This document shows, piece after piece, positions 1-60,931 of a DNA stretch of 60,931 nucleotides. The translations under genes were made by a program, and so were the position numbers. The notes under the pieces are model-generated. The model was not told the origin of the DNA, searched no databases, and saw nothing but the letters and a program-made list of their open reading frames with translations. Source of the stretch: Pirellulales bacterium (lineage in GTDB: Bacteria; Planctomycetota; Planctomycetia; Pirellulales; DATAWG01); NCBI GenBank assembly GCA_035939775.1, contig DASZFO010000350.1, forward strand, positions 1-60,931. The letters run 5' to 3'. Every line of letters starts with the position of its first letter. Position 1 is the stretch's first letter.

Positions 1-720
1 ATCAGCTTGAACCCGGTGGCCGATGCCTTTGTCTCGTCCGCGAACCCCGACAACAACTATGGCGGGGCAGGCGCGCTGGAAGTCTCAGCCGCCGGACTCC
101 CGAAGGGTCAGTTCGAGTCTCTTTTGCAGTTCGACTTATCAAGCGCCAAGAACAGCTTTGACTCGACCTTCGGAGCGGGACATTGGTCCGTTCAGTCCGT
201 GTCGTTGCAACTGACTGCCGCATCGCCGAACAGCTCCCTATTCAATACGTTGGCGGCAGGTCAATTCGCCGTGAGTTGGATGCAGAACGACTCCTGGATG
301 GAAGGAACGGGAACTCCCGCGGCGCCAGGCTCGACAGGAATCACCTTCAATTCACTCCCGTCGTTTCTTTCCGCGAGCGATCAGTCTTTAGGGACATTCA
401 TCTTCAGCGGCTCGACATCCGCGACCGCGAGCTATTCGCTGACATTGGCATCAGGATTGTCTGGGGACGTAGTTACTGGTGGCCTTACCAGCCTACTTCT
501 CGAAGCGACTGATACGACGATGTCCGGTCTCTTCAACTCCCGATCATTTACTACGGTCGCAAGTCGCCCGCTCTTGACGATTAACGCGGTTGCCGTTCCA
601 GAACCCGCTTCGTGGATTCTCGCCGCCCTGGGCGTCGGAGGCATGATAGTTTTGGGCCATCGCTTGGCCCGAAGTTCGACATTTGACCGACTAAATGGGG
701 AAGTGAAATGTTCAGTCTAG
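1..720 (+). CDS. PEP-CTERM surface protein with DNRLRE-like domain (5' partial)
   Basis: The reading frame is open at the left window edge, so the start is missing. The visible part opens with a segment typical of DNRLRE-type beta domains (VADAFVSSANPDNNYGG, then SLLQFDLS). Near the end it has a PEP-CTERM sorting signal: VPEPASW, a hydrophobic stretch (ILAALGVGGMIVLG) and a basic cluster (HRLARS). From family knowledge such proteins are exported, processed at the PEP motif by an exosortase and placed on the surface. Oddly, about 15 residues follow the basic cluster, where most PEP-CTERM proteins stop at once. The stop overlaps the next start by 13 bases, so the two genes are probably cotranscribed. 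Confidence 0.8.
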   Translation: MSLNPVADAFVSSANPDNNYGGAGALEVSAAGLPKGQFESLLQFDLSSAKNSFDSTFGAGHWSVQSVSLQLTAASPNSSLFNTLAAGQFAVSWMQNDSWMEGTGTPAAPGSTGITFNSLPSFLSASDQSLGTFIFSGSTSATASYSLTLASGLSGDVVTGGLTSLLLEATDTTMSGLFNSRSFTTVASRPLLTINAVAVPEPASWILAALGVGGMIVLGHRLARSSTFDRLNGEVKCSV

Positions 721-1313
721 CACTGCAACCTCTTCATGGGCTTGGAGCGGCGCGCAGGATTCGGCCGCTGGTGCGTCACAGCGATCGCCTTACAAGCGGA
801 GAGTTGGCGACGCTGCTGCTGGCCGGCGCGTTTGCGACTGTTGCCGTCGCGGCCTTTTCGCCGGCATGGCGAATTCCGGGCCATGCGATTCTCAGGGCCA
901 CGTTGCCGATGGTGTGCGGGATGGCGTTAGTGCCGAGACGATTTGGCGGAAGCGTCATGACCGTCGGCGCGGGTGCCGCAGCATTGGCCCTTTCCGCGAT
1001 AGGTTTTGGGAATTGGCAGCCCGCGGCGGTGGTATCGCTCCTCGCACTTGGTCCGGCAATCGATATTGCGATGACCGGACGGGCAACAACTGGCTGGCGG
1101 CTCTATCTGCGGTTCGCTTTGGCGGGAATTTTGGCCAATTCCCTCTCCTTCGGCGTGCGATTCGCAACATTCGCGTTTCAGCATGGCGATGGCCGCCCGC
1201 GCACGTTGACGCAATTTAGCGTGGGCGTGTTTCTCTCGTTTGCTGCCTGCGGGGCCCTTGCCGGTTTGCTGAGTGCCGTGTTTTGCTTTCGTTCTTCCGC
1301 CAACGCGAAGTAA
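708..1313 (+). CDS. small polytopic membrane protein, function unknown
   Basis: A 201-residue protein dominated by hydrophobic segments, about five predicted membrane helices (residues ~35-50, 60-75, 85-100, 105-122, 135-155 and a last one near 175-195). GGAAG just before the ATG is a reasonable ribosome site. The start lies inside the end of the PEP-CTERM gene. The compact helix-rich form resembles S-components of ECF transporters or small permease subunits, but I see no diagnostic motif. The TiaS-like gene follows after 19 bases, so the two may be linked. Confidence 0.6.
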   Translation: MFSLALQPLHGLGAARRIRPLVRHSDRLTSGELATLLLAGAFATVAVAAFSPAWRIPGHAILRATLPMVCGMALVPRRFGGSVMTVGAGAAALALSAIGFGNWQPAAVVSLLALGPAIDIAMTGRATTGWRLYLRFALAGILANSLSFGVRFATFAFQHGDGRPRTLTQFSVGVFLSFAACGALAGLLSAVFCFRSSANAK

Positions 1314-1332
1314 CCTGCGTTGAGAACGTCAC

Positions 1333-2049
1333 ATGATCTTCGTCGGTATTGACGATACGGATACGCTCGACGACCCGGGCACGAACCAGCTCGCCCGACA
1401 TCTGGTACGCGAATTCGCGGACACGGCCCGCGGACGGCTCATAACGCGCCATCAGCTCCTTGAGGATCCTCGGGTTCCTTGCACTCGAAAAAATGGATGT
1501 GCCGCGATCGAATTCGAGTCATGCGAGCCCGGAATGCTGCCAGAGCTGGCCGCGAAGATTCGTCGCCTGATGCTTGCCTGGTGTCCTTCCGGCAGCGACC
1601 CCGGGCTGTGCGTTGCGCTATCTCCGATCCCGTACGCGATCACGGAGTTTGGCCGCGAGTGTCAGCGGAGACTTGTCAGTCAGCAAGAGGCCAGGGAGTT
1701 GGCGGCGACCAACGGAATCCTGCTCGAGGGGCTCGGAGGGACGCAGGACGGCGTCATTGGCGCGCTCGCCGCAGTCGGACTGATGAGCGCTCGAAATGAC
1801 GGCCGAGTGATCTTTCTTGGATCGGCGGCCGTCGATCATTTCGAAGTCAGCGGGATTCACGATGTAGACGAACTCCTCGGTTTCGGAGTCGAGGAAGTAC
1901 GATGCCGAGCCGATCAGGAGCTTGTCACGACGGGTTCTGTCGACGTCGGCAAGCGGCTTCGCCCCAACTATCGAAACGGCAAGGTCGTCTTGTACGTTTC
2001 GCGTCTCGATCGAGAGCCAGTCGATTGGCTGGCCGAACGAATTGTCTAA
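1333..2049 (+). CDS. TiaS-like protein (tRNA-Ile2 agmatinylcytidine synthetase N-terminal-domain family)
   Basis: A 238-residue protein that starts MIFVGIDDTDTLDDPGTNQLA. The IDDTD signature near residue 6 is the hallmark of the N-terminal domain of archaeal TiaS, which attaches agmatine to C34 of tRNA-Ile2. Bacteria normally use TilS for that job, and this protein is about half the length of TiaS and lacks its OB-fold and zinc-ribbon part. Tyr/Arg-rich motifs (CTRKNGCAAIEF, GQ-like GTQDGVIGALAAVGL) fit the short bacterial homologues of unknown role. The family assignment is fairly safe; a tRNA role is not shown. Confidence 0.65.
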   Translation: MIFVGIDDTDTLDDPGTNQLARHLVREFADTARGRLITRHQLLEDPRVPCTRKNGCAAIEFESCEPGMLPELAAKIRRLMLAWCPSGSDPGLCVALSPIPYAITEFGRECQRRLVSQQEARELAATNGILLEGLGGTQDGVIGALAAVGLMSARNDGRVIFLGSAAVDHFEVSGIHDVDELLGFGVEEVRCRADQELVTTGSVDVGKRLRPNYRNGKVVLYVSRLDREPVDWLAERIV

Positions 2050-2077
2050 CGAACTCAGTCACGATGCGAACCACGGC

Positions 2078-3097
2078 ATGTTTCTCGATACACACGTTCC
2101 GATCCTAGCGAACCGCAGTACCCGCCGCTGGGCCTTTACTTTGGTCGAATTGCTCGTCGTCGTCGCCATCATCGGAGCGTTGGTCGCGATTCTCCTTCCC
2201 GCGGTTCAGGCCGCGCGAGAATCGAGCCGGCGACTACACTGCCAAAACAATCTGCGGCAGCTCGCGATTGCGACCTTGAACTTTGAGTCCGGCAAGCGAA
2301 AATTCCCGCCGGGCGTGAATCAGGAGTTTTTCACCGTTGCACCGGTCTACCGCGGATCCTCTTTGTTTGTGCACATTCTTCCTCAATTGGAGGAAACGAA
2401 TGTGCAGCGAGCATGGGACTTCAGCGATCCGATGACCAATACGGTCGGCGGTCCTTCGGCAAGAACCGCGACGGTGCTCCCGATGCTGCTTTGCCCGTCG
2501 GACCTCATTGACCAGAACCCCGTCCAACAAAACGGCTTGTTCTACGGACTGACGAGTTACGGCGGAAACGGCGGCAGCCAGTCCTATTTTCCGTCATCGG
2601 CGAGCGCTGACGGCATATTCCATACAGCGGGTGCGGCGTCGGAACCAAATCCAAATCAACGAGCCGTGCGGCTGTCGGAAATCACCGACGGCACGAGCAA
2701 AACGCTGCTGCTCGGCGAACGGCGCCACGACGACCCAAACTTTGAATCGTTCGCCGCCCAGGGATGGGCGGACTCGTTAACAACCTGGGGCTGGTGGGGA
2801 CCTTCGGGCGGCCGCAAGGCGATCGGCCATGTGACCATGAGCGCCTATAGCCCGATCAATTATCAGCTCCCGTTTAATACTGCGTCCGCCGCGAATGTGT
2901 CGCCGCCGGCCGACAGTGGCACCGCGTTTCAGCATTATGTCGACCTGCGGCTCTGTGCATGGGGAAGCAAGCACGCCGACGGAGCCAACTTCGCGATGGC
3001 AGACGGTGCCGTCCGATTCATGAGCACTGACACTTCCATGCAGGTCCTGAAAAACCTGGCGACTCGCGCCGGCGGCGAAACGGTTCAGACGCCGTAG
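2078..3097 (+). CDS. DUF1559 prepilin-like protein (type II pseudopilin)
   Basis: A 339-residue protein. I chose ATG 2078 because it puts a class III prepilin signal near the N-terminus: RRWAFTLVELLVVVAIIGAL, with cleavage expected before Phe. It also clears the upstream gene. Downstream is LLPAVQAARESSRRLHCQNNLRQL, the classic start of the DUF1559 domain. Near the C-terminus GSKHADGANFAMADGAVRFM is the typical H-x9-DG closing motif. The family is hugely expanded in planctomycetes and is assumed to form pseudopilus or surface structures; substrates are unknown. It ends 50 bases before the convergent M28 gene. Confidence 0.93.
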   Translation: MFLDTHVPILANRSTRRWAFTLVELLVVVAIIGALVAILLPAVQAARESSRRLHCQNNLRQLAIATLNFESGKRKFPPGVNQEFFTVAPVYRGSSLFVHILPQLEETNVQRAWDFSDPMTNTVGGPSARTATVLPMLLCPSDLIDQNPVQQNGLFYGLTSYGGNGGSQSYFPSSASADGIFHTAGAASEPNPNQRAVRLSEITDGTSKTLLLGERRHDDPNFESFAAQGWADSLTTWGWWGPSGGRKAIGHVTMSAYSPINYQLPFNTASAANVSPPADSGTAFQHYVDLRLCAWGSKHADGANFAMADGAVRFMSTDTSMQVLKNLATRAGGETVQTP

Positions 3098-3149
3098 AAT
3101 TCGGTTTTCGCACCAAGTCTGGCTTCTCTTATCGAGCCGAACGCGGCTC

Positions 3150-4154
3150 TCACTTCGCTTGCTTTAGCCATTCGAGCATGACCCAGCCAACCTTGGCCAG
3201 GGCGAGCGGCGAGCAGTGCAGTGGCGTATCTTGCTCCGTCCGCCAGTACGGGTAGTCGAAGTCGATGACGGCGCAAGTCGGAATCTTGGCGATTTCGTTC
3301 AAATTCAAGTGATCGTCGGAGACGGAGTCCTTGCGAGTCGCGATGAACTCGCGCACGCCCGTCTTATAAGCAACTCGCCAAATGTCCTCGACGAGCGGTC
3401 TGGTATTGCGATAACTCATGCTGTTGAATTCTTCGTAAACCTGCAGATCCTCGTTGCCGATCATGTCGAGCAGCAAACCCCAGCGGTATTTGAAGGGCGC
3501 GGCGGCGCCAGCGTAGGTGCGGGCGAAGTACTCGGCGCCAAGAAAATGGGGGTCTCCTTCCTTCTTCCGCGTTCCCTCTTTGAAAACGAACTGCGATCCG
3601 TCGAAGAGCGCGAAATCGATGCCGTATTTGCTTTCCAGCCTCGGCATCCATTTGCCCAGCTCCATCAACAGGGCGACACCGCTCGCCCCGTCGTTCGCGC
3701 CGAGCAGTGTACCACCGGGGTTGCGCCCGTCGCGATCGGGATATGGCCGCGTGTCATAATGAGTGCATAGGAGAATTCGCTCGGTCCGATCGGGATGCCA
3801 CTGGACGATTAAATTGGCCATCGGCACGGGGTTGCCGTCCAACGGATTGGACGCCTGGAATTGCTGGATGCTCACTTGGCCGCCGAGTTTCTGGAAATGG
3901 TCCGCGATCTGCTTCTGCTGAACGACCATGCCGCGGGAGCCGCTGGGCCGCGGGCCAATCGCGCAAATCTGCTTGAGGTATTCGTAGGCTTGCCGTCCAT
4001 CGAAAGGGATGTCTTCCAAACGAAACGCGGAGACTCGCTGCTGGGGCGCTGCGGCAGAGACCTGAGCGCGATCGAGTTCCAAGAAAGCGGCCATTAGCAG
4101 GCCGGCAGTCACGATGGCGGCACGCAAAACGGTCGGGCGGTGTGATTCTGACAT
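3150..4154 (-). CDS. M28 glutaminyl-cyclase-like protein with degenerate metal site
   Basis: A 334-residue exported protein starting MSESHRPTVLRAAIVTAGLL (signal peptide or anchor). The frame stays open upstream, but that part overlaps TolC and has no support. Body features match the M28 zinc peptidase / glutaminyl cyclase fold: LLCTHYDTRPYP, GGTLLGANDGASGVALLMEL (first Zn Asp) and SDDHLNLNEI. The usual DGEE is DGSQ (FALFDGSQFVF), and the usual YWHT ligand motif is YWRT (DYPYWRTEQDT), so two of the three expected zinc ligands look replaced. I checked both places on the DNA. It may be a pseudo-enzyme or binding protein. It follows the RND efflux operon by 38 bases. Confidence 0.85.
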   Translation of the reverse strand: MSESHRPTVLRAAIVTAGLLMAAFLELDRAQVSAAAPQQRVSAFRLEDIPFDGRQAYEYLKQICAIGPRPSGSRGMVVQQKQIADHFQKLGGQVSIQQFQASNPLDGNPVPMANLIVQWHPDRTERILLCTHYDTRPYPDRDGRNPGGTLLGANDGASGVALLMELGKWMPRLESKYGIDFALFDGSQFVFKEGTRKKEGDPHFLGAEYFARTYAGAAAPFKYRWGLLLDMIGNEDLQVYEEFNSMSYRNTRPLVEDIWRVAYKTGVREFIATRKDSVSDDHLNLNEIAKIPTCAVIDFDYPYWRTEQDTPLHCSPLALAKVGWVMLEWLKQAK

Positions 4155-4192
4155 TCTCAGCCTCCTCAAAACGAGATTACTTGCAACGATTC

Positions 4193-5863
4193 TCAGTCGT
4201 GACCGGGTGACGGTGTCTGTGCGCGAATCGGTTCGCGATCGCCCGGTTGAGCGTTTCCAGACGGGGGTGCCGTTTTGTCCGCGTAATGCAATACGGGCGA
4301 GCCGAGAGCGCGATACAGGGAGAACTGTGCCGCGTCGTAATCGATCAGCGTGCGGAGGTATTCCCGCCGCGCTTGCGCTAGGGCCTGCACCGATTGCAGG
4401 GCTTCGATCGGCAGTCCTTTGGCCGCTTGGATCCGCTCGAGATTGCGGCGGTGCGAATCGATGGCCGATTGGATCCCTCGCCGGGCCGTTTCGATTTCCG
4501 TGCGCCGCGATTGGATTTGCGCATACGATTCGACGACTTCGCGGGCGATCTGGTCGGCGACGTCGAATTGCCTGATCTGCGCTTGCTGCATCTGAGAGCG
4601 GACTTCGTGTTGCGCTGCCCGGTCCCCGAAACCGAAGTTTCGCAGTTCCCAATAGGCGATCGCGTCGAGGTCGAACCGATCCTGCAAATTGGCAAACGAG
4701 TCACCCTGCCCGGCTGACAGGTCCCCTTCGCTGATGCCGAGAATCACATTGGGAAGCAACGGCGCAACTTCCTCGCGCCGCAATCGCGCGGCCGCTTCAC
4801 CCACCAACATCCTGTTCTCGGCCAACTCGGGCCGTTGCGAGAGCCCTTCGGCGATGAGCTGCCTGAGCGGCATGCCGACGGGCGCCATTTCGATCGGCAC
4901 GATGGTCGGCTCCAACGGGTTCAAGGGGGTCGCCGGATCGAGACGGAGCAACTGGACAAGTCGAGCGGATGCTGACTGCACTCCTTCGGCAGCTCGCTCG
5001 ACGTCGTTGAGTCGCACCGTCAGCTCCGTTTGCATTCGATCGGCGTCGGCTTGCAAACCTTCGCCCGCCTTGGCGTAGTTGCCGGTCAGATCTGCGAGTT
5101 GCCGCGTCAGATCGCGGCTTTCGCCAGCGATAGTTGCCTCTTGATTGGCCCGCAACAGATCGAGATAGGCCAGCGCGACGCGCAGGAGCGTGTCATTTTG
5201 CACTGCCGCCGCCGCCTGTTGCCGGCAGCCAATAAGCTGCTGCGCGGCCAAGGGCTGGAAGATCGCATCGGCCAGCGAGAAGTTCGCGTAGATGCCCGGC
5301 ACCGTCGGCGAGCCGTTGCCGTATCCGGTCGCGCCGGCGCCGAAATAGACTGCCCCACGGTTAGTATTGATCTGGCCGCCGGCGACATTTTGAATGGCGC
5401 CTTCGTGATTATTGAAACCGACGCCGGCGCGGATCGAAGGAAGCCAAAGCACGTCGGCGCGATCGGCTCGCGCCAGCGCCTGCCGAATTTGCTCGCGGGC
5501 ATAGGCGACCTGCAGATTCCCGGCATCGGCCAGCCGCAGCGCGGTCGCGAGATCGATCGGGTAGGCATCTGCATGGACGGCGGCGGGTTTCTTCGCGGAC
5601 GGCGCGGGAGCGGGGACCTCCTCGGAACCGCTTGCCAGCTTGATAGCTGGAGGACCGAACGGCATGCTGGCAACGATTGGCTGAACGCCACCAACAGCGA
5701 CCGAACGCGGACCCGGATCGGCAATTGGCCGGAAGGAAACGGTGGGCGCCGGGGTTAGGTTCGGCGTTGACGGAGTAGATCGATCCGACGCACAACCTAG
5801 GATCGCCGAAAGGATTAGCGCCGCGGTCGATCGTTCAATCAGCGAACTCAAACGCAACGGCAT
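4193..5863 (-). CDS. TolC-family outer-membrane efflux lipoprotein
   Basis: A 556-residue protein. ATG 5863 is preferred over an in-frame ATG 33 bases upstream because it has AGGGA about 9 bases before it and begins directly with a lipoprotein signal (LILSAILGC). Two long helical repeats (about residues 110-320 and 330-530), rich in Ala, Gln and Arg, match the outer membrane efflux protein family. YPIDLATALRLADAGNLQVAYAREQIRQAL is the typical first repeat. It is the outer-membrane duct for the adaptor (6095-7414) and permease (7430-10591) just upstream on the same strand. Confidence 0.9.
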   Translation of the reverse strand: MPLRLSSLIERSTAALILSAILGCASDRSTPSTPNLTPAPTVSFRPIADPGPRSVAVGGVQPIVASMPFGPPAIKLASGSEEVPAPAPSAKKPAAVHADAYPIDLATALRLADAGNLQVAYAREQIRQALARADRADVLWLPSIRAGVGFNNHEGAIQNVAGGQINTNRGAVYFGAGATGYGNGSPTVPGIYANFSLADAIFQPLAAQQLIGCRQQAAAAVQNDTLLRVALAYLDLLRANQEATIAGESRDLTRQLADLTGNYAKAGEGLQADADRMQTELTVRLNDVERAAEGVQSASARLVQLLRLDPATPLNPLEPTIVPIEMAPVGMPLRQLIAEGLSQRPELAENRMLVGEAAARLRREEVAPLLPNVILGISEGDLSAGQGDSFANLQDRFDLDAIAYWELRNFGFGDRAAQHEVRSQMQQAQIRQFDVADQIAREVVESYAQIQSRRTEIETARRGIQSAIDSHRRNLERIQAAKGLPIEALQSVQALAQARREYLRTLIDYDAAQFSLYRALGSPVLHYADKTAPPSGNAQPGDREPIRAQTPSPGHD

Positions 5864-6094
5864 ATCGCGCTTCCCTGCGGCGGAGCATCGAGGCACGGAA
5901 CCGATTCATCCTATGGTCCCAACTCGGTTTATCGAATCCCGCGACGCGATAAGTTCAAGAAATGCGAGTCGCGCTTCGAAGGCTTGTGAAACCATAGAGA
6001 ATAGGTGCCAGCGAGGCCTTAAGCGATCGGCGAATGATGCGCTGTTGAGATAAGCAAGAGCCATTTCTTGCACGAGCGGAGCGGTGGATCATTT

Positions 6095-7414
6095 CTACGG
6101 CGCCGCCGTGCGACTGATTTGTTCGGCGGCGACAGGCTCCGCCGCTTGTCCGGGGCGAAAGTTGGCGGCATCCTTCGCGATAACCTGATCGGTCGCTTTC
6201 AAGCCGGAGATGATCTGAACGTCGCCGCCGCTGCGGATGCCCGCTTCAACAGGCTTGCGTTCGATCTTGCCGTCCGTCACGGCCGCGCAAAAGGACTGTC
6301 CGGCTTCGGCAAAGACTGCGGCCGCGGGGACCGAAAGAACGTCGGGGCGCACGGCGGTCAGATCGACGTAGATATATTGCCCCGGCCGCCAGATTTGCTC
6401 GTCATTCTTCAGATCCATTTCGACGCGCAAGTTCCGGGTGGCGTCCAGAGCGACAGACGTTCGCTTGACCTTTTCCTTAACGACTTTGTTTGCCATCGCG
6501 GGTACGCGGATTTCAGCATTGTCATCGACCGACACGAACGGCGCATCGGTCTCTGGAACATACACAATCACGCGCAACAAGTCGCTGCGGGCCACGGCGA
6601 ACAACGGTTTGCCGCCGCTGGCTTCCGCCGGTTGAACGAAGTATCCAGGATGGACATTGCGGCGCGTGACGACTCCCGCGAATGGAGCACGGATTTCGGT
6701 GTATCCGAGGAGCGCTTTGACATGCGCCTGATCGGCCTCGGCCCCGAGAATCTTCGTCCGCGCGCCCGCTTCGTCGGCAATCGCGGCAAGCTCTCTGGCC
6801 TCGCTTTCCGCGACGATGGCCTTGGCGGAATCGATGAGCGCCGCAGTTTCCTTGCGGGCTGCGTCTGCCGCTTGCATTTGGTTCTTGATTTCGTCGGCGT
6901 ATTTGCGAGTCACCGCGCCTTTGTCGGCCAATTCGGCGGTGCGCGCGTAATCCGATTGCCGGGCTTCAAAATCGGAATCGGTCCGTTCGGTCGTCGCCTT
7001 GGCCTGGGCCAGCTTCGCCTTAGCGCTGGTCACGGCGGCGTGGGCCACGGCCACCGCCGCCGTAGCTTGATCCGCAGCCGCGCGGGCCTCCTTCACGGCG
7101 GCGACCTTCTGCTCATATTCCTTTTGCAGCTCGGGAATTCCGAGCACGGCCAGAACGTCCCCTTGCTTGATCTGGCTGCCAATATCCACGTTGACCTTCT
7201 CGACATAGGCCGCCAGCTTGGCATACAGCGGGGCCTCCTCGAATCCCTCGATCTGTCCCGGCTCCTCGACCGTGTACTTCAAAGTCTTTCGCTGCGGCGT
7301 GACGACGGCGACGCGGGCCGCGCCGGCCGGCGGCGGAACGGGGGCCGCGGGTGGACCGCAACCAGCGAGGACCGTCGCGAGGCCGTTCAAAGCAATGAAC
7401 AGGTTTCGTTGCAT
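6095..7414 (-). CDS. RND efflux periplasmic adaptor (HlyD/MFP family), lipoprotein
   Basis: A 439-residue protein with lipoprotein signal ALNGLATVLAGC. Next come a first lipoyl half (AKLAAYVEKVNVDIGSQIKQGDVLAVL), a long Ala/Lys/Glu coiled-coil hairpin (about residues 100-240), the second half-motif (YTEIRAPFAGVVTRRNVHPGYFV) and a beta-barrel plus membrane-proximal region. It bridges the permease and TolC. The permease stop lies 15 bases upstream, so one transcript is likely. The gap of about 230 bases to TolC holds no recognisable gene. Confidence 0.93.
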   Translation of the reverse strand: MQRNLFIALNGLATVLAGCGPPAAPVPPPAGAARVAVVTPQRKTLKYTVEEPGQIEGFEEAPLYAKLAAYVEKVNVDIGSQIKQGDVLAVLGIPELQKEYEQKVAAVKEARAAADQATAAVAVAHAAVTSAKAKLAQAKATTERTDSDFEARQSDYARTAELADKGAVTRKYADEIKNQMQAADAARKETAALIDSAKAIVAESEARELAAIADEAGARTKILGAEADQAHVKALLGYTEIRAPFAGVVTRRNVHPGYFVQPAEASGGKPLFAVARSDLLRVIVYVPETDAPFVSVDDNAEIRVPAMANKVVKEKVKRTSVALDATRNLRVEMDLKNDEQIWRPGQYIYVDLTAVRPDVLSVPAAAVFAEAGQSFCAAVTDGKIERKPVEAGIRSGGDVQIISGLKATDQVIAKDAANFRPGQAAEPVAAEQISRTAAP

Positions 7415-7429
7415 GATGGCACGTTGCTC

Positions 7430-10400
7430 CTACTCCGCTGCCGGTTTGTAGTGTTCGCTGTTCGGATCGTCCGGATCCAAGGAAGCCGAGCGCCGCGGAC
7501 TTCGCGACTGCACGAGGGCAAACACACTCGGCAAAATGAGCAACGTCGCGACGGTTGCCGCCGCGAGGCCGCCAATCACGGCCCGGCCGAGGGGCGCGGT
7601 CTGCCCGCCCCCTTCGCCCAGTCCCAACGCCATGGGGATCATTCCGGCGATCATCGCGCAGCTCGTCATCAAGATGGCTCGCAGGCGGCTGGCGGCGCCG
7701 TCGGCTGCGGCGTCGGTTGCGGATGCCCCCTCGCGGCGGCGATGCTCGGCGAACGTGACGAGCAAGATGGCGTTGGCCATCGCGACCCCGATCGCCATGA
7801 TCGCCCCGATAAACGATTGACTGTTGAGCGTCGTGCGGGTGACGAGCAGCATCAGGATCACGCCCGCGATCACGGCCGGCGCCGTCGACACCGCGACGAG
7901 CGCTAGCTTGAACGATTGGAAGTTCGCCGAGAGCAACAGGAACACCACGACAACAGCTAAACCCAGGCCGATCGCCAGGCCGGAAAACATATCTTGCATG
8001 GGAGGGATTTGGCCGCGGATTTCCACGGTCGATCCTTTGGGCGGCTCGCCGGCCGCCGCGATCGCGTTGCGGACCTGGCGAGAAACGCTTCCCAAGTCGG
8101 CTCCGACGATATTCGCCGTAATTCCGACCTGCCGCTTCATATTGTAGCGATCGAACTGCCCCGGCATCGTTCCCGGCTGCACGTCGGCGACGTCGCGGAG
8201 CAGTAGTTGCTTGTCCAGCATCGTTTTGATGGGGATTGTCTCCAGGTCTTTCTCCGATTTTGTCACCGCCTGCGGAATTTCCACCTGCACCTGATAACCG
8301 ATACCCGTCTTGGGATCGGGCCAGTAATTGGGCAAGACAAACCGTGACGACGAGGTGACCGCGACCAGCGAACGGGCAACATCTCCTTCGGTCACGCCGC
8401 TCATTCCCGCTTTTTCGCGATCCACGTTGACTTGCACGGTGGGATAGTCGAGCGATTGGGCGAATTGCAGATCGCGCAGGGCCGGAATGCTCTTCAACTG
8501 CTCGTAAATCTTTTGCGAAAACTTCCGGCTCTCGGCGAAGTCGGGACCGCTCACGGCGATATCGATCGGCGTGGGCGAGCCAAAGCTCATCACCTCGTTG
8601 ACGATATCGGCAGGCTCGAAAGAACATCGCAAGTCGGGCATTTTCTTCGCCAACTCGTCGCGCAGCTCCTCTTTCAATCGCTCGATGTCGACGCGGCTGC
8701 CCGGCTTCAACGACACCAGTAAAATGGCCTCTTCGGGGCCGCGCGACCATTGATAGACGGCATTGATCGGATAGCTGGACGGAATGGTTCCCACGTAGCC
8801 CAGCGTCGTATCGACGTTGCCGGCGCCGACCTTGTCTTTGACGAGTTGGAGCACTTCCAATGTGATCTGTTCGGTCTTCGAAAAATGGGTCCCGTCTTTT
8901 GCACGCAGCCGCAAACGGAATTGGCCCGCATCCACGAGCGGAAAGATCTCCGTTCCGAGCCGGCCGCCGACGAGCACGATAATCGCGACGCTGGCCGCCA
9001 GATAACCGGCGACCAGCACGACTCGTCGCGGCAAGATGCGATGGCAAAGGCGGCCATACGCTCCGCGCAGACGATCCAACCAAGACGCTCTGGAAAACGC
9101 CGGGTCAGAGTGTTTGACGTGCCGCAACAGCCAGATCGAAAGCACCGGCACGAACGTGCTGGAAAGCACATACGAGGCCAACATCGAGAACCCAACCGCC
9201 AACGACAGCGGTATGAACAGGGCCCGTGCAGCTCCCTGCATGAAAAACGACGGCAGGAAGACCGCCAGAATACAGAGCATCGCCAAGAATCGTGGGATGG
9301 CGGTTTGGGAGTTGCCCAGCCGCACGGCCCGCGCAACGTTGGGCGTATTCTCCAACTGGATGTGGATGTTCTCGATCTCCACCGTCGCCTCGTCGACGAG
9401 AATCCCGATCGCCAAGGCCAACCCGCCGAGGGTCATTAAGTTGATTGTCTGCCCCGTGAGCCATAGCGCGACAACCGCGGCCGCTAGCGCCAGCGGGATG
9501 TTGAGCACGACGATCAGCGCACTGCGCCAATCGCGCAAGAAAATGAGCACCATCAAACCTGTAAACACCGCCCCCAGCGCTCCTTCGGTGGCCAGGCCCC
9601 ACATCGATCGCGTGACATACGGCGATTGATCGAACTCGAAGACGACGTGAATATCATCGGGCAAAATGGCCTGCATTTTCGGCAGGGCGGCTTTGACGGC
9701 ACTTACCACGTTGAGCGTCGAGGCGTCGGCACGTTTGGTGACTAGCATGTAGATCGCCCGCCGGCCGTTGGCCAGCGCGTAGCCGGTGGGGATGTCCATC
9801 GAGTCTTCGATCTGGCTGATTTGGCTCAAATAAACGGCCGGATTGACGCCGGTGCGGACCGGGATGTTTCCCAACTCGTCGATCTGGCGGACCATCGAGT
9901 TGAGCGGCACAATCGGATACATATCGCCGACGTGCAGATTGCCCGAGGGGCTGATCGTGTTTCCCTGGGATAGTGCGGCGATCACTTCGTCCGGCGTCAC
10001 ACGATACGAGCGGAGCAAGTCGGGCTTGAGGCGCACGACGATCGACCGCGCGCTACCACCGAACGGCGGCGGGGCCGACACACCGGGCAAACTCGCAAAG
10101 ATCGGCCGGACTCGAAACAACGCCAAATCCTGAATCTCAGCCAGGCCGCGCGTCTCGCTGGAGAGCACGAGGTAGCCGACCGGGACACTTCCCGTGTCGA
10201 ACCGCATGACGAACGGCGAAACGGTACCCGGCGGCATGAACGCCCGAGCGCGATTGACGTAGTTGATCGTCTCGGCCATGGCCTGGGCCATGTCGGTGCC
10301 GGGATGAAAATAGAGCTTCATCAGGGCAGTGCCCTGGATGTTTTTGCTCTCGACGTGATGGATGCCGCCGATGTAGAGAAAGTGATACTCGTAGTAATTG

Positions 10401-10591
10401 GTGAGCAGGCCCTCCATCTGCGCCGGATCCATGCCGCCGTAAGGCTGGGCCACGTATATTACCGGTAGATTCAGGCTCGGAAAGATGTCGACCGGCATCC
10501 GCTCGATAGCGAGCGCGCAGCTAAGAGCAATCGCGATCACGGCCACCATGATCGTGATCGGCCGACGAAGAGCAAAGAGAATCAATCCCAT
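7430..10591 (-). CDS. RND efflux permease (AcrB/HAE-like), first copy
   Basis: A 1053-residue, 12-helix proton-driven efflux pump subunit. ATG 10591 is chosen because [24 protein letters not shown] is the usual N-terminal helix; an in-frame GTG at 10696 would add an unconserved tail. Family marks include [24 protein letters not shown], the [10 protein letters not shown] loop and [20 protein letters not shown] in helix 4 (about residue 398). The proton-relay pair is Asp-Glu where AcrB has Asp-Asp. Substrate cannot be told from sequence. It is first in an operon with adaptor, TolC and the M28 protein, and is divergent from the methyltransferase at 10755. Confidence 0.93.
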
Positions 10592-10754
10592 CGCTGAATC
10601 CGCACCAATGCTTCGCGCGGGTAAGAGTCGGCGGACAAAACCGCTTGTCTTGTGTTCAAAAAGCCACGGATCCCATCGAATACCCTGGTCGTCCACGATG
10701 GAGCTGAATTGGATCGTCTACCATCAACTATACTATCGCGGCTAACATGAACGA

Positions 10755-11330
10755 ATGGTGAAAATTCGCGAGAGCGAAATGCCGGAAGAGCTGGTTTGGG
10801 ACTCGTTCTTCGACGTGGCGGGCGTTTTGGAGCGTCTGCGATTCGGCCGGCCTGCCGGCCCAGTCGTCGAATTCGGCTGCGGCTACGGCACGTTTACGAT
10901 CGAGGCGGCCCGCCGCTGCTCGGGCATTCTGAATACGTTCGACATTGAGCCGGAAATGGTCGCGCTAACCGAGCGGAAGGCGGTTGCCGCGGGGCTGGCG
11001 AACGTCCGGGCCGAAGTGCGGGATTTCATCGCGGCGGGGACTGGATTGCCTGACGCGACGGCCGACTATTGCATGGTGTTCAATATCCTTCACGCGGAGC
11101 GGCCAGTAACTCTTCTCAATGAAGTGCGCCGCGTGCTCGAACCAGGCGGCTTGGTTGGGATTATGCATTGGAACCACGATCCCTCGACGCCGCGCGGCCC
11201 GAGCATGGCGATCCGCCCCAAGCCGGAGGATTGCGCCGAGTGGGCGGTCGTAGCCGGGCTTAGGTCGGTATCCGAATTGATCGACCTTCCGCCGTATCAT
11301 TATGGTTTTGTTTTCGAGCGGGCCGGGTAG
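10755..11330 (+). CDS. class I SAM-dependent methyltransferase
   Basis: A 191-residue protein with SAM-binding motif I (VVEFGCGYGTFTIEAA, about residues 38-53), the acidic residue ending strand 2 (LNTFDIEPEMV), motif II (ADYCMVFNILHAE) and motif III-like LEPGGLVGIMHW. These place it in the UbiE/Methyltransf_11 group, which acts on small molecules or lipids. The substrate cannot be assigned. It is transcribed divergently from the RND operon over about 160 bases. Confidence 0.82.
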   Translation: MVKIRESEMPEELVWDSFFDVAGVLERLRFGRPAGPVVEFGCGYGTFTIEAARRCSGILNTFDIEPEMVALTERKAVAAGLANVRAEVRDFIAAGTGLPDATADYCMVFNILHAERPVTLLNEVRRVLEPGGLVGIMHWNHDPSTPRGPSMAIRPKPEDCAEWAVVAGLRSVSELIDLPPYHYGFVFERAG

Positions 11331-11425
11331 TCAAAACTCCGAACGACAGAAGGCCGACTAGCTCCCAATTGATCTGGCGGCCGCGCAGCCAAAGCAGTAC
11401 GAGTCCGGCCATTTGGCTGTCGATT

Positions 11426-14400
11426 ATGGCAAACGAGAACAGCGGTCAGACGCCGGACAATATGACGACGACGCTCGTCCCGAAACGGCAAGTCCCGACG
11501 CTGACGGTCAATACCCGGGCTCACATCGCGGCGCTGGCGCCAGTTGCGGCGCTCTTGTTCCTATCGGGAATGTGTGCGTTGATCTTTCAGGTCTCTTGGT
11601 CGCGTGAGTTCCGGCTCGTGTTCGGTGGCTCAACCGCCGCGTCGTCCGCGGTATTGGCAGTGTTCATGGGCGGGCTGGGTATCGGCAACGCGGTGTTGGG
11701 ACAATGGGCGGATCGGGCGAGAACCCCGCTGGCGTTGTATGCCGTGCTCGAATTGTCGATCGCCCTGGCAGTTGCCGTGGGCCGTCCGCTCATCGATGCG
11801 CTACACGGCCTTTATATTTCCTTTGGTGGTCAGCTCGCACTGGGCGCTGCGGTGGCCACGGTCGTGCGGCTGGCGATTTCGGTGCTCGTTCTGGGCATCC
11901 CCACGTTTCTGATGGGCGGGACCTTACCAGCAGCGGTCCGAGCCGTGACGCTCGCCGAGGACCAGCAACGCCGCGCCGCAGCACTGCTTTACGGCGTGAA
12001 CACGCTGGGAGCCGTGGTGGGAGCGTTCGGCAGCACGTTCTTCGCACTGGAGTTCTTCGGCACGCGGAAAACGCTTTGGCGGGCGTGTCTAGTAAACACC
12101 TTCACCGCAGTATGCGCCTTCGCACTCTCACGCATCACCTTTCGGCGTGCCAGCGGCGCGCAGCAATCGGACCGTTCTGCCGAACCAGAATCCCGTCGGC
12201 TGCTCGGACGGGAGAGTTACAACTCGCTACGGACCAAAAGGATCGACGAGCCCGCCGGAGGTCGCAATGGCTCCCTTCTCGAGCGGCGACATGGTCCAAT
12301 TCGCAAGGGCCGCCAACATCGGCGCAATGACCAGGCGGCCGGAGGGCAAAACGCGCTCAATGCGGCGCGGGCAAACGAGCACGGCGTGACTGACCAGGCA
12401 CGTCCGGTGCCGTTCCTGACGCAGATCATCTACGTCGTTGCCGGTATAGTGGGCTTCGCGTTCTTCGTTATGGAACTCGTTTGGTACCGCATGCTTGGCC
12501 CGATTCTCGGTGGGACCACCTTCACATTCGGGTTGATCCTCGCCGTGGCATTGATGGGCATCGGGCTGGGCGCGGCGGCCTATGCGATGTTCTGCCGGCG
12601 CGCGCCAGTCTCGCTTTACGCTCTCGCCCTGACTTGCGTCTTGGAGGCATGCTGCATCGCGATTCCCTTCGCCTTGGGTGATCGCTTGGCGGTTCTGGCG
12701 GCTCATTTCCGTGAGGCCAGCACATCGCATTTCTTGGGCGAAGTGGGGGGCTGGGCCGCGATCACATCGAGTGTTGTCCTGCCGGCAGCATTTGTCAGCG
12801 GAGTGCAATTCTCCCTGCTTGTCGGCTTACTGGGTCAAGGCGATAAAGATATCGGAAATCAGATAGGGCTCACGTTTAGTTGGAACACCTTCGGGGCCAT
12901 TTGCGGGAGCCTCGCTGGCGGGTTCAGCTTGCTGCCTCTGCTTTCCGCGCCGGGCGTTTGGCGCTCGGTCGTGGCCCTTTTGGCAGTGCTCGGCGTTTCC
13001 GTCTCCGTCTACGCTTGGCGAATGGCGAGGCGTCGAGTTTGGGCGTTCGCCACCCTGGGAGCCGGGATTGTCGCGGTTGGCATGATCGCTTGTCCTGGCC
13101 CGACTGCCGTGTGGCGGCACGGCGCAGTGGGCGCGGGACGCGGCGTTTGGATGAAAACTCTCGCGGACCCTAACTCCTTGCGCGATTGGGAAAACTCGGT
13201 CCGACGGTCAGTGCTTTGGGAGGCGGATGGGGTCGAATCGAGCGTCGCCATCGTCGCCTCCGACGCCCTGGCCTTCTACGTCAATGGCATGTGCGATGGC
13301 AATGCCATCGCCGACGCGGACACGCAGATCATGTTGGGCCTGATCGGCGCCGCCCTCCATTCTCATCCGCGAACCGCGTTCGTAATCGGCCTGGGAACTG
13401 GAGAGACGGCTGGATGGCTCGCGGAAGTTCCTACGATCGAGCGCGTCGATGTCGTCGAGTTGGAGCCATCGGTCCAAGAGATGGCGCGCCGGTGCCGTGC
13501 GGTGAATCACGACGTCTTGGCAAACCCCAAGGTGCGAATGATCTTCAACGACGCGCGGGAAGTGTTGCTAACGACCGCCGGGCATTACGACCTGATTGTC
13601 TGCGAGCCGTCCAACCCTTACCGCAATGGAATCGCTAATCTGTTCACGCGGGAATTCTATCTTGCAGGCCGCGATCGCCTGAATGAGGGCGGGATGTTCG
13701 CCCAGTGGGTCCAGGCCTATGAGATCGACGACCGCACGATGCGCACTATATTTGCCACCTTCAAGTCCGTATTCTCGCACGTCGAACTCTGGCAAACCAA
13801 AGGCGGCGATTTGGTTTTGTTGGGGTCCAGCCGACGACCGGATTACTCGGTTTCCGAGCTGCGGAGCAAGGTAGCGACTGAACCCTTCGCGTCCGCTCTG
13901 ACCTGCGCGTGGCACACGGCCGATGTCGAGGGGCTGTTCTCTCATTATGTCGGCGGCGAGGCGCTGGTCGACCGTTTCATCGGAGCGGACGTTGCGTCGA
14001 TCAACACCGACGACCACAACGAAATCGAATACGGCTGCGCAAGAAATCTAGGACGCGGCAACTGGGACGCTCCAGGGATCTTGTACCGCAAATCGGTCGA
14101 GATTGGCGACCAGCGGCCGCCAGTCCGCGGCGGCGCCGTCGATTGGCAAGCGGTCGCGCTCGGTCGTCAATGGGATGCGGCGGTCCGCGATGGCAAGAAA
14201 CTCTCCGCAGATGATCTCACCCTGGACGCCGGTGCGTGCGACAAGGTCTTGGAACGGTACGTTGCCAGAGACGTTTGGGGAATGTTGGCCGCATGGGAAG
14301 CCGAACCACAATCCACGCCGTGCCTCATCGAATTGGCCGTCGTTGCCCATCTCTATGCCGAATCAGGGAACAGAAAGGCTGAACCGCTGATCGAACGGCT

Positions 14401-14503
14401 TCGCAGTCAAATGCCTGCCGAAGCGGAATTGCTCGGCGGGATTCTCGCCTGGAGGCAGCAGAAGTTCAGCGAGTCCGGCGAACGGCTGGCGGCGGCCGTC
14501 TAG
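11426..14503 (+). CDS. spermidine-synthase-like membrane fusion protein, ended early by an in-frame TAG
   Basis: A 1025-residue product up to the TAG at 14501. The first ~800 residues are two blocks of membrane helices (LLFLSGMCALIFQVSWSREF; then VGFAFFVMELVWYRMLGPIL), which is the transporter-like half of planctomycete spermidine-synthase fusions. A SAM/aminopropyltransferase-like domain follows (VIGLGTGETAGWLAEV, RVDVVELEPSVQEMARR, YDLIVCEPSNPYRNG). A basic, unconserved linker of about 85 residues separates the helix blocks. ATG 11426 gives the normal N-terminus, but no strong ribosome site is visible. The same frame continues past the TAG for another 125 codons, so the gene is broken or read through. 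Polyamine synthesis is not established for this fusion class. Confidence 0.85.
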   Translation: MANENSGQTPDNMTTTLVPKRQVPTLTVNTRAHIAALAPVAALLFLSGMCALIFQVSWSREFRLVFGGSTAASSAVLAVFMGGLGIGNAVLGQWADRARTPLALYAVLELSIALAVAVGRPLIDALHGLYISFGGQLALGAAVATVVRLAISVLVLGIPTFLMGGTLPAAVRAVTLAEDQQRRAAALLYGVNTLGAVVGAFGSTFFALEFFGTRKTLWRACLVNTFTAVCAFALSRITFRRASGAQQSDRSAEPESRRLLGRESYNSLRTKRIDEPAGGRNGSLLERRHGPIRKGRQHRRNDQAAGGQNALNAARANEHGVTDQARPVPFLTQIIYVVAGIVGFAFFVMELVWYRMLGPILGGTTFTFGLILAVALMGIGLGAAAYAMFCRRAPVSLYALALTCVLEACCIAIPFALGDRLAVLAAHFREASTSHFLGEVGGWAAITSSVVLPAAFVSGVQFSLLVGLLGQGDKDIGNQIGLTFSWNTFGAICGSLAGGFSLLPLLSAPGVWRSVVALLAVLGVSVSVYAWRMARRRVWAFATLGAGIVAVGMIACPGPTAVWRHGAVGAGRGVWMKTLADPNSLRDWENSVRRSVLWEADGVESSVAIVASDALAFYVNGMCDGNAIADADTQIMLGLIGAALHSHPRTAFVIGLGTGETAGWLAEVPTIERVDVVELEPSVQEMARRCRAVNHDVLANPKVRMIFNDAREVLLTTAGHYDLIVCEPSNPYRNGIANLFTREFYLAGRDRLNEGGMFAQWVQAYEIDDRTMRTIFATFKSVFSHVELWQTKGGDLVLLGSSRRPDYSVSELRSKVATEPFASALTCAWHTADVEGLFSHYVGGEALVDRFIGADVASINTDDHNEIEYGCARNLGRGNWDAPGILYRKSVEIGDQRPPVRGGAVDWQAVALGRQWDAAVRDGKKLSADDLTLDAGACDKVLERYVARDVWGMLAAWEAEPQSTPCLIELAVVAHLYAESGNRKAEPLIERLRSQMPAEAELLGGILAWRQQKFSESGERLAAAV

Positions 14504-14881
14504 CGGTTGCACGGCGATCCCTGGGTGCTGGAACACATACTCGCGAAGACTTTCGACGCGGCGAGTGGCGTCGCCAAGGTGGATCCGAGACAGGCGCCAA
14601 AGTTATTGCAGGCGTTCTCAGAACCCTTTTCCGTCGATCGTGCTGGCGAGAATCGGCGCGCCACTGCTTGTGTCATTGCGGAGCAACTTGGCCCTGCCGC
14701 CGTAGCGCGGTTCGTGGAGTCGTTCGAACCACACGTCCCGTGGTCGAAGCGGTTTCTTGCCTATCGTCTGAAGGCGTACGAGGATGCGGGACATCCGCTG
14801 GCCGACGAGGCCCGTCACGACTTTCAGGATTTTGTGCGCTGCGCCGCGATTGCTCCGGCCCCATCTGGATCAGGCCGTTGA
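14504..14881 (+). pseudogene. C-terminal segment of the spermidine-synthase-like gene beyond the in-frame TAG
   Basis: Directly after the TAG the same frame stays open to a TGA at 14879-14881. It reads RLHGDPWVLEHILAKTFDAA and continues as a helical, TPR-like tail. The residues before the TAG (SGERLAAAV) run smoothly into those after it, and no ribosome site precedes the only nearby start codon (TTG 14507). The simplest reading is one gene with a single sense-to-stop change; GAG or CAG would restore it. Confidence 0.7.
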
Positions 14882-14906
14882 TGATCGCCGAAGCGTTCCA
14901 ATAAAT

Positions 14907-14943
14907 GCGGCCGTGCGTTCCGGATGGCGGAATGCACGGCCGC
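14907..14943 (-). terminator. terminator hairpin after the first Cys-rich gene
   Basis: Arms of 16 bases (14907-14922 and 14928-14943) pair with one G-U and enclose a 5-base loop. It lies about 65 bases downstream of the Cys-rich gene stop on the minus strand. The following T tract is weak (ATTTATT). The near-identical stem after the second Cys-rich gene supports a shared origin. Confidence 0.7.
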
Positions 14944-15008
14944 GATTTGTGGCGAATTCGCAGATTGACGGTCGACGGGCGGTGGATGCCGGCCAACGAT
15001 CCGAAGGC

Positions 15009-15635
15009 CTACTTGGAAGTCCTCGGCTCTAAAACTTCATCGGACGCAGAGTAGTAGCCGGCCAGCGCTGATTTGATCGGCCGTGCGGAGGCCGATTTCT
15101 CCGGCGCGGGCGGCGCGGGTGGCATCGGAGCGGCCGGCGCAGGCACCGAGTTGGTCTTTTCAGTGCAACCACAATCGCAGCCACATTTGGGGCAAACCCA
15201 TTCGACCGTGCATTTGCGGACCGGCACTTCGACCGTGTACGGAATCTTCACGAGCTTGTGCACTTCTTTGATGAGGCAATTGCATTTGCCGCTTTCACAG
15301 CCGCAGTTGTCGCAACCGCAATTGTCAGTGCATCCTCCCTTTTCGCAGCAGCCGTCGCCGCACTTTGGGCAGCACGGGAACCGGCCCGGAATGCACAACT
15401 CTTCGCACTTGCAGCAATAATGATACTTGGTCACTTTCTTGGTCGTGCAATAGGAATGGCACACCGGGACGAGGCCCTCGTGGCAACCGCATTTCGGGCA
15501 GCAGCAGCCAGGATCGCAGCAGGCCGGCGCCGCGCATGATGGCTCGGCATTGCAAGTGGCTTCTCCCGCCATCGACAGCCTGGACGCCGCAAGCGCGGCG
15601 ATCGCCAGGGCGGCGGACATAGCAATCGTTTTCAT
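15009..15635 (-). CDS. exported Cys-rich protein with YTV-like segment, copy 1
   Basis: A 208-residue protein with signal peptide (AALAIAALAASRLSMAG) and about 35 cysteines in CC and CxxC patterns: CAAPACCDPGCCCPKCGC, YHYCCKCEELC, FPCCPKCGDGCC. A segment reading IPYTVEVPVRKCTVEWVCPKC resembles the YTV module of planctomycete Cys-rich wall proteins. The C-terminal ~50 residues are Pro/Ala-rich and cysteine-free. The role is inferred to be disulfide-bonded or metal-binding envelope structure. It lies downstream of a porin gene and is a paralogue of 18038-18679 in the same arrangement. Confidence 0.85.
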   Translation of the reverse strand: MKTIAMSAALAIAALAASRLSMAGEATCNAEPSCAAPACCDPGCCCPKCGCHEGLVPVCHSYCTTKKVTKYHYCCKCEELCIPGRFPCCPKCGDGCCEKGGCTDNCGCDNCGCESGKCNCLIKEVHKLVKIPYTVEVPVRKCTVEWVCPKCGCDCGCTEKTNSVPAPAAPMPPAPPAPEKSASARPIKSALAGYYSASDEVLEPRTSK

Positions 15636-15704
15636 ATTTCAATCCTCCGAACGAAGAAGATTAGAGTTGGAAGTTTCCTTACGGTCTGTTCGTCAGGCTT
15701 CCAG

Positions 15705-15755
15705 TCGTAGGTCAGGCATCCCGCCGGACCGTCAGGCTGGAAGCCTGACCTACGA
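15705..15755. repeat. inverted repeat between porin 1 and Cys-rich gene 1
   Basis: Perfect 13-base arms (TCGTAGGTCAGGC at 15705-15717 and its complement at 15743-15755) enclose a second inverted pair related to GTCAGGCTTCCAG, one half of which lies just outside at 15692-15704. The same element type sits at 18708-18738, at the same place in the sister cassette. It could stabilise or attenuate the mRNA between the two genes, or be a dispersed repeat. Confidence 0.8.
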
Positions 15756-15766
15756 TTCGGTCCACC

Positions 15767-17554
15767 TTAGAACTGGAACTGGGCCTCAATCCCAACGCCG
15801 CTCGTCCAGCCCGCGGGAGAGCTGGTCGCGAGGGTGGGGCCGGTCGGCGTGTCGTCGCGTTGGTCGTAAACCCAGTCGAGCATGACGTTGAAGTTGTCGT
15901 TGGCATACCAGTTGAGCGCCAGACTGACGCCGTTCAAGATTCCGCCCTGGATGCGGTTGAGGCCGGTGCCGTCATTGAGATTTACATACGAATATCGAGC
16001 GGCAACTTCCCAGGCGCCGCAGCCGCAGTGAAGGTTGCCATCCTCATCCCGGATCACCCAGGCGTTGCTGTACGGCCCGGCTTTGCCGTAGTAGTAACGG
16101 TCCAGAGCGCCATATCGCCGGTCGTAAGAGCGGTTCTCGCCGGTCAAGGTGTAGGCCACCTGAAGGTAGCCGCCGCTAAAGACGTAGTTTTGAGAGGGAG
16201 TGATCGCCGGATGAAAAAATGGCGCCGTCAACCCTGGGTTAGCTCCGACCGCGCCGTTGAGGAAGTTCCATCCATACTCGGCCTGGAATGAAAATGGCCC
16301 GCGGATCCAAAGATTTTCCAGGCCCAAAAGGAATTCGTCGTGGGCGGTGATCGGGCCGGTGTCGATCAGCCGGTTGCTATCCGCATTCGGTACGGCGGCA
16401 GGGCCGCCGGCGGCCGGGTCGTCATCGCGCAACTCGGGCCGAGCCCGCAATTGAAACACGTGGAATGGGGACGTGGCGTTATTGGTCGTCCCATCGCGAA
16501 AGCCGCCGGAGATACCGAAATGCACCAAATCGCGGCCTTCATTTTCATAGACCGGAAGGGCGGTCAAGCGGGCCTGCACTCCCCCTTGTCCATCTCCGAA
16601 AAACACGCCGCTCGACGACCCGTTATCGGGGCGAAAGGCCACGGCCTGCCAAGAGACGCGCTGGTCGAGGTAATTGTCGCTAAGCTGAATGCCGGTGACG
16701 AAGTTCTGATTGAGTTCGATGGCTTCGGAGTAGGCCGACCGCTCCATGAACGTCATGCAGCGGCTGGAAGACGACATATCTCCTTCCAGCCCGATCGCGT
16801 TCTTGACGTGACCGATGTGGACCGTGCCGACGACGGGAAGGCTCGTGGCGCCGAACCAGAATTCGTCCAGCCCGACCGTGCTGAATTGGTCGTTCTCAAA
16901 GGCGGGAATGATTCGATACTCGCCGTTTCCCCAAAAATTGCCTTCAAAGAACAGGCGGATGCGGCGGAAGTATTCGCCATCCTGAAGGTCACCGATGCCG
17001 CCGAGGGCCGCTCCATTCGCAACGCCTTGGGGGACATGCCCTGGCCTCGCGCCAGGAGCCGCTTTCAGCGCCGGAGATTCATTCCACCAGACGTTGTCAA
17101 ATTGCGTCCAGCCGCCAATGTGCATGTTGAAGTCGTTGTTCGGCGTGGCGAACCAGAGGAACAAGCCGTTTCGGAAATCGGATTTGACGCTGAGGTCGCT
17201 GCCGACCACGTAGGGCTGGTCGGCCGGCTTCGCCGTCTTACCGTCGTCCGGCTTCTTGACGGGGTCGCTGGGAAGCATAAAGCCGGCCTCGGATGTCGAT
17301 GCTTGCTCGGACGGAATTGACTGTGAAGGCGCAGCCTGTTGCAATCGGGCAAGTTGATCCTGCATTTGCCGAATCTGCTGCTGCTGCTGATCGACCAATC
17401 TTCTCAAATCATCGAAGGGGGGCGAATTCAAGTCTTGGGCCTGGACGGTCGTGACCAACGTGCTACACCCGACTAGAACGGCGATTGGAAAGAGCCAACT
17501 GGCCATTGGGGGGTGCGCCGCGACTGCACCGCCGACACGAGATCCTTCTCGCAT
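15767..17554 (-). CDS. OprP/OprO-type outer-membrane porin, cassette copy 1
   Basis: A 595-residue protein with AAGGA before ATG 17554. It has a signal peptide (residues ~15-39), a Gln-rich coiled coil (FDDLRRLVDQQQQQIRQMQDQL) of the type that may anchor or trimerise the barrel, then a ~480-residue beta barrel. Barrel marks are FRRIRLFFEGNFWGNGEYRII, PVVGTVHIGHVKNAIGLEGD, GGYLQVAYTLTGENRSYDRR, AWEVAARYSYVNLND and a C-terminal Phe (EAQFQF). From the family it is probably a trimeric channel; phosphate selectivity is not assured. It forms a two-gene unit with the Cys-rich gene at 15009-15635. Confidence 0.9.
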   Translation of the reverse strand: MREGSRVGGAVAAHPPMASWLFPIAVLVGCSTLVTTVQAQDLNSPPFDDLRRLVDQQQQQIRQMQDQLARLQQAAPSQSIPSEQASTSEAGFMLPSDPVKKPDDGKTAKPADQPYVVGSDLSVKSDFRNGLFLWFATPNNDFNMHIGGWTQFDNVWWNESPALKAAPGARPGHVPQGVANGAALGGIGDLQDGEYFRRIRLFFEGNFWGNGEYRIIPAFENDQFSTVGLDEFWFGATSLPVVGTVHIGHVKNAIGLEGDMSSSSRCMTFMERSAYSEAIELNQNFVTGIQLSDNYLDQRVSWQAVAFRPDNGSSSGVFFGDGQGGVQARLTALPVYENEGRDLVHFGISGGFRDGTTNNATSPFHVFQLRARPELRDDDPAAGGPAAVPNADSNRLIDTGPITAHDEFLLGLENLWIRGPFSFQAEYGWNFLNGAVGANPGLTAPFFHPAITPSQNYVFSGGYLQVAYTLTGENRSYDRRYGALDRYYYGKAGPYSNAWVIRDEDGNLHCGCGAWEVAARYSYVNLNDGTGLNRIQGGILNGVSLALNWYANDNFNVMLDWVYDQRDDTPTGPTLATSSPAGWTSGVGIEAQFQF

Positions 17555-17926
17555 GATTCGTTCCTTCCGTGAGATTGGCCGTTATTGAGACCCAGCCTGA
17601 GCTTGACTTGGCGTCGAACCGACTCTCGTCCATATATCGCTTCGCGACATCGCGAACGAGCATCGCTATCGAATATGTCGGAGGCCACGGAAAATCACTC
17701 GATTAGTATTGTGCAAGCGGTCCACTTAGCGGGTCCGCCGCAGCGCAGCTCCGACACATTATCGATACATTGCGCTTCTTTGACCTGTTCTCCATGAACC
17801 TCCTCGTCGGCAAGCCTTGACACCCCGCTGGGTAATCGTTTCTTTGGCAAGGATTTGCGAAACCTGCAACGGCCAACTCCAGCCGCTTGGTCCATCGCCG
17901 GTAATGTTTGAATCCAACCCCTGCTG

Positions 17927-17970
17927 AAAAAAAATCGGCCGCGCGTTCCGACTAGCGGAACGCACGGCCG
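17927..17970 (-). terminator. rho-independent terminator after the second Cys-rich gene
   Basis: Stem arms 17936-17950 and 17956-17970 (15 bases, one mismatch) enclose loop ACTAG. On the minus strand they are followed by eight Ts (A8 at 17927-17934). It lies about 70 bases past the stop of the Cys-rich gene at 18038 and separates the two tandem cassettes. The stem matches the one at 14907-14943. Confidence 0.9.
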
Positions 17971-18037
17971 CGACTCGTTGTGACATCGCAAATCGATGGC
18001 CGGCGTGGCGGTTGATGCCGGCCAAAGTTCGGACGGC

Positions 18038-18679
18038 CTACTTGGAAACCCTCGATTCCAGAACGTCATCCGACGCCGAATAGTATCCGGCCATCGCCGG
18101 GTTGATCGGCCGTGCGGAGGCCGACTTCTCCGGCGCTGGCGGCGACGGCGGCATCGGGGCGGCCGGCGCCGGCGCCGAGTCGGCCTTCTCAGTGCAACCA
18201 CAGTTGCAGCCGCACTTGGGACAAACCCATTCGATCGTGCATTTGCGGACGGGCACTTCGACGGTGTAAGGAATCTTCACGAGCTTATGCACCTCGCGGA
18301 TGAGGCAGTTGCACTTCCCCTCTTCGCAGCCGCAGGCGCCACGGGCGCCGTTTTCCGTGCAGCCACATCCCGCAGTGCATCCGCCGTTTTCGCAGCATCC
18401 TTCAGCGCATTTCGGGCAACACGGGAACCGGCCCGGAATGCACAGCTCTTCGCATTTGCAGCAATAGTGATACTTGACCACTTTCTTGGTCGTGCAATAC
18501 GGATGGCAGACCGGAATCATCCCCTCGTGGCAGCCGCATTTCGGGCAGCAGCAGCCCGGATCGCAGCAGGCCGGGGCGGCGCACGACGGCTCGGCGCTGC
18601 AAGTGGGTTCGCCCGCTCTCACCAGGCCGATCGCCGCGATCGCGACGAAGGCGGCAACGGTGGTCATAATCGCTTTCAT
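18038..18679 (-). CDS. exported Cys-rich protein with YTV-like segment, copy 2
   Basis: A 213-residue paralogue of the protein at 15009-15635. It has a signal peptide (VAAFVAIAAIGLVRAG), the same Cys core (CAAPACCDPGCCCPKCGC, KYHYCCKCEELC), the same IPYTVEVPVRKC segment and the same C-terminal motif GYYSASDDVLE. Differences cluster in the central Cys loop (GGCTAGCGCTENGARGACGC) and the signal peptide. GGAG lies about 8 bases before the ATG. It closes the second porin cassette and is followed by a strong terminator. Confidence 0.85.
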   Translation of the reverse strand: MKAIMTTVAAFVAIAAIGLVRAGEPTCSAEPSCAAPACCDPGCCCPKCGCHEGMIPVCHPYCTTKKVVKYHYCCKCEELCIPGRFPCCPKCAEGCCENGGCTAGCGCTENGARGACGCEEGKCNCLIREVHKLVKIPYTVEVPVRKCTIEWVCPKCGCNCGCTEKADSAPAPAAPMPPSPPAPEKSASARPINPAMAGYYSASDDVLESRVSK

Positions 18680-18707
18680 ATTTCACTCCGCGGAAGGTTA
18701 AGGTCGG

Positions 18708-18738
18708 TCGTAGGTCAGGCTTCTATCCTGACCTACGA
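18708..18738. repeat. inverted repeat between porin 2 and Cys-rich gene 2
   Basis: Twelve-base perfect arms (18708-18719, TCGTAGGTCAGG, and 18727-18738) with a 7-base loop. It is the counterpart of the element at 15705-15755 in the first cassette. Confidence 0.85.
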
Positions 18739-18757
18739 GGTTATGGGTTGGTCGCCG

Positions 18758-20491
18758 TTAGAAGTTCATCGTCATGCGGAAACCGAAGCCGTTGGCGCTC
18801 TCCGTGGCGCCGCCGGCCCCCAAGCCGACGACGCGGGTATAACAATAGTTGAACGCGTAGTGCATGTTGGGGTTCAGATACCAGTTGAGGCCGAGCGTCG
18901 ATTCATCGAGATGGCCACCGTGCACTCCCTGGTCGTTGAGATCAACCCAAGAATAGCGGGCGGCGACCTGCCAGGCGCCCAAGCCACAGTGCGTCCGTTC
19001 GCCGGGAAGGTTGACGAAGTTTTCGTACGGAGTGACGCGGGTGAACGCGGCCGCGCGGCGGACATAGGTCATGTTTTCGCCGGTCAAGAAGTAGCTCGCC
19101 TGAAGGTATCCGCCATCGAAGAAATGGCCAAAATTCCCCTTGGCAGTCCCGCTGATATTCGAGCCATTGACTTCCATGGCGTAATACTCTGACTCGAGGC
19201 ACCATGGTCCCCAAACGGCCACGAACTCCGGACAGATCATTTCGGAGTACGTGCCGACCACGTTTTGGTTGACGTAGCTGGGCGTGATTGCGTATGGTTC
19301 GTGAACGTCGCCGCGATCGTGGAAATTGATGACGTCGCGCTCGAGTCCTTGCGCTTGGGCGTCAACGCCCACGTGAACGAGGTAGCGTCCGCCGCTGGCC
19401 TCGTCGTAATACGGCAACCAGGTGGCGCGGCCGATCCAGGAGAAGGCATCGTTCGCCAGCGCGATCCCGTTGAACGGATCGTTTTCCGTGTTTGTCGTGA
19501 GCGAGTTCCGCCAAGTCGCCGTTTCGGCCTCGTTCCAGTCGAAGGCCTCGACGCCTTGGGCGAAGTTCCCGGTGCCGGATTGCGGCACGAACACGTCGAA
19601 CGCTGCCGATCGCTCGATGAATTGCGTATATTCGTCCGAGGTCCCCAGATCGAAGCTGAATGGCACGAGGAATTGCCCAGCCATGACATTGCCTAGAATC
19701 GGAATATCCTTGAGCGTGCATTCGACCCATGTTGGGGTGACCGCATCGATGAGATTGGCCGAGTTTGCAATCGTGCTATTGGCGACACCGGTGTTGAGAG
19801 TCCCGCCGGCGCCGGTTCGATTCGGCCGGACCACTGCAAACGAGCCGGCAAACTCGAACTCGCAGATGAAGTCGATGTTTTCGTAGATCGTGCCGTCGAC
19901 CCGGAGCCGTGCCCGGCGGAAGTCCATGTTGTCCTGGAAGTTTTGCCAACCATTGGCGTTGCCCGGACTGGTCGGCGAATTGTTCAGCGCCCGTAGCTCT
20001 GCAACCGTCGATCGCGGTGCCTCATAGGTTCCAGCGTCCCACTCCATTCGGCCGCCAAGATGCAATGAGAATTCTTTGTTCGCGCTCTCGTACCAGAGAC
20101 CGTTGTTCCAACAAACGTTCAAGGGGGACTTATCGTTCGAGACGATTGTGGCGCCCGGCGGCAGTCCCGTCCCTGCAGCGGCAGCTGCCGTCGCGGCAAC
20201 GGCCGCAGCCGGGGCAGGATCCCCGTAACCGGTGGGAACAGCGGGGATTTGCCCGGTTTGCGATTGAGCCACCGGCTGTTGCTGATTGGCCGCTTGAGCT
20301 TGCAATTGACGAATCTGCTGCTGCTGCTGTTCGACCATCCTTTTCAAGTCGTCGAACGCCGACGAATTGACGTCTTGCGCCATCGCCGCCGCCTGGAATA
20401 TGCCGCAGCTAGAAAAAATCGCAAATGCGATGGCCCAGCGGGTCATTCGGCGTGGCGTCATGGCCCCGCCAATACGAGATCCGTCTCGCAT
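18758..20491 (-). CDS. OprP/OprO-type outer-membrane porin, cassette copy 2
   Basis: A 577-residue protein. ATG 20491 is chosen over one 15 bases upstream because AAAGGA precedes it and it gives the MRDGSRIGG start shared with the other minus-strand porins. It has a signal peptide to about residue 40, a Gln-rich coiled coil (FDDLKRMVEQQQQQIRQLQ), an Ala/Thr-rich spacer, then a beta barrel with NMDFRRARLRVDGTIYENIDF, KDIPILGNVMAGQFLVPFSFD, GGYLQASYFLTGENMTYVRR, AWQVAARYSWVDLNDQG and C-terminal Phe (MTMNF). It is the first gene of the upstream cassette. Confidence 0.9.
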   Translation of the reverse strand: MRDGSRIGGAMTPRRMTRWAIAFAIFSSCGIFQAAAMAQDVNSSAFDDLKRMVEQQQQQIRQLQAQAANQQQPVAQSQTGQIPAVPTGYGDPAPAAAVAATAAAAAGTGLPPGATIVSNDKSPLNVCWNNGLWYESANKEFSLHLGGRMEWDAGTYEAPRSTVAELRALNNSPTSPGNANGWQNFQDNMDFRRARLRVDGTIYENIDFICEFEFAGSFAVVRPNRTGAGGTLNTGVANSTIANSANLIDAVTPTWVECTLKDIPILGNVMAGQFLVPFSFDLGTSDEYTQFIERSAAFDVFVPQSGTGNFAQGVEAFDWNEAETATWRNSLTTNTENDPFNGIALANDAFSWIGRATWLPYYDEASGGRYLVHVGVDAQAQGLERDVINFHDRGDVHEPYAITPSYVNQNVVGTYSEMICPEFVAVWGPWCLESEYYAMEVNGSNISGTAKGNFGHFFDGGYLQASYFLTGENMTYVRRAAAFTRVTPYENFVNLPGERTHCGLGAWQVAARYSWVDLNDQGVHGGHLDESTLGLNWYLNPNMHYAFNYCYTRVVGLGAGGATESANGFGFRMTMNF

Positions 20492-20979
20492 AGAGCATCC
20501 TTTCATTAGATTAACCGTCCGCGAAAACCGCGAGGCAGTCGGCTCTGCGTTGAGCCAACGATTCTCCCAGGCGCCGACGATGGTCGGGAAGTTAGCGTGG
20601 ATAACGAAGAAATCGGACTCGCCGGAGAATCTATTTGTTAGTTCCGGTCCGAAGATTCGTAGTTTTTAATCGTTTCCAAACATCTCACACGCACAACCGC
20701 TAGGTTCGGTTCAGGCGCTCCGACCGGTGCGAATTACCTAGCCGGCAAAGTGTCGTATTGTGATGCCTGTGATTTGCAGTGGTTCGGGTTTGTCGCATGC
20801 TCATTTCTCTTCGGCAGCCGCTTTTGACGCGGAACCCAAACATGCCTTATTTGATAAAGATTATGATGAATCCGGTTCGATCAATTGTAAGCCGATGCAA
20901 CTAAGGGCGCGAAGTAACGGCTGGATCGAAGATTCCAGCGCGGTCGGCGACTAACCCTTCTCCATTTACGGAACGACAA
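20492..20979. other. divergent intergenic region between two porin genes
   Basis: These 488 bases separate porin genes transcribed outward. They must hold both promoters, but I see no clear -35/-10 pair, sigma-54 site or strong hairpin. The composition is more AT-rich than the flanks (for example around 20840-20890), as expected for regulatory DNA. Short frames here look unlike proteins. Confidence 0.5.
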
Positions 20980-22536
20980 ATGAATCGTCATTTGAAGCTC
21001 GCAATGGCGGCGGTGCTGATCGCGGCAGTGTCCAACCGGACACCCGCGCAGCAACTATCATCGACGGCGCCATCGTTCGGTTCGGCAAACGGGCCCAATA
21101 ACCAAGCGGTACCGTCGGGGTACGAGACGGCTGGGTCGCCCGTCGATCCACTTCGCGAGATCGAGGATTTGCGTCGACGTCTAGAAAAGTGCGAGGCTGA
21201 ACTGCACGACCGGGCCACAACCGGCGCGCCGCGAGAAGCCGCCATCAACCCCGTGGATTATCCTAGCAATCTGCAGTCGCCACCGACGAAGTTGTTAAAC
21301 CCTGGAATAGCTCCCGCAAATCCGGCGTCGGAGCAGGGCGATCCGACCGCCGTGCCGATCATCACCTCGCCCACCTTGCAGATCGGGGGTAAAGCGATTT
21401 GGGACAACGCCATGTTCAGTCAAGATCCGGCCAATCGCAAATTGGTCGGCACGGAACCGAACCTGACTGGCTTTCGCTTCCTCCGCCTGATGTTTTACGG
21501 CGACCTGTACGAGAACATCAACTACCGACTGGAAGTCGATATGGCTCAGGCGCAATCGTCGACCAATCCCGCGCTGCTCGCCGCGTTTCAGGACGTATGG
21601 GTCAACTTCCGAGAGCTGCCCGTCTTGGGCCATGTGAAGGTTGGCTACTTCAAGGAGCCATACGGCCTCGAGCAACAGACGGGCGAAGAATATCTACTGT
21701 TCATGGAGCGGTCGCTTCCCAACGCGTTCGTTCCCGCCCGGCACATGGGCGTCATGGCCTACAACGATCTGAACGACAAGCAAACCTTGAGTTGGTTCAC
21801 TGGCGCCTTCCGCGAAGGATCGGGCGACAAGACGTTTCTCGAATATAGCAACGAAGGAGACTGGGGGACTACAACGCGCCTGATTTGGCTTCCATACTAC
21901 GACGCCGCCAGCGGCGGCCGATACTTAGCTCACATCGGCGGGGCATATGAATTCACGGGGACCAACAACAATAACGCCGACAGCAAAGCCTTTACGCTGG
22001 TTCCGGAAATCAATGCCCAAACGCCGTTTTCCGTCGCAACGATCCCCAGCAACGACTTCCAACTTTATAGCGTGGAGGCGGCCATCATGAACGGCCCCCT
22101 GCTGATCGAGTCGGAGTACATGGGCGCCCTGCTCACGCCGCTCAAGCGAGGTCAAGATATCTATCTTGACGGTGGTTACGTCGAGGCCCTCTATCTGCTC
22201 ACCGGTGAAAACCACAACTACAATTTGCCCGGCAAATTCTTTCAGGGCGTGACCCCCTACGAGCCGTTCTTTCGCGTTCGCAATCCGGACGGCGAAGTCA
22301 TCACCGGTTGGGGCGCGTGGGAAATCGGCGCTCGATTGTCGTTCATCGACTTGAACAACGACGGAGTCGGAGGAGGCCGGGCTGTGAACTACACCTTCGG
22401 CCTGCACTGGTATCTAACCAACAATTGCAGCGTGATGTACAACTTCATTCACAGCAATTTCGAAAAGGTTCTGGCGAAGAAGGATATCGACAGCACGTGC
22501 GACATTAACGGCATCCGGGTGGAATACCACTTCTAA
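20980..22536 (+). CDS. OprP/OprO-type outer-membrane porin, third copy
   Basis: A 518-residue protein with signal peptide (LAMAAVLIAAVSNRTPAQ), a short coiled coil (LREIEDLRRRLEKCEAEL) and an OprP-type barrel: TSPTLQIGGKAIWDNAMF, GFRFLRLMFYGDLYENINY, LPVLGHVKVGYFKEPYGLEQ, GGYVEALYLLTGENHNY, AWEIGARLSFIDLNNDG and a C-terminal Phe (VEYHF). It is closer in motif detail to the porin at 37195-38751 than to the two cassette porins, and no Cys-rich gene follows it. Confidence 0.9.
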   Translation: MNRHLKLAMAAVLIAAVSNRTPAQQLSSTAPSFGSANGPNNQAVPSGYETAGSPVDPLREIEDLRRRLEKCEAELHDRATTGAPREAAINPVDYPSNLQSPPTKLLNPGIAPANPASEQGDPTAVPIITSPTLQIGGKAIWDNAMFSQDPANRKLVGTEPNLTGFRFLRLMFYGDLYENINYRLEVDMAQAQSSTNPALLAAFQDVWVNFRELPVLGHVKVGYFKEPYGLEQQTGEEYLLFMERSLPNAFVPARHMGVMAYNDLNDKQTLSWFTGAFREGSGDKTFLEYSNEGDWGTTTRLIWLPYYDAASGGRYLAHIGGAYEFTGTNNNNADSKAFTLVPEINAQTPFSVATIPSNDFQLYSVEAAIMNGPLLIESEYMGALLTPLKRGQDIYLDGGYVEALYLLTGENHNYNLPGKFFQGVTPYEPFFRVRNPDGEVITGWGAWEIGARLSFIDLNNDGVGGGRAVNYTFGLHWYLTNNCSVMYNFIHSNFEKVLAKKDIDSTCDINGIRVEYHF

Positions 22537-22575
22537 GATGCCCTCTTCGCCTGCGGCGGAACCTCTTCAGGTACG

Positions 22576-22690
22576 GGGAGCCGTGAGGCGCGTCAAGTCC
22601 GCGCAGACACACCGGAACACGCGGCAACACTCAGATTCATCCTGCTCCCGGTGCGTCAGCGCTTTGCTCGACACACCCTACGGACTACCG
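22576..22690. repeat. degenerate copy of the GTGCGTCAAGTCCGCGC repeat family
   Basis: Between the convergent porin and TolC genes lies CGCGTCAAGTCCGCGCAGAC, and further right CGACACACCCTACGG. These match the two ends of the element at 59684-59764 and the partial copy at 49165-49199, with several mismatches. No gene is seen here. Confidence 0.6.
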
Positions 22691-22692
22691 AC

Positions 22693-24438
22693 CTAACGCT
22701 TCGCTGGCGGCGGGACTTCTTCCGGTCGCGAATACGGTTCCGGAACCACCGGCGTGCTCGTCGGCCGCGGTACCATTTGGCGCAGGGCGCCGATCGGCGG
22801 CTGGCCCATGGCCCAGTACAGCCGGAACTGCGACTTGTTGAAGTCGATTACTGCGCCGAGGTAAAGCGTCCGGGCATCCGCCAGATCGCGCAGGGCAATC
22901 AAGGGCTGCAATGGATCATATTGATGCTCCGCTCCCGCCAACCCAAACGAGGCTTCGCTCAGCCGCCGCCAGGTTTCCAGCGCCTGCACGACCGCCTGTT
23001 CGGCGGATTCCAGGCTGCTTTGATCCGCCTGGGCTGATTGCGCCGCGGAGGTCACATCCTCGGCCACGCGGGCCTGAACGTCGGTCAGATTCAATGTAGC
23101 CTCGTTGGCCTGCGTTTGCCGGATGCGAGACTGAATGACTTCTCCGGCGCCCATGTTGTGCAATTCCCAAAAGGCTTCCGCCGTGCCGTCGCTGCGAGCG
23201 CCGAAATCGCCCATCTGGTCGTTGACGCCGCCGCCGAATGTGCCGCCCGCATAGTTCAGTCCCAAATGAGGAATCAGCGGTCCAACCTGTGCTTGTCGCC
23301 AGCGGGTCATCGCCGCGGCAACGAGGGCACGGTTTTGTTGCAGCTCCGGGCGATTGCTCAGGCCGATGGACACCAGCTCGTCCAGCTTGCTTAGATCCGG
23401 AATCAATCCGATCGGCACGACGCGGGAATCGTTCGGTTTGAGAATTGCCGTGGGACGCAGAAGCAGTAGGCGAGCCAAGCGGGCGGATACGATGGCGATC
23501 TGTGCCTGCAATTGAAATTGCCGCTCGCGGCGCAAATCGACTTCGGTGCGAGCACGATTGATGTCGGCGGTTGTCTTGCTCAACCCCGCCTTTTCGGCCG
23601 ATTCGGCGTTGCGGAGCATCTCTTCCGCGCGCGCCAAGGCATCGGAATAGATCGCGTATTCGCCGTAGGCCTGGAGCAAGTCGAGATAGGCGATTGCCAC
23701 GTCCAACTGCACATTGCTGCTGACGGCCCGGGCGCTGGCCTGGGCGGCGGCGGTCAGCCGCTGCGCTGCCAACCGGCCAAACAGCAATTCCGAGGTGTTC
23801 CAATCAAGTTCCGCGCCGCCGCCGACGAAGAGTCTTTGTTTGGACTCTTGAACGATCTGTCCGTTTGTACCCTGATCGCGGCCGTCGTGACGATCATACG
23901 TTGGACCGGTCCGCAGATCGGGAAGCCATGCCAATTCCGCCTGCCGCTCCTGCAAGTAAGCCTCGCGGACACGGTCGCGCGCCAGGGCGACAGTCGGACT
24001 ATTGGCGTCAACCAATTGCAATGCCGTTGGCAGATCGATCGGGCTTGCAGCGCCAATGAGCGTAGCCGGCGTGTATTTGGGTTGAGGAGTCGCCGTTGCA
24101 TCAACCGCGGGCCGCGTTTCATCGTCTGCGTATCCGACCAACCGGAACGGAGACACGAGGTCGCCCGGTTGAATCACATCGCCAATGCCTTGCGGTGCGT
24201 TCGGAACGTCGCCGACGCCACCGACGTTTCGTGCCGCGACGGAAGGAATGCCGAGCTGATTCGCTGGCGCGATTTGTTTCGCAAGCGGTGTCGATGCTGC
24301 CGTGTCGCGATCGGGAGTCGCGCAGCCACTTGAGAAACCGATCGAACCGGCCATCGAAATGAACGCTAAGTATCGCCGAATTCGCGCTGCGCCGCGTCCG
24401 CGATGCCTTCTGCCAAACCGCAGGTAAACCGACACCAT
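22693..24438 (-). CDS. TolC-family outer-membrane efflux lipoprotein, second copy
   Basis: A 581-residue protein. ATG 24438 is chosen because a perfect AGGAGG lies 6 bases before it. The lipoprotein signal ends SIGFSSGC, and two efflux-protein repeats follow (SPIDLPTALQLVDANSPTVALARDRV starts the first). Compared with the TolC at 4193 the order of motifs is the same and the sequences are clearly diverged. It is last in the second RND set, 76 bases after the adaptor stop. Confidence 0.9.
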   Translation of the reverse strand: MVSVYLRFGRRHRGRGAARIRRYLAFISMAGSIGFSSGCATPDRDTAASTPLAKQIAPANQLGIPSVAARNVGGVGDVPNAPQGIGDVIQPGDLVSPFRLVGYADDETRPAVDATATPQPKYTPATLIGAASPIDLPTALQLVDANSPTVALARDRVREAYLQERQAELAWLPDLRTGPTYDRHDGRDQGTNGQIVQESKQRLFVGGGAELDWNTSELLFGRLAAQRLTAAAQASARAVSSNVQLDVAIAYLDLLQAYGEYAIYSDALARAEEMLRNAESAEKAGLSKTTADINRARTEVDLRRERQFQLQAQIAIVSARLARLLLLRPTAILKPNDSRVVPIGLIPDLSKLDELVSIGLSNRPELQQNRALVAAAMTRWRQAQVGPLIPHLGLNYAGGTFGGGVNDQMGDFGARSDGTAEAFWELHNMGAGEVIQSRIRQTQANEATLNLTDVQARVAEDVTSAAQSAQADQSSLESAEQAVVQALETWRRLSEASFGLAGAEHQYDPLQPLIALRDLADARTLYLGAVIDFNKSQFRLYWAMGQPPIGALRQMVPRPTSTPVVPEPYSRPEEVPPPAKR

Positions 24439-24514
24439 ACGCGCCTCCTTGCGCGAAACCGCCACCCGCATTGGCCGACACGGTTTTGTTGATCCGTCGT
24501 CGGCACTGGCGATT

Positions 24515-26008
24515 TCAATCCGCCGCGACGACCTTTACCGGCTGGCCGTCTGCAAGCTCTCCCTGCCCGCTGCGAACGATTTGATCTCGATCGGTCAGCT
24601 CCTCATAGTTCTCGACGGGGCGTCCCGTTTTAGGATCGGTCGACCGAATCATCTTGACAATCTTGGCCTGCACTCCGTCTTCGAATTGCACGCGGACTGG
24701 AACGCGAACGGCGCGCCCGTCCCGCACCTCAAAAATGTACGAATGATCGCCCGAAGCGAATACAGCCCCGGCGGGCACGAGCCGCGACTTACTGAAATCC
24801 TCGAGCAGCAGCGTCATATCTCCATACATGCCCGGCTTCAGCCGGTCATCCTTGTTGTCGAAATCCACCTCGACTCGCATGTCGCGCGATTTGTCCGGAT
24901 CGAGCCAATGCGAATAGCGCGTGATCTTCGTGTGAATTTCCTGATCCTCCAAGGCATTCAGTTGGATAATCGCTTCAGTATTCTTGTCGACGAAGGGAGC
25001 GCATTTTTCGGGCACCCATGTGACGAGCGTCACGATGTCGGTGCGCACTACCCGGAGCATTGGGGTCGGATTGCCCGTGCTCGCGTTCTGCACGAACGAT
25101 CCCGGGTCGACTTTTCGCGAGGCAATCAGTCCATCAAAGGGAGCCCGAATCCTGGTGAAATCCACCATGGCTTGGGCGTGGTCGCGGTCCGCTTGCGCGG
25201 TCGCAACCCGAGCCTTCTTAACGTCTATATCGACTCGTGCTGCATCCACTTTGGCGGAAAACTCTTCGGCCCTCGCCTTGGCCGTGTCGGTGGCAGCTTG
25301 GGCTGTCTGATAGTCGGCCGCCGCCGCCTCCAAATCCCGCAGCTTTTCATCCAAGACGTTGGCGACGACAGCATCCCTTTGTGCTAGCACCTTATAGCGT
25401 TCATATTCCTCCTCGTGGAATTTTTTCAGCGCTGCCGCACGAGCTTCAGCCGCTTCGCTCTCTTTGATGAGCGAGCGGGCGGATTTAGCCGAGGCCTGAG
25501 CCACGAGCAGATTCACTTGGGCTGCCTTAAAGTCCTGGTCGGCGCCGAGGACCGCGGCCGACTTTTGAGTCAACTCCTGAACCAAATCTGGGGCGTCCAA
25601 CTCGACCAGCAATTCTCCCTCTTTCACCGTGTCGCCGATATTCTTTTGAATGAATTTGACGGTGCCGGGAACGCGGGCCATCAGATCGGCGGTGTAGTAC
25701 CCTTCCACGTAGGCCGGCTGCTTTTCGGATCGAACGAATCCCTGCGGATTGCGCTTCGGCCGAATCGTTTCGACCGTGATGACGTTGTCGCCGGTAGCTG
25801 GGCCGTCGGCGCGCGATGAATTGGCGCTTTCGACGACAGTTGCCGGTGATTGCTTGGTGCCGTCGGTTGCCTGCGCAGCGACGTTCCCGCCAGAGCAACC
25901 CGCTAAGCCTGCAACGACGATTGCCCCTGCAATTGTCGCTACGGCGGCCAAGCCGTAGAAAACGATCGGCTTCTCACCGATCCAAGGACGATTTCGCCCA
26001 GCAGTCAT
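24515..26008 (-). CDS. RND efflux periplasmic adaptor (HlyD/MFP family), second copy
   Basis: A 497-residue protein with GGAGG about 11 bases before the ATG. It has a membrane or lipoprotein signal (VATIAGAIVVAGLAGC), a lipoyl half (YTADLMARVPGTVKFIQKNIGDTV), a long coiled-coil hairpin (about residues 140-280), second half-motif FTRIRAPFDGLIASRKVDPGSFV and a beta-barrel domain. It is longer than the adaptor at 6095, mainly through an N-terminal Ser/Thr-rich spacer after the Cys. It works with the permease at 26553-29867 and TolC at 22693. Confidence 0.92.
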   Translation of the reverse strand: MTAGRNRPWIGEKPIVFYGLAAVATIAGAIVVAGLAGCSGGNVAAQATDGTKQSPATVVESANSSRADGPATGDNVITVETIRPKRNPQGFVRSEKQPAYVEGYYTADLMARVPGTVKFIQKNIGDTVKEGELLVELDAPDLVQELTQKSAAVLGADQDFKAAQVNLLVAQASAKSARSLIKESEAAEARAAALKKFHEEEYERYKVLAQRDAVVANVLDEKLRDLEAAAADYQTAQAATDTAKARAEEFSAKVDAARVDIDVKKARVATAQADRDHAQAMVDFTRIRAPFDGLIASRKVDPGSFVQNASTGNPTPMLRVVRTDIVTLVTWVPEKCAPFVDKNTEAIIQLNALEDQEIHTKITRYSHWLDPDKSRDMRVEVDFDNKDDRLKPGMYGDMTLLLEDFSKSRLVPAGAVFASGDHSYIFEVRDGRAVRVPVRVQFEDGVQAKIVKMIRSTDPKTGRPVENYEELTDRDQIVRSGQGELADGQPVKVVAAD

Positions 26009-26111
26009 GGAAGTATGCCTCCGTTGATGAAGCGATGAATCACTGGTTTGGCGCTTTCATGCTATAATCAAGGTCGCCAATACTCCAACAGGCAGAGCCC
26101 GCTGCAGGTTC

Positions 26112-26558
26112 TTGCCGAAAACCATCTTGCACCCGACCGATTTTTCGGATTGCTCGAACTGCGCGCTGCAAATCGCAGCCGATCTGGCGACCAAGTATGG
26201 GTCGCAAATCTTCGTGCTGCACGTTGTCGAGACGCTCGGCCCCGCTAACGTCACGTTCGGCGAAGTTGGGAACCAGCTCGAACCCGAAGGTTATCGGGAC
26301 CGGTTGTGGGCGGAACTTCGCAAAATGAAACCTCTCGGGCCTCCCGAAAGCTCGATCGATTATCTGTTGGTTGAAGGGGACCCAGCAAGAGGGATCGAGC
26401 AGGTCGCCGAACAACGGCACTGTGATCTGATAGTTATGGGCACGCATGGTCATCGGGGATTAGAGCGGTTTTTCATGGGAAGCGTCGCCGAGCACGTTGT
26501 CCGCAAAGCGGCGTGCGCGGTTGTGACCGTGAAGTTGCCGCGGGCAGCGGTGTCATGA
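26112..26558 (+). CDS. universal stress protein (UspA family)
   Basis: A 148-residue protein. TTG 26112 is chosen because it gives the standard start MPKTILHPTDFSDCSNCAL, and AGG lies 5 bases upstream. The nucleotide-binding signature GTHGHRGLERFFMGSVAEHVVRKAACAVVTVK (G-2x-G-9x-G-S pattern) is intact, so it is an ATP-binding-type Usp. It lies on the opposite strand between the second RND permease and its adaptor, and its last 6 bases overlap the permease stop. TATAAT at 26063-26068 is a possible -10 box. Confidence 0.88.
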   Translation: MPKTILHPTDFSDCSNCALQIAADLATKYGSQIFVLHVVETLGPANVTFGEVGNQLEPEGYRDRLWAELRKMKPLGPPESSIDYLLVEGDPARGIEQVAEQRHCDLIVMGTHGHRGLERFFMGSVAEHVVRKAACAVVTVKLPRAAVS

Positions 26559-29500
26559 ACGGGTTGATCCTACGGGAACCGCTGCTGGAATCCTGAGTTG
26601 AGCCGCGAAATCGGATTCTGACAATTCGGCGTCAACGTCGGTCTCTGGCCTTGTCGAATCGCGAACCAGTAGCGTGTAAATAATAGGGACGACGATCAGA
26701 GTAAGGACTGTGGAGGTGAGCAAGCCGCCGACAACGGCCCGCGCCAAAGGCACGTTGGCCTCGCTTCCGCGCCCCAGGCCAATCGCCATCGGCAGCAGGT
26801 CGAGAAACGTCGCCAAGAAGGTCATGATGATCGGGCGAAAGCGGATGCTGGCGGCGGTAGTGATAGCGCCCTGAACCGACGCCCCCAAGCGGCGCTGCTT
26901 GTTCGCGAAATCGACCAGCAGGACGCCGTTGGCCACGACGATGCCCACCATAAATATTACGCCCATGCTCGACTGCACGTTGAGCGTCGTGTGCGTGATA
27001 AATAACATCGCCAACACGCCGATCAACCCCAACGGAACGGCGAACATAATGATGAACGGAGTCAAAAATGAGCGGAACAGCACGACCAGCAGCAGGTAGA
27101 CCAAAACTGAAGCCATTGCTAAGCCGAAACCGAGGCTGCCGAACGACTCGACCATCCGCCCATATTCCCCGCGAACATTGATCCGCATGCCGTTGGGAAA
27201 AAGCAATCCTTGGTTCTCAAGCACGTCGGGCATCTTGTTGCCGTTTTTCACCTCCTGTTGCCATTGCGCGAGTTGAAGACTCTTGAGCCGGCTTTGAATC
27301 TCGCCCGACACGCCGCCGATATCGCGGTTCTCGGTGTTCACCTGCACATCGAACACGCGCGCCAGACTGACGTGGTTCACTTCGACTGGAGCGCTGCTCG
27401 GCTCAATCGTAACCAAGCTTCCCAATTTAACCGGATGCATCCGGATGGTGCCTGTGGCTGGGATGTCGAGAACATCTTCCAGCCGCTGGCTTGGATTCTC
27501 GGGGTACTGCACGCCGACGAAGTATTGATTGCCGGACTTGTAGTCTATCCAAAAGTTCCGCTTGATCGAGACGCTGGAATTCATCGCCGTGGCCACTTGG
27601 TTGATGACCTGCGCGAGATCGAGTCCGGCGTCGGCGGCTTTCTTTCTATCGACGACGATAATCCGTTGCGGGGCATCGAGCCGCTGTTGGATGTGGACGT
27701 CGGCGGCTCCGCGGATGCCAGTCACGTTGTCGCGAACATGCTGCGCCAGGGCGAGGGCGTCTTTGAAGCTGCCCCCCTCGATCTGCACGTCGATCGGCGA
27801 AGAGGCCCCATAATTCAGTGCCGCCGAGACCATGCCGCCGGTGTCGAAGCTAATCCGCAGGTCGCTGAATTTTCGATTCTCGTCGAACGCATGTCGTAGA
27901 GCGATGGCGTATTCCTGAGCGCTCTTTGTCCGCTCGTCGCTGAGCTGGACCTTGATGGTGCAGTCTTGGGTTCCCGAATCCGCCGTGTAAGCGGCCGACC
28001 AATCTGGAACCAATCCGAGTTCGGAGATGATCATCTTCCGCTCGTCAGTCGGGATGTAGTCTTTGAGGAATTGCTCGACCTCACTCACCCGTTGCTCAGC
28101 CGCTTCCAGGTTGGTGCCCGAGGGCGTGCGCAGATAGAGCGTGATCTGCCCGGCGTCGATCTGCGGGAAGAATTCCCGACCGATTCCCAAGAGCAGCGCG
28201 AGCGAGCCGCAGAAAAGCAGCCCCACGCCGATCAGCACCGGCGCGCGATGCCGTAGCGCCATCGCCAGCACGCGTTCATATCGCCGCGTAACGAATTGGA
28301 TCACCAATTCGATTCGATGATGGATCCGCTGCCCCCAACCTTTCGTTTGATGCTCGTCGCCCGGATGTGCATGGCCCCCCAACCATTTGGCACAGAGAGC
28401 CGGCACGAGCGTCTGTGAAAGAAAAAACGAGGCCAGCATCGCGAAGGCGACCGCCAGCGTCAACGGGCGGAAAAGGAATCCGCCCATCCCCGGCATCAAG
28501 GCGATCGGGCAAAGCACGATGATCGTCGCCAGCGTGGCCACGAGCACGGGAGTCGTCACCTCCGCCGCTCCATCGAACGCCGCCGCGATTCGCGACTTGC
28601 CCAACGTGTGGTGGCGGTGCGTATTCTCGAGCACCACGATCGCATTATCCACAAGCGGGCCAATGGCTAGGGCTAGCCCTCCCAACGTCATGGCGTTGAT
28701 CGTGTTGCCGGTCGCAAACAGTCCCACCAGCGAGCAGAGAATCGCCAGCGGAATCGACAAGGTGGCGATCAAAGTCATCCGGCCGTTACCCAGGAAGATC
28801 AAGATCATGGCCGAGACCAGAAAGGCCCCAATCACTCCCTCGTGGATCAGGCTCGTAATGGCCTCCCGCACGGAGACGGACTGATCCATCACCAGGTCCA
28901 ATTGCACGTCCTTGCCTTCGGCCTTGAGAATCGACATCATGCGCGGGATTTCGTTTTTCACGCCATCGACGACCGTGAGCGTACTGGCCCCTTGCTGGCG
29001 ATAGATCGGGACGTAAACTTGGCGGCGGCCGTTGATCCGCACGAGCGCCGTTTGAATGGCGCTGGCGTCTTTGGCATAGCCGATGTCGGAGAGATACACT
29101 CGATTGCCTGGATCGGTTCGGATTGGGATTTGGTTCAATTCGTCGACCGCACTGACCATGGCGTTGGAATCGAGTTGGAATTCGTAGCCGCCGAACTTCG
29201 CCACGCCAGGCGTGACCATAAGATTCTGCCGCCCCAGCGCATCGACCACGTCCAGCGGCGACAGATGGCGGGCCTGCAATTCCTGGGGATTCACGTACAC
29301 CAGGATCGTGCGGTCCTTGCCGCCGAACACAGCCGGCGCCACCACCCCCTTGACCCCGCCGAGCATATTGCGAATCTCGATACGGGCTAAGTCCTTCAGT
29401 GCCGTCTCGTCCAATCCCGAATTGCTCGGGCTGCTGACCGTCAGGACTCCCAAAGGCAAAGTGCCAGTCGGATCGAACGGCTGCACCACCGGCGGCAGAG

Positions 29501-29867
29501 TATTGGGAGGCAAAGTGGGCAGAGTGCCCAAGGCCAGCGAATTCACCTGGGTCAGCGCGCCGTTGGGGTCGATGTCGTCCTGGAAGTAGAGCCGCACGAC
29601 GCTCACCCCCAGCGTCGATTTCGATTCCACGCGTTGACAGCCGGTCGCCTGATTGGTCCAGCGCTCGATGCGGTTGGTGATGGTTTTCTCGACGGATGCG
29701 GTGGGCATCCCCGAGAAGTAGGTCATCACCTGGACCGCAGGCGCTTTGAAGACCGGCAGAATATCGACTGCGATCCGACTGATGGAGAGGACGCCCATCA
29801 CGAGGATCAACAGCGCCATCACCGTGACGGCGTATGGGCTCTTCAGGGCAGTTCGGATGATCCACAT
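26553..29867 (-). CDS. RND efflux permease, second copy
   Basis: A 1104-residue, 12-helix RND pump protein. N-terminal helix MWIIRTALKSPYAVTVMALL is typical. It also has FSGMPTASVEKTITNRIERW, QELQARHLSPLDVVDALGRQN and [20 protein letters not shown] in helix 4, where AcrB's Asp-Asp is Asp-Asn. It is only distantly similar to the permease at 7430-10591, so the two systems are not a recent duplication. The start ribosome site is weak. The adaptor gene follows on the same strand after a 545-base gap occupied by the antisense Usp gene. Confidence 0.92.
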   Translation of the reverse strand: MWIIRTALKSPYAVTVMALLILVMGVLSISRIAVDILPVFKAPAVQVMTYFSGMPTASVEKTITNRIERWTNQATGCQRVESKSTLGVSVVRLYFQDDIDPNGALTQVNSLALGTLPTLPPNTLPPVVQPFDPTGTLPLGVLTVSSPSNSGLDETALKDLARIEIRNMLGGVKGVVAPAVFGGKDRTILVYVNPQELQARHLSPLDVVDALGRQNLMVTPGVAKFGGYEFQLDSNAMVSAVDELNQIPIRTDPGNRVYLSDIGYAKDASAIQTALVRINGRRQVYVPIYRQQGASTLTVVDGVKNEIPRMMSILKAEGKDVQLDLVMDQSVSVREAITSLIHEGVIGAFLVSAMILIFLGNGRMTLIATLSIPLAILCSLVGLFATGNTINAMTLGGLALAIGPLVDNAIVVLENTHRHHTLGKSRIAAAFDGAAEVTTPVLVATLATIIVLCPIALMPGMGGFLFRPLTLAVAFAMLASFFLSQTLVPALCAKWLGGHAHPGDEHQTKGWGQRIHHRIELVIQFVTRRYERVLAMALRHRAPVLIGVGLLFCGSLALLLGIGREFFPQIDAGQITLYLRTPSGTNLEAAEQRVSEVEQFLKDYIPTDERKMIISELGLVPDWSAAYTADSGTQDCTIKVQLSDERTKSAQEYAIALRHAFDENRKFSDLRISFDTGGMVSAALNYGASSPIDVQIEGGSFKDALALAQHVRDNVTGIRGAADVHIQQRLDAPQRIIVVDRKKAADAGLDLAQVINQVATAMNSSVSIKRNFWIDYKSGNQYFVGVQYPENPSQRLEDVLDIPATGTIRMHPVKLGSLVTIEPSSAPVEVNHVSLARVFDVQVNTENRDIGGVSGEIQSRLKSLQLAQWQQEVKNGNKMPDVLENQGLLFPNGMRINVRGEYGRMVESFGSLGFGLAMASVLVYLLLVVLFRSFLTPFIIMFAVPLGLIGVLAMLFITHTTLNVQSSMGVIFMVGIVVANGVLLVDFANKQRRLGASVQGAITTAASIRFRPIIMTFLATFLDLLPMAIGLGRGSEANVPLARAVVGGLLTSTVLTLIVVPIIYTLLVRDSTRPETDVDAELSESDFAAQLRIPAAVPVGSTRS

Positions 29868-30175
29868 ATTTTCGAGTTCTTCATGCGTACAGTTTTCAAT
29901 ACGAAGCGGAACCTATATTGTTTCGCACCGAGCGATCAAGGGCAAACGTATTCGACAGTCGGCAAGATGATCCGGACCTGTCGATATGCAGCACCATCTA
30001 GTGGTCTGAACCGCGGGACGAGCCGGCCAGGAACAACCTGGCACCTCGACTCCGGTGACTTTATGCAAATCGGTCGTCCGTTCGCCGATGACGAAAGGCG
30101 TGCTGCGAAGCACGCCAGCGGCGCCCGACCGTAAGCATCGCATCGTTGCCGCCACGAAGACCATGAAGAAGCCCG
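29868..30175. other. intergenic region upstream of the second RND permease
   Basis: About 310 bases between the CsrA-like gene and the permease, both on the minus strand. It holds the hairpin at 30097-30116 and presumably the permease promoter. I see no gene and no clear promoter boxes. Confidence 0.5.
30097..30116 (-). terminator. hairpin downstream of the CsrA-like gene (possible terminator)
   Basis: GGCGTGCT and AGCACGCC pair perfectly around a GCGA tetraloop, 60 bases after the CsrA-like stop. On the minus strand TTTCGTCATC follows, a weak T tract. It is a plausible end point for the sigma-54 operon transcript. Confidence 0.55.
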
Positions 30176-30415
30176 TCATGGCGGCGGCAGTGCGTTGGAA
30201 AAGAAGCAATTGACCGAATCCAGAACGAATACCCGCTGATCCGGACCGTTTGGATCGATGTCGATTCCAAGTCGCACGCGATCACGCTCTATTCCAAGCA
30301 CGAAAAGGTCGACGCTGTCATTGATTCGCATTCTTTCACCCGGTATCCCTCCGAGAACTAGCATTGGACGTTTCCCACGTCGCGACACGTAGTAGCTCCA
30401 CCCGTGGCCATTCAT
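30176..30415 (-). CDS. degenerate CsrA-like protein
   Basis: A 79-residue protein. GAGGAGG lies 8 bases before ATG 30415, which supports this start; ATG 30364 would give the bare CsrA-like core. The core reads MLVLGGIPGERM, then INDSVDLFVLGIERDRVRLGI, and aligns with CsrA strands 1-4. CsrA's RNA-contact Arg near position 6 is Gly here, and the Arg of the C-terminal VxRxE motif is replaced (VFVLDSV). The extra 17 N-terminal residues would sit at the dimer edge. It lies 127 bases after a normal csrA gene in the same direction. It may be a CsrA antagonist, or decaying; the strong ribosome site argues for expression. Confidence 0.65.
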   Translation of the reverse strand: MNGHGWSYYVSRRGKRPMLVLGGIPGERMRINDSVDLFVLGIERDRVRLGIDIDPNGPDQRVFVLDSVNCFFSNALPPP

Positions 30416-30542
30416 CGTTACGGCCTCCTCGTGAATTTCGTATGACACCGACCGCCGCCCTGGATAGAAGTGGTTTCTGCCTGACCGGCATCGGATCGGC
30501 TTGCGGCAGCAACAGACGGGGCGATCACCTCGCAAATTGTTC

Positions 30543-30749
30543 TCACGGACAACCCTTCTTGTCGCTCAAGCACGAGGTCACACCATCGCTCGACTGCATT
30601 CGCTCGGGAATTTCCGTGCGTCGGATCAGCACGTCCGGGGGCGCCGAGAATCCGAGTTTGACCTTGCCGTTCTCGATCTTCAGCACTTGAATCTGGATCA
30701 CCGAGCCAATAACGATGCTTTCGTTTGCCTTGCGAGTAAGCACTAGCAC
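30543..30749 (-). CDS. csrA: carbon storage regulator CsrA, copy 1
   Basis: A 68-residue protein with GTG start and GGAGGA 6 bases upstream. MLVLTRKANESIVIG, IQIQVLKIENGKVKLGF and APPDVLIRRTEIPERM are the canonical CsrA strands and helix, with the RNA-contact residues (Leu4, Arg6, Arg in IRRTE) kept. CsrA dimers bind GGA motifs in mRNA leaders and alter translation or decay. Here it follows a CheY-like gene by 101 bases and precedes a degenerate CsrA-like gene. Confidence 0.95.
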   Translation of the reverse strand: MLVLTRKANESIVIGSVIQIQVLKIENGKVKLGFSAPPDVLIRRTEIPERMQSSDGVTSCLSDKKGCP

Positions 30750-30850
30750 GGCAATTCCTCCATGAGAAAAAATGGCAAAGGCTTGATTGGGGCTATTCGC
30801 TCAGCCCTGCGGGTCGTGGACGAACGGTCCGTGTTTCCGTGTCGTGCGGT

Positions 30851-31270
30851 TCATGGGCAATTTGCGGACATGGTCGTCGGCGGCAATCCTGACCGAAATG
30901 GCTCAGTCCCGTCACGATTCGTCAAGAGCCTGTCGGCTATCTGCTTCAACTCGGCAAGGTCGTCGGTCTTCTCAACGCAGGCCGCGGCCAGCCGGCTGCG
31001 ATGGTCCCGCACACAATCTTCATCATGTGCCGTAAAGAACATGATTGGAATCGTAGGGGCGATGGCTTTGATTCGCTGAGCGGCTTCGAATCCATTCACG
31101 ATCGGCATATTAATATCGAGAATCGCCAAATCGATATGCTCCTTTTGCACAAGACGGGCCGCCTCCGCCCCGTCGCGAGCCAGAAGAACGCGGTATCCCT
31201 CGTCCTCAAGCTCTTGTTTGCAGAATTCGCGTATGTTCTTGTTGTCGTCGGCGAAGAGGATGCTTCTCAT
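30851..31270 (-). CDS. single-domain response regulator (CheY-like receiver)
   Basis: A 139-residue protein. ATG 31270 overlaps the previous gene's stop (ATGA), which points to translational coupling and rejects the open upstream extension. The acidic pocket Asp8-Asp9 (LFADDNK), phospho-acceptor Asp52 (LAILDINMP), Thr80 (MFFTAHDED) and Lys101 (VEKTDD) are all present. There is no output domain, so it must act on a partner. The likely kinase is at 33719-35233. It stands between a secreted protein and csrA in a predicted sigma-54 operon. Confidence 0.92.
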   Translation of the reverse strand: MRSILFADDNKNIREFCKQELEDEGYRVLLARDGAEAARLVQKEHIDLAILDINMPIVNGFEAAQRIKAIAPTIPIMFFTAHDEDCVRDHRSRLAAACVEKTDDLAELKQIADRLLTNRDGTEPFRSGLPPTTMSANCP

Positions 31271-32118
31271 GGTTGCGGCCGTGCGTAATTCTGCTGCGTG
31301 GATGCCGATGGCGACTGAGATCCCGCGGGCTGCGAGCCGGCCGCGTGGGCTTCGGCCAGCTTCATCGCTCGATCGGTGATCTTCATCGCCGCGAGAATCT
31401 CGTCCCTGGAGAAATAGATTTCGTCGCCGCCGATCAGGTGATGGATTTTCTTGTCGAGCAATTGCTCCCAGGTCATGTGGTTGGCCAAATGCCAAGCGGC
31501 GGCCTGCGCGGCGTGCTGGTCGATCTGCCCGGTGCCGAGCAGCTTGCACAGTTCCTGAACGTTCGGATCGCTCGTGAAGGATTCAATGGGGCGGATTTCG
31601 TAGGGGACATGGGCGTTCGGCTCTTTCTTGCCGTGTTCGAGGCAGACCGTTTCGAGCTTGATCTTGGCGACCTTCTCCGGGGCAACGTCGAAGGCCCCGC
31701 CGCCCCCCATCATGCCGCCTCCCATCATGCCCATTCCACCCCCGCCTCCCACGCCCTGATTTTGGCTGCTATTGTTGCTGTTTGAACTCTTGCGAGTCGT
31801 GTTCCCGCCGGCGCCGGCGGCTTGAGCCAGAACGGGGACAGCCGCAAAAGCGTCGGGAAGCTTCACCGTCAGAGGCTGATGGGTCTTGTTCATAACGAGC
31901 AATTGTCCGTCGCGCGAATCATGGGGGATAAACTTCACGCCGATGTCGCCCCTTTTTATCGCATCGAACAGATTGACTGACGTCTTGTCGGGCAATTTGG
32001 ACGACGCGTCGTTGGACTCGTCGCTCGGCGCGGCAGTTTTGGTTGAGGCGACCGACAAACTGGCGGCCGCCACCAGCGTCAACATCCATGCCAATTTGTT
32101 TCCACAAACAGAATTCAT
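31267..32118 (-). CDS. planctomycete secreted protein of unknown function, first gene of the sigma-54 operon
   Basis: A 283-residue protein with GGAGG 7 bases before the ATG and a signal peptide (LAWMLTLVAAASLSVAS). It has an N-terminal domain (VNLFDAIKRGDIGVKFIPHD, VMNKTHQPLTVKLPDAF), a Gly/Met-rich spacer around residues 125-145 and a C-terminal domain (ETVCLEHGKKEPNAHVPYEI, ESFTSDPNVQELCKLL, QAAAWHLANHMTWEQLL). I recognise the pattern from planctomycete hypothetical proteins; no function is known to me. Transcription is predicted from the -24/-12 site at 32182-32196, about 64 bases upstream. Confidence 0.8.
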   Translation of the reverse strand: MNSVCGNKLAWMLTLVAAASLSVASTKTAAPSDESNDASSKLPDKTSVNLFDAIKRGDIGVKFIPHDSRDGQLLVMNKTHQPLTVKLPDAFAAVPVLAQAAGAGGNTTRKSSNSNNSSQNQGVGGGGGMGMMGGGMMGGGGAFDVAPEKVAKIKLETVCLEHGKKEPNAHVPYEIRPIESFTSDPNVQELCKLLGTGQIDQHAAQAAAWHLANHMTWEQLLDKKIHHLIGGDEIYFSRDEILAAMKITDRAMKLAEAHAAGSQPAGSQSPSASTQQNYARPQP

Positions 32119-32181
32119 GCGATGGCCCTCCGATCAACGAATTAGCCGCCTTCATTAAAGAACAGGAGAACCTGCCCTCAA

Positions 32182-32196
32182 GCAATCAGGGTGCCA
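32182..32196 (-). promoter_or_regulatory. sigma-54 (RpoN) promoter, -24/-12
   Basis: On the minus strand the sequence is TGGCAC-CCTGA-TTGC followed by T, a full match to the consensus TGGCAC-N5-TTGCW with correct GG-N10-GC spacing. It lies 64 bases upstream of the secreted-protein ATG (32118) and 142 bases downstream of the stop of an NtrC-type sigma-54 activator gene. Confidence 0.88.
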
Positions 32197-32199
32197 AAC

Positions 32200-32220
32200 G
32201 ACAGGCAATCACGGCCTGTC
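32200..32220. promoter_or_regulatory. inverted repeat next to the sigma-54 promoter (candidate operator)
   Basis: GACAGGC and GCCTGTC flank a 7-base spacer and begin 4 bases upstream of the -24 element. Classical activator sites lie ~100 bases upstream, so this close site could be a repressor or auxiliary site, or chance. The evidence is the symmetry alone. Confidence 0.35.
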
Positions 32221-32337
32221 GTTGCAACCGCTTTATTCGCCGCTGTATAAGCTGCGATCAAGCGATCCTGGCCGCCCGCGATTGATCCTGCAGGCGTCCG
32301 AATCCCGACGGTAACGTCAGGAAACGGACGCTCGGAG

Positions 32338-33741
32338 CTAGCCGCCGCGAGCATCGAGCCCGAACTTCTGCAACCTGGCATGCAGCGTTGGGCGAGGCAG
32401 TCCCAGCAATTGGGCGGCGTGCGTTTGATTGCCCTGGCACCGCCGCAGGGCCTCCGCGATCAAGAGCCGTTCAATCTTTTCAACCAAGTCCAGGTAGGCC
32501 CGATCGCTTCTGCACGAGTCGAGATAGGTTCGTACGAGTTGCCGGCATGAATCCTCGTTCAAATCGTGCATCGCGGCTGGAGTTTGGGCCCAAGGGAGAT
32601 CGTGAGCCTGAATTGTGTACCCCCCGCTGAAAATGATCAGCCGTTGAACCAAATGTTCCAACTCACGCACGTTCCCTGGCCAAGAGTATTTCATAAGCGA
32701 CTCCAGCGCGTCTGGCGCGAGCGGCGGTCTCTCGACGTGGGCTGCTCGTGAAGAACGAGCCAGAAAATAATCGACGAGACAAGGAATGTCATCGCGCCGC
32801 TCCCGCAGGGGCGGCACGTGGATCGTAACGACGTTAAGGCGGTGGTAGAGATCGTCGCGAAAATCACCGGCGGCGATGGACTTTTCCAGGTCGCGATTGG
32901 TGGCGCACAGCACTCGCACATCCGCCTGAATTGTTTCATTGCCGCCCAGCCGCTGAAAAGTCCGGTCTTGTAGGACTCGCAGGATCTTCGCCTGGACCAT
33001 GAGCGGGATGTCGCCGATCTCATCAAGAAAAATCGAACCGCCATCTGCTTGCTCGAACTTTCCGATCCGCCGCGTCACGGCGCCGGTGAACGCACCTGGC
33101 TCGTACCCGAACAACTCGCTTTCCAAGAGGGTCTCCGGAATGGCCGCACAGTTAATGACGACCAATGGCGAATGCCTCCTCACGCTATGCTCATAGATCG
33201 CCCTGGCCACGAGTTCTTTTCCCGTGCCGGATTCCCCGCGGATGAGCACAGTTGCATCAGTCTGAGCCACGCGTCCGATCGCCTTGTAGAGTTGCTGCAT
33301 GGGCGAGCTCTGGCCGACGATTGCGTCGGTCGATGGCTCGATTGTCTCGGGGCCCAAGGCGAGGTGGCCTTTCATCAGCCGAGCCGCTTCCAACGCCTTG
33401 GCAATTGTCTGGAGCATTTCTGCCGGCTCGAATGGTTTCAGTTGGTAGTCGAATGCTCCGCGCTTCGTGGCCTCGATCGCGGTGTTGGTGGTGCTTTGTC
33501 CGGTCATGACTATGACGGGTAAAGTCGGTTGAAGCTGCTTGATCCGGGCGAGAGCATCCAGACCGTTCATCCCAGGCAAGCAGATGTCCAAAATGACCAA
33601 GTCGCAATCGGCGTCCTTCAGCCGGCTCATCGCATCTTCGGCGCCTCGGACGGCGTCAACATAGTGCCCTCGTCTTGGAAGCAGTTCCTCAAATGCCCGG
33701 AGGACATTCGGTTCATCGTCAACAATAAGGATTTTGGCCAT
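32338..33741 (-). CDS. NtrC-family sigma-54-dependent response regulator
   Basis: A 467-residue protein. ATG 33741 gives the normal start MAKILIVDDEPNVL. A receiver domain (phospho-acceptor in LVILDICLPGMNG) is followed by an AAA+ domain with Walker A GESGTGKE, the sigma-54 contact loop GAFTGA (YEPGAFTGA), Walker B GGSIFLDEIGDI and the Arg finger region (WPGNVRELEHLVQRL). A Fis-type helix-turn-helix ends it (NQTHAAQLLGLPRPTLHARL). It overlaps the kinase gene by 23 bases, forming a two-component pair. Its probable target promoter is 142 bases beyond its stop. Confidence 0.96.
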   Translation of the reverse strand: MAKILIVDDEPNVLRAFEELLPRRGHYVDAVRGAEDAMSRLKDADCDLVILDICLPGMNGLDALARIKQLQPTLPVIVMTGQSTTNTAIEATKRGAFDYQLKPFEPAEMLQTIAKALEAARLMKGHLALGPETIEPSTDAIVGQSSPMQQLYKAIGRVAQTDATVLIRGESGTGKELVARAIYEHSVRRHSPLVVINCAAIPETLLESELFGYEPGAFTGAVTRRIGKFEQADGGSIFLDEIGDIPLMVQAKILRVLQDRTFQRLGGNETIQADVRVLCATNRDLEKSIAAGDFRDDLYHRLNVVTIHVPPLRERRDDIPCLVDYFLARSSRAAHVERPPLAPDALESLMKYSWPGNVRELEHLVQRLIIFSGGYTIQAHDLPWAQTPAAMHDLNEDSCRQLVRTYLDSCRSDRAYLDLVEKIERLLIAEALRRCQGNQTHAAQLLGLPRPTLHARLQKFGLDARGG

Positions 33742-35233
33742 CTGATTCCTCGCGCGCGATGGGGACCCAAACCGCAAACGTAGTGCCCTTGTCGGTTGAC
33801 GACTCCAACACCAATGCTCCACCGTGGCGAGCCATGACTTGCGCGGAAATGCACAAGCCGAGCCCGGTCCCAGTTTCCTTGGTAGTGAAGAAAGGCTCAA
33901 AGATTCGGCGTTGAACGTCCTGAGGCATGCCGGCGCCCGTATCGCGAATCCGCACGACCACCATCGGACGGCCATCAGCGTCGTTCTCAGCCGTTGCCGT
34001 GATCCGAATCTCGCCTCCTCCGGTCATGGCGTCCGCGGCATTGCCGAGCAAATTGAGAAAGACCTGCTTGAGTTGCGCCGCGTCGGCCATGATGGGCGGC
34101 AAATCCTCGCGGGTCGCGTGTTCTGCGCCGATAGCTCCTTCCTCCAAGCGAAGTCTCAGAAGTTCCAACGTCTGCTCGATCACCGCGCCGACGTTTTGCG
34201 GCTGACAGCGAAGCGCCGGCGGCCGGGAGAATTCAAGAAAACTCCTGACGATACTCTCCAGCCGCGTCGTTTCTTCAGAGACGATTCGCAGCTTGCGATT
34301 CAGCTCGACGTTTCCCCGGGCCGTTTCCTGGATCGAAAACAACCACATCTTGATCGCCGTGAGCGGATTGCGGATCTCGTGTGCAACACTGGCGGCGAGC
34401 TTTCCGACGGACGCCAACTTCTCGGCCGCCATAAGCCGATCGTGACTGCGATCCAATCGCGACCGGGCGTCGCTTACGTCCGACATCAGGTCGCGAAAGT
34501 GATTGCCGATCATCCGCAGCTCGTCTTGGTCGGAGTCGGCGGGACTATCGCGGTGATCGCCGTGAAACAACCGCGCATCGGCGACCATGCCTCGCAGCGG
34601 GAAAAGCACTCGGTAGAAGAACAGCCAGAGCAAGAACCCGCCGAGAACGAGCGACAGAATCCCGGAAATGCCCACTACCCAGAACGTCACTTGCATACGC
34701 GTCTCGGCCCGCGCAATAATCGCCTTGACGTAAAGATCGTTGACCGCGATCAATTGATCGCAGAGGTCGTGGACGTCGTTGGAAAGGCGGCCATTGACCT
34801 CGTTTAACAGCAGCGTTCTCGCCTTGACTTCCTCGCCCTTCCTGAAGAGCGAGATCACCTCTTCTTGTCGCGCGCTGAGATTTGTCCATGTTCGTTCCAG
34901 TTGGAGCAGAAGAGCCTCTTCTTCTTCCGGAACATACGTGGTTTCGCGAACCGTTGTAATCCAGCTTTGGAAGTGACGCTGCAAATCGCGGAATCTCTGC
35001 TCCCAGACGGGATTTCCCTTGTCGAGAAGATACGAGGCAATCAAGCCGTTGCGTTCGCGAAGAATGATCTCCGCTTCCTCAGCGCGGACATTTGGAAAGC
35101 TCTCTCGGGCGGTCTCTTCCAGGCGCTTGTTGACGCGCCAAGCTGCGTATAAGGCCACGAGGCTGCTCAGGATCGAGATCGCAACGATCCCGAAAATCGT
35201 CCAGGAAAACTTTGTTCCCAGTCTTAGGCCCAT
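33719..35233 (-). CDS. membrane sensor histidine kinase
   Basis: A 504-residue protein with a first membrane helix (FSWTIFGIVAISILSSLVALYAAW), a periplasmic helical bundle of about 150 residues resembling the 4HB sensor class and a second helix (VVGISGILSLVLGGFLLWLFF). A HAMP-like linker leads to the H-box KLAASVAHEIRNPLTAIKMW (His near residue 286) and an ATPase domain with QVFLNLLGNAADAM (N-box), DTGAGMP and TGTGLGLCISAQVMARHGG. It is the partner of the NtrC-type regulator it overlaps. The signal is unknown. Confidence 0.95.
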   Translation of the reverse strand: MGLRLGTKFSWTIFGIVAISILSSLVALYAAWRVNKRLEETARESFPNVRAEEAEIILRERNGLIASYLLDKGNPVWEQRFRDLQRHFQSWITTVRETTYVPEEEEALLLQLERTWTNLSARQEEVISLFRKGEEVKARTLLLNEVNGRLSNDVHDLCDQLIAVNDLYVKAIIARAETRMQVTFWVVGISGILSLVLGGFLLWLFFYRVLFPLRGMVADARLFHGDHRDSPADSDQDELRMIGNHFRDLMSDVSDARSRLDRSHDRLMAAEKLASVGKLAASVAHEIRNPLTAIKMWLFSIQETARGNVELNRKLRIVSEETTRLESIVRSFLEFSRPPALRCQPQNVGAVIEQTLELLRLRLEEGAIGAEHATREDLPPIMADAAQLKQVFLNLLGNAADAMTGGGEIRITATAENDADGRPMVVVRIRDTGAGMPQDVQRRIFEPFFTTKETGTGLGLCISAQVMARHGGALVLESSTDKGTTFAVWVPIAREESDGQNPYC

Positions 35234-35388
35234 TTGCCAGCTCTTTCAACGGCGCAAGCCCCTTCAGCCCACCGCGGTGTGCCGAATGCCAGCCAAGAAT
35301 CATCATATCCATCCGAAGATGCAAGATGAACCTCGCGAGGCGGGCTTCAGAAGCATCGAACCGAAGCAAGCGCTGCGGCCGACGTCAC

Positions 35389-35416
35389 AAAAAAGGCCGA
35401 CAGTGTCGTCGGGCCT
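35389..35416 (-). terminator. terminator after the agmatine-deiminase-family gene
   Basis: On the minus strand a GC-rich hairpin (GGCCCGAC...GTCGGCC) is followed by six Ts (A6 at 35389-35394). It lies about 45 bases after the stop of the gene at 35459 and before the kinase gene starts at 35233, so it separates the two transcription units. Confidence 0.7.
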
Positions 35417-35458
35417 GACGCTATACGTGGCAAGTACCGTTGCGGCGATGCGACGGTC

Positions 35459-36607
35459 TTATTTATTGTCGCCCAGCGACGGGACTTGGCGGGAAATGCA
35501 GTGTAGCGCGCCCCGCTTAGCGATTAGCTTCGAGCAGTCGATGCCGACCATCTTCCAATCCGGCAATGCCTCGTGAAAAACATTCAGGGCGACTTTGTCG
35601 AGATCGGGATCGGTGTCGGGATACTGAGGAACCAATACGACGCCGTTGGCGTAAATGACATTCGTATAGCTTCGCCAGTTGCCGTCCTTATGGCTCGGCA
35701 TCGGAATGCGGATCACATCCATCGGGCCATTCTTGGTCGGCTCGCCCTTCAAGGCGCTTGAGTTTTCATCAAGGATCGGTGCGTTGACAGCGTCTTCATC
35801 CGAGCGATATAAGCCGACGATCACTTTGTTGACCGCACAGACGGTCAGAAACATGTCCGTGTGGCCAGTCGGTTCGTCTTCCAGCGGCTTAAGATGAACC
35901 CAGCGGTCAAAATGGAAATAGTCGTGAAGTAGCTGTCCGATACGTTCGGCGTTGTACCCGCGCGCCTCATTGCCGGCGCCGATTCGGGTCGTGGTGATGC
36001 AAAGCCCGTCGCCATTGCTCGTCAGGTTTCCGCCTTCCAACGTCAAATGCGCATGAGTGTAGTGGAGTCCGAAAGTCGCGGCGAATGCGACGCTAAAGCT
36101 ATCTTCGAGATCTCGGTTCTGTTCAGGATAGGTGTAGTCGATAACGGTCGCATGGTCCCCGACCACGAAATACGGCGCGTAGTCGCGAACCCACATCGCC
36201 TCGACGGGCCATTGAAAGAAATCGATGCAATCCTCGGGCAGATTGTTGTCCTTGAGCAAAGCGATGGTTTTCGCTTGCTGGTCCGAGTTGGCCACGACGC
36301 CGATAATCTTGATCCGGTCGTGAATCGCGGCGACGATTTGCGCCAACGTTTGAGGATGGTATTGGATCAGTTCATTGACCCCGAGAATCATCGCCGCCTG
36401 ATGCTCGAAGCCGCCCACGACGCGTCCACTGGTGATCACGTCAGCTATCGGTCGAACGCGTTCGACACTGGTCCTACCGGGCGGTGGGTCTGCCAACGCT
36501 GAACCGGCAGTCCGATACGCCTCCACCCCAAAGCCAGCGAAAAAGCCGGCGGTCGCGAGGATCGCACCGGCGACGAAGAGCGTCAGTAAAGGTCGCCTCT
36601 TGAACAT
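35459..36607 (-). CDS. agmatine deiminase / peptidyl-arginine deiminase family protein, membrane-anchored
   Basis: A 382-residue protein. ATG 36607 is chosen because it starts directly at a membrane anchor or signal (LLTLFVAGAILATAGFFAGF); the open frame upstream has no ribosome site. The deiminase fold is marked by GGFEHQAAMIL, VRDYAPYFVV, LTLEGGNLTSNGDG, EPTGHTDMFLTV and catalytic Cys in ALHCISRQVPS near the C-terminus. All expected catalytic positions (Asp, Glu, His, Cys) are visible. The substrate may be agmatine or protein arginine; the N-terminal anchor suggests an extracytoplasmic site. Confidence 0.88.
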   Translation of the reverse strand: MFKRRPLLTLFVAGAILATAGFFAGFGVEAYRTAGSALADPPPGRTSVERVRPIADVITSGRVVGGFEHQAAMILGVNELIQYHPQTLAQIVAAIHDRIKIIGVVANSDQQAKTIALLKDNNLPEDCIDFFQWPVEAMWVRDYAPYFVVGDHATVIDYTYPEQNRDLEDSFSVAFAATFGLHYTHAHLTLEGGNLTSNGDGLCITTTRIGAGNEARGYNAERIGQLLHDYFHFDRWVHLKPLEDEPTGHTDMFLTVCAVNKVIVGLYRSDEDAVNAPILDENSSALKGEPTKNGPMDVIRIPMPSHKDGNWRSYTNVIYANGVVLVPQYPDTDPDLDKVALNVFHEALPDWKMVGIDCSKLIAKRGALHCISRQVPSLGDNK

Positions 36608-36763
36608 CAACTCACACGCCGATGGCGGGAGTGTTCCGACTCCCCCGGAAAACAGTCCGATTGCGGACAGCCGAAGCAGTATAACATCGTCGAGAAGGGC
36701 GATACCAGCAAAAATCCCCGTAGCCAACGACTTCGGCTTCAGGCGGTTTTCGGCTGGTCTGCC

Positions 36764-36806
36764 AAAAAAATTCCTCCGCAAGCTAGGAGATTTAGCTTGC
36801 GAAGGA
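36764..36806 (-). terminator. rho-independent terminator, orphaned downstream of the truncated porin
   Basis: CGCAAGCTA (36777-36785) and TAGCTTGCG (36793-36801) form a perfect 9-base stem, extended by TTCCT/AAGGA. On the minus strand seven Ts follow (A7 at 36764-36770). The nearest gene upstream on that strand is the truncated porin, about 390 bases away. A stem this regular could also be a dispersed repeat. Confidence 0.75.
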
Positions 36807-37194
36807 TGAGAGACGGATCCAATGATCCGTGGTGATTTTATCGGCCAGATCGTCGTTGGAATCGACTCATTCTGAGCAAGACGATTTGCGTTTAGAATCG
36901 CACGAGACATTGCAATTCAAAGACGGGACTACACGCAGATTTGGCAAGTGATGGCTGCGGCGATGAGTCGGAAGAATGCGTCGCCGAAGTAGTAACGAAG
37001 TTCGACGAACGCAAATCAATGGCCGCTCGCGAGAGCCGCCAGCGGCACGCCGCAGTGCGGTTTCGTCTGGGGACGAATTGGGGACAACATTGCCCGCACA
37101 AGACCAACGCGCCTATAATGCTGTCGCAATATGGTAGCTACAGAACGATCAAACCGGGAAAGGACTTGCAACACAATTCAATTGCGAACGCAAC
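36807..37194. other. intergenic region downstream of the truncated porin
   Basis: About 390 bases without a convincing gene. Short open frames on both strands (70-85 codons) lack ribosome sites and protein-like composition. The region may contain the scar of the event that removed the end of the porin gene. Confidence 0.45.
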
Positions 37195-38751
37195 CTAAGC
37201 TATATCCCCTGAATCTTGATTGAGATACCAGTTGACTCCGAGCGTGGTATCGGTCATCTCGCCGCCTTTGATGGGGGCGGGTTGAGCCCCACTGCCCGCG
37301 GAGACAACGCTGTTCATGTCGATGTAGGAGAGTCGCGCCGCAATTTCCCAGGCGCCCTTGCCCATGCAGACTCCATCGCAGGTGCGGACGCGGAAGAAGG
37401 GCTCATACGGCTTGACAGTGGAAAATCGCTTGGCTTCACGGTCGTAGCCGCGGTTTTCGCCGGTCAAGAAATAGCTCGCCTGAATATAGGCGCCCTTGTA
37501 AGTGGCCGAGCGGCCAGTGGTCGCGCCAGTAACGGTGCTAACGTCGTTAAGCGTGACCCAGGTTGCTTCGCCGGAGACCGAGAACGGCCCATTAATCATG
37601 GCCAACTCCGCATCGTACTCCTCGTAGCTAAGGCAGTTCACGTTCCCCGTGTTGGTGAACGGGTTGAGCGTCAACGCTTCCTCGGTCGCCGAGAACGACT
37701 TCTGGTCGGTCGGGTTGGTCAAGCTGCCACCGGCGCCGACGACGCGGAAGTCGGTGCCCACGTGGAGCAAGTAACGCCCGTCCGAAGGTTCGTCGTAATA
37801 AGGCAGCCAAACCGAGCGAGCGCAGAAGCTCCAATCTCCCTCGTTGCTCCGCTCGATGAATGAATTGTCCGAGAAAGTGTCGCGGAATGTGCCCATGTAC
37901 CAGCTAAGATCCTTGTTTTCATTCACGTAGTTGAACGCCATGACGCCCCATTTGCGGGCAGGAGCAAAGTTGTCTGGGAGCGCTCGCCGCTCGAATTCCA
38001 GCCATTCGTCGCTGGTCAGCTCTTCGAGCATCCACGGCTCTTTGAAGTGGCCGATGCGAAGATTGCCCATGACCGGCAGGTAGCGGACCGTGGCATAGAT
38101 GTCCTTGAGCTGGATCGTTTCAACGATCTGGGTCTTCGTCCAAGTCGCGCCGGCGACGTTTGGGCCGGGAGGGTTCTGGACCGTTGGAGTTGCCAAGGCC
38201 GGGACGATCGCATTGCTCGCGCACTCGATTTCGAACTTGTAATCGACGTTCTCATAAACCCAGCCTTCGGCGTAGAGCCGCAGGTAGGTGAGGCCGGTGT
38301 AGTCAAGTTCCTTCGGGTTGCCCGTCGCGTTGATGTTTCGCTGGCTCTGATTGATGTCCACATTGTCGATGAACACCTTGGCGCCGACGCGGAACGTTGG
38401 GCTGGTGATGATCGGCACTTCCTTGGGAGTGCAGAACGGATTGGCAGCGTCCGGAGCGGCAGCGGCGCTGGCATTTGCGTTGGCGTCGAACGCAGTCGGA
38501 GTGGCGCTCACGCCTGGTTGCTGCTGTTGCTGCTGAGCGCGCAGGGCGCGGATTTCCGCCTCATTCGCGTCGAGACGGCGGCGCAACTCGTCGATCACGC
38601 TGTTCTGATCGCTCGCGGCAGCGCCGTCGTTGTAGCCGGCTGGGGCGACGGGCGCGTAGAAGCCCTGTTGACCGTGCGCTTGGCTCAATCCGGCCCACGC
38701 GACGAAGGCGGCGACGAGGCCGCCCAGGGCCATCCGAGGTCCGTCTCTCAT
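37195..38751 (-). CDS. OprP/OprO-type porin, fourth copy, C-terminally truncated
   Basis: A 518-residue product with AAAGGA about 8 bases before the ATG and the MRDGPRMALGG start seen in the cassette porins. It has a signal peptide, a coiled coil (VIDELRRRLDANEAEIRALRAQ) and barrel motifs TSPTFRVGAKVFIDNVDI, LPVMGNLRIGHFKEPWMLEEL, GAYIQASYFLTGENRGYDRE and AWEIAARLSYIDMN. The sister porins continue about 25-35 residues past NWYLN/HWYLT and end in Phe. This one stops at NWYLNQDSGDIA, so the last strand or two and the terminal Phe that guides BamA assembly are missing. Neighbouring frames do not supply them. Confidence 0.85.
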   Translation of the reverse strand: MRDGPRMALGGLVAAFVAWAGLSQAHGQQGFYAPVAPAGYNDGAAASDQNSVIDELRRRLDANEAEIRALRAQQQQQQPGVSATPTAFDANANASAAAAPDAANPFCTPKEVPIITSPTFRVGAKVFIDNVDINQSQRNINATGNPKELDYTGLTYLRLYAEGWVYENVDYKFEIECASNAIVPALATPTVQNPPGPNVAGATWTKTQIVETIQLKDIYATVRYLPVMGNLRIGHFKEPWMLEELTSDEWLEFERRALPDNFAPARKWGVMAFNYVNENKDLSWYMGTFRDTFSDNSFIERSNEGDWSFCARSVWLPYYDEPSDGRYLLHVGTDFRVVGAGGSLTNPTDQKSFSATEEALTLNPFTNTGNVNCLSYEEYDAELAMINGPFSVSGEATWVTLNDVSTVTGATTGRSATYKGAYIQASYFLTGENRGYDREAKRFSTVKPYEPFFRVRTCDGVCMGKGAWEIAARLSYIDMNSVVSAGSGAQPAPIKGGEMTDTTLGVNWYLNQDSGDIA

Positions 38752-39235
38752 GGGGACATCCTTTCACTTTAAAATCCGTTAAAAACGTCGGGGATCTTCC
38801 CCCGGCCATCTGCCGCGCCTCGCTCCATCGGGCGACGCGGCATCTCCTGATCGATAGCCTTGACACAACGAGAATCGGCCGGATTTCAGTAAGAACTATG
38901 TTAGATCGCTTCAAGACGCGGCCTCGATAGCCGACGATTTTCTGCGCCAATCGGATCGACCGGGAAATCCGGCAAGGTCGGCCGGCGCCGAAAGAAGTCG
39001 CTAGTTTGCCCCAAACCTAGCTGGCAGTTGCGCGGCGGGGCCAGTTGTGCTGACGGAGCCTCGATTTCCGCTGGTCGAGGGGAAGCGCGCCGAGGTATTT
39101 CGGAAGTTGTTTCGATCCGGCAAGATGTATCGCCGCGGCGCGTATGCTCCGGCGCGAAAATATCAAGGCCTTGGGCGCCGGTTTTACGGCGTGGTCTGGG
39201 GCTTGAATTTGTGGTTATAATTCAGCCGGAGTGAG
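38752..39235. other. divergent intergenic region between porin and UVR-motif gene
   Basis: 484 bases with both outward promoters expected. TATAAT at 39216-39221 is a possible -10 for the UVR gene, without a good -35. The stretch just upstream of the porin (TTTAAAATCCGTTAAAAA) is AT-rich. No gene is seen. Confidence 0.45.
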
Positions 39236-40054
39236 ATGAACGAAGAATGCGGAACTAACGAGCTACCGCGGGGGGCGGACGTTGCACGCGGGCTTCCGGA
39301 CTTAATCCACATGGCACGACGACTCGATATCGACCGCATTTTGCAGGAATGGCCCTTTCAGCCGGGAGAGGTGCTTGCCCGGCGGGTGAAGGCAGCCGAT
39401 GGCCGGGAAGTGTTGCAGATGCGCGTCGATATGGGCGTGTTGCAATTGGAAACTGAAGGCCGGCCGGACGGTCAGCATCCGGGGGGCGCGGAAACCTACT
39501 ACGAGCATCTCGCGGTCGAAGCGATTCGCGAGGGAGAGGCGTTTCAGCTCAGTCCCGAGCAATGCGTGGAGGCCGATCGCGAGTTCGTGCAGTTTTATCA
39601 CCGGCGGATTTGTTGGCTCGCTCTGCGCGAATATCGCCGCGCGGCGCGCGACGCCGATCACAGCCTGGCGTTCATGGACTTCGTTCGCAAGTTTTCCGGA
39701 GACGAAGACTGGACGGTCTCGCACGAGCAATATCGGCCGTTCGTGATGTTCCATCGCGTTCAGGCCGGCGCCTTGGCGGAACTCGAGGAGAACGGTCCCG
39801 AGGCGGCGATTGGCGAGGTGAATCGCGGCCTGGAGCGGTTCCGCGAGCTGTTCGCCGAATACGAAGCGCTCGATCGCTTCGATTCCGACGAGCTGGTGAG
39901 CCGGCTCGTCGAGTTGAAAGAGTCGATGCGAACGCACTATCAGGTCGGGCGCACGCTCGACGAGCAATTGGCCGATGCCGTGGCCGCCGAAGAATATGAG
40001 CTGGCGGCCAAACTCCGCGACAAGCTCGCCCGCCGCGGCGAAGCCCGTCGATAG
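39236..40054 (+). CDS. UVR-motif (UvrB/UvrC motif) protein of unknown function
   Basis: A 272-residue soluble protein with GGAG close before the ATG. The last ~40 residues (GRTLDEQLADAVAAEEYELAAKLRDKLARR) form a UVR helical hairpin, used elsewhere for protein contacts in UvrB/UvrC, McsA and Clp systems. The N-terminal ~220 residues (DIDRILQEWPFQPGEVLARRV, VLQLETEGRPDGQHPGG) are known to me only from planctomycete hypothetical proteins. No nuclease or kinase motif is visible. Confidence 0.75.
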   Translation: MNEECGTNELPRGADVARGLPDLIHMARRLDIDRILQEWPFQPGEVLARRVKAADGREVLQMRVDMGVLQLETEGRPDGQHPGGAETYYEHLAVEAIREGEAFQLSPEQCVEADREFVQFYHRRICWLALREYRRAARDADHSLAFMDFVRKFSGDEDWTVSHEQYRPFVMFHRVQAGALAELEENGPEAAIGEVNRGLERFRELFAEYEALDRFDSDELVSRLVELKESMRTHYQVGRTLDEQLADAVAAEEYELAAKLRDKLARRGEARR

Positions 40055-40096
40055 CCAACTGGATGGGGCATCGTATCGAAGAATGCCTGGACGGCG

Positions 40097-40160
40097 CTGC
40101 TAGCGTCGGCTTCCATGCCCGTGCCGGTTCCCCGACGCTAGCAGCGTCGGCTTCGACGCG
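40097..40160. repeat. GCTAGCGTCGGCTTC repeat pair with palindrome
   Basis: CTGCTAGCGTCGGCTTC appears at 40098-40114 and, after a 28-base spacer, CGACGCTAGCAGCGTCGG at 40133-40150 forms a 7+3+7 palindrome followed by CTTCGACGCG. It lies between the UVR gene and csrA and looks like a dispersed short repeat. Confidence 0.65.
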
Positions 40161-40340
40161 AATCCCTTTCCATCGTGGCAATCCATTCGCATTGTAGCGA
40201 TTGTAATCTTGGGCACCCCAACTATTGTAGATATGTACACTATCGCAAGGGTCTGGCGACTGGATTGGTCGCTGCGGTGATTTTCTAAATGCCATGCCGA
40301 TATTGGCTTCCCGCCGCATCGGTAAATCGCTCGCATCATC

Positions 40341-40356
40341 TGGCACGGGGGCTGCA
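40341..40356 (+). promoter_or_regulatory. sigma-54-like promoter upstream of csrA copy 2
   Basis: TGGCAC-GGGGG-CTGCA keeps the invariant GG-N10-GC and the full -24 hexamer; the -12 element is CTGC instead of TTGC. It is 64 bases before the csrA ATG, the same distance as the -24/-12 site at 32182-32196 from its gene. Confidence 0.75.
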
Positions 40357-40419
40357 TTAGGGGAGGATCGCCAAGGTCAAGCGATCCTAATCCCCGGTCC
40401 ATGCAAAGGAGTGTGTGCC

Positions 40420-40731
40420 ATGTTGGTTCTCTCGCGGAAGGTGAACGAGCAAATCCTGATCGGCGACGCCATAAAGATCACCATCCTGAGGGTCCGCGGC
40501 GACGCGATTCGGGTCGGCATCGAGGCGCCGCGCGAGGTGCAGGTGCGCCGGTCAGAATTGCCCCCTTTGCCGCAATCACCCGCCGCGCCGCGGCCGCAGC
40601 GCCCGCGCCCGCGCCGCCACGGCGAAAAAAACCCTGGCGAACGGGCCTCCGCTGTTGGAAGTCGACCGCTAGCTGCCAAGCTCCACGCGCGCCGTGTCCC
40701 AAGCGCCTCGACGACACCGCTGATGACCTGA
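40420..40731 (+). CDS. csrA: carbon storage regulator CsrA, copy 2, with long C-terminal tail
   Basis: A 103-residue protein with AAAGGAG before ATG 40420. The first 52 residues (MLVLSRKVNEQILIG, IKITILRVRGDAIRVGI, APREVQVRRSEL) are canonical CsrA with RNA-contact arginines present. A further 50 Pro/Arg-rich residues form an unusual tail; most CsrA end at 60-70. An A7 run within the tail (about 40624-40630) could hide a frameshift: in the +1 frame the codons read KKTLANGPPLLEVDR and stop at 40672. A sigma-54-like promoter lies 64 bases upstream. PPK2 follows after 58 bases. Confidence 0.9.
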   Translation: MLVLSRKVNEQILIGDAIKITILRVRGDAIRVGIEAPREVQVRRSELPPLPQSPAAPRPQRPRPRRHGEKNPGERASAVGSRPLAAKLHARRVPSASTTPLMT

Positions 40732-40789
40732 CCCAGGAGGCGCTTGGGCCGGCGTTGCAATTTCGCCGCGACGGATTAGCCTAGAAGGC

Positions 40790-41590
40790 ATGTCACAACC
40801 GCTGAAGGTCAAGCCCGGCGCGAAGGTCCAGCTCAAGGATTTCGATCCGGATTTTCACGACGGGATCGAGAAACAGGCCGCGCTCGAAGAGGCGGCCAAG
40901 AATGCCGATGCCCTCGATGAGCTGGCCTACCGTCTCTACGCCGAGCACCGCCGCGCGCTGTTGATCGTGCTCCAAGGGATGGACACGTCGGGCAAAGACG
41001 GCACGATCCGGCACGTGATGAGCCGCGTTAGCCCGCAGACCTGCAAGGTCGTCTCGTTCAAACAGCCCAATAGCGAAGAGTTGGAGCACGACTTTCTCTG
41101 GCGAGTTCATCGAGCCGTGCCGCCGAAAGGACAAATCGGCATCTTCAACCGTTCGCACTACGAAGACGTGCTCGTGGTGCGGGTCCACCACCTCGTCGAG
41201 AAATCGGTGTGGAAAAGCCGCTACGAGAAGATCAATCTGTTCGAGAAGTTTCTCGCGCAGGAGGGAACCACGATCCTCAAGTTCTTCCTGCACATCAGCC
41301 GCGACGAGCAGCGCGAGCGGCTCCTCAAGCGGATCGAAGATCCGCACAAGCTCTGGAAGATCAGCGAGGCCGACGTGGCGGAGCGGAAATACTGGGACGA
41401 CTACCAGCGGGCCTACGAAGACGCGATCGCCGAATGCGGCGCCGATCACGCGTCCTGGTATATCGTCCCAGCCAACCACAAATGGTATCGCAATTTGGTT
41501 GTTGGCCGCGTCGTTCATGAGACGCTAAAGCAGATGGACCCGAAGTTTCCCGCCGCTGCGAAGGACTTGACCAAGCTGGTGATCGAGTAG
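40790..41590 (+). CDS. ppk2: polyphosphate kinase 2 family protein
   Basis: A 266-residue protein of standard PPK2 length. Walker A GMDTSGKDGTIRHVM (about residues 64-78), the FKQPNSEELEHDFLWRVH segment, Walker B FNRSHYEDVLVVRVH and the lid region ISRDEQRERLLKRIEDPHKLWK are intact. PPK2 enzymes transfer phosphate between polyphosphate and nucleotides in the cytosol; the class (GMP/GDP/ADP preference) cannot be set by eye. It lies between csrA and a STAS protein on the same strand. Confidence 0.93.
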   Translation: MSQPLKVKPGAKVQLKDFDPDFHDGIEKQAALEEAAKNADALDELAYRLYAEHRRALLIVLQGMDTSGKDGTIRHVMSRVSPQTCKVVSFKQPNSEELEHDFLWRVHRAVPPKGQIGIFNRSHYEDVLVVRVHHLVEKSVWKSRYEKINLFEKFLAQEGTTILKFFLHISRDEQRERLLKRIEDPHKLWKISEADVAERKYWDDYQRAYEDAIAECGADHASWYIVPANHKWYRNLVVGRVVHETLKQMDPKFPAAAKDLTKLVIE

Positions 41591-41649
41591 GGCATCGTGT
41601 AAGCTAATCTCCATCGATCCAACCCACCGGATCATCGGGGAAGCTGGCG

Positions 41650-42162
41650 ATGTCGATGCCGACGGAAATCAAGGCGGCTCGCACGGACGACGGGTATGTA
41701 ATCCGCGTCGAAGGGCGCGGGACGCTGCGCGAGAGTCCGGCCGTGCGCGAATTCGCCGCCCAATGTCTCGATCAGCGGCGCGAGTTGACGCTCTCGGTCG
41801 ATCTCTTCGCCTGCGAGTATCTCGATAGCACGTTTCTCGGCTGCCTTGTCGGGCTGTATCGACGCGGACAACAAGAGCCGAACCTGCGCCTGACCGTGTG
41901 CGCCGAGCCAGAAACGCGGCGGCGATTGCTGGGCGCGACTCGGCTCGACAAGCTGTTCCACTGCGTCGACAATTGCCCCGAGCCGGCTGGTCCCTGGGCG
42001 CCGCTCTCGGCCCCGCAACTGGAAAAGCGCGATTTCGGCCTGCACGTCCTGGAATGTCATCAGCGGCTTTCCGAACTCCCCTGCCCCAGCGCGCCGGCCT
42101 TCAAGGCTGTCGCCGACCAATTGGCCCGCGAATTGGGCCAATCGCAGCCGGGGACGCCCTAG
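41650..42162 (+). CDS. STAS-domain protein (anti-sigma-factor antagonist type)
   Basis: A 170-residue protein. Residues ~5-100 form a STAS domain (VIRVEGRGTLRESPAVREF, LSVDLFACEYLDSTFLGCLVGL). The Ser in DSTFLG is where SpoIIAA-type proteins are phosphorylated. The C-terminal ~60 residues, helical with LEKRDFGLHVLECHQRLSEL, go beyond the domain. No partner anti-sigma kinase is nearby. GGAAG lies just before the ATG. Confidence 0.85.
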   Translation: MSMPTEIKAARTDDGYVIRVEGRGTLRESPAVREFAAQCLDQRRELTLSVDLFACEYLDSTFLGCLVGLYRRGQQEPNLRLTVCAEPETRRRLLGATRLDKLFHCVDNCPEPAGPWAPLSAPQLEKRDFGLHVLECHQRLSELPCPSAPAFKAVADQLARELGQSQPGTP

Positions 42163-42294
42163 CCTAGCACTACGGTGTCGAATACTCCTGTCACTTGAAC
42201 TACGACCGTGTGATACAATTGGTTGTAGGTTCGGAGCGACGGGGGATTCTCATTCGACGCCGAACGTATAACGATTCAATGCGAGGATGCCGTG

Positions 42295-42549
42295 ATGAAA
42301 GTCGAAGAGAGTTTGATCGCCGAAAACATGACGTACGAACGAGAGAAGGCGAATCTGCTGGCCGCAGGTGACGAAGGGAGGTTTGTCCTGATTCACGGCG
42401 ACGACGTTGTCGGGGTATGGGGAACCTATGAAGACGCCTTGCGCGAAGGCTACGGCCGATTTGGCTTGTCGCCGTTCATGGTCAAGCAGATTCAAAGTAT
42501 CGATCGCGTTCAATTCATAGCGCATGAAGTTTCACGATGTCGATCTTAA
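42295..42549 (+). CDS. small partner protein of the retropepsin-like gene
   Basis: An 84-residue protein. ATG 42295 is preferred over GTG 42292 because GAGG lies 8 bases before it. The core (GRFVLIHGDDVVGVWGTYEDAL, YGRFGLSPFMVKQI) looks like a compact alpha/beta domain. I associate this GDDVVGVW..YEDAL pattern with small bacterial proteins encoded directly before retropepsin-like genes. The stop overlaps the next gene by 13 bases. Function is unknown. Confidence 0.75.
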   Translation: MKVEESLIAENMTYEREKANLLAAGDEGRFVLIHGDDVVGVWGTYEDALREGYGRFGLSPFMVKQIQSIDRVQFIAHEVSRCRS

Positions 42550-42980
42550 CCATGTCGATTGGCCCGATCGGACCTTTGGTGGAGATTGGGTTGTTGGTGA
42601 GCAAGCCGCGGGCGGAGGCCCTGACCGCCAATGGGATCAAAGTCCCCGACATGGTGATTGCGCATGGTTTGATCGACACGGGCGCGATATGCACCTGCAT
42701 CGATCCATTAATCGTGCGAAAACTCGGTTTGTCGCCCACCGGGACCACCCAAGTCTATACTCCCTCCAGCGGCACTTTGGGACACGCTTGCGATCTCTAC
42801 GATGTGTCGCTTGGAATTGTGATGGGGGCGAGCCAGGAGCATGTCGTGTCGATCACAATGCCGGTTCTTGAAGCCGAGCTTGCCTATCAAGGATTTGAGG
42901 CGCTGATCGGACGCGATGTCCTTGCTCGCGGCACACTCTTCTATAATGGACAGGCGGGTTCATTTACTCTGTCATTTTGA
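42537..42980 (+). CDS. retropepsin-like aspartyl protease family protein
   Basis: A 147-residue single-domain protein. IAHGLIDTGAICTCI carries the catalytic DTG (Asp47-Thr48-Gly49), and YQGFEALIGRDVLARG is the hydrophobic-Gly/Arg-Asp-Leu motif near the second half, as in clan AA retropepsins that work as homodimers. It is cytosolic, with no signal peptide. Substrates of these bacterial proteins are mostly unknown. It is translationally linked to the 84-residue partner it overlaps. Confidence 0.85.
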   Translation: MSILTMSIGPIGPLVEIGLLVSKPRAEALTANGIKVPDMVIAHGLIDTGAICTCIDPLIVRKLGLSPTGTTQVYTPSSGTLGHACDLYDVSLGIVMGASQEHVVSITMPVLEAELAYQGFEALIGRDVLARGTLFYNGQAGSFTLSF

Positions 42981-43123
42981 ATGGCCTGCGGCGGCTTAGG
43001 ATCAGAGACATCCAGCCGTAACAGCCTTGATTTGACGAGCGAAATCGGTGAAAATGTATCGGTCGTCGGCAGCATTACGCCTCGCGCATTGATTTTTCGT
43101 ATCGCACTGGCAAGCGGCGGAAT

Positions 43124-43885
43124 ATGGTTTTCGAGCGAATCGAAACATTGAAGCGAGAGTACACCGACAAGTATGTCGTCGTGGACGAGAGCCGGCCGGA
43201 GTTGGCTCGATTCAAGGGGCAAGTCGGGCTGGTGAAGACGGTCAACATGAGCGGCCGGGCCCTGATCGAATTTCAGGACTACATCGCGAACATCGGTTGG
43301 TACGATATCGACTTGGATTTCGTCAAAGTCGTCCCGAAGCCGGAGGCCGCAGCCCCGACGACGGAAGCAAAGCCGGCGGCGAAAAAAGCTGCCCCGGCCA
43401 AACCCGCTCCGACTAAGCCAGCAGCGGCTGCGCCGGCGTCGGAACTGCCGGTTGAGAAGAAGCCAGCCACCGCGGAAAAGAAGCTCTCTCCGATCGAATT
43501 GGCGAGAATGCAAGGGGCGATGAAACGCGAGGGGATCCCGGCGCCGGCAAAGCCGAAGCCCGCCGCGGTCGACGCCGCGAAGCCCGCTGCGGTTGCGCCC
43601 CCCGAGAAAAAACCGTCCACGGCTGAGATTCTTGCGGCGGCGCGAACAAAAAAGGCTGCCGCGCCGAGTGAAATGCCCGAGGCGCCAGCGAGCGCTCTCG
43701 CTGAGCCGCCTGCTACCGAAGAGACCGCGACAATTGCCACGGCGACAATTGCCGCAGTGCCGATGGCTCCGGCTCCGAAGAAACCTGAAGCCAGCGCGGT
43801 AGTGATGATGGGCGCGAAGCCGACCACAACGGCGGAGAAGATTGCGTGGTGCCGCGGCGCAGACGCCGGCCGCAACGCGCGATGA
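43124..43885 (+). CDS. planctomycete-specific protein with Ala/Lys/Pro-rich linker
   Basis: A 253-residue protein. The first ~68 residues (MVFERIETLKREYTDKYVVV, ARFKGQVGLVKTVNMSGRAL, NIGWYDIDLDFVKVV) look like an SH3/KOW-like barrel conserved in planctomycetes. About 170 residues of AAKP-rich low-complexity sequence follow, with a short conserved helix (KLSPIELARMQGAMK). The end motif TTAEKIAWCRGADA is again conserved. This resembles a nucleic-acid or scaffold protein with a flexible middle. Function is unknown. Confidence 0.7.
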   Translation: MVFERIETLKREYTDKYVVVDESRPELARFKGQVGLVKTVNMSGRALIEFQDYIANIGWYDIDLDFVKVVPKPEAAAPTTEAKPAAKKAAPAKPAPTKPAAAAPASELPVEKKPATAEKKLSPIELARMQGAMKREGIPAPAKPKPAAVDAAKPAAVAPPEKKPSTAEILAAARTKKAAAPSEMPEAPASALAEPPATEETATIATATIAAVPMAPAPKKPEASAVVMMGAKPTTTAEKIAWCRGADAGRNAR

Positions 43886-44040
43886 ACCATTTGCCACGGC
43901 ATCGGTCTGCGTGGCCTGTAATCCATGTTGAGGTTTGACGAAGGGGATGCGAAGGCAGAGCCTTCTCGGCGGCGTGCTCCCAGGTGGAACCTGGGAAAAT
44001 GAACGGCGAGCGATCCACAAACGGAGGAGCAGGTGGAATC

Positions 44041-44616
44041 ATGACTACAGCCCAACAACAGCCAGTCGAAGCGGCGCCGCGACGCGGATGGTGGCGGCGG
44101 AATTGGAAGTGGCTCGTCGTCGGTCTGGTCTTGGTGGTCGGAATCTCCGCGGGCGGCGGATACTACTACCTGTTCGGCCGCATGCTCTTGAGCGAGCCGT
44201 TTAAGATCGCCTGGGATGCGGTCAAGAACAGCAAGCAGGTGAGCGCCGAATTGGGCGCGCCGATCAGCGGCGGCTGGACTCCGCACGGCACCGTCAATCA
44301 AGATCCGAACATGCCCGAGGCGACGATGAATTTCTCGATTTCGGGACCTAACGGCACGGCCGACGTCGCGGCGCTAGCCCGAAGGATCGACGGCATCTGG
44401 GGTTTCCCACGATTCGAGGTCGATACGCGTCCTCTCGATGGCTCAGTCGAGGGAAAGCATCTCGATTTAACCGGCGAAATCAATGCCGGCAAGCCGGACG
44501 ACGTGCAGAAATTCGATCCCACCAAACCGCAGCCGAAGACCACCACGACCGAAGAAGCGCCCCCGGACCTGAATATCAAGCTCGACGACGTCCCCTCCGC
44601 GCCCAGCGGCAAGTAA
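44041..44616 (+). CDS. Coa1-like membrane protein (cytochrome oxidase complex assembly 1 family)
   Basis: A 191-residue protein. ATG 44041 is chosen because GGAGGAGCAGGTGG lies just upstream; an earlier ATG adds unconserved residues. One membrane helix (WLVVGLVLVVGISAGGGYYYL) follows a basic segment (RRGWWRRNWK). An extracytoplasmic Coa1-like domain follows (FKIAWDAVKNSKQVSAELGAPISGG, TMNFSISGPNGTADVAALARR). No oxidase genes are near, so a respiratory role is not supported by context. The tail is Pro/Thr-rich. Confidence 0.75.
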   Translation: MTTAQQQPVEAAPRRGWWRRNWKWLVVGLVLVVGISAGGGYYYLFGRMLLSEPFKIAWDAVKNSKQVSAELGAPISGGWTPHGTVNQDPNMPEATMNFSISGPNGTADVAALARRIDGIWGFPRFEVDTRPLDGSVEGKHLDLTGEINAGKPDDVQKFDPTKPQPKTTTTEEAPPDLNIKLDDVPSAPSGK

Positions 44617-44642
44617 GCACCGTTGAATCGGACGCTCGCGCA

Positions 44643-44876
44643 CTACGGTTCTTCCTCGGCGGCACGCTGATGCTCCTCGATAAACGCGCGGGCGCGATCG
44701 TAATCGGCGGCCCGCACGACAATTGTAATCTCCATCGTGCCGATGCCGGCCAATCCGGCCTGTCCTTCGCCGGTGATCTGGCAAGCAATTCCTTCGCCGA
44801 GCAGGGCTGCTCGAATGATCTCCGCCTCGTTTTGATTATTTGTCGAGTAGACCTCTACTGGGTCATTCAGTTCCAT
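44643..44876 (-). CDS. DUF2007-type putative signal-transducing protein
   Basis: A 77-residue protein, MELNDPVEVYSTNNQNEAEI with IRAALLGEGIACQITGEGQ and ITIVVRAADYDRARAFIEE, the pattern of the DUF2007 ACT/GlnB-like fold. It is small, cytosolic and of unknown function. It lies 12 bases after the giant cytochrome-WD40 gene on the same strand. Confidence 0.8.
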   Translation of the reverse strand: MELNDPVEVYSTNNQNEAEIIRAALLGEGIACQITGEGQAGLAGIGTMEITIVVRAADYDRARAFIEEHQRAAEEEP

Positions 44877-44888
44877 CTCGGCGGCTCC

Positions 44889-47800
44889 TTAGTCCTTCGC
44901 ACTTCGTACTTCGTACTTCGCACTTGACGCCGGCTTGCGCACGTGCAGCAGCACGGGCAACGAGGCTTGCTCCCCGTCCACCTTGGCCACGGCATAGAAG
45001 AGCCGATCGGTCTCGGGCACCCAACTGGCCGCGTTCAAGTACAGCGTCTGCTCGGTTTGCCCTTCGGGAATCAGGATGCCGCTCAGCCCGATATTGTCGA
45101 CGATCACGCCATGCGGCAGATTGTCGACGTCGAACTGGATCCGGTCCTCGATTCCGCGGCGCTCGACGCGCAGCTTGCAGACCGCGCCGCCGCCGGGCGC
45201 GATGACCACTTCGGTGGGTTGGGGAATGTCGAGTTCCGCCGGCAAGTCGGCCAGGACCGAAAGTCGGAACCGGCCCAGATTGTGTCGCGGATTGCCGCTC
45301 GTCTGGTCGAGCGTGAATGTCAGGAGCGCCCCTTCGGCGAAGTTGATCGGCCGCTTCAACTCAAAAATGATTGCGTGTGCTGGATCGTCGTCCGTGCGCG
45401 GCACGGGCCAGCCGTGCTCGGGATCATTCGCGGCGACAGCCCAGCCGGTGGCCGAATCGCCGTCGATCGTTCGTGCGGCCTCGTTGCCCGGTTGCGAGTA
45501 ATCGGCCGTCGCGGAAGCGAGCACGACCGGCTCAGCTTTTCCGAAATCGCTCTTCGGCCCCGCGGCGACGCGGAACTCCGTCAGCACGAAATTGCCGTTG
45601 CCGTCTGCCCGGCCTGGTGAACCGGCGGGAAGGCTCTTGTCGCCGAGCGCCTCAAGGCGGAACGCCCGGATATTCCGAGCGTCGGTCGTGGCGACGATCG
45701 TATACGAATCCTTGTCCGGATTGGCGCCGCCGGCCAACAGCGAATGGTCGCTCTGCTTTGTGAGCGTGGCGCCGCCGCGCGAGATGGCGCTGGTCGGATC
45801 GAGAGCGATCCACTCCTGCCTCGGCGGACGGTGGACGACCGTTTCGTTCGTCGGCTGGGCCGGCGACAAATGCACGAGTAGCTTCGGCTTGCCGGCCAGC
45901 TTGATTTGGCCCAGGCCGTTCACCGTCTTGGTCACATCGCGGCCATCGATTCGGGCGGTGGCGGTGATCTTCGTCATCGCGCGGTTTTGATCCGTCGGCG
46001 GCGGGGCGGATTCCAAAGCGTTGATCACGCCGTCGGCTTCCAAGTGACCGGCCTGAATCACGATCGGCGTCGTTGCGACGAACCCCGGCGGCAGGCCGTC
46101 GATATCGACGCGAATCTCGCCGTCAAAGTAATCGACGCGATCCACGGATAGCTTGAATCGCTTGCCGCTGCCGGCGTTCACCGTCGGATCGACGACGCCG
46201 AGACTCACATTGAAATCCGGTTTCGGCTCGCGAACGGTTAACCGATAAATGTAGCGATCGCCCCCCTCGCCGCGGACATCGACCACCCGCACCAGATAGC
46301 TGCCTTCGGCCGGAGCGGTGAACAACAGCCGAGAGTCGCGCCCCAGCTTCCGCTGGCTGTCGTCGTCGTTTGAATAGTAAATCGGAAAGACGGGCAGGCC
46401 GTTGTCGGGGAGCTTGGTGCCCGGCGGATGCGGCTCGACCACATAGACCGGCTCGAAATTCGGGTGGTCGGTCGCTGTGGTGTCGAAATACGGGCGGCGG
46501 CGTCCGGCCAGGTCGCGATAGACGAGGAAATCGGAATCCGGTCCCTGCGGAGCACGATACAGCTTGCAAACCTCGCCGCCAATATACACATATTGGTTCA
46601 GCTCCATCTCTTCCCAATTCTTGAGCCGCGGTTGGTTGCCCCCTGAATCGATCCCGCGGAAATTGATGTATGAATCGCGAACGGCCTGCAGCAATAGCCG
46701 CTCGATCGGCCGGCCGTCGGCGGTGAGCACGTCGATCCGCGTGTCGATCGGCGAGCCGCGGCGGGCGGCGTTCGTCTCGATGATCCACTTCTGTCCAGCT
46801 TTCGACTCGAAGCGATAGTAATTCGCCTCGGGGGGTTGCCCCGCCGGTCGGCGATGAATCCGTCCGCAGGCGCTGCCGGGAACTGCGATCGGCAGCGCCT
46901 TTTGGGGCGAATCGTTGGGCATGGTCGCCACCACTTCCGGCAGATCGCTGGCGATCACCTTGATTTCGCGGCGCGTGCGGAATTTCGCGCCGTCGATCGG
47001 GACGGTCGCCTCGCCCGCGGCACCGGCTGGGACTTTCACTTTTGTCCCCATGGGGATGTTGGGACCGATCAGCTCGACCTCCGTCGTCGCGTTGGCCGGC
47101 ACGCTCGGCGGAAAACAATCGAGCGCGTACGCAAAGGCGCCAATCGTTAGGCGATACGAATGGTCCTTTCCGCCGGCCATCATCCGATCGTCGATCCTGA
47201 CGATATACTTCCCGGCTGTGGCGAACGTGTAAGCCATGAGCGGATCGCTGTTCGCGTCGGTAAGGCTCTCTTCGCTGAGCAGCTTGCCCTCGGCATTGAG
47301 GAGCGCCAGTCGAGGGGCGGCCTTCGATTTGATGCTCCGCGCCGCCACATCAAACACGAGCGTTTGCCCCGCCAGAGCATCGAAGCTGAAATAGTCCGCG
47401 TCCCCCGGTTTGTCGAGCGTGCCCTTGATCGTCACAGGGATTGCAACGTGGTTGGCTTGGCTGTGGCTATCGTTCGGCTCGGTCTCGGCTTGCTCGGGGA
47501 TGGCGTCGACAGTCTGAATCAGCGGGAGCGCGGCCATTGTGATCAACGACGCGACTTGATGGTTTAGCTCTTGGCGAAACACGCTGCCAAACAAACGATC
47601 CATTCGCGCCAACCATTTTTTTGTAGCCCAGGCGTTTACGCCTGGGTCGGCACCGCGGAAAGATCTTTCTGGAGCCCCGTTCACGGGGCTTCTCGTCGCG
47701 GCTTTAGCCTCTGAAGGGGCGACAAAACGGGATTTGATTGGCTCCGGACCCCTGGCGTGAACGCCTGGGCTCCGCAAAAGTGACTCCCCGGCGTAAACGC

Positions 47801-49142
47801 CGGGGCTAACATGAATCCGTCCCGTTGCAATGCGTTTTCCATTGGACGTGTCATAGATTGCAAGCGTCCCATCCATTCGTCCGACGACCAGCGCGTTTCC
47901 GCCCGGCAAGAATGCCATCGCCGGCACGGCGTCGGGCTGGCGCTCCAGAGATCGCTGCTCTTCGAGCGTGCCGGCGTTCCAAATCTTGAGCGTGCCGTCT
48001 TCGCTCGAAGAGGCCAACATTTTTCCGTCAGTCGAGTAGATGAGCTTCACGATCGGATGCTCGTGGGCGAACCGCGAGAAGAGGATTGGATTTGTCCCTT
48101 CCTTGCCCGAGGCGCTGATCTGCCAAACGCGGATTCGATTATCGACCCCCGCGGCGGCAAGCTGCCGGCCATCGGGGCTGAACGCGATCGTATACTGATC
48201 TGCAAGCGGCTGGCCGAAAGTCTCGAGGCGCTCGCCGCTCGCGACCTCCCAGAGTTTCGCGGTGCGATCGCCGCTGGCGCTGGCCAGCAGTTTGCCTTGC
48301 GGAGAGAAGGCGAGGGCGTAAATCGCGCCGTTGTGTCCGACGAGCGAGCGGATTTCCGCGCCGGTCTCGACGTTCCAGAGCTTGATTTGTTGATCGTAGC
48401 TCCCGGTGGCGAGCGTTTTTCCGTCGGGGCAAAGCGCGACAGCATAAATGCTGTCACGATGCCCGTGGAACTTTTGGAGCAGCGTGCCATCGGCCACGTT
48501 CCACAGCCGCGCTTCGCCGAACAATCCCGCCTCGCCGGCCGCTGCGGCGAGCTTCGTGCTATCGGCGCTGAACGCCACGTCGTTCACGTTGCCGCGAACG
48601 TCGCCGAGCGTCAGCGCCAATTTGCGATTCTCAGCCGAAAGCAATTCGACTCGGCCGTATCGCGCCACGGCGATCCAACGGCCGTCCGGCGAGCAAGCCA
48701 TCGCATTGATCGGCTCGCGAACCGGCGCCGTCGCGGCGATCTTCGGAGCGACCAGCCGCGTGGGATCAAGCTCCGCGCCCTGCGGCCCCTTCGCGCCCGC
48801 TTCCACCCACCGCTTGATGAGCGCGATCTCCTCGGGCTTGGGTTTGTCATTGTCCTTCGGCGGCATCGAGGGCTCGGTCTCGCCAGTCAGCACCCGCACC
48901 AGCCGGCTCTGCGCCAAATTGCCCGGCACAATCTCCCCGCCCCGCTTTCCCCCTTCGAGCAAGCTCGCGTAGCTTTCGAGAACAAGTTTCCCTTCACGAT
49001 CAGTCCCGTTGTGGCAGCTCGTGCAGTATTTGACGAACAAGGGCGCGATCTGATCGTTGAAATCGGGTGCATCGCCAGCGAGCGCCGTCGCTCCCAGCAG
49101 AAGCAACATCCAAACAAAGACGATCGACCGCTGCAAGCACAT
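44889..49142 (-). CDS. giant secreted protein: cytochrome c (PSCyt1) + WD40 propeller + PPC domains
   Basis: A 1417-residue protein. ATG 49142 is preferred because it begins at the signal peptide (VFVWMLLLLGATALAG); the 24 codons above it come from an intergenic repeat. A planctomycete cytochrome domain with CTSCH (FVKYCTSCHNGTDREGKL) is followed by WD40 repeats (about residues 140-450: HGHRDSIYAVALCPDGKTLA, GHNGAIYALAFSPQGKLLAS). Next is a repeat-derived stretch (about 452-510), then PPC-type beta domains (PEQAETEPNDSHSQANHV onwards). The last nine residues, KYEVRSAKD, also derive from a repeat. It probably acts in the envelope next to the DUF1549/DUF1553 and DUF1501 proteins. Confidence 0.85.
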   Translation of the reverse strand: MCLQRSIVFVWMLLLLGATALAGDAPDFNDQIAPLFVKYCTSCHNGTDREGKLVLESYASLLEGGKRGGEIVPGNLAQSRLVRVLTGETEPSMPPKDNDKPKPEEIALIKRWVEAGAKGPQGAELDPTRLVAPKIAATAPVREPINAMACSPDGRWIAVARYGRVELLSAENRKLALTLGDVRGNVNDVAFSADSTKLAAAAGEAGLFGEARLWNVADGTLLQKFHGHRDSIYAVALCPDGKTLATGSYDQQIKLWNVETGAEIRSLVGHNGAIYALAFSPQGKLLASASGDRTAKLWEVASGERLETFGQPLADQYTIAFSPDGRQLAAAGVDNRIRVWQISASGKEGTNPILFSRFAHEHPIVKLIYSTDGKMLASSSEDGTLKIWNAGTLEEQRSLERQPDAVPAMAFLPGGNALVVGRMDGTLAIYDTSNGKRIATGRIHVSPGVYAGESLLRSPGVHARGPEPIKSRFVAPSEAKAATRSPVNGAPERSFRGADPGVNAWATKKWLARMDRLFGSVFRQELNHQVASLITMAALPLIQTVDAIPEQAETEPNDSHSQANHVAIPVTIKGTLDKPGDADYFSFDALAGQTLVFDVAARSIKSKAAPRLALLNAEGKLLSEESLTDANSDPLMAYTFATAGKYIVRIDDRMMAGGKDHSYRLTIGAFAYALDCFPPSVPANATTEVELIGPNIPMGTKVKVPAGAAGEATVPIDGAKFRTRREIKVIASDLPEVVATMPNDSPQKALPIAVPGSACGRIHRRPAGQPPEANYYRFESKAGQKWIIETNAARRGSPIDTRIDVLTADGRPIERLLLQAVRDSYINFRGIDSGGNQPRLKNWEEMELNQYVYIGGEVCKLYRAPQGPDSDFLVYRDLAGRRRPYFDTTATDHPNFEPVYVVEPHPPGTKLPDNGLPVFPIYYSNDDDSQRKLGRDSRLLFTAPAEGSYLVRVVDVRGEGGDRYIYRLTVREPKPDFNVSLGVVDPTVNAGSGKRFKLSVDRVDYFDGEIRVDIDGLPPGFVATTPIVIQAGHLEADGVINALESAPPPTDQNRAMTKITATARIDGRDVTKTVNGLGQIKLAGKPKLLVHLSPAQPTNETVVHRPPRQEWIALDPTSAISRGGATLTKQSDHSLLAGGANPDKDSYTIVATTDARNIRAFRLEALGDKSLPAGSPGRADGNGNFVLTEFRVAAGPKSDFGKAEPVVLASATADYSQPGNEAARTIDGDSATGWAVAANDPEHGWPVPRTDDDPAHAIIFELKRPINFAEGALLTFTLDQTSGNPRHNLGRFRLSVLADLPAELDIPQPTEVVIAPGGGAVCKLRVERRGIEDRIQFDVDNLPHGVIVDNIGLSGILIPEGQTEQTLYLNAASWVPETDRLFYAVAKVDGEQASLPVLLHVRKPASSAKYEVRSAKD
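44892..44925. repeat. CTTCGTACTTCGCACTT-type repeat at the 3' end of the giant gene
   Basis: Tandem variants of ACTTCGTACTTCG and CTTCGCACTT encode the last residues of the giant protein and lie at its stop. A shorter copy (ACTTTGTACTTCGTACTTTT) is at 59767-59786, also at the end of a gene. Confidence 0.7.
47627..47805. repeat. cluster of short palindromes inside the giant coding sequence
   Basis: Three perfect palindromes lie in ~180 bases: 47627-47646 (CCCAGGCG-TTTA-CGCCTGGG), 47673-47690 (AGCCCCGT-TC-ACGGGGCT) and 47786-47805 (CCCCGGCG-TAAA-CGCCGGGG). An imperfect one is near 47749-47771. All are read in frame and give SPGVYAGE, SPGVHARG and DPGVNAWA in the protein. Confidence 0.85.
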
Positions 49143-49164
49143 GATTCGACCGGGAATAGCAGGT

Positions 49165-49199
49165 TCCGATGCGTCCGCGCGGACTTGACACACCCTACT
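49165..49199. repeat. partial copy of the GTGCGTCAAGTCCGCGC repeat
   Basis: TGCGTCCGCGCGGACTTGAC followed by ACACCCTAC matches, in reverse, the left end of the element at 59684-59764. It lies between the DUF1549/DUF1553 gene and the start of the giant gene. Confidence 0.7.
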
Positions 49200-49217
49200 C
49201 GTGTTTCGTTCCATCTC

Positions 49218-51662
49218 TCAATGATTGAACAAAAACTCTTTGCCGCTTAGCAAGCTCCAATACAAATCCTCAACCGCCGCCCGTTTTTCCGCCGACGGCA
49301 CTTGGCCCAACTCGGAAGCGAGTTGCTGCTTCTCCGCGTCGGCGGGGAATCGCGATAGCGCGATCAAATAGGCCTCTTCGACGATCTTGTCGTCCGTCGT
49401 ATTGGCTTCGAGCAGGTGCTCGACGCGGCTCCCTTTGGCGGCCAACTTCTGATTGATCGTGTCGCCGTTGGTGATGTGAAGCACTTGCACCATGCTCGGC
49501 TCGTTGGTTCGCTCGCATTCGCAGGTCAACAGCCGTTGCGGTCGGCCGAACGATTTGAGGAAATACGAATCGACATTGGAATCGGGCAATTGGATCGCCC
49601 GCCAGCCGGGCGCGTAACCCTTGAACTCGCTGGGCGTGCCGCTCACTTGCGAGATCGCATCAAGCAGCACTTCCGCCCGCATCCGCCGGGGGAAATAGTG
49701 CGAGTAAAATCGCCGATCAGCCTCGTTCTCCGGCAGCGCTTGGCTGGATCGCTGGTAGGTTTCGCTTTGCAGAATCAACCGCATCAACGATTTGAGATCG
49801 TAGTGGTTTTCGACGAGATTCTTGGCGAGAGCGGAGAGCAGCTCGGCGTTGCTCGGCGGATTCGTGAGCCGCACGTCGTCGACCGCCTCGACCACCCCAA
49901 CGCCGAGGAAATTCGCCCAAATGCGATTCGTGATCGCGCGGCTGAAATAGGGGTTCTCCGGCGCGGTGAGCCATTCGGCGAGCGCGAGCCGGCGATCGGC
50001 CGCCGAGTCAAACGGAATCGCATCGCCGTCGAGCGGCCGCGGCGGCTGAGGATGCCCCGTGCGCGGCTGAATCAATTCGCCCTCGGTCGTCGGGAAGACG
50101 GTCACGTTGCCCTCGCCGTCGGCGTTCTTAATCTTCACTCGCGAATAGAGATTCGCCATACCGTAGTATTGATCGTTGGTCCATTTTTCGAGCGGATGAT
50201 TGTGGCAATGGGCGCACGTAATCGACATGCCCAGGAAGGCCTGAGACGTGGTCTCGGACATCTCCAGCGGGTCTTTGTGCAGGGCAAAGAAATTGGCCGC
50301 GCCGTTCTCGAGCGTGCTACCCGAGGCGGTGACGATCCGGCGGGCGAGTTGGTCCCAGGGCGTGTTCTCGGCCACTTGGCTCCGAATCCAGCGATAATAG
50401 GACCACATCGCCGGGGCCGGCAGCTTCTCACTGTTGACCAAGAGCAGATCGGACCATTTGTACGTCCAATAATCGACGAACTCGGGCCGCGCTAGCAGCG
50501 CTTCGATCAGCCGGTCGCGCTTGTCGGGGGCCGAGTCGGCGAGAAATGCCCGCGTCTCGTCCACCTTGGGCAACACGCCGATCGTGTCGATGAACGCTCG
50601 CCGCAGAAACGCCGCGTCATCGGCTCGCGGCGATGGGGGCAGCTTCAGCCGCTTGAGCTTGGCGAGCACGAGATCGTCGATGAAGTTGCGCCGCGCGGCC
50701 TTGGCGAACGCATCGGCCGAGACCTGCTGCGCGAAGGGCACGGTGATCGTCGCCACGGCGATCCGGCTGGCGAACCAACCGCTGACCACTCCCTCGCCGG
50801 ACCCCATTACCTTGACCCGCCCCGCTTGATCGACCTGAGCCACCGATTCGTCGGACGATGTGAACTTGACCCAGTGAGTGACATCATCGCTGTGCCCGTC
50901 GGAGTAGTAAGCTCGCACGAGCAACCGCTGCGAATCTCCCGGCTTGAGCACAACGCCGGCCGGGAGCATTTCGAGATGATCCAGCCGCGGATCGTCAGCC
51001 TTGGGGGCGGGCGCGCCGGCGGCGATCCAGGCCGCGATCGTGTTGTAGTCTGGCGAATCGACCTCGAACCGCACGCCTCCTTTGTGCGGCAGCGCGCCGC
51101 TCGGCTTGAGCAGCAACAAGCTCCGCCCGGGATCGCTCGGCACAATCCGCCTTCCGCGGGCCTGGCGAGTAATCGCGAACCAATCCGACTCGGCATCGAA
51201 CCCGCGGAGCGACAGCTTGAATCCGTTCTTCCCCGCCGCCGCTCCGTGACACGCCCCGGAATTGCAGCCGGATTTCGCCAGCACCGACTGCACTTGATTG
51301 CGAAAGCTGACCTCCGCCGGCCGCTCTTTGCCGAGGACTGTCACCTCGGCGGTGGCCATCTGCGGACCGACCTTCGCCGTGAGTTTGGCCAAACCGTCGC
51401 CGACGGGCAGCGCTACGCCGTCCTTGATTGCAACAACCTTGGGATCGCTAGGTGTCCACTCGACGCCGGCCGTGATTTCGCCCACGAAATCCTCGCCGCG
51501 CCGAGATTCCACCAATAACGGCTGCCGCGCCGCGGGGCCGGAGAGCGTAAAGTGCTGCGGCAGGACGACCAAGTTGTCAGCCGCTCGAATCGCGCTTGAT
51601 GCCAAGATCGCGGCGAAGAGCGCGACGATGAAAACCGGCCGAAGTCGAGGAAACGTCATCAT
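49218..51662 (-). CDS. DUF1549/DUF1553 planctomycete protein (PSD1 family) with Ig-like and cytochrome-like motifs
   Basis: An 814-residue protein. I place the start at ATG 51662, where a signal peptide begins (MMTFPRLRPVFIVALFAAILA); the frame above belongs to a frameshifted Uma2 gene. It has a Big_2/Ig-like segment (~residues 30-110) and a Cys motif GCNSGACHGAAAGKNGFKLSL. A second Ig-like part is followed by DUF1549 (FIDDLVLAKLKRLKLPPSP), ITCAHCHNHPLEKWT (CxxCH) and DUF1553 (NRIWANFLGVGVVEAVDDVR). The family is characteristic of planctomycetes and of unknown activity. It is flanked by its usual partners DUF1501 and the cytochrome-WD40 protein. Confidence 0.9.
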   Translation of the reverse strand: MMTFPRLRPVFIVALFAAILASSAIRAADNLVVLPQHFTLSGPAARQPLLVESRRGEDFVGEITAGVEWTPSDPKVVAIKDGVALPVGDGLAKLTAKVGPQMATAEVTVLGKERPAEVSFRNQVQSVLAKSGCNSGACHGAAAGKNGFKLSLRGFDAESDWFAITRQARGRRIVPSDPGRSLLLLKPSGALPHKGGVRFEVDSPDYNTIAAWIAAGAPAPKADDPRLDHLEMLPAGVVLKPGDSQRLLVRAYYSDGHSDDVTHWVKFTSSDESVAQVDQAGRVKVMGSGEGVVSGWFASRIAVATITVPFAQQVSADAFAKAARRNFIDDLVLAKLKRLKLPPSPRADDAAFLRRAFIDTIGVLPKVDETRAFLADSAPDKRDRLIEALLARPEFVDYWTYKWSDLLLVNSEKLPAPAMWSYYRWIRSQVAENTPWDQLARRIVTASGSTLENGAANFFALHKDPLEMSETTSQAFLGMSITCAHCHNHPLEKWTNDQYYGMANLYSRVKIKNADGEGNVTVFPTTEGELIQPRTGHPQPPRPLDGDAIPFDSAADRRLALAEWLTAPENPYFSRAITNRIWANFLGVGVVEAVDDVRLTNPPSNAELLSALAKNLVENHYDLKSLMRLILQSETYQRSSQALPENEADRRFYSHYFPRRMRAEVLLDAISQVSGTPSEFKGYAPGWRAIQLPDSNVDSYFLKSFGRPQRLLTCECERTNEPSMVQVLHITNGDTINQKLAAKGSRVEHLLEANTTDDKIVEEAYLIALSRFPADAEKQQLASELGQVPSAEKRAAVEDLYWSLLSGKEFLFNH

Positions 51663-52373
51663 GGAAGGGGCCGCTCGATCAAATTGAAAGCCCAATAGCC
51701 GTCGGTGTCGCGGAGGCGGTCCAGGCGATAATCGCATTCCAGCACGGTCGAACGCTGAAATCCATCGGCATCGCGTGGCGCTGGCTCGAATCGAGTCGTG
51801 CCCGTAAATCTGAAAGATCAATTCCTCTCCTCTCGCATCGACCAGCCAGAATTCCCGAACGCCCGCAGTCCAATATGCGGCCGGTAATCGCCGCGTGTCC
51901 TTTGTGATTGAGCTGTCGCTGACGATTTCGACAATCAGATCAGGCGGACCCTCGAACTCGATGAACCGTCCCGCCTCCCCACCAGCTTTCGGCACCAAGC
52001 GAATCCGCCCTTCCCTGAGCGCCGCATGCGATACGAACACGATGTCTGGCTCAACGGAAAGTTGCGCCTGCGGCGACGAGATTCGCGTGCAATCTGTAAA
52101 CACTCGTCCGCGAACTTGGCGCTTAATCCTTTCATACAGCGCCGTCGCCAATTCCGTTTTCAGCACTCCGTGGCAGAAGATATCCTCTGGAGACATGTTT
52201 ACTTCAATCCTTCCGTCCAAAAAGTCGATTCGCCCGCGCTCGGGAAACTCATCCGACACCGCCCATTTGCGAAAATCCTCAAGCGAGCGCAACCCGAGCG
52301 GCACTTCAACCTGCTCTTGGAACACGACGCATGGCGCCATACTCACCGGTGTTTCCAGTTGCCCGATTCCCAT
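51659..52373 (-). pseudogene. Uma2-family (putative restriction endonuclease-like) gene with a one-base frameshift
   Basis: ATG 52373 with GAGGAAGG upstream starts MGIGQLETPVSMAPCVVFQE. The fold is clear: RIDFLDGRIEVNMSP, SVEPDIVFVSHAAL, PDLIVEIVSDSSITKDTRRLPAAYW and VREFWLVDARGEELIFQIYG. At the GGG corresponding to 51801-51803 one extra base shifts the frame. Dropping it gives TTRFEPAPRDADGFQRSTVL, then DYRLDRLRDTDGYWAFNLIE and a TGA at 51659-51661 that overlaps the next ATG, as in a normal Uma2 tail. With the shift the frame runs into the DUF1549/DUF1553 gene. Uma2 proteins have a PD-(D/E)XK-like fold; their role is unclear. Confidence 0.85.
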
Positions 52374-52532
52374 GATTCGTTCCCTTCCTCTCTTTCGCCA
52401 TCCTGCTGGCGATGGCGTCCGAACGCAGTCTCTCGTACACTTCGGTTCGCCCTTCGGTCTGAGGCTCAGGGTCGAAGACAAGCGAACCGACTAACGACCG
52501 ACCGCCGGCCTTCGATCTCTGGCCTCCAACTA

Positions 52533-53909
52533 CTAAAACAACTCTCTAATCGCATGCTTCCCCGTATCCACTAGCGGGAACGGGCGGCCTTGTGGGCCGG
52601 GCAAGGTCTTTTCCACATCCAGCCCGAGGCTGTAGAAGATCGTCGCCACGACTTCGGCCGGCTCGACAGGTCGCTCGACCGGCACCGCGCCGATCGGATC
52701 GCTGCGGCCCACCACGCGGCCCCCTTTCACGCCGCCGCCGGCGAAATAAATCGTCCAACATTGCGGCCAGTGATCGCGGCCGCCGGCCGGATTGATCCGC
52801 GGCGTGCGGCCGAATTCCTGCAAGTTGCAGACGAGCGTGTTTTCCAGCATCCCGCGTTGCACAAGGTCTTCGATCAGCGCGCTATACGCCTGGTCGTACA
52901 TCGGCGCCACATCCTTCTTCATCTGTTCGACCGAGATGAACGGCAGCGAGCCGTGAATGTCCCAGCTTAGCTCATTGAAGACGGTCAGGAACGTGTTCAC
53001 CGTGACGAACCGCACTCCCGCCTCGATCAGCCGCCGCGCGAGCAGACAACATTGCCCGAAGCGATTCACGCCGTACCGCTCGCGAACTTTCTGCGGCTCT
53101 TTGGAGAGATCGAAAGCCGAGCGGGCCTGCGGGCTGGTCATCATCCGGAAGGCGGCCTCGAAGTTCGCATCCAAGAGCTTCGCGTCTTCGCTGGCCTCAA
53201 ACTGCTTGAGCGATCCCTCGACCACGTCGCGCAGCTTGCGGCGGCGTTCCAGCCGCGCCTCGCCGATCTGCGGCGGCGGCAAGAGATCGGGCACCTTGAA
53301 ATTCGGCTTCGACGGATCGGCCATCAGCACAAATGGATCGTTGGCCTTCCCCAAGAAGCCGGCGTCTTGCCCATGAGACAAGCCGCCGCCGGTGTTCCCC
53401 ATCGGCTCGGGCAGCAGCACGTGCGCGGGCAAATCGGTCCGGCGGCCCAGCAGATAGCTCACCGCGCAGCCGGCGTGAGGCGTGTTCACGCCGCCGGTGA
53501 AGAGCCGGCCGGTCTGCATCATCTGGTGGCCCGTGTCGTGCACGCCGGCCGCCGTGTGGAAGCAGCTTCGCACCAATGAAAACTTGTCGGCCAGCTTGGC
53601 GTGCAGCGGAAGTATCTCGGAAATCTGGATGCCGGGGGCGTTCGTCGCAATCGGCTTGAACGGCCCGCGAATCTCGACCGGGGCCTCGGGCTTCATGTCC
53701 CAGGTGTCTAGCTGGCTGGGGGCCCCGAGGTTGAAAATCATGATCACCGAGCGTTCGTCGTGCCCCTTTTCGACCGCTCCCTGGGCTTTGAGGGCCAGGA
53801 GTTCGGGGAGCGCGAAACCCAATGCACCGAGCGAGCCGACCTGGAGAAAATCGCGCCGGGTGACGCCATCGCATGTTTTGGCCGTGCCGCGGCCGATCAG
53901 GTTGAGCAT
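52533..53909 (-). CDS. DUF1501 protein (Tat-exported, sulfatase-like fold)
   Basis: A 458-residue protein. ATG 53909 is chosen because MLNLIGRGTAKTCDGVTRRD places the twin-arginine signal RRDFLQVGSLGALGFALPEL near the start; residues above it derive from a repeat element. DUF1501 motifs include VIMIFNLGAPSQLDTWDMKP, ADKFSLVRSCFHTAAGVHDTG, LEDLVQRGMLENTLV-like IEDLVQRGMLENTLVCNLQE, FGRTPRINPAGGRDHWPQCW and AEVVATIFYSLGLD. The family is always found near DUF1549/DUF1553 genes in planctomycetes. It is periplasmic by the Tat signal; the reaction is unknown. Confidence 0.92.
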   Translation of the reverse strand: MLNLIGRGTAKTCDGVTRRDFLQVGSLGALGFALPELLALKAQGAVEKGHDERSVIMIFNLGAPSQLDTWDMKPEAPVEIRGPFKPIATNAPGIQISEILPLHAKLADKFSLVRSCFHTAAGVHDTGHQMMQTGRLFTGGVNTPHAGCAVSYLLGRRTDLPAHVLLPEPMGNTGGGLSHGQDAGFLGKANDPFVLMADPSKPNFKVPDLLPPPQIGEARLERRRKLRDVVEGSLKQFEASEDAKLLDANFEAAFRMMTSPQARSAFDLSKEPQKVRERYGVNRFGQCCLLARRLIEAGVRFVTVNTFLTVFNELSWDIHGSLPFISVEQMKKDVAPMYDQAYSALIEDLVQRGMLENTLVCNLQEFGRTPRINPAGGRDHWPQCWTIYFAGGGVKGGRVVGRSDPIGAVPVERPVEPAEVVATIFYSLGLDVEKTLPGPQGRPFPLVDTGKHAIRELF

Positions 53910-53952
53910 GGTTGGAGCCTTGAATCCCTGGGTGGTTGTGGGATCGCTCGAC

Positions 53953-54045
53953 CCTATCCAAGAACCGCCTGCGGAGAAGGGGACAGTCCCCTTTTGTTCC
54001 GAAGACTCCACAAAAGGGGACAGTCCCCGGCGGTTCTTTGATAGG
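53953..54045. repeat. 93-base MITE-like element with 17-base terminal inverted repeats
   Basis: Ends CCTATCCAAGAACCGCC (53953-53969) and GGCGGTTCTTTGATAGG (54029-54045) pair at 16 of 17 positions. Inside, GGGGACAGTCCCC occurs twice, facing inward with CTTTTGT and ACAAAAG flanks, so the whole element is nearly a nested palindrome. It lies upstream of the DUF1501 gene. Confidence 0.85.
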
Positions 54046-54207
54046 CTCCTACGTTAAGGAGCGGCCAGGAGGGATGGACGCCGCTCGAAATCTGCTCTTG
54101 ATGCTACCACCCCGGCATGGCTGCTTCAAGCTGCGGAAATACGGTATCATTTTAAGTGAGATCTTTCTGAGCCAGCGTTTCCCGCTCGAATCATTATCAC
54201 CGCGATT

Positions 54208-54795
54208 ATGCCTAAAACTGTGCTTTCGTCGCGCTTCGAGCAGGCCCTGATTTACGCCGCCATACTGCATTCCGGCCAAGCGCGAAAATCGACTTCGGTC
54301 CCTTACATCTCGCACGTACTGTCGGTCGCCGCGCTCGCGCTGGAAAACGGCGCCAGCGAAGACGAAGCGATCGCCGCACTCTTGCACGACGCGGTTGAAG
54401 ATGCCGGCGGCGCGCCGCGGCTCGAAGATATCCGCTGCCGCTTCGGTGAGGCTGTTGCCGAAATCGTGGCGGGCTGCACCGACACCGACGAAACGCCCAA
54501 GCCGCCGTGGAAGGAGCGAAAGCAGGCGTACATCGCGCAGCTCGCCCATGGCTCGGATTCCGTCAAACTGGTCTCGTGCGCCGACAAGGTCCACAACGCC
54601 CGGTCGATCGTCGCCGACCTCCGCGAGTTGGGCGATGCGATATGGTCGCGGTTCACCGGCGGCAAAGCGGGCACGCTTTGGTATTACCGCACGCTCGTCG
54701 AAACGTATCAGCAACGTGGCGGCCCGCAGAGGCTGCTCGGCGAACTGGTCCGGACGGTCGATGAAATGCAAAGGCTCGCCGGCTCATCGCGGTGA
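54208..54795 (+). CDS. HD-domain hydrolase of the SpoT/Mesh1 type
   Basis: A 195-residue single-domain protein. The metal-binding His of YISHVLSVAALAL, the HD pair in ALLHDAVEDAGG and SCADKVHNARSIVADL match the RelA/SpoT hydrolase HD domain, with no synthetase or TGS domain. Small alarmone hydrolases of this type remove pyrophosphate from (p)ppGpp; some act on NADPH. It is the first gene of a tight plus-strand run, with NUDIX starting 4 bases after its stop. Confidence 0.88.
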   Translation: MPKTVLSSRFEQALIYAAILHSGQARKSTSVPYISHVLSVAALALENGASEDEAIAALLHDAVEDAGGAPRLEDIRCRFGEAVAEIVAGCTDTDETPKPPWKERKQAYIAQLAHGSDSVKLVSCADKVHNARSIVADLRELGDAIWSRFTGGKAGTLWYYRTLVETYQQRGGPQRLLGELVRTVDEMQRLAGSSR

Positions 54796-54799
54796 CACC

Positions 54800-55210
54800 A
54801 TGGTCCAATCATCCGGAACGCTCCTCTACCGGCGCAAGGACGCGGCTCTTCAAGTGCTGCTCGTCCATCCTTCGGGCAATTACAATCGTCACAAGCCCTG
54901 GGGCATCCCCAAGGGGCTTCCCGACGAGGGAGAATCGCTCGAAGCAGCCGCCCGCCGCGAAACGATCGAAGAGACCGGCGTCGTTCCGGGCGAGCTGACG
55001 CCACTCGGATCAGTCTTCTATCGCAAGAGCGGGAAACAAATCCATGGCTTCGCCGGGCCGGCGCCGGCCGATGCCGAGGCGCGCTGCGCCTCTTGGGAGA
55101 TCGATTCGGCCGAGTTCATCCCGATCGTCGAGGCTCGAAAGCGGATCCACCCCGATCAGGCGCTCTTGCTCGACCGGCTCGAAGAACTCTTGGCCTGCCC
55201 GAAAGGCTGA
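54800..55210 (+). CDS. NUDIX hydrolase
   Basis: A 136-residue protein starting MVQSSGTLLYRRKDAALQVL. The complete Nudix box is GLPDEGESLEAAARRETIEE followed by TGV (G-x5-E-x7-REUxEExGU). KPWGIPKG just before it and FAGPAPADAEARCASWEIDS after it resemble the short diadenosine-polyphosphate/NTP class, but the substrate is not certain. It starts 4 bases after the HD hydrolase stop, so the two nucleotide-handling enzymes are likely coexpressed. Confidence 0.92.
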   Translation: MVQSSGTLLYRRKDAALQVLLVHPSGNYNRHKPWGIPKGLPDEGESLEAAARRETIEETGVVPGELTPLGSVFYRKSGKQIHGFAGPAPADAEARCASWEIDSAEFIPIVEARKRIHPDQALLLDRLEELLACPKG

Positions 55211-55232
55211 ATGGTCGGAGGCTTTTGCCCTC

Positions 55233-55901
55233 ATGCCTGAATCCGTGAATAACAGTCTGAGCGCCACGCGCGATCGGATGGTCGCCAAGCAGCTTCACGA
55301 CCGCGGGATCACCTCGCCGGCGGTCCTCTCGGCGATGGGGCGTGTGCCGCGCGAACGGTTCGTGCCTATCGAGTTTCTCGCCGAATCGTACGCGGATCGC
55401 GCGCTGCCGATCGATTGCCGCCAGACGATCAGCCAGCCCTACATCGTCGCTATCATGACCCAAGCGCTCGAACTTTCGGGGCGAGAATCGGTGCTCGAAA
55501 TCGGCACGGGGAGCGGCTATCAAACGGCCATCCTGGCCGAGCTGGCCGCCAAAGTCGTCAGCGTCGAGCGGCATGCCGAGTTGTCGGCGGAGGCCGGCCG
55601 TGTTTTGAGCGCGATCGGCTACAAGAACATTCAACTCATCGTGGGAGACGGCACGCTCGGCTGGCCCGCCGAAGCCCCTTATGACCGGATCATCGTCACG
55701 GCCGCAGCCGCGCAACTGCCGCAAGCCCTGTTCGATCAATTACGCGAGGGAGGCATTCTCGTCATTCCCTTGGGAAACGCCGAATCGCAGTCGCTCGTGG
55801 CAATCGGTAAGGTCAGCGGGCAACCGCAAGCCACCGAACTCTCCGGTTGCCGGTTCGTCCCGCTCGTCGGCGCCAACGAACCGCCCGGCGACGATTGTTG
55901 A
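55233..55901 (+). CDS. pcm: protein-L-isoaspartate O-methyltransferase
   Basis: A 222-residue enzyme of normal Pcm length that repairs isoaspartyl residues using SAM. ATG 55233 gives the usual start (MPESVNNSLSATRDRMVAKQ). Typical motifs: MGRVPRERFVP, ADRALPIDCRQTISQPYIVA (substrate loop), VLEIGTGSGYQTAILAEL (SAM motif I), VVSVERHAEL and LREGGILVIPLG. It follows NUDIX by 22 bases. Confidence 0.95.
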   Translation: MPESVNNSLSATRDRMVAKQLHDRGITSPAVLSAMGRVPRERFVPIEFLAESYADRALPIDCRQTISQPYIVAIMTQALELSGRESVLEIGTGSGYQTAILAELAAKVVSVERHAELSAEAGRVLSAIGYKNIQLIVGDGTLGWPAEAPYDRIIVTAAAAQLPQALFDQLREGGILVIPLGNAESQSLVAIGKVSGQPQATELSGCRFVPLVGANEPPGDDC

Positions 55902-55952
55902 CGACGTACGCTCCCCTAGCCGTTTGCCGACTCGGTCATTATCATTCCATTG

Positions 55953-57239
55953 ATGAACTTCTCTACCGCCCTTGAGCGTCGCCAACTGGAAGCGCTCGAC
56001 GCTCAGGCCCTCGTTCGACATCAACTGCGGCGGCTGAACGAGCTGCTGGACGCGATCCTGCCGGCCAACGCGTTTTATGCGACGAAGCTGGTTGACGTGC
56101 CGCGCCCGATCCGCTCGCTCGATGCGCTCTCCGCCTGCCCATTCACCTTCAAGGAAGAACTGCTCGGGATTCCGCACGGCCACGATCTGGCGAACAACCG
56201 CACCTGGCCGCTGGACCGTTATGCTCGCTTCCACCAAACGTCCGGCACGCATGGCCGTCCGCTGGCCGTGCTCGACACGCCCGACGATTGGCGGTGGTGG
56301 ATCGAATGCTGGCAATACGTGCTCGACGCCGCCGGGGTGACGACGGACGATCGCGTGCTGATGGCATTTTCGTTCGGTCCGTTCATTGGTTTTTGGAGCG
56401 CCTACGACGCGCTCGCCCAGCGCGGCTGCCTGCTGGTGCCGACCGGCGGAGTGAACACGCTCGGCCGGCTGGAATTAGCCCGGACCAGCCGGGCGACCGT
56501 GGTTTGCTGCACGCCCAGCTACGCGCTTCACCTGGCCGAGGTCGGCGCCGAGCACAAGCTCGATGTTGGCTCGCTCGGCGTGCGGCGGCTGATCCTGGCC
56601 GGCGAGCCGGGCGGATCGGTTCCCGCGGTCCGCGACCGCATCGAATCGCTTTGGCAGGCCAAGGTGCTCGATCATTGCGGGGCGACCGAGGTCGGACCCT
56701 GGGGCTTCGGCGATCTCGAGGGAAACTGGGTGCGCGTGATCGAAAGCGAATTCATTGCCGAGTTCCTTTCGATTGCCACCGGCACCTCCGCGGCCGAAGG
56801 AGAACTCGCGGAACTCGTGATCACGACGCTGGGCCGCGCCGGCAGCCCGGTGATTCGCTATCGCACGGGCGATCTCGTGCGGCCGACTTGGCGAAGCGAA
56901 GGGCCGAACCGGTTCGTGCGGCTGGACGGCGGCGTGCTCGGACGGACCGACGATATGCTGATCGTCCGTGGGGTGAACGTCTTTCCCGCCTCGATCGAGC
57001 AGATCGTGCGCAGCTTTCCCGAGATCGTCGAGTTTCGCGCGACGGTCTACAAGGAATCGCAGCTCGATCAGCTCGCGGTGGAAATCGAAGACCGGCTCGA
57101 ACAGCCCGATCGTGTCGCGAGAGAATTGCAATTGCGGCTGGGCCTCAGCGTGACCGTCCGCACTGTGCCGCTCGGCTCGCTTCCGCGGTTCGAAGGAAAA
57201 GGAAAGCGGTTCGTCGATTCGAGAAAAAGTGGCGAGTGA
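55953..57239 (+). CDS. phenylacetate-CoA ligase-like (PaaK family) AMP-forming enzyme
   Basis: A 428-residue protein. ATG 55953 is taken over TTG 55950. The AMP-binding P-loop is FHQTSGTHGRPLAV, with CGATEVGPWGFGD, VIRYRTGDLVRPTW (A8-type Asp) and C-terminal domain GRTDDMLIVRGVNVFPASIE. These are PaaK-family marks, so it should activate a carboxylic acid as an acyl-adenylate. No phenylacetate pathway genes are near, and the substrate is open. Confidence 0.85.
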   Translation: MNFSTALERRQLEALDAQALVRHQLRRLNELLDAILPANAFYATKLVDVPRPIRSLDALSACPFTFKEELLGIPHGHDLANNRTWPLDRYARFHQTSGTHGRPLAVLDTPDDWRWWIECWQYVLDAAGVTTDDRVLMAFSFGPFIGFWSAYDALAQRGCLLVPTGGVNTLGRLELARTSRATVVCCTPSYALHLAEVGAEHKLDVGSLGVRRLILAGEPGGSVPAVRDRIESLWQAKVLDHCGATEVGPWGFGDLEGNWVRVIESEFIAEFLSIATGTSAAEGELAELVITTLGRAGSPVIRYRTGDLVRPTWRSEGPNRFVRLDGGVLGRTDDMLIVRGVNVFPASIEQIVRSFPEIVEFRATVYKESQLDQLAVEIEDRLEQPDRVARELQLRLGLSVTVRTVPLGSLPRFEGKGKRFVDSRKSGE

Positions 57240-57296
57240 CGTGAGATGAGCGGGTAGGGCACACTGTGCGTGCCTGTGCGCGAACGAGAATGCTCG

Positions 57297-57614
57297 ATGA
57301 ACCTCTGTCCGACCAAACTTGCGATCGCCGGCGAAGGCCGCCTGGCGATCGAATGGAGCGACGGCCAGCGGCGCGAATATGCGTTCGCGGAACTGCGAGA
57401 CCGCTGCCCTTGCGCAACGTGCCGCGAGAAACGCTCCGCGCCAGCCCCGGCGACGCTCCTGCCGGTGCTCAAGCCGCAAGAAGCCCGGCCGCTCAAGGTC
57501 CTCGGCATGAAGCCGGTCGGGCACTACGCCTACTCGATCGAATTCAGCGACGGCCACGACACGGGGATTTATACGTTCGAGCTGCTGAGGGAGTTAGGCA
57601 ACGAGGTGAAATGA
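57297..57614 (+). CDS. DUF971 (GBBH-like N-terminal) protein
   Basis: A 105-residue protein from ATG 57297. LAIEWSDGQRREYAFAELRD, CPCATCREKR and YAYSIEFSDGHDTGIYTFEL are the DUF971 signature, with the Cys pair CPCATC in the position that binds zinc in gamma-butyrobetaine hydroxylase N-domains. Often found beside iron-sulfur or Mrp-type genes, but not here. It ends the plus-strand run. Confidence 0.88.
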   Translation: MNLCPTKLAIAGEGRLAIEWSDGQRREYAFAELRDRCPCATCREKRSAPAPATLLPVLKPQEARPLKVLGMKPVGHYAYSIEFSDGHDTGIYTFELLRELGNEVK

Positions 57615-57750
57615 CGAATGTCGAATGACGAATGCATAAAGAATGACGAAGCCCGAATGTCGAAGATCCGCCGCGGCGCGACGCATCGCCGTAGGATGCC
57701 TTCTGATTCGTCATTCGATCATTAGCCATTCTTTAGACATTCGTCATTCC
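57610..57750. repeat. GACGAATG/GTCATTC repeat block
   Basis: Multiple GAATGACGAA- and AATGTCGAA-like units on the left and TTCGTCATTC/ACATTCGTCATTCC on the right form a loose inverted arrangement in the whole gap between the DUF971 and DUF4340 genes. No gene fits here. Similar text is common between planctomycete genes. Confidence 0.7.
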
Positions 57751-59637
57751 TCACTTGCCCTTTTGAAACGGATCGGTCGGAACGGGGCCGAGGCCGGAAC
57801 CGCCCGCGCCTTCTGCCGGCGTCTTCTTCTTGATAATGTCGGCCGGGCCGACGTGGACTTTCTTGTAGTCCTCATCGGAAATCAGGAAGTACCAGTCCGC
57901 GAAGCGATCGTTGAGCTGCTTGGCGTGCTCCTTGCCTTTCTTAACCGACGCGTCGTACTCGTCCTGCTTGCGCTTGTTTTCCGTCTCGACCCGCTTGCGC
58001 TGCTCGTCGAGGGCTTTTTCTTCATCCGCCCGCTTGATGTCGCTCGGCGGATTTTTGTCTGCACCGGGTTTCTTGCCGTCGCCGGCGGCTTTGGATTCGG
58101 CCGGCTTCGCGGCCGGCGGCTTGTCGTCCGGTTTCGCGGCCGCGGGATTCGGCGCCGCGGGCTGTGCGGCCTCAGGCTGTTTGGCGCCGCCTTTGGCCGC
58201 AGGTTCGTCGGCGAGCGCCAAGAGCATGTCGCCGCGATTGATCTCGGCCGATTTCTTGGCGGACGGAGCTTTGTTGTCCGGCGCCTTACCGGACGCGGGG
58301 CTGGCCGCCGGCGGCTTTGTTGGGGCGGGGCTCGTCGCGGGAGCCTTGTCGGGCGCCTTGCCCGCATCGGGTTTCTTCTCGTCGGTTTTCTTCGCTTCGG
58401 GAAGCGGTTCGAGAGTCGGCTTGGCGATCAAGTCTTCATTGAACCGCGCGGTCACGAACACGACTCGCTCGGCATTGGTTCGCTTTTGATCGTCGGCGGA
58501 TTTCGCGGCGGTTTTCTTGTCCTTCGCATCGTCCTTGTCGCGGAGCGTCAGGTCCACGCCCCCGAAGCGAATCGTGTATTCCACGCCGTCCTTCATTCCC
58601 ACGGTCATGTCGCCCCCCGCCGAGAAAACATCGGTTGGCTTTTTTTCCGGCAGCGGGACGAAGCCTTTGTTGGCGAGCGAGTCTTGGGATTCCGCGTCGT
58701 CGAAGAAGGTCTTATTCTTCTTGAGCTTTTCCGCGAGCGGGGCCGGCTTGCGTTTGACGTCGGCGATTTTCAGGCCGGAAAGATTCATCTTCGCGTCGTT
58801 AAGCTTGGCCGTATCGAGTTCTTCATCGGCGGCCAGCTTCGCTTCGGTTGGCTTGTCGTTCTTGTAGTCGGTCAGCTTGCTGACGGTCCAAGAGGCCTTC
58901 GGATCGTTGTATTCCAAGGCGATATCGCTCTTGCGGGCGACGCCGATCTCCTGGCCGCGCTCTTCGAGATTGTAATCGCGGATTTGCAGCTTGGTGATGT
59001 CCCAATGCTGCTTCAGCCCGAGCAGATCGGAATCGATCCAATCGGGAAACTTCGTGGAGAATAGGTCGGTGGCCAGCGCCGCCTTGTAAACGCGGTCTTG
59101 TCCGGCGCGGCGGACAAACCGCAAGCTCGACGAGGTTTCGCTGCCGCCGGCCGGCTTGTCTTCCTTGCCGATGATGAGCCGGGCCAAATCCTTGCCATCT
59201 TTGTCCTTCACCGTGACCAGTTTGCCGACGCCAACGGCGGGCTGTCGGAGCTTCACGGGGTCCGGCTCGACGACCCCGTAGGTCTCGTGGCTTCCCTGGG
59301 CGTCGCTGACAACCTCGATCACCTTGAGGTTGATCAAATCGCTGGCGGCTTTGACGACGTGGTCCTCGGCATTGGCCGGGTAGTTTCCGTGCGAGGGCAC
59401 GCACCATTTGCCATCGACCAAGGCCACCTTGAAATTGCGGACCGCCTGGGTCGCTTCATCGAACGTGGCGATCTCCATGCTCTTGGCGGCCGTGGGGTCC
59501 TTCCACTCCGTGAACAGCGGTTGGCCGATCTCGCCTTCTTTCTCGGCATAGGGGAGCTTGGGGCGACTGACAATCGCCAGGACCAGCAGCACCGCGGCGA
59601 CCGCAACGGTCGAGATCGTTTTCGTGGATTCAGTCAT
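57751..59637 (-). CDS. DUF4340-domain protein (ABC-transport-associated, membrane-anchored)
   Basis: A 628-residue protein with one N-terminal helix (TISTVAVAAVLLVLAIVSR), then DUF4340 repeats (YAEKEGEIGQPLFTEWKDPT, HETYGVVEPDPVKLRQPAVG, LIIGKEDKPAGGSETSSSLR). An Ala/Lys/Pro/Asp-rich low-complexity segment follows (~residues 410-560), then a Lys/Glu coiled coil and a Pro/Gly tail. In planctomycetes such proteins follow GldG-like and ABC-2 permease genes; the GldG-like gene is just upstream here. Export or surface function is inferred. Confidence 0.82.
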   Translation of the reverse strand: MTESTKTISTVAVAAVLLVLAIVSRPKLPYAEKEGEIGQPLFTEWKDPTAAKSMEIATFDEATQAVRNFKVALVDGKWCVPSHGNYPANAEDHVVKAASDLINLKVIEVVSDAQGSHETYGVVEPDPVKLRQPAVGVGKLVTVKDKDGKDLARLIIGKEDKPAGGSETSSSLRFVRRAGQDRVYKAALATDLFSTKFPDWIDSDLLGLKQHWDITKLQIRDYNLEERGQEIGVARKSDIALEYNDPKASWTVSKLTDYKNDKPTEAKLAADEELDTAKLNDAKMNLSGLKIADVKRKPAPLAEKLKKNKTFFDDAESQDSLANKGFVPLPEKKPTDVFSAGGDMTVGMKDGVEYTIRFGGVDLTLRDKDDAKDKKTAAKSADDQKRTNAERVVFVTARFNEDLIAKPTLEPLPEAKKTDEKKPDAGKAPDKAPATSPAPTKPPAASPASGKAPDNKAPSAKKSAEINRGDMLLALADEPAAKGGAKQPEAAQPAAPNPAAAKPDDKPPAAKPAESKAAGDGKKPGADKNPPSDIKRADEEKALDEQRKRVETENKRKQDEYDASVKKGKEHAKQLNDRFADWYFLISDEDYKKVHVGPADIIKKKTPAEGAGGSGLGPVPTDPFQKGK

Positions 59638-59683
59638 TGGTCAAAGTTCCACTGGTAAGTTTTTAACGGTGAACGGTCGCAGT

Positions 59684-59764
59684 CGTAGGGTGCGTCAAGT
59701 CCGCGCGGACGCACCGGAATCGCGTGCTACGGTGCGTCTGCGCAAAGCCTTGACGCACCCTACG
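59684..59764. repeat. 81-base MITE-like element with perfect 16-base terminal inverted repeats
   Basis: CGTAGGGTGCGTCAAG (59684-59699) and its exact complement (59749-59764) bound a GC-rich core containing GTCCGCGCGGAC. It lies between the DUF4340 and GldG-like genes. Related, more degenerate copies occur at 22576-22690 and 49165-49199. Confidence 0.88.
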
Positions 59765-59785
59765 GCTACTTTGTACTTCGTACTT

Positions 59786-60931
59786 TTATCGCAGTCGCGA
59801 CTTTGCAACTCCCTCGCGCTCTTCCGCGCGGCGGCGGAAGTAGACGAACACGGCCACCAGGAACGGCGGGATCGGTGGAAACAGCACGGCAATAAACTTG
59901 TAAAAATTCTGCTCGTGGCGGATGTCTGTATTCAATTTGCGATCGAGCTTCTCCACGTCGCGCTGGTAGTCGCGGTCGAGTTGCTCTTCCTTGTTCTTGA
60001 CCCGCTGTTCCTCGACCGCCCGATTGATGACCGCCTCTTGCAATTCCATTTGCAAGTCGAGCGAAAGGTCTTCTCCCTTGCTTTGGGCATCATCGACTTT
60101 TTTCTTCAGGTCTTGAAACTTCTTGCTCACGTCCGCCGCTTCTTCCTCCGTCTTTTTCTTTTCCTCTTCGTATTTGTCCTTGTATTCCTTTTGCTTGTCG
60201 ACGACGTCGGCCTGATATTCGGCTCTCTTTTCTTCGATCGTGGTCAACTCGCGGTGCGACGGCTTGCGCTTGCGGATTTCGATGAACCGGTCGTCGCCGG
60301 AAAGCGCGTCGAGCGCGTTGACCACAAACACGATATTGTCGAAATGCACGCCGATGTCTTCCTCTTCGGAGCGGGCCCGAATGTCGAACACGTTGCCGTT
60401 CATCAGATCGATGTCGGCCACGAGGATCACGTTGAGCTGATGAGTTTGCGGCGCCGGCTTCTTCGCGATTTCGGGGGCGTCCGTGGCTTTGCCCTTGCCG
60501 GCTTTGTCGTCGCTGGACTTCGCTTCCGCCGTTGCTTTGCCTTTGTCGGGCGATTTGTCGCCGCCTTCCTTGCCGTCCTTGCTGTCGGCCTTGGCGGCGT
60601 CCGAGGATTTGGGATCATCCTTTTTCGCATCGGCGGGCGGATCATCTTTCTTCGCGGCGTCGTCCTTCTTCGCGATTGCGTCCTTCGAATCCTTGCCATC
60701 CTTCTCGTCGCTCGCGGCAGTAGGATCGATGGTCTTCGTTTCGCCCGAGATGCGGGCCGCCAGCGCGTACGGCACATGAGTGATGTTTTGGTTCTCGGTC
60801 AGCAGCAAGCGTTGACCGCTCCTGGCCGCCTTGATCTGATCTGGAAGGATCGTTCCTGTCCGATCGCCGGTGCTGACCAACTCGGTCCACTTCATCTTCG
60901 AGGCGTTCAATTTGGAGAACGCTCCGGGGAA
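59786..60931 (-). CDS. GldG-like ABC auxiliary protein (5' partial)
   Basis: The frame is open to the right window edge, so the N-terminus is missing; 381 codons are visible. The first part (TGDRTGTILPDQIKAARSGQ, HVPYALAARISGET) fits the IFT52/GldG-like extracytoplasmic domain of ABC_transp_aux proteins. An Asp/Lys/Ala-rich acidic-basic low-complexity stretch (~60 residues) is followed by LNVILVADIDLMNGNVFDIR (core motif of the family). A long charged coiled coil leads to a C-terminal membrane helix (FIAVLFPPIPPFLVAVFVYF) with basic tail. It probably works with an ABC-2 permease outside the window and with the DUF4340 protein. Confidence 0.82.
   Translation of the reverse strand, partial: FPGAFSKLNASKMKWTELVSTGDRTGTILPDQIKAARSGQRLLLTENQNITHVPYALAARISGETKTIDPTAASDEKDGKDSKDAIAKKDDAAKKDDPPADAKKDDPKSSDAAKADSKDGKEGGDKSPDKGKATAEAKSSDDKAGKGKATDAPEIAKKPAPQTHQLNVILVADIDLMNGNVFDIRARSEEEDIGVHFDNIVFVVNALDALSGDDRFIEIRKRKPSHRELTTIEEKRAEYQADVVDKQKEYKDKYEEEKKKTEEEAADVSKKFQDLKKKVDDAQSKGEDLSLDLQMELQEAVINRAVEEQRVKNKEEQLDRDYQRDVEKLDRKLNTDIRHEQNFYKFIAVLFPPIPPFLVAVFVYFRRRAEEREGVAKSRLR

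Follow-up and report, generated by a model that had tools for sequence, protein, structure and literature searches.

A divergent CsrA-family protein with a disrupted RNA-contact surface encoded beside a normal csrA gene in a Pirellulales bacterium

The usual control of CsrA is through decoy RNAs or through proteins, FliW and CesT among them. The RNA surface of CsrA is made up of strands 1 and 5; binding is destroyed by the substitution R44A, and glgC is fully repressed only when the dimer has both of its RNA sites (PMC7652899). Mixed dimers containing a single R44A subunit have been produced (Mercante 2009, reviewed in PMC7652899) and illustrate how a dimer in which one RNA site is dead would work. 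Among natural proteins, RsmN/RsmF of Pseudomonas aeruginosa is a diverged and rearranged CsrA paralog found alongside normal copies, in which a helix is inserted between strands 2 and 3 (~16 residues) and strand 5 and its Arg (R62) are kept (PMC3791407). The plasmid-encoded RsmQ is an extra CsrA-family protein that heterodimerises with resident CsrA proteins, RsmQ/RsmA/RsmE heterodimers having been seen by two-hybrid analysis (PMC9928087).

The window analyzed here, a stretch of 60,931 nucleotides from a Pirellulales bacterium (contig DASZFO010000350.1), likewise encodes a diverged CsrA-family protein in addition to normal CsrA (Table 1). With the CsrA/RsmA family (PF02599), this paralog shares the framework of strands 1–4, MLVL...GE...I.D...VLGI..D.VRLGI, but Arg6, position 7, A36, P37, V40, V42, and E46 are replaced, an extension precedes the core, and no strand 5 is recognizable. 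Unlike RsmN/RsmF, its core aligns without an insertion between strands 2 and 3, and the changes are in strand 1 and the tail. RsmQ, in contrast, keeps VHRE/D and itself binds a GGA sequence, and the R44A subunit, while comparable in its expected effect on a dimer, is engineered rather than natural.

Table 1. Features of the divergent csrA locus (window positions)
Feature	Position	Strand	Remarks
Divergent CsrA-family ORF	30176..30415	minus	79 aa; ATG 30415, stop 30176; residues 18–54 correspond to CsrA positions 1–37
N-terminal extension	30365..30415	minus	17 residues, MNGHGWSYYVSRRGKRP; AlphaFold strand at residues 7–11, low confidence
CsrA core, positions 1–37	30254..30364	minus	position 6 Gly, position 7 Ile
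Tail where strand 5 and helix are expected	30179..30253	minus	Arg at 44 if aligned gap-free
Shine-Dalgarno AGGAGG	30424..30429	minus	8 nt before ATG 30415
Normal CsrA neighbour	30543..30749	minus	68 aa, starts with GTG; has R6 and R44; Pfam score 68.9 bits
Single-domain receiver (CheY-like), upstream	30851..31270	minus	ortholog 64% identical in G001, the other family genome
RND efflux transporter (ACR_tran), downstream	26553..29867	minus	directly after the receiver in G001

The initial annotation, made from the DNA letters, had described the reading frame, its extension ahead of MLVL, a strong ribosome site, and a normal CsrA 127 bases upstream, and all four descriptions held, the last distance running from the stop of the normal gene to the ATG of the divergent one. 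The sequence AGGAGG is rare in this position, preceding 4 of the window's 1471 ATGs; apart from the paralog, it stands mostly ahead of long genes, with ORFs of 581 and 334 aa starting at two of the four. Together, the strong Shine-Dalgarno sequence, the open frame, and the family score indicate that the paralog is probably translated. No sigma-70-type promoter was found for it, which says little in this bacterial group; the search for known RNA elements gave none above threshold, and the leader folds showed nothing unusual. Between the divergent csrA and the RND transporter gene are 308 bases (29868–30175, minus strand), and a GCCGCCAC/GTGGCGGC stem there overlaps the stop codon of the paralog.

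In the only other genome of the family that was compared (G001), the genes for histidine kinase, sigma-54 regulator, receiver, and RND transporter are arranged in the same order, with a gap of ~100 bases and no csrA between the last two. The csrA pair was therefore either gained in the source lineage or lost in that of G001. In the source genome, a gene between the sigma-54 regulator and the receiver (31270–32118, minus strand) encodes a 283-aa protein with a Gly/Met-rich stretch and no Pfam match. This genome carries ten CsrA copies above the Pfam cut-off besides the divergent paralog, and three of the eleven fall inside the window (at 30254, 30594, and 40420). Another odd CsrA of the same genome (C363:869–1024, MQIFTLKKN...VSVHRKE) has Phe4 and Leu6 in strand 1 and keeps the strand 5 motif VSVHRKE; no close ortholog of it was present in 39 relatives. 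A recent tandem duplication of the neighbouring csrA was ruled out as the origin of the pair, as no long repeat exists between the two genes and the tree keeps them apart. In this tree, of few columns and weak resolution, the neighbour joins CsrA proteins of other genomes, and the divergent paralog is unplaced on the longest branch (2.29 changes per column; median 0.23).

The assignment to CsrA had been based on a MLVL...GERM...VRLGI scaffold, which is indeed present and gave no match in 100 shuffles of the window, so that its occurrence is beyond chance. The Pfam profile CsrA (PF02599) scored 30.0 bits, above its cut-off of 27, and covered profile positions 1–37 of 53. With the NCBIfam equivalog TIGR00202, the paralog reached 25.3 bits, far below the cut-off of 70.1, of which the normal neighbour also falls slightly short (68.3 bits).

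At CsrA position 6, the alignment confirmed Gly in place of Arg, with Gly at position 5 and Ile at position 7. The reported loss of the VxRxE arginine depends on the alignment: the setting of the motif (A36, P37, V40, V42, and E46) is destroyed, but an Arg lies exactly at position 44 when the tail is aligned gap-free, as it was by MAFFT with both 10 and 46 sequences. Taking VFVLDSV as strand 5 requires an insertion of about five residues, which puts Asp at 44 and makes the loop before the strand longer. As judged from the residues, the canonical surface is lost under both alignments, with either V40, V42, and E46 or R44 gone; the two alignments differ on the survival of strand 5, which the swapped dimer needs.

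The starting point for a list of contact positions was the RNA surface of strands 1 and 5, in which L4 and R44 are critical (PMC7652899). Among the positions that 60% or more of 52 CsrA cores of the source and related genomes share, the paralog kept 16 of 18 in the scaffold and 2 of 9 (L4 and R44) in the RNA contacts (Fisher p = 0.0012 in the gap-free register, an optimistic value because the losses cluster in two runs, 5–7 and 36–46, and maybe reflect few independent events). The remaining contact positions were added from the general picture given by CsrA–RNA structures. These counts support the original suggestion that the canonical RNA-contact surface was lost while the framework of strands 1–4 was kept, and a protein with this composition should not bind RNA canonically.

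How unusual the change at position 6 is can be seen from scaffold searches. Allowing any codon with G as second base at position 6, 80 matches were obtained in 20 related genomes, and the codons, read directly from the matched sequences, specified Arg in 79; the exception was the divergent paralog. Second bases A, C, or T gave no match in 146 genomes of the order, where about four scaffold matches per genome are expected. When the genomes of ~85,000 species were scanned for codon 6 specifying Gly, Cys, Trp, or stop, two places were found, one an intact Gly6 and one nonsense, with a pattern that fits 56 of 71 CsrA cores and thus misses some variants. Arg6 is also present in each of the 65 distinct CsrA proteins retrieved from viral contigs. 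By these sequence scans, replacement of Arg6 is extremely rare in CsrA. The sole intact case in the large scan (SIAF01000148.1, 1394–1606) is a Gly6 CsrA that is otherwise canonical, a natural single-site test of Arg6; the other (JAJDED010000007.1, 1325–1422), from a planctomycete MAG, carries TGA in place of the conserved Arg codon at residue 6 and reads as a nonsense-broken csrA copy.

An AlphaFold monomer of the paralog (46 sequences; mean pLDDT 70, extension 54–72) has strands at residues 7–11 (in the extension), 18–22, 28–31, 35–42, and 47–53 and a helix at 60–75, placing CsrA strands 1–4 only. A control model of the normal neighbour, built with the same sequences, had only three strands and no strand 5 either, so that the single-chain model is unable to judge strand 5 or the dimer. 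In Foldseek, CsrA chains ranked first with weak E-values, ~38 residues superposing at 2.3–2.6 Å on truncated chains and at 5–6 Å over whole chains, and VIA-align gave Z values of at most 4.2.

We tentatively regard the paralog as a CsrA-fold protein that is specific to its lineage, evolves fast, lacks canonical RNA binding, and possibly pairs with normal CsrA. At the sequence level, it retains the hydrophobic framework of strands 1–4 without the canonical surface that grips A(N)GGA, and it could be a non- or weakly RNA-binding subunit exchanging into dimers with the upstream CsrA or with further CsrA copies of the cell. Such a mixed dimer would have one good RNA site at most, which would lower CsrA activity, perhaps on the very efflux operon that holds the paralog. 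Pairing with normal CsrA is plausible by analogy with published heterodimers (PMC9928087). That the paralog is a natural dominant-negative CsrA, namely a dedicated partner without an RNA site, located next to normal csrA and poisoning or tuning CsrA through mixed dimers, we consider unlikely. Against the preferred reading, strand 5, required by the swapped dimer, may be lost in the paralog, and its atypical codon use and lack of orthologs also count against it. Protein searches for orthologs found none in 57 relatives, the family, a collection of genome contigs, viral contigs, or plasmids. The initial annotation, which had proposed inactive heterodimers, had itself reckoned absent orthologs against that proposal, and the idea is weakened accordingly by their absence from the collections searched. 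A single match on a viral contig was spurious, being in another reading frame and antisense to a longer ORF.

Nearly as likely as the preferred reading is that a redundant csrA copy, one of about a dozen in this genome, has lost its function and is eroding, with its start site and frame intact by chance. Decay would be consistent with the absence of orthologs from all collections searched, the length of the tree branch, the ten other CsrA copies above the cut-off, and the G001 operon without the csrA pair. Codon use points in the same direction, as the paralog scored −0.05 bits per codon, near the 4th percentile among coding windows and within the wrong-frame range (+0.32 for the neighbouring csrA), and has low GC3. 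In simulated neutral drift of four csrA genes of the same genome to equal core identity, the frame was still open in 27%–42% of runs before indels are counted, and elsewhere another csrA (JAJDED010000007.1) is interrupted by a nonsense codon at its sixth residue. On the other hand, in the same simulation, which used these four genes in place of the true ancestor and covered substitutions without indels, a CsrA profile score as high as that of the paralog was left in no more than ~1% of runs; since drift seldom leaves such a score, the scaffold has probably not simply drifted. Decay also agrees poorly with a strong and correctly spaced AGGAGG and with a framework retained far better than the contact surface, and a profile search of all frames detected no frameshifted remnant of the normal CsrA tail.

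A distinctly less probable explanation is that the paralog is a CsrA variant whose RNA specificity is new, in which the basic arm RRGKR, immediately ahead of strand 1, and Arg44 of the gap-free register would bind RNA another way. RsmN offers a precedent as a rearranged CsrA dimer that binds RNA (PMC3791407), but it keeps strand 5 and the conserved Arg, and in the paralog Arg6, Lys7, A36, P37, V40, V42, and E46 are all replaced. Very improbable is a protein-binding CsrA-fold module unrelated to CsrA dimers, either with another partner or with its own N-terminal strand capping strand 1. Protein partners of CsrA are indeed known, including CesT and a flagellar assembly factor (PDB entries), and the model has an extra strand ahead of strand 1, but the confidence of that model is low.

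If the paralog is a non-binding partner of CsrA, a genome-encoded blunt subunit would add another way of controlling CsrA, for which genomes carrying about ten csrA copies would offer a natural setting. If it is merely decaying, it would still record which CsrA positions stop mattering first.
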